DNA of 51,941 nt from an uncultured Planctomycetaceae bacterium (lineage in GTDB: Bacteria; Planctomycetota; Planctomycetia; Gemmatales; Gemmataceae), in contig CAJCCR010000410.1 of assembly GCA_903960945.1 (NCBI GenBank), forward strand, positions 1-51,941. Reading direction: 5' to 3'. A program made the position numbers and the translations under genes. The notes beneath the pieces were generated by a model. The model made no database searches and was not told where the DNA came from. It saw only the letters and a program-made list of their open reading frames with translations. Below, piece by piece: positions 1-51,941 of this stretch; the first letter of the stretch is position 1, and each line of letters begins with the position of its first letter.

Positions 1-2631
1 GATGTGCGAACTTTTTTTGATTGGGTAGTAAAGCCCAGCCTCCGGAAAGTCCCTGGAGTTGCAGAAATCAACGCGTGGGGTGGCGAAAAAAAACAATACC
101 AGATACGCATTGATCCTGATAGGCTGATTACTTACGACATTTCTTTTGAGCAAGTGGTTGACGCCATCAAGGCCACCAACATGAATGCTGGGGGAAGCAA
201 CATTAACCGGGGTACGGAAACTCTGATCATTCAGGGAATTGCTCGAACTACAACCTTGGATGAAATACGCAATATCGTGGTGGGTATCAAGAAAGACATC
301 CCGATACATGTTTCTGACGTTGCTGTAGTAATGGTTGGAAATGAGAGTAGGTTGGGTGCGATTAGTTACATGGGAAAAGGTGAAAGCGTAATGGGGCTGG
401 GTTTCATGCTGATCGGGGAAAGCAGCAATGCTGTTACCCACCGTCTTAAAGATAAATATGAAACAATTAAGGCCAGCCTTCCCAAAGATATCAAAATGGA
501 TATTGCTTATGACCGCACCGAGTTGGTGGACAAAGTGATCGGTACGGTAAGAGGGAATTTGTTTGAAGGTGGCCTTCTGGTAATTGCCATTCTTTTCATT
601 TTTTTGGGGAACCTGAGGGCGGGAATTGTTGTTGCAACTGCAATTCCTTTTTCGATGTTTTTTGCATTCAATGGAATGATGGCGTTTGGGATCGCAGGCA
701 GTTTATTAAGCTTGGGTGCAATCGATTTTGGGATGGTTGTAGATAGTTCTGTGGTTTTGGTAGAGCACCTTATGAGCAGGATGGGCGAGGAGGGCGCAGA
801 AAAACGCAACCGACTCGAACTTATTTACGAAGCTGCAATGGAAGTGCGAATGCCCACCCTTTTTGGTGAGCTAATTATTATCATTGTTTATCTTCCAATT
901 TTGACACTCGAGGGCGTTGAAGGAAAGTTGTTCAGGCCAATGGCCCTCACTGTTGTTTTTGCGCTTGTTGGCTCCTTGATTTTGTCGCTCACTCTTATCC
1001 CCGCACTTGCCTCGCTACTTTTGCCCAAGAAAATGAGCCATTCGGACCCTATAGTTGTGCGGATTGCGGTTTGGATCTATAGGCCATTATTGAAGTTGGT
1101 TTTGAGATTCCGCATTGCTGCAATTCTAATTGTGGTGTGTGTAAGTTTGGTGGCAGTAATGATGGCCAGATCGCTTGGATCGGAGTTTATTCCGAAACTT
1201 TCGGAGGGTGCGATTGTAATCAATATTTTTAGGCCTGTTGGCACAAGTATCCAAGAAGCAGTGCGTTACAACACCAAGTTAGAAAAAATGGTTCTTGCAG
1301 CCTTCCCTGATGAAGTGAAAAGGGTTTGGAGCCGACTGGGCTCGCCTGAAGTTGCAACCGACCCGATGGGCCCTGAAGAAACCGATTTTTTTATTACGCT
1401 CAATCCCCGAGAGAAATGGACCAAAGCCAAGACACAGGAAGAACTAATAGGCCTTGTTGATGGATTAATAAAGCCCTTGATTGGCCAGGAATATTCGTTT
1501 ACCCAGCCCATTGAGCAGCGGGTGAATGAAATGATTTCCGGAGTTCGTGCGGATGTTGCTGTTAAAATATTTGGTGATGATTTCGAGGTGTTGAAGAAGA
1601 AGGCAGAACAGGTTGAACAAATATTAAAAAACATCCAAGGTGCTGAAGATATACTTGTAGAGCCCGTGAGTGGGCAACCTGTGTTGCAGATTAAATTGAA
1701 GCAGGAACAACTTGCGATTCATGGTCTTGCTGCCAAAAATGTGCTGCAACATATTGAAACCTTGGGCAGTCAGCCTTTGGGCGAAATTCTCGAGGGGGAA
1801 CAACGTTTTCCTTTGGTTGCAAAGTTCCCTGATAATCTCAGATCTAGACCAGAAGCTGTGGGGGCATTAATCGTGACAAGTGCGAGTGGTGAAAAAATCC
1901 CTCTTGCAGGAATTGCAGACATCCAAGAAATTCGCGGACCTTCAAGAATATCTAGAGAGTGGGGGCAGCGCAGAATAACCATTCAGTGCAATGTTCGAAA
2001 CCGTGATGTCGGAAGCTTTGTTAATGAAGCTCAGAAGCAAATTAAAACCAAAGTGAGTTTTCCAACAAGCAGATACAGGGTTGAATGGGGCGGGCAATTC
2101 GAACAACTCGCTGCTGCCAAATCCAGACTAGCGGTCATCGTTCCCATTTCACTCTTGATGATTATCTTTCTTCTTTATCTCACCTATAGAAATATGATCG
2201 ATACCATGATTGTTTTCACATCAGTGCCCCTGGCATGCATAGGAGGCGTCGCGGCACTTTGGTTTAGGCAGATGCCTTTTTCCATATCCGCTGCAGTTGG
2301 ATTTATCGCCCTTTTTGGGCTTGGGGTCCTTAATGGTATGCTGCTGGTTACTTTTATCAGGCAGCTAAGGGCGGAAGGGATGGCGCTTTTGCTGGCTATT
2401 GAAAACGCTGGTGTTACCCGCCTTCGAGCAGTGCTTATGACTGCATTAGTTGCAGGATTTGGCTTTATTCCAATGGCTTTTAGCGATGGGGTAGGGGCAG
2501 AGGTTCAACGACCCCTAGCAAGCGTTGTGATTGGTGGCGTAATAAGTAGCAGCGCACTTACCCTTTTTATTCTTCCTGTGATCTATTCTTTCTTTGCACC
2601 TAAAAAAGTTCCAGCATTGGAGACGAAATAG
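1..2631 (+). CDS. CzcA/CusA-family heavy-metal efflux RND transporter, 5'-truncated by window edge
   Basis: Long ORF continues in frame to position 1; RND motifs (VPGVAEINAWGG, AIPFSMFFAFNGMMAFGI, GAIDFGMVVDSSVVLVEH, FGLGVLNGMLLVTFI). Confidence 0.93.
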   Translation, partial: DVRTFFDWVVKPSLRKVPGVAEINAWGGEKKQYQIRIDPDRLITYDISFEQVVDAIKATNMNAGGSNINRGTETLIIQGIARTTTLDEIRNIVVGIKKDIPIHVSDVAVVMVGNESRLGAISYMGKGESVMGLGFMLIGESSNAVTHRLKDKYETIKASLPKDIKMDIAYDRTELVDKVIGTVRGNLFEGGLLVIAILFIFLGNLRAGIVVATAIPFSMFFAFNGMMAFGIAGSLLSLGAIDFGMVVDSSVVLVEHLMSRMGEEGAEKRNRLELIYEAAMEVRMPTLFGELIIIIVYLPILTLEGVEGKLFRPMALTVVFALVGSLILSLTLIPALASLLLPKKMSHSDPIVVRIAVWIYRPLLKLVLRFRIAAILIVVCVSLVAVMMARSLGSEFIPKLSEGAIVINIFRPVGTSIQEAVRYNTKLEKMVLAAFPDEVKRVWSRLGSPEVATDPMGPEETDFFITLNPREKWTKAKTQEELIGLVDGLIKPLIGQEYSFTQPIEQRVNEMISGVRADVAVKIFGDDFEVLKKKAEQVEQILKNIQGAEDILVEPVSGQPVLQIKLKQEQLAIHGLAAKNVLQHIETLGSQPLGEILEGEQRFPLVAKFPDNLRSRPEAVGALIVTSASGEKIPLAGIADIQEIRGPSRISREWGQRRITIQCNVRNRDVGSFVNEAQKQIKTKVSFPTSRYRVEWGGQFEQLAAAKSRLAVIVPISLLMIIFLLYLTYRNMIDTMIVFTSVPLACIGGVAALWFRQMPFSISAAVGFIALFGLGVLNGMLLVTFIRQLRAEGMALLLAIENAGVTRLRAVLMTALVAGFGFIPMAFSDGVGAEVQRPLASVVIGGVISSSALTLFILPVIYSFFAPKKVPALETK

Positions 2632-2729
2632 ATTTAATTCTAATCCTTAATTTTGCATGAGTAGAACAGCGAATATGCGCGCAGTTTCTTTACTGCTAAT
2701 TCTTTTGTAAAAAACAATGATCCAAATTG

Positions 2730-3389
2730 TTAATCATCATCCCCATCGGAATCGAAGGAGGAAGATTGGCTTTCTTGAGAAAGGTAGAAAATACGAATCT
2801 TAGCGCTGTCGCGCATCAAATCGATCCTGCCTATTTCAATTCGGTGGATTGGAAGTCCTGTCCTTAGTTTTAAATCTTCAATCAATTGGTTCCGGTTCTC
2901 AGGCTTGATCAATTCAATTTTTTCATAAATGACCATCTGGCTGTTTTCGTGAGGCAGTGTTACCTTGAGATCTAACACAAAAGTTAAAAGCAGCAATACG
3001 CCATTGGAAATAAGTAACTCAGGTAATCCAGTGTCTAAATTGGAAAGAGCATTTAATATTCCAATAGTGACGCTTGTGAGAAGGTAAGCCATTTCCCTGA
3101 TGGGAACAGAAACTGAACGATAGCGGATGATGGAGAAAATCGCAAATAAGCCGAATGCAAAGCCTATCTTGATGGTTGCGCTACTCAGAAGGTAGCAGAT
3201 TATGAAGTTGATGATGTTGAAAAGGAAGAAAGAAAAAAGAAAATCTTTGTTCCTATGTCTAGGGTAATAAATGATTCTGACAAGCAGAAAAATCACAAGT
3301 GCGTTCAGTGCGAAACGGAATCCGAATTCTGCTAAACGGGATCCCCCGAAATAGACGTTGGCACTAAGTATGGGTTCTTCAAAATCCAT
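2730..3389 (-). CDS. DUF4956 domain-containing membrane protein
   Basis: 219 aa multi-TM ORF with FGLFAIFSIIRYRSVSVPIREMAYLLTSVTIG, typical of DUF4956; overlaps the VTC gene by 11 nt. Confidence 0.85.
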   Translation of the reverse strand: MDFEEPILSANVYFGGSRLAEFGFRFALNALVIFLLVRIIYYPRHRNKDFLFSFFLFNIINFIICYLLSSATIKIGFAFGLFAIFSIIRYRSVSVPIREMAYLLTSVTIGILNALSNLDTGLPELLISNGVLLLLTFVLDLKVTLPHENSQMVIYEKIELIKPENRNQLIEDLKLRTGLPIHRIEIGRIDLMRDSAKIRIFYLSQESQSSSFDSDGDDD

Positions 3390-4191
3390 TTGTTTCCTTG
3401 CTTATTTTTTTAATTAATAGGAGTTCAGGCTTAAAGGCGTTGTGTTTGACCAATTCAAGGATTGCGGTGCCTGTTGCATATTTGCTAAATGAGCCTTGCC
3501 TGATTCCAAGTTTTTTGATGGCTTCAATAAATAGGCATTTTGGAGTTACGCGCCTGCTTTTAACTTCTGCAACAACAAGGTGTGGAAGATCTTTAGCCTC
3601 AACCATATTTTCAAATCTAATATTCATGTCCATTGTTACTTTGATGTTTTCAGACTTGGATACCATGGTGATGCGATCATAGGAAATGGTGATTTTTGGT
3701 TTTAGGCAATAATCTTGGTAACCAAGAGATGCAATGAGTTCACTCTGTGCTTGAGTCAATTCAGATAGAACAGCGGGTTCTTCGGTACGAATCTTTTCAG
3801 TTTTCTTTCTGGAGGTCTTGCACTTTACTTCAAAGAAAACTTTTTGGATGTCGGTGTACTTGCGCCAGCGAACTTTGATTCTTTCGGGTTTGCCATTATG
3901 GTGCATCAAGTAAAGCTTGAAATCATCCGTGTCGAGATACGTACTTTCGTAATGAAAAACAGTCTGGTTTTTGATTTTCAGGACATGGTAGTCGGAAGCC
4001 ATTTGGCTAATAATTGATTCAAGTTTGGAACGGTGGAAAACAAACTTTGAGTCAAACCGGCCAAGCAATTTCATTTTGTCAAGGTCGTCAAGGGCGATGG
4101 TCTTGAATGAATCAAAAATCAAAGGCGGTAAGGAATTGCCTTTGATCGTTGGTGAATCCTGATTATCTTGGGTCGGTTCTTGGAGCATCAT
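3379..4191 (-). CDS. VTC-domain polyphosphate polymerase-like protein
   Basis: 270 aa; DSKFVFHRSKL, YLDTDDFKLYLMHHNGKPERIKVRWRKY, FFEVKCKTSRKKTEKIR match the VTC triphosphate-tunnel fold. Confidence 0.88.
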   Translation of the reverse strand: MMLQEPTQDNQDSPTIKGNSLPPLIFDSFKTIALDDLDKMKLLGRFDSKFVFHRSKLESIISQMASDYHVLKIKNQTVFHYESTYLDTDDFKLYLMHHNGKPERIKVRWRKYTDIQKVFFEVKCKTSRKKTEKIRTEEPAVLSELTQAQSELIASLGYQDYCLKPKITISYDRITMVSKSENIKVTMDMNIRFENMVEAKDLPHLVVAEVKSRRVTPKCLFIEAIKKLGIRQGSFSKYATGTAILELVKHNAFKPELLLIKKISKETNGF

Positions 4192-4230
4192 GCTTTCAGG
4201 TTGATTAAGAAATTCTGTGATAGGTCTACA

Positions 4231-5193
4231 CTATTCGCCATCATGCTTTCGTTTATCCTCTTCATATGCATTCAGGATTTTCTGAACAAGAGGGTTTCGA
4301 ACGATATCCGCTTCGCCTAAATGTATAATTTTAATTCTATCAATATTTTTCAAACGGTTCAAGGCATCTGTTAATCCGCTTTTAGTATGAGGGGGTAAAT
4401 CAACCTGCGTTATATCTCCGGTTACGATAACTTTTGAGCCGTAACCCATTCGAGTAAGAAACATTTTCATTTGTGAAACGGTGGTGTTTTGGGCTTCATC
4501 CATGATGATGACAGCTTGGTTGAGGGTTCGCCCGCGCATGTAAGCAAGAGGTGCGATTTCGATGATATCGTTTTCGAGATATCGTTTAACTTGATCGGGG
4601 TCCATCATGTCATTAAGTGCATCGAAAAGGGGGCGTAGATACGGATTAACTTTGGCTGCGATATCGCCTGGTAGAAAGCCAAGTCGTTCACCCGCTTCGA
4701 CTGCGGGCCTGACGAGAACAATTTTTTTGATCAACCCCTGCCTTAAATTGCTGACTGCCATTGCAACTGCGAGCCAAGTTTTGCCTGTGCCAGCAGGTCC
4801 AACGCAAACCGTAAGATCATTGTCAAGCATGGCTTTGACATAAATGGCTTGCCCATCGGTTCTGGGGCGGAGGAATTTGCCTACAGAATCGGGGAGCTTT
4901 TCGGAGTTATGCGCAGGGCTGATTCTGTCGCCCCCGGAATGAACCACTTCGATGATGGTCCGGACTTCTTCCAAAGAAAGATTTCCCTCATGCCTGAGGC
5001 TTTCGCGCATGCGAGAAATAATTCTTGAAGCCTGATCGATTTGTTCCTGGGTGCCTTTGAAAAGAAGTTGATCGCCCCGACCTAAGACTTGCATATCCAA
5101 GGCCTGTCTGATTTCTTTCAGGAATTGATCCCTATTGCCGGAAAGGAGAACGGATTCTTCTCTGCTATCAAGAGGGATGGCTAAGTCTATCAT
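4231..5193 (-). CDS. phoH: PhoH family ATPase
   Basis: Walker A VGPAGTGKTWLA; RPAVEAGERLGFLPGD; IIMDEAQNTT; VTGDITQVDLP. Confidence 0.95.
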   Translation of the reverse strand: MIDLAIPLDSREESVLLSGNRDQFLKEIRQALDMQVLGRGDQLLFKGTQEQIDQASRIISRMRESLRHEGNLSLEEVRTIIEVVHSGGDRISPAHNSEKLPDSVGKFLRPRTDGQAIYVKAMLDNDLTVCVGPAGTGKTWLAVAMAVSNLRQGLIKKIVLVRPAVEAGERLGFLPGDIAAKVNPYLRPLFDALNDMMDPDQVKRYLENDIIEIAPLAYMRGRTLNQAVIIMDEAQNTTVSQMKMFLTRMGYGSKVIVTGDITQVDLPPHTKSGLTDALNRLKNIDRIKIIHLGEADIVRNPLVQKILNAYEEDKRKHDGE

Positions 5194-5207
5194 TCAGAGT
5201 TCCTAAT

Positions 5208-6065
5208 TTAATAAAGGAAAAAAAGCCAGGCAATCGGCCCGATTAATAAAAGAGAATCGAGTAGGTCAAGAATGCCGCCAAAGCCAGGAATTACTTGGGA
5301 AGCGTCTTTGGTGCTGAGATCGCGTTTAATAAGGCTCTCGACAAGGTCAGCAAAAACTCCGCCTAACCCAATGATAACGCCAAAAGCAATAGATGCAAGG
5401 GTACAGCAAAGAGGTGTATTTGGGAAAATTTTAGTCCATAAAAAAGCGATCCCAGCAGAGAATAAAATGCCACCAATAAACCCTTCCCACGTTTTCTTGG
5501 GGCTTAGCAAGGGGGTCATCAGATGCCTGCCGAAAAGCTTACCTGTGAAGTAAGCCCCAATATCGCAACACTTGGTTACAGTAATGGTAATGCCTAGGCA
5601 ATAAAGACCAATGTAGGGGTTAATCTCGGATCCTATCCATCGGAGTTGGATTAAGAAGCTAGGTAAAAGGCCTAGATAAACAATAATAAAAGCAGAAAGA
5701 GAAAGATTATTGGTACTAACGCCAGGGGAGCGGAATTTAAACATTTCTATTAAGATAAGGAGGAAGTAAAACGCAATTGCAATGCCTCCGGTTATCTGCC
5801 AAGAATGATATGCAGAAGGAAGCAAATTAGAGTGCGGGATCCAGTTTGAAATAAGAATTGCAGAAACTGCCAGCATGAGAAGATTTTTACTAGGGGTGAG
5901 ATCATGGCTTTTGAAGAGTTCAAGTAATTCTTTAGTAGCTAAAAAGCCACCGCTAACACAAATGAGCAGTAAAAAAGGATACCAAGGCGCAAGAAAAAGG
6001 TCAGCCACCAAAGCGCTAGACATCGCCCCAACAAGCAAAATACCAACGATGATTCTTTTCTTCAT
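5208..6065 (-). CDS. cdsA: Phosphatidate cytidylyltransferase
   Basis: Multi-TM protein with CdsA C-terminal signature SPKKTWEGFIGG...KRDLSTKDASQVIPGFGGILDLLDSLL. Confidence 0.93.
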   Translation of the reverse strand: MKKRIIVGILLVGAMSSALVADLFLAPWYPFLLLICVSGGFLATKELLELFKSHDLTPSKNLLMLAVSAILISNWIPHSNLLPSAYHSWQITGGIAIAFYFLLILIEMFKFRSPGVSTNNLSLSAFIIVYLGLLPSFLIQLRWIGSEINPYIGLYCLGITITVTKCCDIGAYFTGKLFGRHLMTPLLSPKKTWEGFIGGILFSAGIAFLWTKIFPNTPLCCTLASIAFGVIIGLGGVFADLVESLIKRDLSTKDASQVIPGFGGILDLLDSLLLIGPIAWLFFLY

Positions 6066-6123
6066 GGTATCGTGATACCAGAAAAATGAGATACAAGTTT
6101 AATAGAAAATGCTAGGTATCGCA

Positions 6124-6903
6124 TTAACTTTTGAGGCCTCCGAATCGCCTTTCCCGTTTGGAATAATCACTCAAGGAGGCATGCAAGGTTGCAATATCGA
6201 AGTCGGGCCAGGGCTTTTCAGTGACCCATATCTCTGCATAAGATATCTGCCAGAGTAAAAAATTACTGACGCGCATTTCGCCCGCAGTGCGAATAAGGAG
6301 ATCTGGGTCGGGCATACCGCTAGTGTTTAACGAAGAAGAAATTACTGATTCATCAATGCTATTGACGGAAATGGAACCATCTTTGATAAGTGATGCGATC
6401 TTTTGGACAGCATCAACGATTTCTTGTCTGCCCCCGTAATTGATCGCCAAGCATAACCCCATTCCCGTGTTATCCCTGCAAACTCTAATCGTTTCATCAA
6501 TTTCATGCTGAACAGAACTAGGCAGCATTTCTTTTCTGCCGATGGTGCTGAATCGGATATTCTTTTCTAGAAGAAGGGGCCTTTCTTGGACCAAATAGCA
6601 TTCAAGAAGTTGCATGAGGAAATCAAGTTCAGGCTGAGGCCTTTTCCAGTTCTCACTGCTGAAACAAAAAAGGGTGAGTTGGTGTATGCCAATGCGGGAG
6701 CATTCTTCAACAATGCTTCTGACCGTTTGCATGCCTTGGGCATGGCCTTCAACCCGTGGTAATCCCTTAAGCTTGGCCCATCGACCATTACCATCCATGA
6801 TGATTGCAATATGTGCGGGTAGCCTAGACGGATCGAACTCTCCCAAAGGGGAATCCATGTTAGAAGTTTTCTGAATAGTCTGAGACCTAGTCAAATAAGG
6901 CAC
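6124..6903 (-). CDS. uppS: Isoprenyl (undecaprenyl diphosphate) transferase
   Basis: HIAIIMDGNGRWAK...HAQGM...FCFSSENWKRP...PDPDLLIRTAGEMRVSNFLLWQISYAE. True start may be the internal Met (MDSPLGEF). Confidence 0.95.
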   Translation of the reverse strand: MPYLTRSQTIQKTSNMDSPLGEFDPSRLPAHIAIIMDGNGRWAKLKGLPRVEGHAQGMQTVRSIVEECSRIGIHQLTLFCFSSENWKRPQPELDFLMQLLECYLVQERPLLLEKNIRFSTIGRKEMLPSSVQHEIDETIRVCRDNTGMGLCLAINYGGRQEIVDAVQKIASLIKDGSISVNSIDESVISSSLNTSGMPDPDLLIRTAGEMRVSNFLLWQISYAEIWVTEKPWPDFDIATLHASLSDYSKRERRFGGLKS

Positions 6904-6922
6904 TCCCGCAACTTTGGTCGTT

Positions 6923-8218
6923 TTATACCCGACCGGTGAAAATCGTCTGAGACCTTTCTGGGCCTACAGATATTAGCTTAACAGGAAGCTCAAGAATATC
7001 ACCAATTCTATCAGCATATTTTCTTGCAGCGGAAGGTAAATCCGAAAGCTTTGAGGCAGTAGTCAATGGTTCATTCCAACCTTGCAAGGTCTCATAAATG
7101 GGCTTACAACGCTCAAGCTCTCTAGCATCCGTAGGGAAATAAGTGATACGGTCGCCATCAAGTTCGTATGCAGTTGCGATTTTCAATTCTGAAAACCCAG
7201 CAAGTACATCCAAAAGCATGACGCAAATTTCATCCACCCCATTGATCATGGAGGAATGCCTAGCAGCAACAGCATCAAACCAACCACAGCGTCTGGGCCT
7301 GCCTGTTACGGTGCCAAATTCCTTGCCGATTTTTCGGATTCGTTCGCCTAAACCATCAGGGCCGTCATCAAGTTCGGTGGGGAAGGGGCCTTTGCCAACA
7401 CGAGTGGTGTAGGCTTTAAGGATACCAATAACTTTGGTTACGTATCTGGAAGGCAAGCCAGAACCCGAACCAATACCAGCGGTGATACTATTGGAACTGG
7501 TTACAAAGGGAAAACTTCCATGATCAACATCGAGGAGGCTGCCTTGGGCCCCTTCAAACAAAATGTTTTTGCCAGCTTTGAATTCTTGATGAAGCAAAGT
7601 GACGGTGTTGGTGAGATGTGGTTTCAAAAACTGACCATGCTCATGAAATTCATCAGCAAGCTTTGCAGCATCAAACTGAACCGCATCATGATTGAAGCCA
7701 CGAAGCAGCTTGTTTTTAAAATCAACAACAGAATCAAGGCGTTCTTTTAAATGGGCATGCTGGGTGAGTTCGCCTGTTCGAATTGCGTGTACTCTCCCAA
7801 CTTTATCTTGGTAACAAGGCCCAATGCCTCTACCAGTGGTTCCGATGCCTTGGCCCTGCTTTGATTCAGTAATTTTTTCCTGTTCAACATGATAGGGGAA
7901 AATCACATGAGCCCGATCGCTGATCACTAACCTCTTGCCAATATCAATGTCGTTTTTAAGAAGTTGTGAAATTTCTTCACGCAATCTAGTGGGGTTGATG
8001 ACCACGCCATTGCCTATGATCGATATCACCTCGGGGCGGATGACTCCCGTGGGTAGAATCGAAAGCTTGAAAGTTTTATTCCCGGTCATGACGGTATGGC
8101 CAGCGTTGGGGCCGCCATTATAACGGACCACGATATCGTGATGATCGGTAAGGACATCAACGACTTTACCCTTGGCCTCATCACCCCATTGAAGTCCAAC
8201 AACACAGGTGCAAGGCAT
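6923..8218 (-). CDS. purA: Adenylosuccinate synthetase
   Basis: VVGLQWGDEAKGKVVDVLT, GGPNAGHTV, GTTGRGIGPCYQDKVGR, FEGAQGSLLDVDHGSFPFVTSSN. Confidence 0.98.
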   Translation of the reverse strand: MPCTCVVGLQWGDEAKGKVVDVLTDHHDIVVRYNGGPNAGHTVMTGNKTFKLSILPTGVIRPEVISIIGNGVVINPTRLREEISQLLKNDIDIGKRLVISDRAHVIFPYHVEQEKITESKQGQGIGTTGRGIGPCYQDKVGRVHAIRTGELTQHAHLKERLDSVVDFKNKLLRGFNHDAVQFDAAKLADEFHEHGQFLKPHLTNTVTLLHQEFKAGKNILFEGAQGSLLDVDHGSFPFVTSSNSITAGIGSGSGLPSRYVTKVIGILKAYTTRVGKGPFPTELDDGPDGLGERIRKIGKEFGTVTGRPRRCGWFDAVAARHSSMINGVDEICVMLLDVLAGFSELKIATAYELDGDRITYFPTDARELERCKPIYETLQGWNEPLTTASKLSDLPSAARKYADRIGDILELPVKLISVGPERSQTIFTGRV

Positions 8219-8277
8219 ACTAGTTCACCATATCTTAAAAAGGAAAGGGATTGCCCCATGAAAAAAACACACACAAG

Positions 8278-8305
8278 AAAAAAGCCCAAGACGCCTGTCT
8301 CGGGC
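8278..8305 (-). terminator. Terminator-like hairpin in the purA leader
   Basis: Minus strand GCCCGAGACAGGCGTCTTGGGC (9-bp stem with one G-U pair, AGGC loop) followed by TTTTTT, about 60 nt upstream of the purA start. Confidence 0.6.
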
Positions 8306-8448
8306 AATGATACCTTAAAAAGAGTATCCGACATCAATTCTTATTTAGAAACTATGGTTAAGTCAAGCATATAGTTATGATAGAGTGCAGGAAGTGAAAG
8401 AGATCCGCCAAGAAGGTTTCCAAAGGCCTTTATATCGGGAGATGAATT

Positions 8449-9666
8449 ATGTCAGTTCCCAAGCGATTTAAAGTGATAATTCCTATGTTTATGCTGTTTG
8501 CCTTTGCAATGCTTTGCAATCCCATCTTGGCTTTTCAAGAAGAGCCAGTATTTCAGGGCAAAAAACTTTCCGAATGGGAAGCTCTTTTAAAGGTTGATCC
8601 CGGCTACGAAAAGCTTTCTGAGGTCGAAAAAGAAAAATCAGCACGATCAAGAAGGGCAGGGCTGATTGCCTTGGAATTGATGGCAAACTCTTTGGATAAT
8701 AGAATTCTTCCTGCAATAATGTTGGTTTTAAAAAATGACCCCGAAGAGAAGTTGCGAGAAACTTCAGCGTTATCGATGACCCGGGTGGCATTAAAGATGG
8801 CGGAAAAAGCCAAATCATCGTCGTCTAGGCAGTACGCAGCAGAAGCCCTGAAAGAAGCACTTGAAAAAGATAAATCGATAAGAGTAAAGGAAATTGCAGC
8901 GTCATCACTTGGTAAAATAGTTCCAGAATCAGCGCCTGCAATTCCAGCATTGATTTTAGCTATTAAACAAAAAGACACTGGTTTAAGGGTTGCTGCTGCG
9001 GATGCGCTGCGAAGATTAGGGCCCGAAGCCAAGGGGGCAGCACCTGATTTGCGAATTCTGGCTTCTGATGTAACTGCTGACATCATATCAAAATCGTTTG
9101 CGTTTCTAGCTTTAGGCAATTTGAAAGATGTGGAATCGATTACCGTGCTTTTGCAAACGGTTCAAGATGCAAAAATGCCATTGGAGTTGAGGCTTCCCGC
9201 TGCCAATGCAATTTCGATGATAGGGGGTGAGGCTGGGGGGCGAATTGCAGAAAAATTGGGATTGCTCTTAATAGAAGAAGGCACTCCGAAAGACTTGAAA
9301 ATTGCAGTGTCAATCGCGCTTGATAGTCAGGATAGTTTTTCCTATCCCGCTTGGAAATCAATGGTGACTGCACTTAAAGACCGTGATGCTGCAGTTAGGT
9401 CTATAATCTTGCATTGTCTAGGAAACATTGGGGCAAAGTTGCAAAAAGATTTTAAAGTGGTGCAGGCTGCAGTGCTTGCCTGTGTGAATGATTCTGCACT
9501 GGAAGTAAGGCTTGCTGCTGTCGAAACCTTGGGCCGTTGGGGGCCCGAACTTTCAGATGATGAAGTTGTGAAAAAGGTGGAAAGCCTAACCAAGGATACT
9601 GCAAAAGAAATGCGGGAAACAGCGGCAACGGTATTGAAAAGGCTTAAGGGCACGCCTTCAAATTAA
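8449..9666 (+). CDS. Secreted HEAT-repeat protein
   Basis: N-terminal signal peptide followed by repeated HEAT helices (ALKEALEKDKSIRVKEIAASSLGKIVPESAPAIPALI...). Confidence 0.8.
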   Translation: MSVPKRFKVIIPMFMLFAFAMLCNPILAFQEEPVFQGKKLSEWEALLKVDPGYEKLSEVEKEKSARSRRAGLIALELMANSLDNRILPAIMLVLKNDPEEKLRETSALSMTRVALKMAEKAKSSSSRQYAAEALKEALEKDKSIRVKEIAASSLGKIVPESAPAIPALILAIKQKDTGLRVAAADALRRLGPEAKGAAPDLRILASDVTADIISKSFAFLALGNLKDVESITVLLQTVQDAKMPLELRLPAANAISMIGGEAGGRIAEKLGLLLIEEGTPKDLKIAVSIALDSQDSFSYPAWKSMVTALKDRDAAVRSIILHCLGNIGAKLQKDFKVVQAAVLACVNDSALEVRLAAVETLGRWGPELSDDEVVKKVESLTKDTAKEMRETAATVLKRLKGTPSN

Positions 9667-10724
9667 GGCTTAAAAACTAGGTGGTGCGATCCTCTAGCCT
9701 GAACTTCGCCCACTTCCACCGCGCAAATCGCCCCGTTGGCCAAAGCTGCTTTTATAAATAGAGGCACCTCTTCTTTAGGCAGGCTAACCAGCAACCCGCC
9801 CGAGGTTTGGGCATCCAAAGCCAGTTCCATAGAAACCGTATCAGGATTTCCTTCAATTCTGAGGTGAGGGGAAATATATTCTCGATTGGTTTTGCTTGCA
9901 CGCGTGAAAAAACGTTTTGAAATCAGGGTTTCAATCCCACTGAAGCGAGGGAGTTTTTGTAATTCAAAAACAAGCGTGGTGTTGCTTCCCAGTGCCATTT
10001 CCAACGCATGGCCTGCAAAACCATAGCCAGTGATATCGGTCATGCCGTGCGGGTGTAGATTTTGCAGTGCATCCGCACCCACTTTATTTAGTTGAATCAT
10101 GCTTAAGCATGCAGCCTTAAAAAGAGTTTCCGGGCAGGCGTTTGCTTTGTGTGCGGTGGTTACAAAGCCAGTACCTAAAGGCTTGGTAAGAACTAGTCTA
10201 TCCCCAGGCTTGGCCCCAGCATTGGTAAACACTTTACCTGGATGAACAATGCCTGTGACGGAAAGCCCGAATTTTATTTCTTTGTCTCGGATGGTGTGGC
10301 CACCTACTATGACAGCCCCAGCGGCCATGCATCTTTCGGCCCCACCTTCTAAGATTTTTCCCAACCAAGTTAATTGTGGATCTTCATCATCGGGGTAGGC
10401 AACTAGGTTTAAAGCCGTTTTAGGAATGCCTCCCATGGCATAAACATCAGAAAGGGCATTGGCAGCTGCAATTTGGCCATATAGGTACGGATCATCGACC
10501 ACAGGTGGGAAGAAATCCACGGTTTGGACCAAAGCGATTTCATCTGTTAACTTGAAAACGCCTGCGTCATCGTGAGTTTCAGTACCCACCAGCAAATTCG
10601 GGTCCTTAGATCGGGGCACATTTTGCAGAACCTGCGAAATCCCCCCCGGCGAAAGTTTTCCCGCTCAGCCAGCACAGGATGCGTAGTCGGTTAATCTTTT
10701 CTTCCGACCAAAAAAACTAAACAT
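9663..10724 (-). CDS. selD: Selenide, water dikinase (SelD), UGA-encoded selenocysteine at codon 20; ORF track lists only 9663..10619
   Basis: Extending the 318-aa ORF upstream through one in-frame TGA (10665-10667) gives MFSFFGRKKRLTDYASCAGUAGKLSPGGISQVLQNVPRSKDPNLLVGTETHDDAGVF. This supplies the otherwise missing SelD N-terminal catalytic motif (Cys/Sec + Lys). ATG at 10724 is preceded by AGGAGAGG. Confidence 0.93.
10621..10640 (-). promoter_or_regulatory. Candidate bacterial SECIS hairpin for selD
   Basis: Minus strand ATTTCGCAGGTTCTGCAAAA: stem TTT-(C bulge)-GCAG / CTGC-AAA with GUU apical loop, about 29 nt after the UGA. Confidence 0.7.
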
Positions 10725-10732
10725 GCCTCTCC

Positions 10733-10978
10733 TTATTTAACTTCAGCCATCAGTGCTTCTAATTGTTTTAACATCAACTCTTCATTAGGGAACTTCCCTT
10801 CAGATAGTTTTGAGTAAAGCAGCTTTCCATTTGCGGTCAACTCAAAACAGCCACCACTTGATGGAATTAATTTCATTTCGAGAACCTGCATTTTAAAATG
10901 TTCCAGTAATTTTGCTGTCAAACTGACAGCCTGAGGCTCATAGTTTCACTTGGAGCAATAACGTAATTCTACTTTCAT
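10733..10978 (-). CDS. SelW/Rdx-family selenoprotein, UGA-encoded selenocysteine at codon 11 in a CxxU motif; ORF track lists only 10733..10921
   Basis: From ATG 10978 through in-frame TGA (10946-10948): MKVELRYCSKUNYEPQAVSLTAKLLEHFKMQVLEMKLIPSSGGCFELTANGKLLYSKLSEGKFPNEELMLKQLEALMAEVK. Matches the Rdx fold pattern (YCxxU...G.FEL...GKLL.SK...G.FP). Confidence 0.93.
10914..10930 (-). promoter_or_regulatory. Candidate bacterial SECIS hairpin for the SelW-like gene
   Basis: Minus strand GCTGTCA-GTT-TGACAGC, a perfect 7-bp stem with GUU loop, starting 15 nt after the UGA. Confidence 0.78.
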
Positions 10979-11073
10979 GATTCACCTTTCTTGATTTAGG
11001 GATCTTCTATACTAATCAGTATGTTAGGCTTTGGACGATTAAGGACCAAATTTAAATCATAGGATTAAGGCCG

Positions 11074-11529
11074 ATGGAAGTATTTCCCGACACCGTAATA
11101 ATTCGTAGTGTAAAGGAAAAATCCAAGAAATGTTCGGTGATACCGCTAAAGGGAAAGCCTGGCATTATCTTGTTGAATTATCCTTTTAAAAAAACTTTAA
11201 GTTTACCTAATTATATTCGTCTTTCTGCTGAGGGGCCCCCACTTTCCCTAGCAGACAATGATAAAGGTATATTATTAATAGATGGGAGTTGGCGAAATGC
11301 GGGTAATATGGAAAGAAGTTTTGAGTCGATTCCCCCAAGATCCTTGAGCCAATATAAAACAGCCTACCCGAGAACCTCGAAGTTTGGAACCGACCCTGAT
11401 AACGGCTTGGCCTCCATTGAAGCACTCTATGTTGCTTATTTTATTTTAAATCGAAACCCAATTGGCCTATTAGACCACTATCATTGGAAAAAAGAATTTC
11501 TGGAACTGAATAACTTTCCTGCTTCGTAA
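11074..11529 (+). CDS. DTW/Tsr3-like aminocarboxypropyltransferase superfamily protein (probable)
   Basis: LLIDGSWRNAGNMERSF...PPRSLSQYKTAYPRTSK...GLASIEALYVAYFIL resembles the DTW motif and the trailing sTlEAi motif. Confidence 0.62.
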   Translation: MEVFPDTVIIRSVKEKSKKCSVIPLKGKPGIILLNYPFKKTLSLPNYIRLSAEGPPLSLADNDKGILLIDGSWRNAGNMERSFESIPPRSLSQYKTAYPRTSKFGTDPDNGLASIEALYVAYFILNRNPIGLLDHYHWKKEFLELNNFPAS

Positions 11530-11534
11530 TGAAA

Positions 11535-13472
11535 TTACTTTTTTGGCTGTGCTTCAAGAAACTCGGACAAGGCTGTGGCTAACGCAGTGGAAGATGAAGG
11601 CTGCACTTTTAAACGCATTACCAATCCTTTAAATGAATCTTCTGCAACTTTCATGTGTTTTGCGTCTTGAGTGTACTTTGATAATTTCACCATGTTGCTT
11701 AATGCAACACTGTTGGCGGATGGTTGTGCTCCATCGTATTGATCGATAGAGCGGGCGAAAAGTTTTTCGTGCTCTTCGGAAGTCTGAAAGAATGGGCCCG
11801 AGCCTTCTTTACCATGATGCTTAATCATTTTTTCATTCAATTCGACAGCTTGGGCGAGCCGCTTTTTGTCGCCATTGATTTCGTATAGGGTTAGCAACCC
11901 ATGAATTAGATAAGCGTAATCATCGAGATAAGCTAGGATTTTAGCCTGTGCCTTTTCGCCGGGAACTGCACCAAAACTTCGCATCAATCTGCCATCTGCC
12001 TGCTGTAGGTTGTTTAAAATAAAATCAGAAGCCTTCTCTGCAGCTTTTAAGTAAGAAGGTTCATTAAGAGCTTTGGAAGCCATTGCAAGGCCGGCGATCA
12101 TCTGTCCATTCCAACCGGTTAGAATCTTGGTATCTAAAAAAGGCCTGATGCGATTGTTTCTAAGGGCGAGAAGTTTTTTTCGCGAGGCATCAAGAGAACC
12201 CTCTAATTTTTCGAGGGATGTTTTTTGGCTAAGGGCCAGTTTTTCGGGCAGCATTGATCGCCTTAAGATGAAGAATTTTTCTTCGAAATTAGGAGCGATT
12301 GCGTAGGTTGTTTTAAAGAGTTCAAGGTCCGTTTTTTCTTTAAGCACTTCGGCTAACTCTTTATCTGTCCAAACATAAAACTTTCCCTCTTCGCCATCGC
12401 TATCCGCATCGAGAGCAGAGTAAAACCCACCTTCTGGGGATGTCATTTCGCGTAGGATAAAAGCACAAGTTGAATTAAGTGCCTGTTCGTAAAGTGGATT
12501 TTTGTTGTTAAAAAGAGCCCTAGAATATGCCTCGCAGAGTTGCGCATTATCGTAAAGCATTTTTTCGAAGTGCGGAATAGTCCAAGAAGGTTCGACCGTG
12601 TATCGATGGAATCCGCCACCGAGGTGATCAAAAATGCCACCCAAAGCCATTTGATCAAGAGTGAAGGAAACGATTGATTTAATGTTGCCCGTGGCATCGT
12701 TGCCTTGTTCGCGCTGCAAAAGTTTTAGATAGCAAGGTGTTGGGAATTTCGGCCCTTGGAAATTTCTGGCTTGTGAACCAAACCCACCATATTTAGGATC
12801 AAAGCCTTCCTGAACAGCTTCAACAGATGCATTCACCAGGGCTTTGTCGAGTGGGATAAGAGCTAGCCCAACTGTTTCTCCAAGCAAAACCCTTCGAGTT
12901 GAAGTGGCTAATTTCTCTGCTTGTTCCTCAACATTTTTCTGTTCGGTTTTGTAAACATTAAGGATTCCTTCCAGCACAGATTTAAATCCGCGCATGTTCT
13001 GGCCTTGCACTTCTTTGTCGAAAGGAGGCCAGTAGGTGCCACCAAAAAAAGGCTTTGCATCAGGCAAAAGAAACATTGATAAAGGCCAACCACCTCTTTG
13101 CCCCAATACATTCAGTGAAGTTAAATAGGCATGATCGATATCCGGCCTTTCTTCTCGATCAACTTTGATGCAGACAAAATTGTCGTTCAGAATTTTTGCG
13201 ATAACCGCATTTGAAAAAGATTCTTTTTCCATGACATGGCACCAGTGGCATGCGCTGTAGCCAATGGAAAGAAAGACGAGTTTTTTTTCGGCTTTGGCTT
13301 TCTTGAAAGCTTCTTCGCCCCAAGGGTACCAATCGACTGGGTTGTGTGCGTGTTGCCTGAGGTAGGGGCTGGCTTCTTTTGCAAGCCGATTCAGTTTGCC
13401 TTTTTCTTCGCCCAATGCTGGATGAAGTAAAAACAAAAACGCAACCAATGCCCAGGCATTTCGCAAATTCAT
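11535..13472 (-). CDS. Thioredoxin-domain/YyaL-type (DUF255, SPATA20-like) protein
   Basis: [80 protein letters not shown]. Confidence 0.95.
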
Positions 13473-13490
13473 GACAGGTCCAGTTTTTGA

Positions 13491-13958
13491 TTAGGGAAGC
13501 TGCAGAGTAGCTACAGCGGGGGAGAGGCAAGATTTTTTAGAGCAAGCTTGATATTTTACCACAACTTCCAGAGGGCCGGTTTGATTCCTTGGAACTGCAA
13601 CTCGTAATTTGATTTTTACGGTTCCTTCGTAAGTCGAGTAATCGCCTACAACATCATCCTTCACGAGTTTACCCACGGGGTATTCTACTTTGGCAGGGAT
13701 CGATTTGCCTTCGGATTTGATTCCGACGCTGGTTTGTACGGATGCCAAATCGGGGTTTACCACCGGGTTCGCATAAAGGTGATACCCTGGTTCTACAGAA
13801 AGAGTTATTACGACGAATTTTTCTTCAGCGGTGGTGGATGGGTCTTTGGAGATTTCTACCTTGACCACTTTGGAACTATCGGCACCCTGAGCATTTACAG
13901 CGCAAGCAATTTGTAACGAAATCAAAAGGCCGGAGAGTAAAAGCATAGATTGTTTCAT
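13491..13958 (-). CDS. Secreted DsbD N-terminal-domain-like protein
   Basis: Signal peptide; VEPGYHLYANPV...VEYPVGKL...YEGTVKIKLRV...VKYQACSKKSCLSPA resembles the DsbD alpha domain, without TM or thioredoxin parts. Confidence 0.75.
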   Translation of the reverse strand: MKQSMLLLSGLLISLQIACAVNAQGADSSKVVKVEISKDPSTTAEEKFVVITLSVEPGYHLYANPVVNPDLASVQTSVGIKSEGKSIPAKVEYPVGKLVKDDVVGDYSTYEGTVKIKLRVAVPRNQTGPLEVVVKYQACSKKSCLSPAVATLQLP

Positions 13959-14038
13959 TGTGAGAATCCTTCATGGAATAAGATGTTCAAACACCTACTA
14001 TTAATTTATCATCATTTGGGTATTTAAGACAAATCCAA

Positions 14039-14941
14039 TTGGGACATTTAGGCGATTACTACGAGGTAAGCATGAGATTTTTAACGACATTGGTGCTGGG
14101 TATTTGTGTTTCTTGCATGGTTCTGGCGCAAGATACTGCAAAAAAGCCTGAAGCTACCAAAGAAATTGCTAAAAGTATTTGGGATAAGGTGAATGCTGGC
14201 CCATTTTCTGTTTTCGAATCAAATAAAATCATTTTAATGGTGCCTAAAACTGCTGAATCAAAGGCAAAGGATATTACATCGAATCTAGAAAAGTACTACG
14301 ATAATGCAGCAAAAAGCGTTGGTTATAAGGAGGATAATGCTCCTTGGCATGGCAAACTCATGGTATTCATCATCCCAGAAAGGGAGCAGTTTGTTGCCTT
14401 TGTTCGAAGGGTAGAAAAACGCTCGCCTAATAGTGATGATCATGGGTCATTTGGTTTTCTAGAGGGCGTGCCGTATATGGCTTCAGGCCCAACCAAACCC
14501 AAAGATTTTAGTAGTTCTGAATTGCAGGCTTATAAAGAGATAGGCGGGGCCTTGCTTCGTTCAAAGGCTGGAGAAAAGACTCCTTTGCCTGATTGGGTTG
14601 TTGATGGCTTTGGCAGGGCAGTGCACTGGCGGGTTCAGGGCGGCAATAATAAGTCCGTGCAAAACGATAGAAAAAAGGTGCAGATCATTGCCCGAAAAGT
14701 TTCCTCTGTGGGCGACATCTGGAATGGTTCAGATGCTGATGCTACACCCTTACTTCAAGCCAGTGTGATGGAGTTTATCGCTTTTGGGCCCCAGTCTTCA
14801 AAGCTTGCTGATTTCTTGAAGGGGTTTGTCCCAGAAGAAAATGGCGATGCAAAATCAGCAGAACAAGCGCTAGATTCCTCAGGCATTGTTGCGAAGAATC
14901 TGCTAGGTGCGTGGAAAGTTTGGGTGCTTTCTTCGAAGTGA
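14039..14941 (+). CDS. Secreted protein of unknown function (start may be the later Met, MRFLTTLVLG)
   Basis: 300 aa ORF with signal peptide MRFLTTLVLGICVSCMVLAQ. Confidence 0.65.
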   Translation: MGHLGDYYEVSMRFLTTLVLGICVSCMVLAQDTAKKPEATKEIAKSIWDKVNAGPFSVFESNKIILMVPKTAESKAKDITSNLEKYYDNAAKSVGYKEDNAPWHGKLMVFIIPEREQFVAFVRRVEKRSPNSDDHGSFGFLEGVPYMASGPTKPKDFSSSELQAYKEIGGALLRSKAGEKTPLPDWVVDGFGRAVHWRVQGGNNKSVQNDRKKVQIIARKVSSVGDIWNGSDADATPLLQASVMEFIAFGPQSSKLADFLKGFVPEENGDAKSAEQALDSSGIVAKNLLGAWKVWVLSSK

Positions 14942-16084
14942 TTAAAGGGAGAGGATTTCTTTAAGAGCTGCGATTATCTGGTCGATATCGCTTTCGGTAT
15001 TAAATGCACCGGGGCTGATTCGAACCGAACCATCAGGGAAAGTGTTGATTGATTTGTGGATATAAGGCGAGCAATGCAAGCCCGGCCTTACAGCTATGTT
15101 AAAGGCTTCATCAAGAATACTGCCTATTTCAGGCGCAGCAAGTGATTCCGACTGAAAAGAAACAGTTGCAACCGTACGGCTAAGGTCATCACTTCCAAAA
15201 ACAGTAACTCCAGGAATTTCTTTAAGATTGCTTCGAAGCTTTGCAACAAGCTTACTTTCTCTGTGATGAATGTTGTTCATGCCTTCTTGATCAAGCCAAG
15301 CCAAGCCAGCAGCAAGGCCTGCGATGCCAAGAACATTAGGTGTGCCACCTTCAAGGTGGTATGGCATTTCTTTGGGTTGTGTTTCAGTGGAAGAGTCGCC
15401 CCCGGTTCCACCTTCCCGCCAAGTACGAAGAGCAACGCGCTCTCCTGAATAAAGAAAGCCTGTGCCTGTTGGGCCAAAAAGGCACTTGTGCCCAGGGCAA
15501 GCTAGGAGATCGATTTTTTGGGCCTTAATATCAATTGGAACAACCCCAGCAGTTTGTGCTCCATCAACCAGAAAGATGATGTTTTTTTCTCTGCAGATCG
15601 TACCCACTTCGGTGATGGGCTGAATGGTGCCTAGAACATTGCTTGCATGGGTAAGTGCAACAAGTCGGGTTTTGGGGCCGATTGCATTTTTGATTTGTTC
15701 TGGATCGATGAAGCCCTGAGGATCAGCATTAATTTTTGTGACAGAGATTTTACCTGCGAGTTCCATGATGCGCAGGGGTCTACTAACGCTGTTATGTTCA
15801 AGATCGCTGGTGATAACATGGTCGCCTTCATTTAAAAGGCCTTTGAACGCCATGTTAAGGGCATCGGTGCAATTAAGTGTGAATACAAATCGTTCGGGTG
15901 CAGAACCTTTAAAAAGCTGATTGAGCCGATGTCTGCAATCATCGAGAACCCGTTCCGCTGCAAGTGCCATTTTGTGGCCAGCACGGCCTGGGTTTGCCAT
16001 ATCTTCGCGTGCAAAGCGATCCATGGCCTTATAAACCGATTCAGGTTTGGGGAAACTCGTTGCAGCATTATCGAGATAAATCAT
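14942..16084 (-). CDS. Class V aminotransferase / cysteine desulfurase family protein
   Basis: MIYLDNAATSFPKPESVYKAM; LTHASNVLGTIQPI; VDGAQTAGVVPID; GHKCLFGPTGTGFLYSG; VRPGLHCSPYIHK. Confidence 0.93.
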   Translation of the reverse strand: MIYLDNAATSFPKPESVYKAMDRFAREDMANPGRAGHKMALAAERVLDDCRHRLNQLFKGSAPERFVFTLNCTDALNMAFKGLLNEGDHVITSDLEHNSVSRPLRIMELAGKISVTKINADPQGFIDPEQIKNAIGPKTRLVALTHASNVLGTIQPITEVGTICREKNIIFLVDGAQTAGVVPIDIKAQKIDLLACPGHKCLFGPTGTGFLYSGERVALRTWREGGTGGDSSTETQPKEMPYHLEGGTPNVLGIAGLAAGLAWLDQEGMNNIHHRESKLVAKLRSNLKEIPGVTVFGSDDLSRTVATVSFQSESLAAPEIGSILDEAFNIAVRPGLHCSPYIHKSINTFPDGSVRISPGAFNTESDIDQIIAALKEILSL

Positions 16085-16108
16085 GTACAGCTCATCTGGG
16101 CGTTTGAA

Positions 16109-17149
16109 TTAGTGTCCGATGTAGCGGGCATAAAGCGTCTTTGCCCTGTCTATATCGCTTGTACCTTTAATTATAGCCCGCCCATCGGGGAAAACGGTGA
16201 ACTCACAGTCTTCAGCATTAAATTTAAGCATAAACTTGTTGAAGCTTACATCGCCCAGGGTCTTAAGTTGAGCAGCCATATCTTCAAACTTAAGTTTGTT
16301 AGGGGTACGATTGGAAATTTGAACAGCGTTTCTGCCACACAAACTTGTGGTTTGCGAACCGAACTCGCCATCAATCCATTCGAATTTTCGATGCTTGCAG
16401 CAAGGGCAATCAACCTTACCTAGAAGCGGGGCAATCTTTACCCTGCGATAGGTGTTTTCCCAAACATCAATCTGCACGAGTTCTTTGTTGATGGTTTCAG
16501 GTTTGCCTGAAAGAATCTTGATGGCTTCGGTGGCTTGCATACTTGCGATGATGTTTACGACGGGGCCAAGTACCCCTGCAGTTTCGCAAGTATCAGCAGA
16601 GCCGGGCGAGGGCGCAGCTTCAAACACACAGCGAAGGCAAGGCGTTTGATTGGGGATAATGGTCATGGTCATGCCATTGCTACCAATGACCCCACCATAA
16701 ACCCAAGGCTTGTTATACTTGACCGCAATATCGTTAATGAGATAGCGGATTTCAAAGTTATCGGTGCCATCAAGGATAAGATCTGCACCTTCACAAAGTG
16801 ATTCGATATTGGTGCGATCGATATCAGTGACTACAGATTCGATGTTAATGGAAGAATTGATTGCACGAAGTTTACGAGCGGCAGCTTCAGCTTTGGGAAG
16901 GTTTTCGGTGACATCGTTTTCATCGAAAAGAACTTGACGCTGAAGATTGCTAGGCTCGATAAAATCGCGATCAACAACCTTGATGGAGCCAACGCCTGCT
17001 CGAGCCAGGTTGTTGGCAAGCACGGTGCCCAAAGCACCGCACCCGCACAGGGTGACTTTGGAAGCTAGCAGCTTACGCTGCCCTTCTTCGCCCACCCCGT
17101 GAAAGCGCATTTGCCTGCTATAGCGATCAATAGACTTGAAGTCGATCAT
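16109..17149 (-). CDS. ThiF/MoeB/HesA-family E1-like adenylyltransferase
   Basis: SRQMRFHGVGEEGQRKL, GCGALGTVLANNLARAGVG, VDRDFIEPSNLQRQVLF, DGTDNFEIRYLIND, Zn-type CLRC...CPCC; extra C-terminal domain. Confidence 0.93.
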   Translation of the reverse strand: MIDFKSIDRYSRQMRFHGVGEEGQRKLLASKVTLCGCGALGTVLANNLARAGVGSIKVVDRDFIEPSNLQRQVLFDENDVTENLPKAEAAARKLRAINSSINIESVVTDIDRTNIESLCEGADLILDGTDNFEIRYLINDIAVKYNKPWVYGGVIGSNGMTMTIIPNQTPCLRCVFEAAPSPGSADTCETAGVLGPVVNIIASMQATEAIKILSGKPETINKELVQIDVWENTYRRVKIAPLLGKVDCPCCKHRKFEWIDGEFGSQTTSLCGRNAVQISNRTPNKLKFEDMAAQLKTLGDVSFNKFMLKFNAEDCEFTVFPDGRAIIKGTSDIDRAKTLYARYIGH

Positions 17150-17514
17150 TCGCCATCTCCTACGCCCATGTCGTCAAGGAAGGTATCGAGAACTTCGACG
17201 GTTCCGCCGCCCCATTTTTCTTCGCGAGCAAATGCAGCAAGAACAGCAAGGTCTTCTTTAAGCCTAGCAACTTCTTTGGCATTTAAGCGCTGAAGGTAGG
17301 TTGCAACTTGATCCAAGATTGCAGCACCTGCCTGTTGATTACAAATGTTCTCATCCGAGCCGGCGATGAAAACAACAAAATGCAGAAGGCTCAGAAGCAG
17401 GGGATTTGCTCCAACCTGATCAGGAATCTCTGGGAAAATTGCAGTTCCTTCTGGAACTTCAATGCTGTTTTCGTCCATATCTTCCATTTCGTCCATGTCT
17501 TCGTTGTCTGCCAT
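17146..17514 (-). CDS. Small acidic protein of unknown function in the sulfur-carrier operon
   Basis: 122 aa; starts overlapping the ThiF-like gene by 4 nt; follows the carrier gene by 1 nt. Confidence 0.75.
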   Translation of the reverse strand: MADNEDMDEMEDMDENSIEVPEGTAIFPEIPDQVGANPLLLSLLHFVVFIAGSDENICNQQAGAAILDQVATYLQRLNAKEVARLKEDLAVLAAFAREEKWGGGTVEVLDTFLDDMGVGDGE

Positions 17515-17515
17515 A

Positions 17516-17788
17516 TTAACCTCCTGCTACTGCCGGGATAATTGCTACTTCGTCGCCATCTTTTACAGGGGTGGCAAGGTTTTCGAGGTATCGCATATCT
17601 TCGTCATTGATAAAGATGTTTACAAATCTGCGCAACTGGCCATTATCGAATAGCCTTTGATCCATTGCTGGGTGAAGTTTACAAAGTTCGCCAAGTGCTT
17701 CGCCTACGGTGTTGGCACTAACTTCAATCGAAGCGAGATTGCCCGCATGAGGTCGGAGCGGAGTGGGGATTTGAATTTTAACTGCCAT
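17516..17788 (-). CDS. MoaD/ThiS-family sulfur carrier protein
   Basis: 90 aa beta-grasp-like pattern; VNIFINDEDMRYLENLATPVKDGDEVAIIPAVAGG, terminating exactly in Gly-Gly. Confidence 0.93.
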   Translation of the reverse strand: MAVKIQIPTPLRPHAGNLASIEVSANTVGEALGELCKLHPAMDQRLFDNGQLRRFVNIFINDEDMRYLENLATPVKDGDEVAIIPAVAGG

Positions 17789-17842
17789 AAATACCTTCCG
17801 GCGGAAAAGCCCGCATGTTAAAAGAAGCCAGATAATAGAGGG

Positions 17843-19102
17843 TTATGCAAGAACAGGTTCTTGGGTATTTTCCATGGTGGCTACGAACTCATCAAGCGAG
17901 GTTCCAATGGTAACAGGTTCGCCTAGTTGAGTCGTTAGGGAATCCTGAGTTTTAAGACCATTGCCTGTAATGAGTAGAACGATTTCTTCATTTTTGGGAA
18001 TGCGGCCCTGCTCGACCAATTTGCGAGCGGTTGCAACTGTAACTCCACCTGCTGTTTCAGCAAACACGCCTTCGGTTTTAGCAAGTAAAAGCATGCCTTC
18101 CCTGATTTCATCATCGGTAACATCTTCGGCCCAGCCACCGCTTTCGCGAATAAGCTTGGCAGCGAAGTAGCCGTCTGCAGGGTCGCCAATGGCGAGGGAT
18201 TTGCAAATGGTGTTTGGTTTTCGAACAGGGCGATGCGATTCCCAGCCGTTTTTCACTGCTCCACTGATTGGGTTACAGCCTGTTGCTTGGGCACCATAAA
18301 ACTTGGTGGAGGGTTCCTGCTTAAGAAGGTCGATCTTGTAAAGTTCTTGGAAGGCCTTGCTGACTTTGCCAACAAGTGCGCCACCCGCCATCGGGCTGAC
18401 CACATGCTGGGGGGTTCGCCAGCCCAGTTGTTCAGCAATTTCAAAGCCCATGGATTTCGAGCCTTCGGCATAAAATGGTCGGAGATTGATGTTCACAAAT
18501 CCCCAGCCGTACTTAAACGCCACCTGAGTGCAAAGCCTGTTTACTTCGTCGTAGGTGCCACGCACTTTAATCACATTGGCGCCATAAACCGAGGTACCCA
18601 TCACCTTGGCTTTTTCAAGATCCGAGGGAATAAAGATATAGCTTTGCATTCCAGCAGCAGCAGCATTGGCTGCAACACTGTTGGCGAGATTTCCGGTAGA
18701 TGCGCAACCCACGGTTTGCAGACCAAACTCACGGGCTTTGCTTAATGCAACTGCAACCACACGATCCTTGAAGGAAAGGGTGGGGAAGTTGACCGCATCA
18801 TTTTTTATCCACAGATTCTTAACCCCGATTTCTTTTGCCAGGCGGTCTGCTCGAATTAATGGCGTGCCCCCAACATGCAATCCTACGGTGGGTTCACCAT
18901 CGATCGGAAGCAGTTCTTGATAGCGCCACATGTTGAAAGTGCGGGCTTCTAATTTTTCTTTGGTAAGAACGCCTTTTAGGCTTTCATAGTCGTAATCGAT
19001 TTCCAATGGGCCGAAATCGTCCTGGCAAAAATTGACAGGGGTTACGGGATATATTTTGCCACACAAACGGCACTTCATGCCTTTTACAAAACTGGAAGAC
19101 AC
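17843..19102 (-). CDS. thrC: Threonine synthase family PLP-dependent enzyme (GTG start)
   Basis: CRLCGKIYPV N-terminal motif; GGTPLIRADRLAKEIGVKNLWIKNDAVNFPTLSFKDRVV; CASTGNLANSVAANAAAAG; GGAGGAAA ribosome-binding site upstream of GTG. Confidence 0.92.
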   Translation of the reverse strand: MSSSFVKGMKCRLCGKIYPVTPVNFCQDDFGPLEIDYDYESLKGVLTKEKLEARTFNMWRYQELLPIDGEPTVGLHVGGTPLIRADRLAKEIGVKNLWIKNDAVNFPTLSFKDRVVAVALSKAREFGLQTVGCASTGNLANSVAANAAAAGMQSYIFIPSDLEKAKVMGTSVYGANVIKVRGTYDEVNRLCTQVAFKYGWGFVNINLRPFYAEGSKSMGFEIAEQLGWRTPQHVVSPMAGGALVGKVSKAFQELYKIDLLKQEPSTKFYGAQATGCNPISGAVKNGWESHRPVRKPNTICKSLAIGDPADGYFAAKLIRESGGWAEDVTDDEIREGMLLLAKTEGVFAETAGGVTVATARKLVEQGRIPKNEEIVLLITGNGLKTQDSLTTQLGEPVTIGTSLDEFVATMENTQEPVLA

Positions 19103-19211
19103 TTGTCTTTCCTCCGTGTACGCAGGACAATAACCTGCTTTAAAATTGGCAGTCTTTTCCAGAGGAGGATATTTAGGCTTGGAGATAAAAAAGGGGCGTG
19201 CATTACGTCAC

Positions 19212-19329
19212 TTCTTATCTCTCCCGGCAAACCCGGGTAGGAGGTAGCACCAGCATCGTCGCGAATAAACGCTTCGACCGGTTGCTGTGGCTTCGACGGG
19301 CCTAATCCCTCTGCCACTCTGGATAAGAA
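19212..19329 (-). ncRNA. SAM-I (S-box) riboswitch aptamer
   Basis: Minus strand TTCTTATCCAGAGTGGCAGAGGGATTAGGCCCGTCGAAGCCACAGCAACC...GATGCTGGTGCTACCTCC...CCCGGGTTTGCCGGGAGAGATAAGAA; perfect 8-bp P1 (TTCTTATC/GATAAGAA), P4 CCCGG/CCGGG and the S-box core. Confidence 0.95.
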
Positions 19330-19489
19330 ACTCACCAAATTGTTCTAATAATATATTCTGTATTAAGACAATCAGCAATCGATAAACCGAGAAAATATCA
19401 AAATCCTTTGAATTCTTCATTACCTCGAGTCGCTAAATTACGAATTCACGTTACTGCTTAACATTTTGTAATCAAAACGGGGGATTTCT

Positions 19490-20590
19490 TTAGTCTTCGT
19501 CGCCTTCGGAATCAACCCAGTCTGGAAGAGGTGGGGGGGTCATCAGGTCGAGTTCGAGAAGAACAGTCATGGCAGAATCAGGCCGATTATCTTTAGACTT
19601 GTTCATCATGCGTTCGACCAATTCCACAAACCAATCGGAAAGATCGGTACGGAAATTCGTGATGGGTTCAGATTTTTCCTTACTGCGTTGCGCTTTGATT
19701 TTGTCTTTCTTCTCCAAGCCTGGATAAGGTAGTTTTCCGGTTAAGGCATGATAAAAAGTGCACCCCAATCCATAAAGGTCGGCCCTGCCATCAATCTCGA
19801 CGGAGTTATAGGACTGCTCCGGTGCAATGTAATCCATGGTGCCCACAATGTAGCCCTTACCGCCGATGATTTTAAGATCTTCATCTTTTTCACCTTGGAC
19901 AAATGCCAACCCAAAGTCAAACAGCTTGGCTTGGTTTTCAGGGGTTACCATGATGTTTGAAGGCTTGATATCCCGGTGGATAACCCCGTGTTGATGGCAA
20001 TGAGCAAGAGCCGTCAAAGTATGGCGCATCAACTTGATTGCAAGATCCTGAGAGATTGCACCAGATTCGTCGATGATTTTTTGGAGTGATTTGCCTTGGA
20101 TGAATTCGATGAGCATGTAGTTGAGCCCCGCGAAATCTTCTAGGCTGAAAACTTTCACGACATTAGGGTGATCAAGTTTCTGGGCGATGTAAAATTCTCT
20201 TTTAAACCGGGCAATGAGTCTGTCTTGCCTTTCGGTTTTTAGATTGCGAAGCACCTTCATGCTAACAAAGTTTACTTTATCATCATTTTTTCTGGCGAGG
20301 TAAACGGTGCTCATTCCACCTCTGCCTAGAACGGAAAGCACTTGGTACTCTTTCATGACCAAGCCACGGGATTTACCTTTTAATATTCGCTCTGCTTGAA
20401 ATCGGGTTATCTTTCCTGCCTTCACCAAATATTCTGCGATGAGGTTGGGTTCGCTTCGGATGGTTTTATCAAGGTTGTTATAAAGCACAACAACTTCCAC
20501 CTTGTCCATCAATTTGCTGCGCATGAGGGACATGAGGAAGTCGCCTACATTGACTTCAGGGTTTGATTTTTCAGGATCTGGGGAGCTCAT
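19490..20590 (-). CDS. Serine/threonine protein kinase
   Basis: LGRGGMSTVYLARKN, VIHRDIKPSNIMV, KLFDFGLAF, GTMDYIAPEQ, DGRADLYGLGCTFYHALTG. Confidence 0.96.
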   Translation of the reverse strand: MSSPDPEKSNPEVNVGDFLMSLMRSKLMDKVEVVVLYNNLDKTIRSEPNLIAEYLVKAGKITRFQAERILKGKSRGLVMKEYQVLSVLGRGGMSTVYLARKNDDKVNFVSMKVLRNLKTERQDRLIARFKREFYIAQKLDHPNVVKVFSLEDFAGLNYMLIEFIQGKSLQKIIDESGAISQDLAIKLMRHTLTALAHCHQHGVIHRDIKPSNIMVTPENQAKLFDFGLAFVQGEKDEDLKIIGGKGYIVGTMDYIAPEQSYNSVEIDGRADLYGLGCTFYHALTGKLPYPGLEKKDKIKAQRSKEKSEPITNFRTDLSDWFVELVERMMNKSKDNRPDSAMTVLLELDLMTPPPLPDWVDSEGDED

Positions 20591-20624
20591 ACTCGTTAAC
20601 CCCCTTAAACTTGGTGGTTATCAA

Positions 20625-23138
20625 TTAAACTTCTTTTCCACGAATCTGGGCTTTCAGCACATGCTTTAGCCGGTCTTCAATTTTCTTGTGCAGCTTGTCA
20701 ACTTCTTTGTCGTTAAGCGTGCGATCATCAGCCTGGTAACTAAGGGCAAAAGCAAGACTTTTGGTTCCTGCTGGAACTCGATCTCCTTGATAAATATCAA
20801 ATAGCCTTGCAACTTTAAGAACATTACCCCCCGCGGCCTGAATTTCGGCGGTAACGGTTTGGCCTGTGATGGATTGATCAACGACCACAGCAATATCCCT
20901 AAGCGCAGCAGGGAAGCGAGAGACTGGCTTGGACAAATATCTTACAGGAAGGCCGGAAGCCAGAGTGAGCAAGTCGAATTCTGCTGCGATTATTTCGTGA
21001 TTATCCAGCCCAAGGGTGGATGCAAGCTTCGGATGCAAGACACCAAACATTCCTGCAACTTTGTCATGGATTAGCAGAGCTGCGGATTTGCCCGGATGAA
21101 GGGCAGGGTGGTTGCCTGGTTTGAAGGAAACCTTTTCCAGATGAACTCCGGAAGTAAGCCCCTCAACAATGCCTTTCAAATCATAGAAATTCAAATTGTT
21201 TTTACCGGAGGAGTCTTCCACCCAGAATGGTTTGTTTCGCGGACCACAAATTGCAATCGCCAGTTTGTAGGGCTCTGCAGGCAATGCTTGGCCATTTACT
21301 TTTTGATACACTTTGCCCACTTCGAAAAGCTTGACGCATTCGGTGTGTTTGAGGTTGGCTTGGGTCAGCGAGACAATACTTGCCATCAGGCTTTGGCGCA
21401 TAACAGTGCGTTCGCTACTGATAGGGTTCAGCAATGTTACATAAGCTGGTTTCGAGGATTCTAGAAAAGCAGATTCTGCTTCGGGTGATGTTAGCGAGTA
21501 AGCAATCGTTTCTTGCAAGCCAAGGTGAACGAGTGTGTCTTTTATTTTGCGTTCAAAATCAAGTTCTGGATCGATCAAAACCGGTGGTAATTGCTCTGAA
21601 AGGCTGGTTTCGGGAAACTTATCGTACCCGTACAGTCGTGCGATATCTTCAAGAAGATCTGCAACCCCAACTTGGATATCCAATCGATGGGTTGGCGCAG
21701 TGACACGAAGCATTTCGTTGCTTACTTTTTCAACTTTAAACTCGAGGGAAGTTAAAAGTTTGGTGCATTCCTCGATGGGGATTGCGATCCCAAGAATGCG
21801 CTTGGCTTCCGCAAGAGAGAAATCAATAACTTGCAAGGGTTTGGGCGATGGATAACAATCGATCCTACCTTCAGCGGGCACGCCTTGGGCAAATTCTTGC
21901 ATCAATTGCAGTGCTCGGTTGGCGCCGCCAATTACTTGATCTGGATGAATGCCTTTGCTAAACCGGGTTGCAGCTTCGCTGGGCAGAGCCATGGATTTCA
22001 TTGCTTTGCGAATTGCAAGGAAATCAAAGTTTGCACTTTCAAGCATAACCCGCGAGGTGGATTCGGTAACTTCGGTTTCAGCGCCCCCCATCAATCCTGC
22101 GATTGCAATAGGCCCAAGCGCATCTGCAATAACAAGAGTTTCAGCAGAGAGTTCACGATCTAACCCATCTAAAGTCTTGATCTTTTCACCCTTGGTTGCG
22201 AAACGGATTACGATCTCGGGAGTTTTTCCTTTGGCTCTTGAGCAAAGAACATCGTAATCGAATGCGTGCAGAGGTTGGCCCTGTTCAAGCATTACATAAT
22301 TCGTGATATCGACAATATTGTTAATTGGCCTCATGCCAGCCTGATGCAACCTGCGCTTTAAAAAAGCAGGGGAGGGGGCAACTTTTATGTTCTCGATAAG
22401 CGAAGCGGTGTAGCGATGGCATGCAGAGGTGTCTTGGATGACAACATTTACCTTGCCCGTAATTGCAGGGCCAAAGGTATGAGGTTTGTGTTCAAAGGAT
22501 TTTAATTTGCCCCCGGTCATTGCTGCGACCTCGCGTGCAATGCCTATCATCGAAAGGCAGCGGGCCTTGTTAGGCAGAATGTCGATTTCGATGATGGAAT
22601 CACCAAAATAATCAACAAGGGGCATACCCACAGTCGCATCGTCTTCAAGGATGATGATGCCATCGTGATCTTCGGAGATGCCAAGTTCAAAGCCGGAGCA
22701 AACCATGCCATCGCTGGTAATGCCCCTGATTTTTCCGGGTTTAAGTTCTTTTAAAACCTTTGGAGTGGCATGACCATCGAAAAGCACGGACCCCGAAAGT
22801 GCAAGAATAATTTTTTGGCCCGTATCACCTACAGCAAGATTGGGCGCCCCAGTAACCATAGTAATCGATCTGCCCGAGCCATACTCAACGGTTGGAAGTT
22901 TAAGCCTATCTGCATCGGGGTGCTTATCAACTTTGGTGACCAGCCCGATGATGATTTTTTCTTTATCCCAAACAGGGTAGGGGTCTTCTGTTCCAAGTCT
23001 TAGTCCTTCAGGTGCAGGAACGCCCCAGTGCTTGATGCCAGATACTTCAAGCCCTGCAAGGGCAAGTCTGTTCACTAAAGCCTCGAGTGAAAGGTCGAAG
23101 TCTACATAATCTTTGAGCCAGCGAATCGGAACTTTCAT
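20625..23138 (-). CDS. pheT: Phenylalanyl-tRNA synthetase beta subunit
   Basis: MKVPIRWLKDYVDFDLSLEALVNRLALAGLEV; tRNA-binding domain; NNIVDITNYVMLEQGQPLHAFDYD; FDX-ACB C-terminus. Confidence 0.98.
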   Translation of the reverse strand: MKVPIRWLKDYVDFDLSLEALVNRLALAGLEVSGIKHWGVPAPEGLRLGTEDPYPVWDKEKIIIGLVTKVDKHPDADRLKLPTVEYGSGRSITMVTGAPNLAVGDTGQKIILALSGSVLFDGHATPKVLKELKPGKIRGITSDGMVCSGFELGISEDHDGIIILEDDATVGMPLVDYFGDSIIEIDILPNKARCLSMIGIAREVAAMTGGKLKSFEHKPHTFGPAITGKVNVVIQDTSACHRYTASLIENIKVAPSPAFLKRRLHQAGMRPINNIVDITNYVMLEQGQPLHAFDYDVLCSRAKGKTPEIVIRFATKGEKIKTLDGLDRELSAETLVIADALGPIAIAGLMGGAETEVTESTSRVMLESANFDFLAIRKAMKSMALPSEAATRFSKGIHPDQVIGGANRALQLMQEFAQGVPAEGRIDCYPSPKPLQVIDFSLAEAKRILGIAIPIEECTKLLTSLEFKVEKVSNEMLRVTAPTHRLDIQVGVADLLEDIARLYGYDKFPETSLSEQLPPVLIDPELDFERKIKDTLVHLGLQETIAYSLTSPEAESAFLESSKPAYVTLLNPISSERTVMRQSLMASIVSLTQANLKHTECVKLFEVGKVYQKVNGQALPAEPYKLAIAICGPRNKPFWVEDSSGKNNLNFYDLKGIVEGLTSGVHLEKVSFKPGNHPALHPGKSAALLIHDKVAGMFGVLHPKLASTLGLDNHEIIAAEFDLLTLASGLPVRYLSKPVSRFPAALRDIAVVVDQSITGQTVTAEIQAAGGNVLKVARLFDIYQGDRVPAGTKSLAFALSYQADDRTLNDKEVDKLHKKIEDRLKHVLKAQIRGKEV

Positions 23139-23204
23139 GATTCAATACCCGGGTTGTGTTGTTGCAAAATGAAAAAACAAAACAAATACAACCGATACCT
23201 AAGA

Positions 23205-24227
23205 TTAGAACTGGGACAAGAAGCGAAGGTCGTTGCCCCAAAATTCCCTTATGTCTTCAATGGCATGGCGAAGCATGGCAATTCGTTCAGGCCCCATTCC
23301 AAAGGCAAAGCCTGAATACTTGGCAGGGTCGTAGCCGCCATTTTTCATGACTTCCGGATGAACCATCCCAGCGCCCATGATTTCGAGCCAACCGGTTTTC
23401 TTGCAAAGCGGGCAGCCCTTGCCGCCACACACGATGCAATCCATGTCCACTTCAATACTTGGTTCGGTAAATGGGAAATAACTCGATCGAATCCGAACCT
23501 GCCTGGAGTCGCCAAACATTTTGCGGGTGAAAGCGGTTATGGTTCCAATTAAATCGGTCATTGAAACATTGGTGCCAACCACCAAGCCTTCAACCTGATG
23601 AAACATGATTTCGCTACGGGTGGTAATGGCTTCGTATCGGTAGCACATGCCGGGCAGAATAACCCTGATAGGTGCAGGGTGAAACTTACGCATTACATGA
23701 ATCTGGCCTGGGGAAGTATGGGTGCGAAGAATCAAACCAGGGTCGGTGGTATGAAAAGTATCCCACATATCGCGCGCTGGATGATGGGGAGGCATGTTAA
23801 GCAGGCCGAAATTGAACTCGTCGTCCTCGATTTCTCGGGAGCGAAAAACTTGAAATCCCATTTCAGCAAAGGTGGATTGAATATCACGCAGAGTTTGAGT
23901 TGCAAGGTGCAACTTCCCAGCGGGCGGAACCATACCTGGTAAACTAATATCAAGTTTCTCGGTTTCCAAGCTTTTCAGCATGGCTTGTTCGAGGCAGTTC
24001 TTAAGGGCGGTTTCGTAGGAAGCGGAGAGTTGTTCTTTGACGATATTGGCTTGCTGGCCATATTCTTTTCGGGATTCTGGGGGAAGCTCGCTGACTTTTT
24101 TGAGAGCAGCGAGCATTTCACCATTTTTACCGAAGTACTGAGAGTTCCAATTTCTTAAAGAGGATTCATCACTACAAGCACTTAATTGATCCAAGGCGCG
24201 GTTTTTAAGTGAATCCAATTCAGACAT
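23205..24227 (-). CDS. pheS: Phenylalanyl-tRNA synthetase alpha subunit
   Basis: FNFGLLNMPPHHPARDMWDTF, LRTHTSPGQIHVM, HQVEGLVVG, FPFTEPSIEVDMDC, GFAFGMGPERIAMLRH. Confidence 0.98.
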   Translation of the reverse strand: MSELDSLKNRALDQLSACSDESSLRNWNSQYFGKNGEMLAALKKVSELPPESRKEYGQQANIVKEQLSASYETALKNCLEQAMLKSLETEKLDISLPGMVPPAGKLHLATQTLRDIQSTFAEMGFQVFRSREIEDDEFNFGLLNMPPHHPARDMWDTFHTTDPGLILRTHTSPGQIHVMRKFHPAPIRVILPGMCYRYEAITTRSEIMFHQVEGLVVGTNVSMTDLIGTITAFTRKMFGDSRQVRIRSSYFPFTEPSIEVDMDCIVCGGKGCPLCKKTGWLEIMGAGMVHPEVMKNGGYDPAKYSGFAFGMGPERIAMLRHAIEDIREFWGNDLRFLSQF

Positions 24228-24265
24228 TGTATGGCTTCAATTAAGAGGACAAATCAACCTGAGGC

Positions 24266-24634
24266 TTACTTAAGACCTACAGGTTGGTGCTTTCTAGCCA
24301 ACTCTACAATTTTAGTGAATGTTTCAGGGTCGCGAATTGCGATTTCTGAAAGAGATTTTCGGTCTAAGCTTACTCGAGCATTTACCAAGCCAGCAATTAA
24401 CTGACTGTAGCGCATGCCACGCATCCTGCAAGCTGCATTAACGCGAATAATCCAAAGCCTTCGGAATTCACGTTTACGCACCTTACGGTCGCGGTAAGCG
24501 TAAACACCAGCACGAATCAGAGTTACTCTGGATTGGCGCTGAAGGTTGTGCCTACTGGCACGATAACCTTTGGTTAGTTTTCGTAATCGCTTGCGGTCGC
24601 GAAGAACAGTTTTTCCGCTGCGTGCTCTTGTCAT
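24266..24634 (-). CDS. rplT: 50S ribosomal protein L20
   Basis: Full-length L20 pattern (RKRLRKLTKGYRASRHNLQRQ...YRDRKVRKREFRRLWIIRVNAACR). Confidence 0.98.
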   Translation of the reverse strand: MTRARSGKTVLRDRKRLRKLTKGYRASRHNLQRQSRVTLIRAGVYAYRDRKVRKREFRRLWIIRVNAACRMRGMRYSQLIAGLVNARVSLDRKSLSEIAIRDPETFTKIVELARKHQPVGLK

Positions 24635-24687
24635 GGCTTACCAGATCTCCAACGCTTAAAAAGCGTTTCATTAAAACAGCTACAAAA

Positions 24688-24888
24688 TTAAGATTTTCCG
24701 CCCATTAATCGAATGTACTTCTTGGCCAATCTTCCGGTATCAATAACCGTACCACGAAGCTGCCTTTTTCTTTTGCTTGTCTTATGGCCTAGAAGATGCT
24801 TCTTACCAGCCTTATGGCGCTTAAGTTTGCCATTAGCTGTAACGCGAAATCGCTTCTTCGAGCCTTTGTGAGTCTTTAACTTGGGCAT
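24688..24888 (-). CDS. rpmI: 50S ribosomal protein L35
   Basis: [33 protein letters not shown]. Confidence 0.97.
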
Positions 24889-24939
24889 CTGAATTACCCT
24901 TCCGTGTCTTATTGGAACCTAGTTATCTAAAAATCCATC

Positions 24940-25025
24940 AATTCATGCATAAAAGCATGAAAACTACTTAACAACGCCTGCAAATGGGATAAAGTTATAA
25001 ACCATTCACAAATTGCAGGAAAAGA
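24940..25025 (-). promoter_or_regulatory. Possible structured leader upstream of rpmI-rplT
   Basis: Minus strand hairpin TCATGC-TTTTAT-GCATGA and a longer CCTGCA...AATGG...CCATT-TGCAGG stem in the infC-rpmI gap. Confidence 0.35.
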
Positions 25026-25069
25026 TGATATAGGGAAATAGGAGTCTGGGGGCAAACCAGAATCGTGAA

Positions 25070-25678
25070 TTAATCTTTTTTTGGTGCAAGCATGGCAGTC
25101 ATTTTCTTGCCTTCCATTGATGGAGCTTTCTCCACTTTGGCAAATTCTTGTAGTTTTTCCAAGATTAAATCGATAATCCGCTTACCTTCTTCAATATGCT
25201 GCAATTCCCGACCCTTGAATATCACATTTACCTGAACTTTGTCTTTATGCTCTAAAAACTTACGAGCCTGATTGATTTTTGTTTCAATATCGTGATCCCC
25301 AGTCTTTGGCCTAACTCGTAATTCTTTGATTTTCTGCTGGTGGACCTTGGTTTTGTTGTTTTTTAGCGATTGTTGATAACGAAACTTGCCGTAATCAAGA
25401 ATCTTGCAAACAGGCGGTCTTTCGTTGGGGTTAACCTCAACAAGATCTAATTCTGCTTCTCGGGCCATTTCTAATGCTTGAAAAGTGGGAATTACTCCAA
25501 CAAATTCACCGTTAGCACCAATAACACGAACTGGAGAGATGCGTATTTGTTCATTCATGCGAAGGCCCCGGTCTTGGGGAGCCGTTGAGGGGGGGTTAGG
25601 ACGCTCGTTGATACCTGTTTCTCCAAAAAAACTAATGATGTTGGCAACGCCGGCGCGAAAAACCAACGAATTATACAA
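25070..25678 (-). CDS. infC: Translation initiation factor IF-3 (start uncertain; conserved MNEQIR begins at 25558)
   Basis: MNEQIRISPVRVIGANGEFVGVIP...ALEMAREAELDLVEVNPNERPPVCKILDYGKFRYQ...KELRVRPKTGDHDIETK. Confidence 0.95.
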   Translation of the reverse strand: MYNSLVFRAGVANIISFFGETGINERPNPPSTAPQDRGLRMNEQIRISPVRVIGANGEFVGVIPTFQALEMAREAELDLVEVNPNERPPVCKILDYGKFRYQQSLKNNKTKVHQQKIKELRVRPKTGDHDIETKINQARKFLEHKDKVQVNVIFKGRELQHIEEGKRIIDLILEKLQEFAKVEKAPSMEGKKMTAMLAPKKD

Positions 25679-25781
25679 AGTTAGAAGCCGGGCCTCATTA
25701 AAACAATCTAGGTTGTTTATAAGGGTATTATAGAATTTACCACGGTAGTTGTGGAATTGGAAAGAGAAAGATTCAATATTT

Positions 25782-26021
25782 TTAAGGAATTGCCTCTACA
25801 AAATCGATTTCGGGCAGATGTTTGCGAAGTTCCTCTTCGATTCCAAAGAGCACGGCCCTGACCGCACTTGGGCACGAACCGCAAGTTCCCAATAAGCGAA
25901 CTTGCAAAATTTTTCCATCCAATCCCGCGACTTCGATTCTGCCTCCATCCATTTGCAATGCTGGTTCAACATGCACTAATATGGCTTTTTTACAGGCTTC
26001 TAGAAGGTTATCGGTTTCCAT
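25782..26021 (-). CDS. NifU C-terminal-domain (Nfu-type) Fe-S scaffold protein
   Basis: PALQMDGGRIEVAGLDGKILQVRLLGTCGSCPSAVRAVLFGIEEELR with conserved CGSCPS. Confidence 0.93.
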   Translation of the reverse strand: METDNLLEACKKAILVHVEPALQMDGGRIEVAGLDGKILQVRLLGTCGSCPSAVRAVLFGIEEELRKHLPEIDFVEAIP

Positions 26022-26090
26022 TAATTATCTCGTTTCATAAGTTTTGTATTCTTTTTTTTATTATTAGACACGGTTGCGCTTTTAAAAGAA

Positions 26091-27047
26091 TTAGGGGTTA
26101 TCTGCAAATACAAGATGGCGCGTTTGTTGGATATCCAACTCCAATTGTTGGACCAAAGCATTTTTATCTACAAAAGTTTTGACGTTTCGGATTTTTTCTA
26201 AAAAATTGATTTCTATGGTGTGATCATACAAATCCCCCTCGAAGTCGAGTAAATGAGCCTCAACTTTTTGAGATAACTCCGAAAATGTGGGATTTGGGCC
26301 TATGTTTACAGCAGTTGCATAGGTTTTATTGCCAATGTTGCACAAAGCAGCGTACACGCCATTCATGGGTAAAAGCGTTTGAATGTTTTCGAGGTTTGCG
26401 GTGGGGAACCCGATGGTACGGCCTCTTTTAGCGCCTGAAACGACTTTTCCTTCGATGGAATAGGTTCGCCCGAGGAGCTTTTTTGCCTGAAGCATATCCC
26501 CGGTTTGGATGGCTTTTCGAATCCTACTGCTGGAAACTAATTCGTTATCGACCAGAAAAGGGGTGGCAATGGTGCCCAAGATGTTTCGGTTTAGGCATAA
26601 TTCTTTAAGTAGATCGATGTTTCCTGTTCGATTTTTACCGAAGTGAAAATCGGGCCCTTCAACAATTCCTTGGGCTTTAAAGGTTTCAAAGATTATTTTT
26701 TCAAAGAATTCTTCTGCTTGTAGTTCCAACAATCCATCATCTGTTTTTAACACTGCAACGAAGTCTGCACCCGCAGCGTGCAAAAGTTTTTTCTTCTGTT
26801 CAAGTGTGCTTAGAAAACTTAGGTTGATGCCTGGCCTTAAAATTAAAAGAGGATGGGGGTAAAAGGTGATTGCGACGATGGGTGCAGGGGGTTGGGAAAT
26901 CGTTTTTCCCAATGTTTTCATTTGTGTAATAAGGTTTTTGTGCCCTTCATGCACGCCATCAAAGTTCCCAATCGAGATGATTGCTCCCCGGGAATGGGCG
27001 GGGATATCAAGGCTTTTCCATGAAGGCACAATTGGATTTGAGGTCAT
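26091..27047 (-). CDS. ribF: Bifunctional riboflavin kinase/FAD synthetase
   Basis: IGNFDGVHEGHKNLI, FYPHPLLIL, EGPDFHFGKNRTGNI, SSSRIRKAIQTGDMLQAKKLLGRTYSIEGKVVSGAKRGRTIGFPTAN. Confidence 0.96.
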   Translation of the reverse strand: MTSNPIVPSWKSLDIPAHSRGAIISIGNFDGVHEGHKNLITQMKTLGKTISQPPAPIVAITFYPHPLLILRPGINLSFLSTLEQKKKLLHAAGADFVAVLKTDDGLLELQAEEFFEKIIFETFKAQGIVEGPDFHFGKNRTGNIDLLKELCLNRNILGTIATPFLVDNELVSSSRIRKAIQTGDMLQAKKLLGRTYSIEGKVVSGAKRGRTIGFPTANLENIQTLLPMNGVYAALCNIGNKTYATAVNIGPNPTFSELSQKVEAHLLDFEGDLYDHTIEINFLEKIRNVKTFVDKNALVQQLELDIQQTRHLVFADNP

Positions 27048-27120
27048 CTCTTCTACCAGTTACTCAAGGGTTTAATTTGCAATTCGAATAACCCACCCTC
27101 CATAAGCAGTATACTGGAAT

Positions 27121-27540
27121 TATTCACAAGCTGGTTGGATAGTCGCTGCTGCTTTGAAAAAAGCGGGAGAGGAAAGTCCGGGCTCCATAGGACACGGTGG
27201 TGGGTAACTCCCACCGTCCGAAGTAGCATACTTAACTGTGTGTTGCGTAAGGGTAGGGAAAGTGCAACAGAAAGATACCGCCCCAAAAGGGTAAGGGTGA
27301 AATGGCGGGGGAATGCAAATTCCTTAATGTAAGAGCCCACCAGCAGCCTGGTGACAGGCTGGCTCGGCAAACCCCACCGGGAGCAAGGCCAAATAAGAAG
27401 GAAGGACTGGTCCGGTCCGTTTGACCTTCGGGTAGGTCGCTCGAGCGTTCGGGTAACCGTTCGCCTAGATAAATGGCTATCATCTTGCCTTTTTAAGGCG
27501 AGATACAGAACCCGGCTTATAGGCTGGCTTGTGAATATTC
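27121..27540 (+). ncRNA. rnpB: RNase P RNA (bacterial type A-like)
   Basis: GAGGAAAGTCCGGGCTCC, GCAACAGAAAGATACCGCC, AAACCCCACCGGGAGCAAGG, AGATAAATGGCTATC, ACAGAACCCGGCTTATAGGCTGGCTTG; P1 formed by TATTCACAAGC/GCTTGTGAATA. Confidence 0.97.
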
Positions 27541-27541
27541 T

Positions 27542-28930
27542 TTACACCGCATTTTTGATGATCTGGCCTCTGCAAATCGGCATTGGCCTGCCTTGGATAT
27601 CGTGGATTTCGGTATCTGGAGCGATTCCCATTTGATTATAAATGGTGGCATGCAAATCTTGCGGCCTGATTGGTTGGTCTTTTACATAGGCCCCGGTTTT
27701 ATCGGAAGAGCCAATAACTTGGCCCCCCTTAATTCCACCACCTGCTAAAGCCGCTGAAAACACATGGCCCCAGTGGTCTCTTCCTGCATTGCCATTATGT
27801 TTTGGAGTACGACCAAACTCACCCGCCCAAACCACTAAAGTATCCTTTAATAATCCCCGGTATTCGAGATCTTCCAAAAGAGCGGAATAAGATTGATCCA
27901 TAACGGGCATCAATTCCTTTTTAAGTTTCTCGGCATTTTTTGCGTGGGTATCCCAGCTGGGGCTACCTTGTGGTTCGTTTGCGAAACGAGTCCAGTTCAC
28001 TTGGATCATGGGCACGCCGGATTCAACCAGCCTTCGTGCTAGCAATACGCTTTGGCCCCAGCGATTTTTTCCATACCTTTCCCGCATCGAATCCGGTTCA
28101 AGGTTTAGATTAAAGGCTTTGCGGGTTGCTTCACCACTCATCAAATTAAGGGCCTGTTTGGTCTGGTTTTCAAACTGCTTTTGATTTTTGTTAGACTGGT
28201 TCTTGGATGCGCTGTTGTTCACGGATTCAAGAATTTTCAGCCTTTCATCAAATCGTTTGTCGTTAATTCCCTCTGCAAGGGTCAGGCCCGGAATTTGAAA
28301 CTCTGCGGATTCGGGGTGACAATTGATCAGCCAAGGGTTGCTGGCACGGCCTAAAAAACCAGCATCTTGCCCGGGCCAGGTGATTCCCCCATCGTTCCAT
28401 ATGTGCTCTGGCAGCACGATTGCCTCTGGTTTTACAGAAGCCGACCCTAAAAGTTTTTGAATGATTGCAGCAAAACTCGGGGTGTCATTGGGCGCACCCG
28501 GTTTAGCATTTTCGAAATTCATTGGTTGGTGCGGGGTTCCCGTTAACATCGAGTAACCGCTGGAAGAATGGGCGTTATCGTTGGTCATCATCGACCGAAG
28601 TACGCAGATTTTATTGGTTAAAAGCGCAGTTTTAGGCATCAATTCGCAGACTTTTAAGCCTACGGTGGTTGTGCTAATTGGCTGGTAAGGGCCGCGGATT
28701 TCTATCGGGGCTTCTGGCTTTGGATCCCAAGTCTCGTGCTGGGGTGGCCCACCTGTGAGGTATAAAAAGATGCAGGCTTTTGCTTTTCGTTCCTTAGCAA
28801 ATTTGTAACTTGCGGCTTTTGCATCCCCAAAACCCATTCCTAGAAGGCTTAAACCTCCTAGACTTATCCAATCGCGACGGTTAATGCCATCGCATAAACG
28901 GGTGGGTTTTGAGTCAAGTATTGAAATCAT
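27542..28930 (-). CDS. DUF1501 domain-containing (sulfatase-like) protein
   Basis: CIFLYLTGGPPQHETWDPKPEAPIEIRGPYQPI; VVWAGEFGRTPKHNGNAGRDHWGHVFSAALAGGGIKGG. Confidence 0.93.
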   Translation of the reverse strand: MISILDSKPTRLCDGINRRDWISLGGLSLLGMGFGDAKAASYKFAKERKAKACIFLYLTGGPPQHETWDPKPEAPIEIRGPYQPISTTTVGLKVCELMPKTALLTNKICVLRSMMTNDNAHSSSGYSMLTGTPHQPMNFENAKPGAPNDTPSFAAIIQKLLGSASVKPEAIVLPEHIWNDGGITWPGQDAGFLGRASNPWLINCHPESAEFQIPGLTLAEGINDKRFDERLKILESVNNSASKNQSNKNQKQFENQTKQALNLMSGEATRKAFNLNLEPDSMRERYGKNRWGQSVLLARRLVESGVPMIQVNWTRFANEPQGSPSWDTHAKNAEKLKKELMPVMDQSYSALLEDLEYRGLLKDTLVVWAGEFGRTPKHNGNAGRDHWGHVFSAALAGGGIKGGQVIGSSDKTGAYVKDQPIRPQDLHATIYNQMGIAPDTEIHDIQGRPMPICRGQIIKNAV

Positions 28931-29028
28931 AGTTTCTCCATCTGGTAGGTAGGAGCAATTTACTCTTATTTCTTTATCGGATCAAGTAATAACTGGGCAT
29001 TAAAATTGGTTCGGGTTTAACTTCAATA

Positions 29029-29646
29029 TTGGAGCACAGAATGAAAGAATTAGTGATTGGTACAAAAAATAAATCAAAACTTAAAGAAATAAAAGAAATC
29101 TATGTCGACTTACCTTTTAATTGCATCGATCTTGGCACCTTCCCTAATATTTCTGAGGTGGTAGAAGATGGCTCCAGCTTTGCTGAAAATGCTGCGAAAA
29201 AAGCTTCGGGCTATGCTTTGCAGGTAGGCAAATGGGTTTTAGCTGAAGATAGTGGTTTGGTCGTTCCTGTTCTTAAAGGTGACCCAGGCATTCACTCTGC
29301 ACGCTATGCGGGGGAGCATGGTGGCGATGCAGCCAACAACACCAAACTTTTACAAGAATTAAGCAAATATCCCGCTGAAAACCGGGATGCTTACTATATT
29401 TGCGTGGCTTGTTTGGCCGACCCTCAAGGCAAAGTTATGGCTCTGACGGAAGGAAAATGTCATGGCAGAATTATTTCTGATTACTTGGGGCAGGGAGGTT
29501 TTGGCTACGATCCCTTGTTTTTGGTTTTGGAGTATCATCAGACTTTTGGCGAATTAAGTTCTCGGGTTAAACATGCAATTAGTCATCGAAGTAAAGCTTT
29601 GGCTCAATTACGGCCGACTTTGTGGCAACTAATCAGTAATTCTTAA
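29029..29646 (+). CDS. rdgB: RdgB/HAM1-family non-canonical purine NTP pyrophosphatase
   Basis: IGTKNKSKLKEIKEI, FAENAAKKA, LAEDSGLVVPVLKGDPGIHSARYAGEHG, GFGYDPLFL, ISHRSKALAQL. Confidence 0.95.
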   Translation: MEHRMKELVIGTKNKSKLKEIKEIYVDLPFNCIDLGTFPNISEVVEDGSSFAENAAKKASGYALQVGKWVLAEDSGLVVPVLKGDPGIHSARYAGEHGGDAANNTKLLQELSKYPAENRDAYYICVACLADPQGKVMALTEGKCHGRIISDYLGQGGFGYDPLFLVLEYHQTFGELSSRVKHAISHRSKALAQLRPTLWQLISNS

Positions 29647-29858
29647 TTCTGAGACTGCTTTTTTAACAAGGAACTTGATTTATTTTGCCTTATAGAGTTT
29701 GACCCCTGTTTGGTTTTCCAATAAACTATCTTTTTAGCAAATGCTATTGCTTCTTTGTTGATTTATCGATGGTCGGTTCCCTGTGGTTATATCATCACAA
29801 GTAAGATGCACCGGGACGACTTTGGTCAAAAATATCTGCAAAAGCGGGAGAGTGCTGC

Positions 29859-30725
29859 GTGGCGATTGTCCAAGTAAAAGATCTTATCGAAGCTGGAGTT
29901 CATTTTGGCCATAGAGCCAGTCGTTGGAACCCTAAGATGCGGCCGTACATCTACGGCAAACGCAATCTTATCCATATTATCGACTTGCGTGAAACCGTTA
30001 GGGGCCTTTTGCGCGCCTTCCGTTTCCTTACCAAGCTTTCTGCTTCTGGTAGCCAAATCCTATTTGTTGGCACCAAGCGCCAAGCAAAAGACACCATCGA
30101 AACTGAAGCTCGCCGTTGTGGCATGCCTTTCGTTTCCGAAAGATGGTTGGGTGGTACCCTTACTAATCACCGTACAATTCGCGATCGTTTAAAAAGATTG
30201 GCAGAACTCGAAGCTATGTGGCTTCCCTCTTACGAAAACCCTGCCAAGGTTGATTTGGTTGCTTATATCAAGACCATGCTTAACGAGTCTGGTAAGCTTG
30301 ATATTCATAAAGCTCCCGAAACCAGCGTTATTCGTAGCTATAGCAAAAAGATGATTTCTAATTTAAGCCGTGAGCTTACCAAGATTCAACGAAACTTGTC
30401 TGGTATCCGCGAGATGCACAGGCTTCCTGATGCTTTGGTTATCGTTGATCCTAGGCGTGAACATATTGCTATTAAAGAAGCAAAGCGCATGGGTATTGCA
30501 ACCGTTGCGTTGATTGATACCGATAGCGATCCAGATGATGTTGATTTGCCAATTCCTGCCAACGATGATAGCATTCGTTCGGTGGAACTTGTTCTTGCAA
30601 AGCTTGCAGATGCAATTATCGAAGGCCGTGCAGCGTTGGCAACGGAGCAGGCAACTGCACCAAGGCCAAGGCCTGCGCCAAGTGGTACTGCTGGCACAGT
30701 ACGTGCTCCTGCAATTGTTGATTAA
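29859..30725 (+). CDS. rpsB: 30S ribosomal protein S2
   Basis: [38 protein letters not shown]...[13 protein letters not shown]...[16 protein letters not shown] start. Confidence 0.98.
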
Positions 30726-30779
30726 ATTTGGTGTTTGTTTCAGTTAACATAAGTTTTGATCTATTTTAGGTGAATTAGT

Positions 30780-31619
30780 ATGAGTGCTATTTCCGCTGGC
30801 GTTGTTAAGTCTTTGCGTGATCGAACCAATGCACCCATGATGGATTGCAAGGAAGCCCTTGTTGAAGCCAAAGGTGATGTTGAAGTTGCAGTAGCTATCT
30901 TGCGTAAGAAAAATGCTGCGATTCAAGCAAAGAAAGGTGAGCGCGAAACTGCTGAAGGCAGAATTGCGTTTCATATCGACCCTGCTGCTAAAATTGCTGC
31001 CCTTATGGAAGTTCGTTGCGAAAGCGGCCCTGTTATCAATAGCGAACATTTTATTTCACTTGCTAATGATCTTGTAGCTCAAGTTGTTGTTTCTAATCCT
31101 GAAAGTTTAGAAGCCTTGGTTGCACAACCTTTTCACAAAGATCCATCCCGTAAAGTTAATGATCGAATTGCTGACGTAGTTGGTTTGATTCGTGAAAACA
31201 TGAAGGCTGCCAAGTTCGTCAGGCTGCAAGGCGGTCACTTCGGTTCTTACATTCATCATGATGGTACGGTTGGTGTTTTGATCCAAGTCGAAGGCGCAAA
31301 AACTGATGAGCAAATTCTTCGTGATATTTGCATGCATATTGCTGCTAAAAATCCTTTAGTTGCAACCCGCGAAGAACTCAGTAAAGATGTTGTCGATAAG
31401 GAATTCCAAATTGCTCGTGATGCTGCTGCAGCATCTGGTAAGCCTGCTAATATTGTCGAGAAAATTGCAGAAGGTAAAGTCAAAACTTGGCTTGCTGAAA
31501 ATGTCCTCCTTGAACAACCTTTTATCAAGGAAGAAAAGAAAACTGTTGGCGAAATTCTTAACGGCGCTGGACTCAAATTTGTCCGCTTTGTCCGTTACAG
31601 GGTTGGGGAATTAAGCTAA
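30780..31619 (+). CDS. tsf: Elongation factor Ts
   Basis: VKSLRDRTNAPMMDCKEALVEAKGDVEVAVAILRKK; follows rpsB. Confidence 0.97.
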   Translation: MSAISAGVVKSLRDRTNAPMMDCKEALVEAKGDVEVAVAILRKKNAAIQAKKGERETAEGRIAFHIDPAAKIAALMEVRCESGPVINSEHFISLANDLVAQVVVSNPESLEALVAQPFHKDPSRKVNDRIADVVGLIRENMKAAKFVRLQGGHFGSYIHHDGTVGVLIQVEGAKTDEQILRDICMHIAAKNPLVATREELSKDVVDKEFQIARDAAAASGKPANIVEKIAEGKVKTWLAENVLLEQPFIKEEKKTVGEILNGAGLKFVRFVRYRVGELS

Positions 31620-31686
31620 TTAATCTTTCTTTTAATGTTCACTTTATTATAGAAACGCTCACTCAACCCGGCGAAATGGACAAGAG

Positions 31687-33057
31687 ATGAGCGTTATTTT
31701 TTCGCATCAGCCAAACCCTAAAGTCACTTTTCTAGGCGCAGCAGGAACCGTTACAGGCTCCATGCATCTATTGCAATATAAAGACTTCAACATCCTTCTT
31801 GATTGCGGGCTCGAACGAGACAAGAATACCGTACTTAAAGACGATGAGTTTCCTTTTGATCCCGAAGTTATTGATGCCGTAATCCTTAGTCATAATCATT
31901 CCGATCATTGTGGTAAATTGCCCGCACTTGCTAGAAAAGGCTTTCGCGGACAGGTTTATTGCACCCCTGCAAGCAAAGATTTGCTGGGCGTTGTTCTTAA
32001 AGATTCGGTCAACATTCAGGAAAAAGAAGCCAAGCTTCGCAACAAAACAAAAAACCGTACAGTTCCCTCGCAAAACGATACCTTCTCGATTTTGGATCGC
32101 TGTGTTCCGCTTGATTACGGTAAAACTTTAGAGATTCGTAACGGGATCAGTCTCCGCTTTCATGATGCTGGTCATTTGCTCGGTTCTGCAATTTCTGAAA
32201 TTTCGATTGGTAAGGGTGACAAAGTTTTTAAGATCACCTATACCGGCGATCTTGGGCGTTTTGGCCTGCCTTTTCATACTAACCCTTCTCCTGTGCCCGC
32301 TGCTGATCTTTTGATTTGTGAAAGCACTTACGGGGGCAAGTATCACGATAACGAAGAAAAGATGGCCGCGAAATTAGACATCGTCATGCGCGATACCATT
32401 AAAAGGGGTGGCAAAATTCTTATGCCAGCCTTTAGTTTGGGCCGCACTCAAATGCTTCTTTATTATCTTGAAACTTGGATGCTCCAAAATAAGATTCCAA
32501 GGCTTCCCATATTTCTTGATAGCCCTCTTGCTGTTGAAATCAGTAGGGTCTACAAGAGATATAACAAGCACCTTTCCGTTAATTGGAATTCTGAATCCGA
32601 AAATATCATGATTCTGGATTCTTGGGAAGAAGCTCAAACCGCAAGCTTCCACCCCAAGCCTGCAATTATTGTTGCTTCAGGCGGGATGTGTGAGGGCGGG
32701 AAAATCCTTTCCCACCTTAAAAATCATCTTGATGATCCTAGAACCAGTATCGCCCTAGTTAGTTTTCAAGCTCCCACTACTTTGGGCTCAAAGCTTCTAG
32801 AAAAGAAGCCTTCGGTTTATTTTCATGGGAAGTCTTGGAACAAATGGGCTGAAATCCACGAAATCAAAGGCTTTTCTGGCCATGCGGATCAAACTGATTT
32901 TAATAAACTGCTTTCGCCCATTGCTAAAACTTCAGGGCATGTGCGGTTGGTGCATGGCGAACCAGAATCCGCCAAGGCTCTTGCTTCTGAATTATCAAAA
33001 TTAGGTTTTAAAGATGTAAAGCCGGTTCGCAGGGGAGAATCGGTCACCCTCACTTGA
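31687..33057 (+). CDS. MBL-fold/beta-CASP RNA-processing exonuclease-like protein
   Basis: LLDCGLERD, ILSHNHSDHCGKLPAL, HDAGHLLGSAI, ICESTYGGKYHD, PAFSLGRTQMLLYYL, VASGGMCEGGKILSHLK, GFSGHADQ. Confidence 0.95.
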   Translation: MSVIFSHQPNPKVTFLGAAGTVTGSMHLLQYKDFNILLDCGLERDKNTVLKDDEFPFDPEVIDAVILSHNHSDHCGKLPALARKGFRGQVYCTPASKDLLGVVLKDSVNIQEKEAKLRNKTKNRTVPSQNDTFSILDRCVPLDYGKTLEIRNGISLRFHDAGHLLGSAISEISIGKGDKVFKITYTGDLGRFGLPFHTNPSPVPAADLLICESTYGGKYHDNEEKMAAKLDIVMRDTIKRGGKILMPAFSLGRTQMLLYYLETWMLQNKIPRLPIFLDSPLAVEISRVYKRYNKHLSVNWNSESENIMILDSWEEAQTASFHPKPAIIVASGGMCEGGKILSHLKNHLDDPRTSIALVSFQAPTTLGSKLLEKKPSVYFHGKSWNKWAEIHEIKGFSGHADQTDFNKLLSPIAKTSGHVRLVHGEPESAKALASELSKLGFKDVKPVRRGESVTLT

Positions 33058-33069
33058 TTTTTATTTGAG

Positions 33070-33789
33070 GTGAAGCAGATGCAAAGGCGCATTTATCTTC
33101 TCAGACATGGCGATGTAAGTTATTTTTCCTCCGATGGCCAACCTGTTTCGTTTCAACATGCCACCCTTAATGATCATGGTATTGCCCAGGCAATTGCACT
33201 GGGTGAGATACTCGCTCCAATTGCTTTTCAAAAATATATCTTCAGTGGTTTATTGCGTTCGCATCAAACCATGGATCTGGTAGTGGGTAAACGGGAGGTT
33301 GGTAGTTCTCCTGATTTCCAATCGTTCCCAGATTTTAGTGAAATTCAGCCCGGTGCAATTCATACTTTTCCTGGTACTGATTTTGATCACTGGAAAAATT
33401 ACTTTTTATCAGCCCTTGGCCCGGGGCTTAACTTTGAGTCTCGTTTTATGAGTGGAGAAACTTTTTCTGATTTCACCAATCGTGTTAACCGCTCTCTTCG
33501 TAATTTGCTTGAAGATTCTTCTTGGGAAAACGCCTTGGTGATTGCTCATAGTGTGGTTAATCGTTGGATCCTTTGCAGGTTTCTTGGTTTGGGACTTGAT
33601 GGGATTCATGCGATTGAGCAGGACCCGGGTTGTATGAATGTGATAGATATTTTTCCGGATGGAAAGGGCATTATCAGGCTGATGAATTACACTCCGGGGG
33701 ATCGTGCAAAAGTTCATCTTCGGAAAAACAGCTTGGAAACGCTGTTTGAGCAATCTGTTGAGGCGCACAAAAAAAATAACCCCACCTGA
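33070..33789 (+). CDS. Histidine phosphatase family protein
   Basis: RRIYLLRHGDVSYF; ALVIAHSVVNRWILCRFLG. Confidence 0.88.
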   Translation: MKQMQRRIYLLRHGDVSYFSSDGQPVSFQHATLNDHGIAQAIALGEILAPIAFQKYIFSGLLRSHQTMDLVVGKREVGSSPDFQSFPDFSEIQPGAIHTFPGTDFDHWKNYFLSALGPGLNFESRFMSGETFSDFTNRVNRSLRNLLEDSSWENALVIAHSVVNRWILCRFLGLGLDGIHAIEQDPGCMNVIDIFPDGKGIIRLMNYTPGDRAKVHLRKNSLETLFEQSVEAHKKNNPT

Positions 33790-33812
33790 AAAAATCGCTT
33801 TTCTAATAATGT

Positions 33813-36800
33813 TTGATGTTTCTGGTTATGTTACAATTAAGTAACTTTAACATGCTTATCGGACTCACCAAAATGACTTTCAAACAGCACTATTTTTGGT
33901 TCTTGCTACTTTGTAACATCTTGAGTGCAACTTTCTGCTTTGCTCAGGAACCCTTGGCCATCTGGCATTTTGATACGGAAGAAACATCCAAGCTTCAATC
34001 TGTTGGAGGTGTTCATCGTGATATCGCTGGCCCAAGGCCACCCATGTTTCCTGATTTTTCACCCGCCAACACTGCAGTTAAATTTGATGGCTTAGGCTCG
34101 CGCTTCGTTCTGAAAGATCTTGGTAACGATAGTAAATTTGATTTTACCAATGGCGATAGCATCACTCTTGAGTCTTGGGTTAATGTGCCCCAAAGTAAGG
34201 ATGGGGAAAATGTTTACATCATAGGGAAAGGGCGAACTTTCGCTCCTGGATTTGCCAAGGAAAATCAGAACTGGGCACTGCGTCTTCGCGAACAAAAGGG
34301 GGCCTCCTGTGCCAGTTTTCTCTTTTTCAGCATGCCTTCCAAAAATGAAAAAGGTGATTGGCATCGCTGGACCACCAATACAGGGTTCAAAGCTGGTACT
34401 GGCTGGCATCATGTTGCAGTCAGTTACATTTTTGGAAAACCTGAATCCATCTCAGGTTGGATCGATGGTAAAAAGATTTCTGGTTCTTGGGATATGGGCG
34501 GAGCTACCACAAAGGCGCCCGTTACTGATAACGATGATATCTGGATTGGCTCTTCCATGGGTGGTTCGCCTAGCAATAGTTTTCGTGGATTGTTGGACGA
34601 TGTTGCAATTCATCGGGGCATTGTTCCTGATGATCTTATGCAAAAAAGGTTTCGCCGTGTTGGCCCAGGGCAAACTGTTGCTCAATCAGATTCTTTTATT
34701 GCGCCAACTCAAGCTGGTACAAAAAATGTCAAAATTCAACTTCATGAAGGCTGGAGCGCATTAGACTCTTGGCCCAACCTTGCAGAAGATCTTGCTAAGC
34801 CTTTCACCTCTTATGAGCTTCCTGCATTTCTTTTTCATCGGATTCCCCATCGGTATGATGCTTGGGGGATTCGTGATAACTGGCAGGGAACCGTAATCCT
34901 TAAAGCCTCAACGGAAGTAACAATCCCATCGGGTACCCATGACTTGTTGATTCGTTCAAAAGGCGGTGCTAGGCTTTGGATTGATGGGAAGTTGATTTGT
35001 AAGACTCCTTTTCATGTCAAAGAAGCTGGTGGCCATGATGCAGTCAAACCTATTCCCAACCTTCCTGCGATGAATGCTAGGCCCGTGGGTTATGGTGATC
35101 ATGAAGTCATAGTTCGTTTTTCAGGCACGGGTAAAAAGCATCAGATTGTTTATGAAACGTTAGTGGGTGGAAAAAAGTTTCGACATGATACAGGTGATTC
35201 TTGCGTTGCGATTAAATACGAAGGCGAGTCGCAATTTAAAATTGTTGGTAGTGATTTCAATGAAGCCAATGGTGGGGAAGCTAACATTGGAAAAATCCTA
35301 CTTGTGGATAAGGATTGGGAGCGGGCTACTGCGAAATTAGAACTTAATCTTATAAACTTGGATGATCAAGCCAGAAGATTCGCTGCTTCAAACCAAGATG
35401 CCTATTGGGCTAAAAGGCTTGAGGCTTCCAAGGCATGGGCCATGGCTAATCCAAGTCCTAAAGTTCCTGAAGTTGCAAATAACAAGCTTATTAACAATGA
35501 AATTGACAGCTTTATTCTTTCCAAGGTTGAGGCTCAGTTAGTTTCTAAACAAGATTCTGCGGTTGCAAACACCTTTCATACCAAGGTTCTTCCACTGCTT
35601 AAGGAACAGTGCTTTCGTTGCCATGCTGATAAGGTGAAGGGTGGATTCAAGTTGAATTCGCTGCAGGAGATTTTAAAGTCGGGCGATTCTGGAAAACTTG
35701 CTGTTGTGCCCGGTGCTCCTGAGAAATCTTTCCTCATCGAAAAAATCAAAGGGAAATCTACGGAAAGAATGCCTCCCAATGGTAAAGGTTTAAGTGAGGA
35801 AGAAATCGGAGTCTTAGAGCAGTGGATCAAATCAGGGGCGCAATGGATTCCTGAACCTGTTCAACCAAAGGATCTTGTGTTTGCAAATTTAACCAGTGAC
35901 CTATCTTTTCTTCGCAGGGCATTTTTGGACACAGTCGGTGTTCCTCCTTCCTCCGATGACATCCGCAATTTTATTTCAGATCAAAGCGCATCGAAAAGAA
36001 GCAAAATGATTGATCGGCTTTTGGCGGATCCAAGGTATGCGGACCATTGGGTTAGTTATTGGCAGGATGTGCTTGCTGAAAATCCCAATATTCTTAAACC
36101 GACTTTGAATAACACAGGCCCCTTCAGATTCTTTATTTATGATGCGCTTAAGGATGATAAACCTATGGATCGGTTTGTCTCTGAGTTGATTCTTATGCGT
36201 GGGAACATCAACCTTGGAGGTAGTGCGGGTTTTGCAATGGCAGCGGATAATGATGTTCCGATGGCTGCAAAGGCTCAAATTCTTGGTACTGCATTTCTTG
36301 GGGTCGAGATGCAATGTGCTCGGTGTCATGATTCACCTTTTCATTCTACCACCCAGAAAGATCTCTTTCAGATTTCTGCAATGCTTGAGCGCAAGGTTTT
36401 GGTTCTACCTAAAAGTAGTACCGTGCCTGCGGGATTTTTTGAAAAGAAAGAAAGAGAATCGCTTATCAAAGCTACACTCAAACCCAACCAGAAAATCGAT
36501 CCTGCATGGCCTTTCAAAACTATCGCAACTGAAGATGAGTCCGGTCAATGGTTGATTCAAAAGGAAGATGCACGGGAAAAGCTTGCTGCAATCATTACCC
36601 TGCCCGCAAACAAGCGGTTTGCCAAGGTCCTTGCGAATCGGTATTGGAAAAGGCTCATGGGTGCGGGAATTGTTGAACCTGCATTTGATTGGGAGAATAA
36701 AAACGCAAGTCATCCCGAACTTCTGGATTGGCTTGCGCATGAATTCATTGCTTCGGGATATCAGGCAAAGTCGGTTCTTCGTTTGATCATGAATTCTCAG

Positions 36801-37595
36801 GCATATCAGAGAGAATCCAATGGCCATAACCTTACTAATGCTTCTGATAAACGGTTTTTCACTGCACCCGATAAAAGGCGAATGTCTGCGGAACAAGTGG
36901 TTGATTCTCTTTATCAAGCTTCGGGTAGAAGCATGAAAGTTGAAGAAATTACTTTTGATTCTGATAGTAGACAACCCCCAGATAGAATGCTAAACCTTGG
37001 GGCTCCTAAGCGGGCTTGGGAGTATACTTCCCTTTCTAATGAACGCGACAGGCCAAGCCTTGCTCTTCCCCGAGTGCAGGCTGTGACCGATGTTTTAGAA
37101 GCTTTTGGCTGGCGTGGTGCTAGGCAGAATCCTATCACTGACCGCGATACTTCCCCTCATGTTTTACAGCCCGCGATTCTTGCTAATGGTACTTTGTCTT
37201 CTTGGATTAGCAGGCTTTCTGATAATAGTTTTCTTACCCGCATAGCCTTAGAATCAAAGACACCGGATGAACTTGCAGATGAAATTTATCTGAGGTTTCT
37301 TTCCCGGTTTCCTACCGCTGATGAAAAAAATAAAGTGCTAGATATGCTAGAACCTGGTTTTGTTTCTCGAATTAAAAATCCTGTTCCTAGTGCATTTGTA
37401 GAGCTTGCGAGGTTGCCTAATATTTCTTGGACCAATCACTTGGTTGAGGAAGCGACCAAGGTTAAATTAGAAATGGAAAAACGAGCCAGGATGGGGGATG
37501 CCCCTTCCGAATTGCTTGACGATTCTTGGCGTGAGCGAGTTGAAGATATTGTTTGGGCAGTCTTCAACCTTCCTGAATTTATTTGGGTTCCTTGA
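33813..37595 (+). CDS. LamG / PSCyt1 / DUF1549 / DUF1553 multidomain planctomycete protein (likely start at internal Met 33873)
   Basis: LamG-like N-terminus; CFRCHADKVKGGFKLNSLQEILKSGDSG (CxxCH); DUF1549 MQCARCHDSPFHSTTQKD; DUF1553 RYWKRLMGAGIVEPAFDW...PDKRRMSAEQVVDSLY. Confidence 0.93.
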   Translation: MMFLVMLQLSNFNMLIGLTKMTFKQHYFWFLLLCNILSATFCFAQEPLAIWHFDTEETSKLQSVGGVHRDIAGPRPPMFPDFSPANTAVKFDGLGSRFVLKDLGNDSKFDFTNGDSITLESWVNVPQSKDGENVYIIGKGRTFAPGFAKENQNWALRLREQKGASCASFLFFSMPSKNEKGDWHRWTTNTGFKAGTGWHHVAVSYIFGKPESISGWIDGKKISGSWDMGGATTKAPVTDNDDIWIGSSMGGSPSNSFRGLLDDVAIHRGIVPDDLMQKRFRRVGPGQTVAQSDSFIAPTQAGTKNVKIQLHEGWSALDSWPNLAEDLAKPFTSYELPAFLFHRIPHRYDAWGIRDNWQGTVILKASTEVTIPSGTHDLLIRSKGGARLWIDGKLICKTPFHVKEAGGHDAVKPIPNLPAMNARPVGYGDHEVIVRFSGTGKKHQIVYETLVGGKKFRHDTGDSCVAIKYEGESQFKIVGSDFNEANGGEANIGKILLVDKDWERATAKLELNLINLDDQARRFAASNQDAYWAKRLEASKAWAMANPSPKVPEVANNKLINNEIDSFILSKVEAQLVSKQDSAVANTFHTKVLPLLKEQCFRCHADKVKGGFKLNSLQEILKSGDSGKLAVVPGAPEKSFLIEKIKGKSTERMPPNGKGLSEEEIGVLEQWIKSGAQWIPEPVQPKDLVFANLTSDLSFLRRAFLDTVGVPPSSDDIRNFISDQSASKRSKMIDRLLADPRYADHWVSYWQDVLAENPNILKPTLNNTGPFRFFIYDALKDDKPMDRFVSELILMRGNINLGGSAGFAMAADNDVPMAAKAQILGTAFLGVEMQCARCHDSPFHSTTQKDLFQISAMLERKVLVLPKSSTVPAGFFEKKERESLIKATLKPNQKIDPAWPFKTIATEDESGQWLIQKEDAREKLAAIITLPANKRFAKVLANRYWKRLMGAGIVEPAFDWENKNASHPELLDWLAHEFIASGYQAKSVLRLIMNSQAYQRESNGHNLTNASDKRFFTAPDKRRMSAEQVVDSLYQASGRSMKVEEITFDSDSRQPPDRMLNLGAPKRAWEYTSLSNERDRPSLALPRVQAVTDVLEAFGWRGARQNPITDRDTSPHVLQPAILANGTLSSWISRLSDNSFLTRIALESKTPDELADEIYLRFLSRFPTADEKNKVLDMLEPGFVSRIKNPVPSAFVELARLPNISWTNHLVEEATKVKLEMEKRARMGDAPSELLDDSWRERVEDIVWAVFNLPEFIWVP

Positions 37596-37613
37596 TCTTT
37601 TTTACAATCTGAA

Positions 37614-38906
37614 TTGAGGACGATCTTAATGTCACAACTTTCCGAGCGAAGAAAATTCCTTGCTACTTCTGCCCTGACTATTGCGGGCTCAGCTTCTGCA
37701 TCCTTTAACCCGATTCACTTTCCCAAAGGTAAGGCCGAACACTGTGTTTTTATCTGGCTGGGTGGTGGCATGGGCCAGACTGATTCCTTCGACCCAAAAC
37801 GGGTGGGCGATCCGAAGAAGAAAATCGCTGGCTCTTATTACAAAGCCATTGATACCTCGGTAAAGGGGGTTCAAGTTTGTGAGCATTTTGCCAAAATAGC
37901 ACCACTCATGGATCGCATGACTATTATTCGTACCATTAATCATGATGTTATTGATGAACATGCCGCTGCAGTCAATCGCATGCATACCGGCAGAAATGTT
38001 ACAGGTACTGTGGTTTATCCTTCTATTGGTTCTGCTGTTGCGCATGAAAAAGGCGCGGCACAAGATGGCGCACCATCTTATGTTTTGATCGGTTATCCCA
38101 ATGTTACCCGCGGCCCGGGTTTTCTTGGTTCAAAATTTAATTATCTTTACCTTACCGATACGGTGAGTGGGCCAGCAGGATTATCCCGACCTGAAATGAT
38201 TACCGTACCCAGACAAGATCGCAGAGAGGAGTTGCTTTCCGAACTTCGAAAAGTCAATAAGGTTGCGGGAAAAGACAAGGCACTTCAGGATTACGAAACC
38301 GCTCTCGAGCAAAGTTTAAAACTGAGTGGCCCTGCTTTTTCCAAAGTCTTTAATCTTACTGAAGAAAACTCTACCCTCAGAGATTCCTATGGGGGTGAGT
38401 TCGGCCAACGGTGCCTTTTGGGTCGCAGATTGATTGAGCGAGGGGTTCGCTTCATTGAAGTTTCGCACAATCTCAATTTTTCTAATGGCACCGGTTGGGA
38501 TGTGCATAACCAAGGTATAGAAAAACAACATATACTGATTCAAGAATTAGACCAAGCACTTGCTGCTCTTACTCTTGATCTCGAATCTAAAAAAATGCTT
38601 GATAAAACCCTGATTGTCGTTGCGACAGAGTTTGGCAGGCCGCCCGAATTTGATGGAGGCGGGGGCAGGGGGCATCAATCTAAAACGTTCAGTGTCCTGC
38701 TTGCTGGAGCTGGGTTGAAGCATCAAGGTGCCTTTGGTGAAACCGATGAACTCGCCAAAAAGCCTCTCAAGGATTTGGTCAGCGTTCCCGATTTCTTTGC
38801 AACCATCCATGCATCACTCGGGATCGATCCTTCAAAGAATCTTTATGATGGCGACCGCCCGGTGCCTATCACGGATTCCGGTGTTCCTGTAAAGGTTCTT
38901 TTTTAA
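37614..38906 (+). CDS. DUF1501 domain-containing protein
   Basis: [19 protein letters not shown]...[17 protein letters not shown]...[35 protein letters not shown]; Tat-like N-terminus [13 protein letters not shown]. Confidence 0.93.
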
Positions 38907-38922
38907 AGTGGTGTAAGGCGAC

Positions 38923-38955
38923 AAAAAAGGCAGATGAATTTCATCTGCCTTTTTT
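38923..38955. terminator. Bidirectional intrinsic terminator between convergent genes
   Basis: Perfect inverted repeat AAAAAAGGCAGATGAA-T-TTCATCTGCCTTTTTT between gene ends at 38906 (+) and 38981 (-). Confidence 0.9.
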
Positions 38956-38980
38956 ATTGCTGTTTTGGAACCCTAACTAG

Positions 38981-40663
38981 TTAAGGCATTTCCAAATGTT
39001 TTTCTTCGACCATATGCCTTAGTTTGCGCATCGACCTTGCATGAATCTGGCGTACCCTTTCTTTGGTAATTCCAAATTGCATGCCGATTTCTTCCAAGGT
39101 TGCAGAGGATTGTTTTTCATCCAGCCCAGCACGCAGCTTGATGATTTCTCTTTCTCGCGGGTCGAGGAAGTTCAAAAGCCTGTTGATGCTATGGCTCGCG
39201 CGTTCCTTCTGCGCGTAAAGTTCTTTTTCATCGGAACGGCCATCCACCGTTGTGCTGAATACTTCTTCATTCCCTGTAACAAAGCGTTCCCGATGATGGA
39301 TTTCAGTTGGAATGCTGCGGGCGAAATTCTTCATGATGGCCCAGCTTGCATAAGTGCTGAACTTGAAGCCTCGGCCGAAATCAAACTTTTCCACCGCGCG
39401 TATCAATGACATGTTGCCATCGGATATCAGTTCGAAAAAGTTTTCAACCTGACCACTATGACGCTTGGCAATATTTACTACTAAGCGCATGTTGGCGTTA
39501 ATTAAGGAGTCTTTCACCATATTGGCTTGGTGAATCAGGTTTTCGATTTCATCAAGTACTTGCACTTTTACTTTTAAAAGGTCTACTTCAGGAGGATTTG
39601 CACCTTCTTTAAGTATAGTGTTTAGAAGTTTCGATGCTTTGGACTTAAGGAAATTCATCTTACGGAAAAGGTGTTGTTCCTGTTCCTTGTTTAAGAGGGG
39701 GACTTCGTAAAGGTTGCCCAGTTCTGTTTGCACATCCTTGGGGGCCTTCATCGATTTTCGTTTGGCTTCATATTCATCTGCACCTGGCATAGGTGCAAGT
39801 ATTGCTAATTCAAGGTTGGCATCTTCGAAGCCAGGATTTGGAATGAAATCCAAATTGTGTTCAAGTAACTTTTGAGCCCTTACCTCATGTATCACGCGGT
39901 ACATCGAGGTTCGGTTTCGTTGAAAGCGTTTGGCTAGAATATCCACGGTTTCACCTCGAGAGTAAGAGTTAAAAATACTTTGTCTCGATTCTGGAGACAA
40001 AGGGTTGGTAAGGTCTGGAAATACTGCGCTCGCTGGATTGATACGATCATGATTTTTGATCGTATACCTTACCGTTTCCGGTGAGCGTTTAATTTTTTTC
40101 GAAATACGAAGGCTGATCTCGGTCAAATTGGCATTAGTTAAACGTGCCATCCTGCTTGCAAATTTGATGATCTTGTTTTTTTCTTCATTAGAGAGCTGCG
40201 TAAAGCTTCCGCTTTTTTCAACCCTTTCCTGATTGCGGGATACAAAACGCTCGATTTCACTTCTCGTGTAGCCGAGCTTTCGTTTTCCGCCACGTACTAT
40301 TTTCAATCCGATTAACCCAAGTTTTTTCCATCTTCGTACCGTCTTTGTTGAAACATTCCAAAGCTTACTGACTTCGTCTACGGTATAAACTGGTTCAACT
40401 TCGGGCTGGCTACTTGCAAGCGACTGAATCAGAATAGGCAGATCGTGTAAGAGGTCGGAACCATCGATCCGTAAATCAGGAAAGGAATCTGGTCGATATC
40501 CGGTAATCCTGAAACAGATAAACTGGTAAGGATATTTTTTCGAGGCATCAACTTCTTGAAGAAACTGCTCAGTTCGTTCCTGCTGTTGGGTCTTTCGACC
40601 TACAGGAGTGAAACGTGTGAGCTGGTCTTCCAGCAGCATCAAAGCAGGGTGCCTGAAAATCAC
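38981..40663 (-). CDS. Sigma-70 family sigma factor with long multi-HTH N-terminal extension
   Basis: MerR/excisionase-like HTH YTVDEVSKLWNVSTKTVRRWKKLGLI; sigma regions NANMRLVVNIAKRHSG..FFELISDGNMSLIRAVEKFDFGRGFKFSTYASWAI; DPREREIIKLRAGL...TLEEIGMQFGITKERVRQIHARSMRKLR. Confidence 0.94.
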   Translation of the reverse strand: MIFRHPALMLLEDQLTRFTPVGRKTQQQERTEQFLQEVDASKKYPYQFICFRITGYRPDSFPDLRIDGSDLLHDLPILIQSLASSQPEVEPVYTVDEVSKLWNVSTKTVRRWKKLGLIGLKIVRGGKRKLGYTRSEIERFVSRNQERVEKSGSFTQLSNEEKNKIIKFASRMARLTNANLTEISLRISKKIKRSPETVRYTIKNHDRINPASAVFPDLTNPLSPESRQSIFNSYSRGETVDILAKRFQRNRTSMYRVIHEVRAQKLLEHNLDFIPNPGFEDANLELAILAPMPGADEYEAKRKSMKAPKDVQTELGNLYEVPLLNKEQEQHLFRKMNFLKSKASKLLNTILKEGANPPEVDLLKVKVQVLDEIENLIHQANMVKDSLINANMRLVVNIAKRHSGQVENFFELISDGNMSLIRAVEKFDFGRGFKFSTYASWAIMKNFARSIPTEIHHRERFVTGNEEVFSTTVDGRSDEKELYAQKERASHSINRLLNFLDPREREIIKLRAGLDEKQSSATLEEIGMQFGITKERVRQIHARSMRKLRHMVEEKHLEMP

Positions 40664-41115
40664 TTTAAGAATCCTTCCTCAAAACGGAACTGTTTTTTCT
40701 AACCAGAGCCATCGCTGCCTTGCGATGCTTACTATCTATACGAGTCAACCACTCAAAAAGTTCAAATGTTTTTTTCATGGTTACAACCTTATATTCGAAT
40801 GCGCCATCAACTTATTAAGAACGGACCCTGAAAATTTCCAAAATACTTGGTGTTCTTAGATGAAACATCCCCTGAACTATTACTTGCAAGAATAAACAAT
40901 GATTATTAAGGGTAGGTTAAAAAATGAGGGTTAGCTGGAAAAGTAAAACTTTTCTTTAAATACACTTAAATAATGTGTTCGAATGTTCACTTCTTGTTGG
41001 ATTTATCAATCAATAACTCGCTAGAATTAAAATTTCCTTCCATATTCTGCCTTTATCACCAGTTTTTGGGATAAACTTTGCCGTTGGCTTCCTTCTTTTT
41101 CCTAGGTGTGTTTAC

Positions 41116-42435
41116 GTGATGATTAAGAGACGCAACTTATTGCAAGGTATAGGTTTAAATGCGATTCTTTGGCCTTTGTCTTTAAGAGCCGCAGATATCT
41201 ATCGCTTAAGTGAGACTTTTTCCCCAGGCAACCGGTTTAGGGTTCAAACTACCACTGAACTTACCGGGTCCATGCTTTTCACCTCGAATCTTCAACCAAA
41301 AAAACAAATTCAGATTAAAGGGAAGAGTCAAATTGATTTTGATGAAACGATCTTAACCTTGGATTCTTCACTTAAAGTGAATAAGTCTCTTCGTGAGTAT
41401 CGGAAAGTTGAATTATCTCGGACTTTGGATGGCCAAAATCAGGAAACCATCCTTAGGCCTGAAACTCGCAGACTAGTGCTATTAAGGCAGGGTTTAAAAA
41501 AAATACCGTTTTCTCTCGATGCACTCTTAACTTGGGATGAACTTGATCTGATCCGAACGGAAGTTTTTCCCTGTGCCTTGGCGGGGCTTTTTCCTACTCG
41601 CTCTGTGGGCTTAAGTGAATCTTGGGATGCAGGGCTTGAATCTGTTCAGGAACTGACGGATCTCGAATTGCTGGAGTCTTCCCAAGTTTCTTGTAAGCTG
41701 GATTCAGTAAACTTGGTAAACAATCGCAAGACTGCAAGGATTAGTTTTTTGGGCAAGGCATCTGGCATCAACGAAGATGGCCCTAATCAACAAATTCTCG
41801 ATGGTTACATTTTCTTTGATTGTGAGACTAGGCATTTGTCTTTTCTTTATCTTAAAGGGACCAGCATTCTTAAAAACAAAGAAGGCAAAGATGTTGGAAG
41901 AATCGAAGGACGATATACCCTTTCACGAGAAATGCTTCCTGCAATTCTTCTGGACAATAAAATTCTAGCGCAATACCAACCGGATGCAAATAACACTAGG
42001 CTGTTGTTTGAAAGTCGCGATACTGTTTTTACGTTTCATTATCCGAGAGAATGGAAGGTGACCTCTCAATCAGATTCCCAGGCAACACTGGATCATTCGA
42101 AAGAGTCTGGATTGCTGATAACCAAAGAGAAACCCTCGAGATACCCATCAAATGCAATGTATAGGGATGAAGCATTGGCGTTTATTCGACAGCAACAGAT
42201 TCGGGTAGAAAGTCAAGGCGAGATTCAGTCAGCTAATGGAATTCCCGGCTTGGAATTTTTTTCGTGGGATGTGCAGATTGAAAGTCGCAGGATGTACTTG
42301 CTTTATTTTGTCTACAGAATAGGTCAAAATGTATTCACTCTTGCAAGTAGATGCCCTCAGGAAAACAAGGCGGCCTTGCGAAGTGATATCATGGGAATTG
42401 CTACCTCTATAAAGCCTACAGGGAAGAGCGGTTGA
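41116..42435 (+). CDS. Secreted/lipid-anchored protein of unknown function
   Basis: 439 aa; twin-arginine-like start KRRNLLQGIGLNAILWPLSLRAA; no domain recognised with confidence. Confidence 0.65.
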   Translation: MMIKRRNLLQGIGLNAILWPLSLRAADIYRLSETFSPGNRFRVQTTTELTGSMLFTSNLQPKKQIQIKGKSQIDFDETILTLDSSLKVNKSLREYRKVELSRTLDGQNQETILRPETRRLVLLRQGLKKIPFSLDALLTWDELDLIRTEVFPCALAGLFPTRSVGLSESWDAGLESVQELTDLELLESSQVSCKLDSVNLVNNRKTARISFLGKASGINEDGPNQQILDGYIFFDCETRHLSFLYLKGTSILKNKEGKDVGRIEGRYTLSREMLPAILLDNKILAQYQPDANNTRLLFESRDTVFTFHYPREWKVTSQSDSQATLDHSKESGLLITKEKPSRYPSNAMYRDEALAFIRQQQIRVESQGEIQSANGIPGLEFFSWDVQIESRRMYLLYFVYRIGQNVFTLASRCPQENKAALRSDIMGIATSIKPTGKSG

Positions 42436-42436
42436 G

Positions 42437-42889
42437 ATGGATGATAAATTCAACGCATTGGAACAGGATGCTCGATTTCCGAGTGGGAAGTGGACAGGTT
42501 TCTTCGTCCAGAAAAACCCGCCTCTCGGGAAGCAATGGATGGATCTACAATGCATATTTGATAAAGGCATCATCACTGCAAGCGGTAACGATATAGTCGG
42601 AGCATTTACATTTAAAGGGCATTACGATACTACAACTGGAAAATGCAGTTGGAACAAAATATACAAAGGCAACCACCCTGTTTATTATGAAGGCTATAAC
42701 GAGGGTAAGGGGATATGGGGCACCTGGTTGATTGAAGATAAAGCGAATGCGATAACCTTGAAGGGTGGGTTTCATATTTGGCCCGAAGGGATGCTGGTTT
42801 CGGAAGATGAGGATCTCGTTGCGGAGTTGGAACTTCCTGCCAATAATGGAAGTTTTAAAAAGCCCAAATTGGTTCCTGCGAAAGCCTGA
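42437..42889 (+). CDS. Conserved hypothetical protein
   Basis: 150 aa ORF starting 2 nt after the preceding stop; typical coding composition. Confidence 0.65.
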   Translation: MDDKFNALEQDARFPSGKWTGFFVQKNPPLGKQWMDLQCIFDKGIITASGNDIVGAFTFKGHYDTTTGKCSWNKIYKGNHPVYYEGYNEGKGIWGTWLIEDKANAITLKGGFHIWPEGMLVSEDEDLVAELELPANNGSFKKPKLVPAKA

Positions 42890-44971
42890 TTATTTGCCCG
42901 GGATATTCACCATGATGGGGTTGCTTGCATAACCTCGTTTGACCGTGAAATTGAGCGACACATTTGCTAGGACACAAATAGGGACTTCTGCAAAGGGCTT
43001 GGCATCTGGCGCAACTTTCAGAAGTATTTTTCCTTTAGTTTCTTTCTCTGATAAAGCTGTTTTAGCTCCGGTATCGAGCATGGTAACACCCGGTGGCAGT
43101 GGATTTCCAAAGATCTGGCCTAGGTGCTGATGCCTTATATCAAGGCTGATGCGCCCTTTGTAATTCTCTGCGCGTACAATTTCCACATCAATCGTAATCG
43201 TTTTGCCTGGTTCTAAGACGATTTTTTCAGGGCTTACTTTAATCTGCACGATATCTTTTTCAGGGGTGATCGCAATCATCTGGGTTTCAACAGGCCATGT
43301 GCTTCTTCCGCCTCCAGGCATCTTTAATTCGGTAAGTGGACCAACTCTTTTGATGATTTCTTTCTCTTTGCCTTCTTTGTCTTTGTATTTTGCCTTGGCA
43401 ATAATGTTGACAAGCGAGGCACCTGGTTTTGCATCTTTTGCACATTGAAACAGTAGCAACCCATCATTCTGGGTTTCGGGTAAGGTTAAGGGAACCATGG
43501 TTATTCCAGAAGGAAGATTTTCAGGATGAAAAGTAATAGGGCCCGTGAATCCGCCTGTTCGTTTGACTCGTACATACCAAGCCGCTGCCATCCCGGGTGC
43601 GATGCCTGCTTTGTCATCATCGCAATTGACGATGAAGTCTGGCTCTTCGTGGGTGATATTCAAGAGGTAGTTGAAGCCGGGGCCGCCACGGTTTAATAAG
43701 TCACGAACTTGAATTTTGAAAATGCCATCGGCTGTAGCAGTGTAATTAAGATAAGAATCTTTGGTTGCATTCGATTGATCGTCATTGCTTGCGATGATTT
43801 TGCCTTTACCATCTGAGATACTTAAAAAACTGTCCAGTTCAGAGCCAAGTCTGCGGGCCCGGATTTCTGCAATGATGGATTCACCTTTTTTCAACTTAAT
43901 GGGAAAGGTATCTGTTTCGCCCGGTTTGAAAATCCGGCCATTGATGGTGCAAGGTAAAGGGAAGTCGGTTTTGGCAGGTGATTCTTCGAAGATTTTCAGC
44001 CCGGAAAGGTATACTGGGAACGGATTGCTCAATCCGCCATCGGTTTTGATTACTGCATTAAGTGTGCTTCCAGGCAAGGAAGTATTGGAAATTCCTTCTA
44101 ATGTCACTTGGGTTTCAGGTACGTTCCCACCACCCACTTTGACTTGCAAGGGCCCCGTGGGCGAATGTGCCAAAGGGTAACACCAGGTAACATATGGGCC
44201 ACCCGTGATAACGAGATTGTAGGGCATGTTAATACTTGCTGCATAATCCACATCGCGTACTACCACCATGTATTCACCGGGCGATGCGAATCTGTAGGTA
44301 ACGCAGGGGTCTGCAAAATGGAAGTCATCATTAGCTGCTAGTTCTCTGCCTGTTGAATCATGAATACTTATCATCGGATCGATAGCAAGAAACTGGCTGT
44401 GCCTCTTGTAGAAGAACCTGTGGGATATCACGCCAAAGGAAAGAGTTTGCCCGGCTTTGACCGTGAATTTGTAAGCGTCAACTTGTTCCTTAGCGCTGAT
44501 CATGCCAGAAACAATACTGCCAATGGTGATGGGTTGAGCATTTGCGAAATCAGCATGGAGAGTGGTTTTTTCAAGAACAACCGGAAGATCTGCGATAAGA
44601 ATCTGGCCCACTGTGGAAGCGCCAGAAGCGCAGGCTAGGCGGAATTCTCGCATACCAGGCGAGGCTGTTTTATCTACGGTTACTTTGATTTTAAGTTCGG
44701 TGGTTTTGCTTTTTTCTGGAATGCCTTCGGCTTTGATCCCGGTGCCTGCAAAAAGTACAGCAATGGGATTTGAGGGATTACTGGTTTCGCAAAAAAGGGT
44801 GATCTCGCTGGTTTTCCCACGTTCAATAACTGCAGGGTAGACATGCGTGATCTGTGGGAATGAAGTTTGCGACAACGCCATTCCTGGCAATAGAAATGCC
44901 AGCAATCCAAAAATGCTGGAAAGCTTGACTAGTGATTGAAAAGAAATTCTCTTGTGTTGAGTAACGACCAC
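42890..44971 (-). CDS. Secreted protein with pre-peptidase C-terminal-type domains
   Basis: Signal peptide; VDAYKFTVKAGQTLSFGVISHRF...DSTGRELAANDDFHFADPCVTYRFASPGEYMVVVRDV and a second TDTFPIKLKKGESIIAEIRARRLGSELDSFLSISDGKGKIIASNDD repeat. Confidence 0.85.
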   Translation of the reverse strand: MVVTQHKRISFQSLVKLSSIFGLLAFLLPGMALSQTSFPQITHVYPAVIERGKTSEITLFCETSNPSNPIAVLFAGTGIKAEGIPEKSKTTELKIKVTVDKTASPGMREFRLACASGASTVGQILIADLPVVLEKTTLHADFANAQPITIGSIVSGMISAKEQVDAYKFTVKAGQTLSFGVISHRFFYKRHSQFLAIDPMISIHDSTGRELAANDDFHFADPCVTYRFASPGEYMVVVRDVDYAASINMPYNLVITGGPYVTWCYPLAHSPTGPLQVKVGGGNVPETQVTLEGISNTSLPGSTLNAVIKTDGGLSNPFPVYLSGLKIFEESPAKTDFPLPCTINGRIFKPGETDTFPIKLKKGESIIAEIRARRLGSELDSFLSISDGKGKIIASNDDQSNATKDSYLNYTATADGIFKIQVRDLLNRGGPGFNYLLNITHEEPDFIVNCDDDKAGIAPGMAAAWYVRVKRTGGFTGPITFHPENLPSGITMVPLTLPETQNDGLLLFQCAKDAKPGASLVNIIAKAKYKDKEGKEKEIIKRVGPLTELKMPGGGRSTWPVETQMIAITPEKDIVQIKVSPEKIVLEPGKTITIDVEIVRAENYKGRISLDIRHQHLGQIFGNPLPPGVTMLDTGAKTALSEKETKGKILLKVAPDAKPFAEVPICVLANVSLNFTVKRGYASNPIMVNIPGK

Positions 44972-47094
44972 AATAAATCCTCCAAGCCTTCTTTGGGGTT
45001 TTGAGCCAAGGCCAACTCTGCGAGTGCTTCCTTCTTTTCTTGATCTCTAGGCAATCTGGAAAGCGTAGCAAGGAATACTTCGTCCACAGCCTTGTCCATT
45101 GGGACTTTGTTGCTTATAAATTTGCTAATTCTGCTGTTGGTTTCTGAAAGCTTTCGGTTTAAGAGGTTGCCACTCATTAGCAGAAGTGCCTGCATCATAT
45201 TGGCATCTTCGCTGCGTTCGCATTCGCATGTCGCAACTCTACGGGGCCTGCCAAAGATATCCATAAAGCTGGAACTGAATTTGCTATCAGGAAGAGAGAT
45301 TGCCCTGAATCCAAGTGGTACATCGGTGAACTTTTCGCGTGTGCCACATGCGAAATCTACTGCATCAAGCAGTTGCTCGGCAGACATGCGCTTGGCGCGG
45401 AAATGAGTGCAATAGATGTTGTCGCCATCGGCTGCAGAGGCCACATTGCTTTCGCTGCTAAGTTGGTAGACCTGTGAATTCATGATGGTTCGAAGCAGGT
45501 GCTTGATATCGTAATTATTTTTAATGAGATCAACTGCCAATGCATCAAGGAGTTCTGGATTGGAAGCTGGGTTGGTGATGCGAATATCATCGATGGGATG
45601 GATAAGGCCTCTGCCGAAATAGTAGCCCCAATATCTGTTAACGAAGTTGCGAGCAAGGGCAGGGTTGTTTTTATCTTTCAGCCAAGTAACTAAGCCATTG
45701 CGCCTGTCGATGGGGTCTTCGGTAACAGGGCCACCAATGGGTTTTGGAGGAAGTATTTTTCCTGTTTTCGGATGGCTTGCTTCACCCGCCATGGTTAAGT
45801 AGATGGTGGTATCGCTGCCTTGAAGCCCGAACTCGGTGCTATTTTTCTTGGCGACCCTGGAGAAGAATGCAGTCATGCTGTAGTAATCAGCTTGGGCGAT
45901 ATTTTCGAAAGGATGATGATGGCATTTGGCGCATTGCATACGAATTCCTAGGAAAACCTGACAAGCGGTTTCTGTCCAATCATCACGTGAGCCTATGACA
46001 AAGAAATTGGCAGGGCCATTGGCATAGGGGCTTCCTACTGCGGTAAGGAGTTCGCCTGCGAAATTATCCATGCGCATGTTATCGCGGAAGACGGAACGGA
46101 GCCAGTTGTGCTGCGACCACATACCTTTTTTCTGTAAAACATCTCTGCTATTACGAAGGAGATCGCCCCATTTGTAAGCCCAGGAATCAACATATTCAGG
46201 TCGGTTCAAAACCTTCTCAATGGCCAACTTTCGTTTATCGGGGTTGCTATCAGCTTTGAATGCAAGAATTTCATCTGGGTTCGGAAGCGTTGATAAAGTG
46301 TTGAGGTGAATTCTTCTGAAGAATTCTTCGTCGGTGCAGATGTGAGAAGGGGAGAGGCCTGTTTTCTTCCATTTCTCAATCCACATTTTGTCGATTAGAT
46401 TGTCATTCTTTGCGAAAGTCTCGAGCCCCTTTGCTTCGCCGAAGGGCAGGATGATTCGGAATACGCCTACAGCGCCTAGATAGCGAACCATGATAACCGT
46501 TTCGCCGGGGCCCTTTGCAACTACATTTCCGAGGTTGTCAACAGTCGCAACGGAAGTGTTCATGCTGTCGAAAGAGGCTTTGGAACTAACATCTTCAGAA
46601 GAGTTGTCTTCGTAGGTTCCCTTTGTGGTGATTTTGATTTTCTGCCCGGCTTTTGCGATGATCTCAACGGGCAATACTTCAAGAGATTTGAAGAGTTTAT
46701 CTTTGGTGGAGGGCCCGATCATACCTTCTGCGATCCAGTTTTTGAGCGTGGTGTATTCTGGAGAGCCCAGTTGTAAGCGTTTGCCTCCTTCATGGGGAGC
46801 TTCAAGAGTTGGCTTTTTTAGGAGAAGGCTTTCTTCGGGTGAAAGCAGGCTGACGCGCCTTCCAATCGAGCCTCTGACGATTTCACGAAAATCGTTGCTG
46901 TCATCGAAGCCACGAAGTGAAAGCTTGAGTCCGCCTTGGCCATATTGAGCACCATGGCAGGCACCTTGATTGCATCCCGCCCGGGTGAGAATTGGCTGAA
47001 CATCGTTGGCAAAGGAAACTTTGGGGAAGTCTTGTGCGAAAGAAAACCCTGAAAGAAGAAGTAGGCCAATCAGGCTTCCGATTTGGTTTCTCAT
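44929..47094 (-). CDS. DUF1549/DUF1553 domain-containing protein with Ig-like (BIG2) segment
   Basis: TRAGCNQGACHGAQYGQGGLKLSLRGFD; BIG2-like SSKASFDSMNTSVATVDNLGNVVAKGPGETVIMVRY; MQCAKCHHHPFENIAQADYYSMTAFF; FRAKRMSAEQLLDAVDFA. Confidence 0.93.
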   Translation of the reverse strand: MRNQIGSLIGLLLLSGFSFAQDFPKVSFANDVQPILTRAGCNQGACHGAQYGQGGLKLSLRGFDDSNDFREIVRGSIGRRVSLLSPEESLLLKKPTLEAPHEGGKRLQLGSPEYTTLKNWIAEGMIGPSTKDKLFKSLEVLPVEIIAKAGQKIKITTKGTYEDNSSEDVSSKASFDSMNTSVATVDNLGNVVAKGPGETVIMVRYLGAVGVFRIILPFGEAKGLETFAKNDNLIDKMWIEKWKKTGLSPSHICTDEEFFRRIHLNTLSTLPNPDEILAFKADSNPDKRKLAIEKVLNRPEYVDSWAYKWGDLLRNSRDVLQKKGMWSQHNWLRSVFRDNMRMDNFAGELLTAVGSPYANGPANFFVIGSRDDWTETACQVFLGIRMQCAKCHHHPFENIAQADYYSMTAFFSRVAKKNSTEFGLQGSDTTIYLTMAGEASHPKTGKILPPKPIGGPVTEDPIDRRNGLVTWLKDKNNPALARNFVNRYWGYYFGRGLIHPIDDIRITNPASNPELLDALAVDLIKNNYDIKHLLRTIMNSQVYQLSSESNVASAADGDNIYCTHFRAKRMSAEQLLDAVDFACGTREKFTDVPLGFRAISLPDSKFSSSFMDIFGRPRRVATCECERSEDANMMQALLLMSGNLLNRKLSETNSRISKFISNKVPMDKAVDEVFLATLSRLPRDQEKKEALAELALAQNPKEGLEDLLWSLLNTREFLFNH

Positions 47095-47140
47095 GTCTTC
47101 TTATATCCAATTAAAGGTTGGACCAATTTAGTGCAATAGA

Positions 47141-48472
47141 TCAAGCAAGTATTTCGTTAACAACCTTGCCATTAAGGTTGATGCGGAAAGGCCTGCCATC
47201 TGGCGCAACATAATGTTTGTCTAATGGAATGCCAAGAATCGTGTAAAGTGTTGCAGCAATATCTTCAATTTGAATGGGTGGGGTAACGGGTTGCTCTGCG
47301 TTGGCATCGCTTTTGCCAATAACGGAACCAACTTTCATGCCACCACCGCCCATGCAGAATACTGTGGATCCGGCCCAGTGGTCGCGCCCTGCAGCAGAGT
47401 TTATTTTTGGAGTTCTGCCGAAATCGCCCAGCCAGATTACCATGGTTTTTTCGAGCATGCCTCTGGTTTGAAGATCTTCAAGAAGTGCGGACCAACTTTG
47501 ATCGATGGTCGGAAGGTTGCGGTCTTTCAAAGTTTTGAAGTTGTTGGCGTGGGTATCCCAGCCACCCATGGTTACATTGATAAACCGAACGCCCGATTCA
47601 ACCAGCCTGCGGGCCAGAAGACAAGATTGGCCAAACTTGTTCATGCCGTAGCGTTCGCGAACTTTGACGGGTTCTTGTGAAAGATCGAATGCGCGCTTGG
47701 CAGCGGGGGAGGTGACCATTGAAAAAGCTTTGTCATAAAAGCTGTTCATTGCGCCTACATCGTTACCCTTGGTTTCGATTTTCTTCTGCCAGTTGTCAAG
47801 TTTTTGCAGCATGCGTTCGCGTCGACCGAAACGGGAAGAGGTCAAACCATTTGGAAGTGAAACACCATCGATGCTGAAATCAGCTTTGCTTGGGTCTTCT
47901 TGAATAATGAAGGGGTTGTGTTCGCTACCAGCATAGCCTGGCAGGCCACCACCAAACCGTTGGTCGATTGAATTCCCGAGTTGGACATAAGGTGGCATGC
48001 CATTACGGTAGCCAAGTTCACGAGACATGACAGCGCCATAAGTGGGGTAAACAGTGCTGGGATTGAAGCGCCAGCCGGTTAGCATGTATGCATCAGCAAC
48101 GCCATGGGAACCGTTGTAGGAATACCCGGAGCGAATGATGGAATACTTGTCGAGGTTTTTTGCCATCATGGGAAGGTGTTCGGAAATTTGCACGCCAGGG
48201 ATGTTGGTAGGGATGACGCTGAATTCGCCGCGGATGTCGGAAGGTGCATTGGGTTTTGGGTCAAAGGTATCGATGTGGGAAGGGCCACCTTGCATCCACA
48301 TGAAGATAACACTGAGGTTATCGACGGGTTCTTTTTTCTTGGCAGAAGCAGCGTTTGCTTGAAGAAGAGTAGGAAGAGTAAGCCCAGCAAGGCCGAGGCT
48401 GCCAATGCGAATGAATTCTCGTCTGTTGGTACCTTCGCAATTATGCGAGGGGCCGAATCCTACTTCAAACAT
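47141..48472 (-). CDS. DUF1501 domain-containing protein
   Basis: NRREFIRIGSLGLAGLTLPTLLQA; VIFMWMQGGPSHIDTFDPKPNAPSDIRGEFSVI; VIWLGDFGRTPKINSAAGRDHWAGSTVFCMGGGGMKVGSVIG. Confidence 0.94.
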   Translation of the reverse strand: MFEVGFGPSHNCEGTNRREFIRIGSLGLAGLTLPTLLQANAASAKKKEPVDNLSVIFMWMQGGPSHIDTFDPKPNAPSDIRGEFSVIPTNIPGVQISEHLPMMAKNLDKYSIIRSGYSYNGSHGVADAYMLTGWRFNPSTVYPTYGAVMSRELGYRNGMPPYVQLGNSIDQRFGGGLPGYAGSEHNPFIIQEDPSKADFSIDGVSLPNGLTSSRFGRRERMLQKLDNWQKKIETKGNDVGAMNSFYDKAFSMVTSPAAKRAFDLSQEPVKVRERYGMNKFGQSCLLARRLVESGVRFINVTMGGWDTHANNFKTLKDRNLPTIDQSWSALLEDLQTRGMLEKTMVIWLGDFGRTPKINSAAGRDHWAGSTVFCMGGGGMKVGSVIGKSDANAEQPVTPPIQIEDIAATLYTILGIPLDKHYVAPDGRPFRINLNGKVVNEILA

Positions 48473-48650
48473 GGTTCACCTATTAAATTAAGGCTATATA
48501 CGAGGCAGGTATGAGAAACACTAAGAAGCCAGATTAAAGCATAAACTCTAACAAAACATAAAGCAAGCAATTGTATAGTGAGATATCGACATAATAAATG
48601 CAGGGGCTGAAGTCTATTAGGAGGCGATGAGGGGATTGAAGCTCTATTTG

Positions 48651-49742
48651 TTATGGTTCTGGGTCGGTAGGGAGATCTGTAACGCCCTTAAGGACTTCCT
48701 GCACTTTTTTATGCAAAGTGTTTCGATTGATTCCAAGTCTTGTTGCGGCTTTTACCTGAACATTGTCGCATTCTTTGAGAATTTGTTGGATCAATTCTTT
48801 TTCAACTGCACCAACAATTTGGTCGGATAATACCCCATCTGGCAGGGTGTTAATACCAAGGTGAACAACTTGCTGGATGAGTTTTACAAGATCGGTGCTC
48901 TGCCCGACTTGGGTTTTTGATTGTAATGACTTATAGCGTTTGATTTTTTTGCCCGGGGGAGCCAGAGATTCTGGTGTCAAAGGCAGACCATTGCAAAGCA
49001 CTACGGCTCTCGCCATATAGTTTTCCAACTCACGGACATTGCCCGGCCAATCATGCTTTAAAAGCACTTCTTGCATATCTGCAGTGAGTTCGGGCGGATC
49101 AATTTTATTGGTAATAGAATGCCGCGCAATAAAGAAACGAGCGAGTGCGGGGATGTCATCGGCCCGTTCCCTTAATGGAGGTAGATAAACCGGAACGACA
49201 TTAAGGCGATAATAAAGATCGTCTCTAAAACGACCAGCTTCGATTTCGTCTTCTAGAAACTGATTGGTTGCAGCAACAACCCTACAATCGACTTTGATGG
49301 TTTTGCTTTCGCCAACTCTTTCAAATTCATTTTCTTGTAGGACGCGTAGAAGTTTAACCTGAAGCTTGGGGCTCATGCTCGAGATTTCATCGAGAAAGAT
49401 GGTTCCGCCATGAGCTGCTTCAAAGCGTCCGGTTTTATTTTCTACTGCGCCAGTGAATGCGCCTTTGATATGCCCGAATAATTCGCTTTCGAGAAGGCTT
49501 TCGTTTAGGGCACCACAATTCACTCGAACATAGGGCCCATCATTCCGTTTTGAAAGAAGATGAACTGCACGAGCGATGAGTTCTTTACCTGTGCCTGTTT
49601 CACCAATAATCAGAACCGTTGCTTGAGTGGGTGCGACCTTTTTGACAAGGCCGTAAACTTCTTGCATGGCCTGAGATTGGCCGACAATGTCGGTCAATGG
49701 CGCATTAGCACCTTTGTCGGCGTTATGAATGCCGCGGCTCAT
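48651..49742 (-). CDS. Sigma-54-dependent transcriptional activator (AAA+ and Fis-type HTH, no receiver domain seen)
   Basis: [95 protein letters not shown]. Confidence 0.95.
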
Positions 49743-49838
49743 CCTATTTGCCTCTCTGTCCTTGCTAGTCCTTAGTGTCTATTAAACAGAAAAGAGAGTG
49801 AAAAGCCTAGTAAGATTAGGAAATGTTGGTTAAATGTT

Positions 49839-50765
49839 TTAGACAGGTGCTTGAAGGCCTTTTTTTGCAAGAAGTACAGCAAGGCTTTCTGAGGACAATC
49901 GCGGATCATCTAAAATAAGGGTTTCCATCTCCGTATTAACAAAAGCAATCATATCTTCACCGCTCCAACCAGCATTAAGAAGCTTGGGTTCTATCATTAG
50001 AACAAAGTTTTGGCGGATTTTATCCGTCAACCTCGAAACATTGCTTTCATGAATACCCAGAAAAGAAGCAGCCTCTCGTTGGGTCAGGCGGTATCGAACT
50101 CTGAGCCCGAGCAAAAGTTTTTCCTGATCGGAAAGTGTTTCAAGCCATTCTTGAGCAGCAATACGAAATTCTTGATGCCAGTGCTCATCAGAAAGCTCAG
50201 GCGCATGCCAGTACATTTCATCTGCTTCGTCGTCACCTAATAGTTTATCGTGTTTGTTCTGCCTTAATTTGGTCAGGTTGGAGTTGTGAAAAACCCTGAT
50301 CAGCCAAGGAATAAGAGGCCTTCTGCCATCGTATTTTTCGAGAACAGAACCGGACGTTTCTTTCTCGCCGGTAAGTAGGAACCCCCAAAACTCTGCAACG
50401 GTATCTTCCTGCCTAGCGGTATCCCCAGGAAAAAGCCTTGCAGCTCGTGATCGTAATGCATCTACAAGAAGTTGGTCATGCCTCCCAGTTTTGGAAGCAA
50501 ATAAAGTTTCCCAAGCGGTGCTTAATCCTTCGATACAAGATGAGTTCAGGTAGAAATCGAGGAAGTGAAGCCCCTCGAGAAGTGATTTTTCAGGTAAGCC
50601 TTTAGCCCTGCATTTGGCATTGAAGAGTTCTTTGCACCGTTGCAGATGGAACGCAAGTTTTTCATGCGGTAAATTAATGCTAGGAAGATGCACCCCGCAG
50701 AAAGCTCGAACCATCCTGGCTTCTTTCTCGTTCCCATTTAAAAGCTTTGGCGTACCCGATTCCAT
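49839..50765 (-). CDS. Sigma-70 family (ECF-like) sigma factor
   Basis: GRRPLIPWLIRVFHNSNLTKLRQNK; LSDQEKLLLGLRVRYRLTQREAASFLGIHESNVSRLTDKIRQNF. Confidence 0.8.
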   Translation of the reverse strand: MESGTPKLLNGNEKEARMVRAFCGVHLPSINLPHEKLAFHLQRCKELFNAKCRAKGLPEKSLLEGLHFLDFYLNSSCIEGLSTAWETLFASKTGRHDQLLVDALRSRAARLFPGDTARQEDTVAEFWGFLLTGEKETSGSVLEKYDGRRPLIPWLIRVFHNSNLTKLRQNKHDKLLGDDEADEMYWHAPELSDEHWHQEFRIAAQEWLETLSDQEKLLLGLRVRYRLTQREAASFLGIHESNVSRLTDKIRQNFVLMIEPKLLNAGWSGEDMIAFVNTEMETLILDDPRLSSESLAVLLAKKGLQAPV

Positions 50766-50768
50766 TCT

Positions 50769-51803
50769 TTAGCCTCGATTGATGAATACCAATAATTCTA
50801 TGCGTGAGCTTTCTGTTTCAGGCGTTGCTTCAAGCCCTGGATAAGTTTTATCCCCCAAGCCAATCGGGCTAACCTTGCGCCTTGAAAACCATCCGCTTTT
50901 ATGAATGGCATGGATATTTTTCAAGTAATCTGTCACTGTTTCTGATTGTTGCCTGGTTAATAGTCGGAGGGTTTCTCTGTCGGTTGCCCCTGCAGTCATT
51001 ATCCCCGCAACTACAATGTCACTATCTTTGGGAAATCCCATCAACCATTCAGATGCCTTGTCGAGGATTTTTTTTCCCTCAATGCTTAAGATTGCACTCC
51101 CGGGCTCAAAAATACCAGAACTATTAATGGTCTTTCGTTTCATGTCAGCATTTGATCGCACAATCATCTGCATCGGATCTTCAACATATCCACGGACTAT
51201 GGGCATTTTTTTTAGCGCATCCGCATCCTGTTGAAAAGCTTGCATGGTCTGCTGGCTTTGGTTGGCGAGTTGCACTAATGAATCATAAAGCTTGGTGTCT
51301 TGGGTCAACTTTCCCAATGAACCTTCACCTTTGCGAATTTTACCAAGCATATCGGACACCTCAGCCAGAATGTCTGAAATTTCCGGGTTGTGCTTGCTCG
51401 TAAGTAAATCATGGTTTTCTGCACTTAAAGAGGAAGGCGAACCAGGGAAGAGTTCTAAAACCTTGGCCCCCAGCAACCCCTCAGATGCTATGGAAACAAC
51501 CGCATCTTTTCGGATTAGCTTTTTGTAAGATCCTTGGATTTTCAGGCCAATAACCACAGGAGAACCCGGGCTTTCTGGTGCTTTGATGGATATGACTTCC
51601 CCTGCATCCATCCCTTGGATTCGAATCCGGGTGCCAACATCGACGCCACGAATATCCAGAAAGGATGTTTTTAGATTAAGGGAATCTTTGCCATACCATC
51701 CCCGTGAACCGATCGAGAAAAAGGCGGTTGCAAAAAGAACCAATCCTGCAAGCATGGTGCAGCTTAGTAAGAGTAGTTGCCTGGGGTTTAATACTCGAGT
51801 CAT
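50769..51803 (-). CDS. MlaD/MCE-domain protein with OmpA-like C-terminal region
   Basis: Single N-terminal TM then KTSFLDIRGVDVGTRIRIQGMDAGEVISI...VGLKIQGSYKKLIRKDAVVSIASEGLLGAKVLELFPG; C-terminus ILSIEGKKILDKASEWLM...LTRQQSETVTDYLKNIH...ISPIGLGDKTYPG...SSRIELLVFIN. Confidence 0.87.
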   Translation of the reverse strand: MTRVLNPRQLLLLSCTMLAGLVLFATAFFSIGSRGWYGKDSLNLKTSFLDIRGVDVGTRIRIQGMDAGEVISIKAPESPGSPVVIGLKIQGSYKKLIRKDAVVSIASEGLLGAKVLELFPGSPSSLSAENHDLLTSKHNPEISDILAEVSDMLGKIRKGEGSLGKLTQDTKLYDSLVQLANQSQQTMQAFQQDADALKKMPIVRGYVEDPMQMIVRSNADMKRKTINSSGIFEPGSAILSIEGKKILDKASEWLMGFPKDSDIVVAGIMTAGATDRETLRLLTRQQSETVTDYLKNIHAIHKSGWFSRRKVSPIGLGDKTYPGLEATPETESSRIELLVFINRG

Positions 51804-51941
51804 GGTTTATCCTTATTTTGATTTTTTATTATACCTCTGGATGTGTGAGATAACCTCCTAAGAATTCAAATTTTTTAAGGAAAGACTTGGGTATTAACAA
51901 TAAAAATACGGTAAGATAATATCGCTAGTAATATTGAATAA

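Follow-up and report, generated by a model that had tools for sequence, protein, structure and literature searches.

Carrier-dependent pathways and organization of the cluster

A protein-thiocarboxylate-dependent route of methionine biosynthesis, involving HcyS, HcyF, HcyD and MetY, was reportedly described in Wolinella succinogenes by Krishnamoorthy and Begley in 2011. The CysO/CysM/MoeZR/Mec+ system of Mycobacterium tuberculosis has cysteine as its product and makes use of an enzyme of the CysM family and a rhodanese-bearing E1 (PMC3227635). According to Price and co-workers (2018), who cite the Wolinella work, at least one further homocysteine pathway is still to be discovered (PMC5764234). 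The cluster analysed here is located on the minus strand of a 51,941-nt window, i.e. the whole stretch of DNA that was studied, from an uncultured Planctomycetaceae bacterium. An earlier note based on the sequence had claimed six elements for it (riboswitch, ThrC-like enzyme, carrier ending in GG, acidic protein, E1 and desulfurase), all of which were recovered, in the order of transcription:

19212..19329, minus strand: SAM-I (S-box) riboswitch aptamer (Rfam RF00162, full-length match)
19111..19169, minus strand: possible expression platform (sequence and minimum-energy fold)
17843..19102, minus strand: ThrC-like PLP enzyme of 419 aa with a GTG start codon, proposed to act as a carrier-dependent homocysteine synthase (PALP/TIGR00260)
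17516..17788, minus strand: ThiS/MoaD-type sulfur carrier of 90 aa that ends in AVAGG (Pfam ThiS, NCBIfam SAMP1)
17146..17514, minus strand: acidic four-helix protein, 122 aa (alignment and structure model)
16109..17149, minus strand: MoeB/ThiF-type E1, 346 aa, proposed to adenylate the carrier (Pfam ThiF, PRK12475)
14942..16084, minus strand: cysteine desulfurase (class V), proposed sulfur source (TIGR01977)

The genes are tightly packed, the ORFs of the acidic protein and the E1 sharing 4 bp. The carrier matched Pfam ThiS with 55.7 bits, its best NCBIfam model being SAMP1 (61.5 bits), and the desulfurase matched TIGR01977 with 436.6 bits (cut-off 377). The E1 scored 277.7 bits against Pfam ThiF; its best NCBIfam match, the MoeB/ThiF adenylyltransferase PRK12475 (389 bits), was under the cut-off, and no rhodanese domain was found in it with the Pfam and NCBIfam profiles. 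The acidic protein gave no match in Pfam or NCBIfam and no significant match in a fold search. It is encoded in 26 of 40 neighbourhoods and, among the examined genomes, occurs only within the Gemmataceae-like family.

Compared with the Wolinella system, the carrier ending in GG, the E1 and a JAMM peptidase are shared, as would be the product, homocysteine, proposed here. The JAMM gene, however, lies outside the operon, and the enzyme within it is not a MetY. MetY, with the Cys/Met PLP fold and O-acetylhomoserine as substrate, would be replaced by a ThrC-like enzyme of the PALP fold, with O-phosphohomoserine as the proposed substrate. Also unlike the Wolinella system, the cluster is preceded by a SAM-I element and includes the desulfurase. 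The proposed use of a PALP-fold enzyme, a carrier thiocarboxylate, a phosphorylated amino acid and release by a peptidase would resemble the M. tuberculosis system (PMC3227635), which differs in the family of the acceptor enzyme (CysM instead of ThrC), in its product and in the rhodanese domain of its E1.

The ThrC-like enzyme differs from threonine synthase

The ThrC-like protein scored 242 bits against PALP and 278.6 bits against the NCBIfam thrC model TIGR00260, above the cut-off of 167.1, and is therefore liable to misannotation as threonine synthase. Its AlphaFold model matches threonine synthases in the PDB (2zsj, 6cgq, 1uim), with which it shares the fold and the PLP lysine, and probably also the substrate O-phosphohomoserine. 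These features, together with the retained TGNGLK motif, could suggest that the enzyme is merely a second threonine synthase and that the adjoining sulfur-carrier system is separate, a neighbour by coincidence. We regard this as unlikely, since every substrate-side motif is altered. In a phylogeny, 121 ThrC-like sequences formed a fully supported clade of their own, apart from ThrC. None of the 121 carries the ThrC substrate-site motifs TGNTS, GNxGN, EPAS or VNSxNPxR, whereas the first three were present in 12/12 and the last in 7/12 of the comparison ThrC sequences. In nearly all 121 the active-site motifs differ from those of ThrC: TGNTS has become TGNLA, GNxGN has become MAGGS, EPASA has become ETAGG and VNSxNPxR has become VNxNxRPFY. 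The arginine of VNSxNPxR is the phosphate-binding residue of ThrC, and its replacement means that an acceptor other than O-phosphohomoserine is possible.

Furthermore, the genome encodes two paralogues of the enzyme elsewhere, one of which is a 470-aa ThrC adjoining dapB, so that the concern that the cluster might hold the only thrC of the genome does not apply. This type of ThrC was detected in 56 of 59 relatives (E<=1e-30), a few of these matches being no more than the ThrC-like gene itself or a fragment. Given the separate ThrC gene that this genome and the majority of its relatives possess, the ThrC-like protein is probably not the threonine synthase of the cell. Neither does it belong to the CysK/CysM subfamily (cysKM model, 47.5 bits; cut-off 344) or to the cysteate synthases (TIGR03844, 66.6 bits; cut-off 324.9).

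Conservation of the module and of its SAM-I riboswitch

The ThrC-like protein was found in 47 of 59 related genomes (E<=1e-60), and of 40 neighbourhoods, several of them on contigs that end early, 39 have the carrier gene downstream, 34 the E1 gene and 25 the desulfurase gene. Since the protein is this frequent among relatives and its neighbours are kept, the arrangement is not due to chance. The pairing of the ThrC-like and carrier genes recurs among Verrucomicrobiota, Deltaproteobacteria, Mariprofundus, Nitrospirota and further groups: of 80 loci drawn from numerous phyla, about 75 have it, and this retention is a further argument against a threonine synthase with a fortuitous neighbour. The same holds for a nitrospirotal operon (L152), in which a separate ThrC adjoins the ThrC-like gene, together with homoserine dehydrogenase, TusA, E1, JAMM and carrier genes, an ORF with an aspartokinase-like N-terminus and a TIGR02535 gene proposed to encode homoserine kinase. 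An archaeal thrC-cysH fusion was also considered and rejected as a different arrangement.

The riboswitch (19329-19212) matched RF00162 over model positions 1-108 with 80.1 bits (gathering cut-off 44.4; E 2.4e-17). Downstream lies TCCTCC (19169-19164), which could base-pair with GGAGG (19115-19111), the Shine-Dalgarno sequence of the ThrC-like gene, as judged from the sequence and the minimum-energy fold, and this pairing is a possible expression platform. Scans for promoters and terminators yielded no signal that clearly exceeded chance level. Using Rfam, SAM-I elements were detected upstream of the ThrC-like gene in all nine planctomycete relatives tested, and at 19 of the 33 non-planctomycete loci tested (absent at 14), but none was found at the MetX/MetY, JAMM, L004 (see below) or other ThrC loci. 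The riboswitch described in the earlier note and the conserved grouping of riboswitch, ThrC-like and ThiS-type genes, which that note named as a check, are thus both borne out, the latter across phyla, which backs the links to SAM and to the carrier. A leader that senses SAM, not threonine, again disfavours a second threonine synthase.

Another possibility is that the enzyme makes some other thiol or a sulfonate, e.g. cysteine from O-phosphoserine as in CysM/CysO. Indeed, M. tuberculosis CysM is a carrier-dependent PALP enzyme (PMC3227635), and CysK/CysM-like genes adjoin the ThrC-like gene at some loci. There, however, they are additional to it, so that cysteine formation is already covered; moreover, the sulfur source of the operon is a cysteine desulfurase, which would turn a cysteine product into a futile loop. 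Taken with the SAM-sensing leader and the low score against the cysteate synthase model (67 bits, cut-off 325), this makes such a product rather improbable.

JAMM peptidase and other sulfur carriers

The JAMM peptidase (148 aa) has an intact HxHx7SxxD motif. In Planctomycetota, JAMM genes were present in 42 of 47 genomes with the ThrC-like gene and in 3 of 12 without it (Fisher p 2.6e-5, uncorrected for shared ancestry). Some carriers have one to four further residues after GG, and others carry a fused NIL domain; in these a peptidase would be needed. The peptidase encoded elsewhere, the spread outside Planctomycetota and the altered active-site motifs are observations beyond those of the earlier note.

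SAMP1, the best NCBIfam model for the carrier, is an archaeal modifier and Moco carrier. One might then assign the carrier and E1 to tRNA thiolation, to protein modification, or to the synthesis of thiamin or Moco, with the ThrC-like protein as a bystander or target, the more so as members of the E1 family may serve several carriers (PMC3227635). This is very improbable: it is the ThrC-like gene that is retained as partner, rather than genes for tRNA or Moco, and SAM control fits methionine. The genome also has its own MoaD-MoaE-MoaA cluster and a ThiS-ThiG fusion; the carrier of the cluster is therefore not the Moco or thiamin carrier, and an exclusive role of carrier and E1 in these two pathways, envisaged as a counter-case in the earlier note, finds no support.

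Methionine pathway context

MetH is encoded in the genome, whereas neither MetX nor MetA was found in it. The only full-length Cys_Met_Meta_PP gene, L004, lies outside the operon and reaches none of the equivalog cut-offs shown. No complete canonical methionine pathway was found in the genome, which was searched family by family. As the sole full-length member of its family in a genome lacking MetX and MetA, L004 could itself form homocysteine from O-phosphohomoserine, in the manner of the cystathionine gamma-synthase of plants. We consider this quite unlikely, given that the cystathionine route requires one more enzyme, whether from the same family or not, that the search for a riboswitch at the L004 locus was negative, and that Cys_Met_Meta_PP (E<=1e-25) is absent from two relatives with the ThrC-like gene (G021 and G030, 93% complete) and from 24 of 34 genomes of the other loci. 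More generally, among genomes with the ThrC-like gene, MetX is absent from 34 of 42 others, and 26 of 36 lack any Cys_Met_Meta_PP gene, i.e. the whole MetB/MetC/MetY/MetZ family (counts uncorrected for shared ancestry). MetX is also carried by 10 of the 47 relatives with the ThrC-like gene, which indicates that the module is not always the sole route.

Proposed pathway and significance

On the evidence of sequence, the cluster is probably a SAM-repressed module that forms homocysteine from O-phosphohomoserine and a carrier thiocarboxylate; the acceptor, the product and the thiocarboxylate are predicted, the last from the protein families. The E1 would adenylate the C-terminal glycine of the carrier, and the desulfurase would hand over cysteine sulfur to give the thiocarboxylate. 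The ThrC-like enzyme would bind O-phosphohomoserine on PLP and eliminate phosphate as ThrC does, after which the thiocarboxylate, in place of water, would add as the nucleophile at the gamma carbon. The resulting carrier-homocysteine adduct may be cut by the JAMM peptidase, much as Mec+ cleaves CysO-cysteine, and homocysteine would pass to MetH. High SAM would shut the operon via the riboswitch. The earlier proposal of carrier-dependent homocysteine synthesis thus draws support from the separate ThrC, the lack of MetX and MetA and the conserved neighbourhoods, the chemistry itself being predicted.

The best reading of the sequences is that the ThrC-like module represents a new form of protein-thiocarboxylate methionine biosynthesis. 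In the open literature searched, no report was found of a ThrC-type acceptor in carrier-dependent homocysteine synthesis. Beyond this genome, we lean towards a widespread, unrecognised homocysteine route in many phyla, with a ThrC-family enzyme that is annotated as threonine synthase, a carrier thiocarboxylate and O-phosphohomoserine. This route would take the place of MetX/MetA, in many cases also of the entire MetB/MetC/MetY/MetZ family, and would frequently be controlled by SAM-I. The module is a concrete candidate, present in many little-studied phyla, for the missing homocysteine pathway. If true, a second PLP fold would have been recruited to carrier-dependent homocysteine formation, the methionine gaps predicted for Planctomycetota, Verrucomicrobiota, Nitrospirota and other groups would be explained, and four or five genes would suffice to test the question directly. 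The module would thereby account for methionine synthesis in bacteria without the textbook enzymes.

Composition and spread of the cluster

All six elements that the earlier note had described, and their coordinates, proved correct:

19329 to 14942, minus strand: SAM-I riboswitch, ThrC-like PLP enzyme, carrier (ThiS/MoaD type, ending AVAGG), acidic protein, E1 (MoeB/ThiF type), cysteine desulfurase

The window, contig C410, comes from a fragmented genome (4.67 Mb, completeness 98.4%) of a planctomycete that, to judge by the relatives named in the genome scan, stands near Gemmataceae. A ThrC-like protein is encoded by 47 of 59 related genomes (E≤1e-60), and in the 40 neighbourhoods examined, where several contigs end early, the downstream genes include the carrier in 39, E1 in 34 and the desulfurase in 25. 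The acidic protein is present in 26 of the 40, all of them from the same Gemmataceae-like bacterial family, and a SAM-I riboswitch lies 5′ of the ThrC-like gene in all nine relative loci tested (Rfam). Twenty aligned orthologues of the acidic protein share a mean identity of 47%; its predicted model shows a bundle of four helices preceded by an acidic, disordered N-terminal stretch. A fold search gave no match, and we can only guess that it could act as a scaffold or in carrier handling. The window also carries a class A RNase P RNA (27127-27535, plus strand).

At least 591 places encoding relatives came to light when one genome of each species was scanned, and the best 80 of them include loci in Verrucomicrobiota, Deltaproteobacteria, Mariprofundus, Nitrospirota, Nitrospinota, Dadabacteria, Acidobacteriota, Omnitrophota and other groups. 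In about 75 of these 80, the next gene encodes a carrier from the same family as that of the window. Three test sets of non-planctomycete loci had the riboswitch upstream in 9/14, 8/8 and 2/11 cases. None turned up at the loci tested in Dadabacteria, Omnitrophota and Margulisbacteria or at several others; SAM control is therefore common, not universal. At two loci (L099:1394-3795 and L149:1414-3753) the order is SAM-I riboswitch, CysK-type gene, ThrC-like gene, and a single leader appears to be shared by cysteine and homocysteine genes.

Distinction from threonine synthase

The ThrC-like protein is probably not the cell's threonine synthase. The earlier note had asked whether the genome has another thrC, and two further paralogues are present:

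L003: ThrC, 470 aa, adjoining dapB
L002:1465-2649, minus strand: PRK08197-type ThrC

The L003 type was matched in 56 of the 59 relatives (E≤1e-30, a few of these matches reflecting no more than a fragment or the ThrC-like gene itself), and it occurs in relatives both with and without the ThrC-like gene. In the tree, 121 ThrC-like sequences stand apart from all others (support 1.0, branch 1.02). They retain the PLP lysine (SFKD, 121/121) and TGNGLK (118/121), with TGNTS changed to TGNLA (119/121), GNxGN to a MAGGS type (110/121), EPASA to ETAGG (120/121) and VNSxNPxR to a VNxNxRPFY type (116/121); the replacement motifs are absent from all 12 ThrC proteins used for comparison. Published structures of ThrC would place the corresponding positions in contact with the substrate phosphate. 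The AlphaFold model of the ThrC-like protein (pLDDT 86) has threonine synthases as its best matches.

The gap in methionine synthesis

The same note had also asked whether metB, metY, metZ and metX are missing: neither MetX nor MetA was found in the window genome, and its sole full-length Cys/Met PLP gene (locus L004) matches no curated subfamily. A MetH-type protein is present (open frame of 1253 codons). MetA is absent from all 59 genomes, and MetX is carried by 10 of the 47 relatives with a ThrC-like gene. Among genomes with other ThrC-like loci, for most of which completeness is unstated, 34 of 42 lack MetX; a Cys_Met_Meta_PP gene (E≤1e-25) is absent from 26 of 36 ThrC-like genomes, again mostly of unstated completeness, and present in 13 of 14 controls. 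Four relatives without the ThrC-like gene (G046, G047, G052 and G056) have paired Cys/Met PLP genes, adjacent in every case; neither MetA nor, at E≤1e-20, MetX was found in them.

Carrier, sulfur source and acceptor

Judging from their sequences, MoaD, MoaE and MoaA are encoded together in the window genome, which also has a ThiS-ThiG fusion, so on present evidence the carrier of the cluster would not be needed for Moco or thiamin. Sulfur in the window operon would pass from cysteine through the desulfurase to the carrier system; because the desulfurase draws on cysteine, cysteine itself is, by this reasoning, an unlikely product. In other phyla, JAMM, sulfite reductase-TusA and E1 genes share the ThrC-like neighbourhood, and sulfite reductase with TusA may be the sulfur source.

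The last step of carrier-dependent cysteine synthesis is the freeing of cysteine from CysO by the Mec+ peptidase (PMC3227635). The window operon contains no peptidase gene; elsewhere in the genome lies the following:

Contig C276, beside argG: JAMM protein, 148 aa, motif HSHPVSFPKMSKKD plus upstream glutamate

A JAMM gene (E<1e-12) occurs in 42 of 47 ThrC-like genomes and in 3 of the 12 that lack ThrC-like (Fisher p 2.6e-5, uncorrected for ancestry). In other phyla, many carriers extend one to four residues beyond GG or continue into a NIL domain, and would therefore need cutting before use. Carriers with a C-terminal NIL domain (171 aa) were seen in L100, L101, L104, L107, L119, L146 and L156 (Pfam-confirmed in L100, L101 and L119), and separate NIL proteins are encoded nearby in L121, L129, L132 and L149.

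No other observation speaks as strongly for O-phosphohomoserine being the substrate as the context of L152, a Nitrospirota locus, with the order homoserine dehydrogenase, TusA, E1, JAMM, ThrC-like, carrier, separate ThrC and proposed homoserine kinase (TIGR02535). Beyond these, in the downstream direction, lies an ORF that, judging by its N-terminus, may encode an aspartokinase. Neither MetX nor a Cys/Met PLP gene was found in that genome. At two other loci (L129:6656-7756 and L132:1204-2340) a ThiS-CysM-type fusion, with ThiS and PALP Pfam-confirmed in L129 and a similar N-terminus in L132, adjoins the ThrC-like and carrier genes, suggesting parallel carrier-dependent formation of cysteine and homocysteine.

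The comparative evidence supports the reading first proposed from the sequence, carrier-dependent homocysteine formation via the ThrC-like enzyme. The window system would work like the HcyS system of Wolinella and like the mycobacterial CysO system, but its acceptor enzyme is unlike that of either, and for this reason it is a member of neither system as defined.
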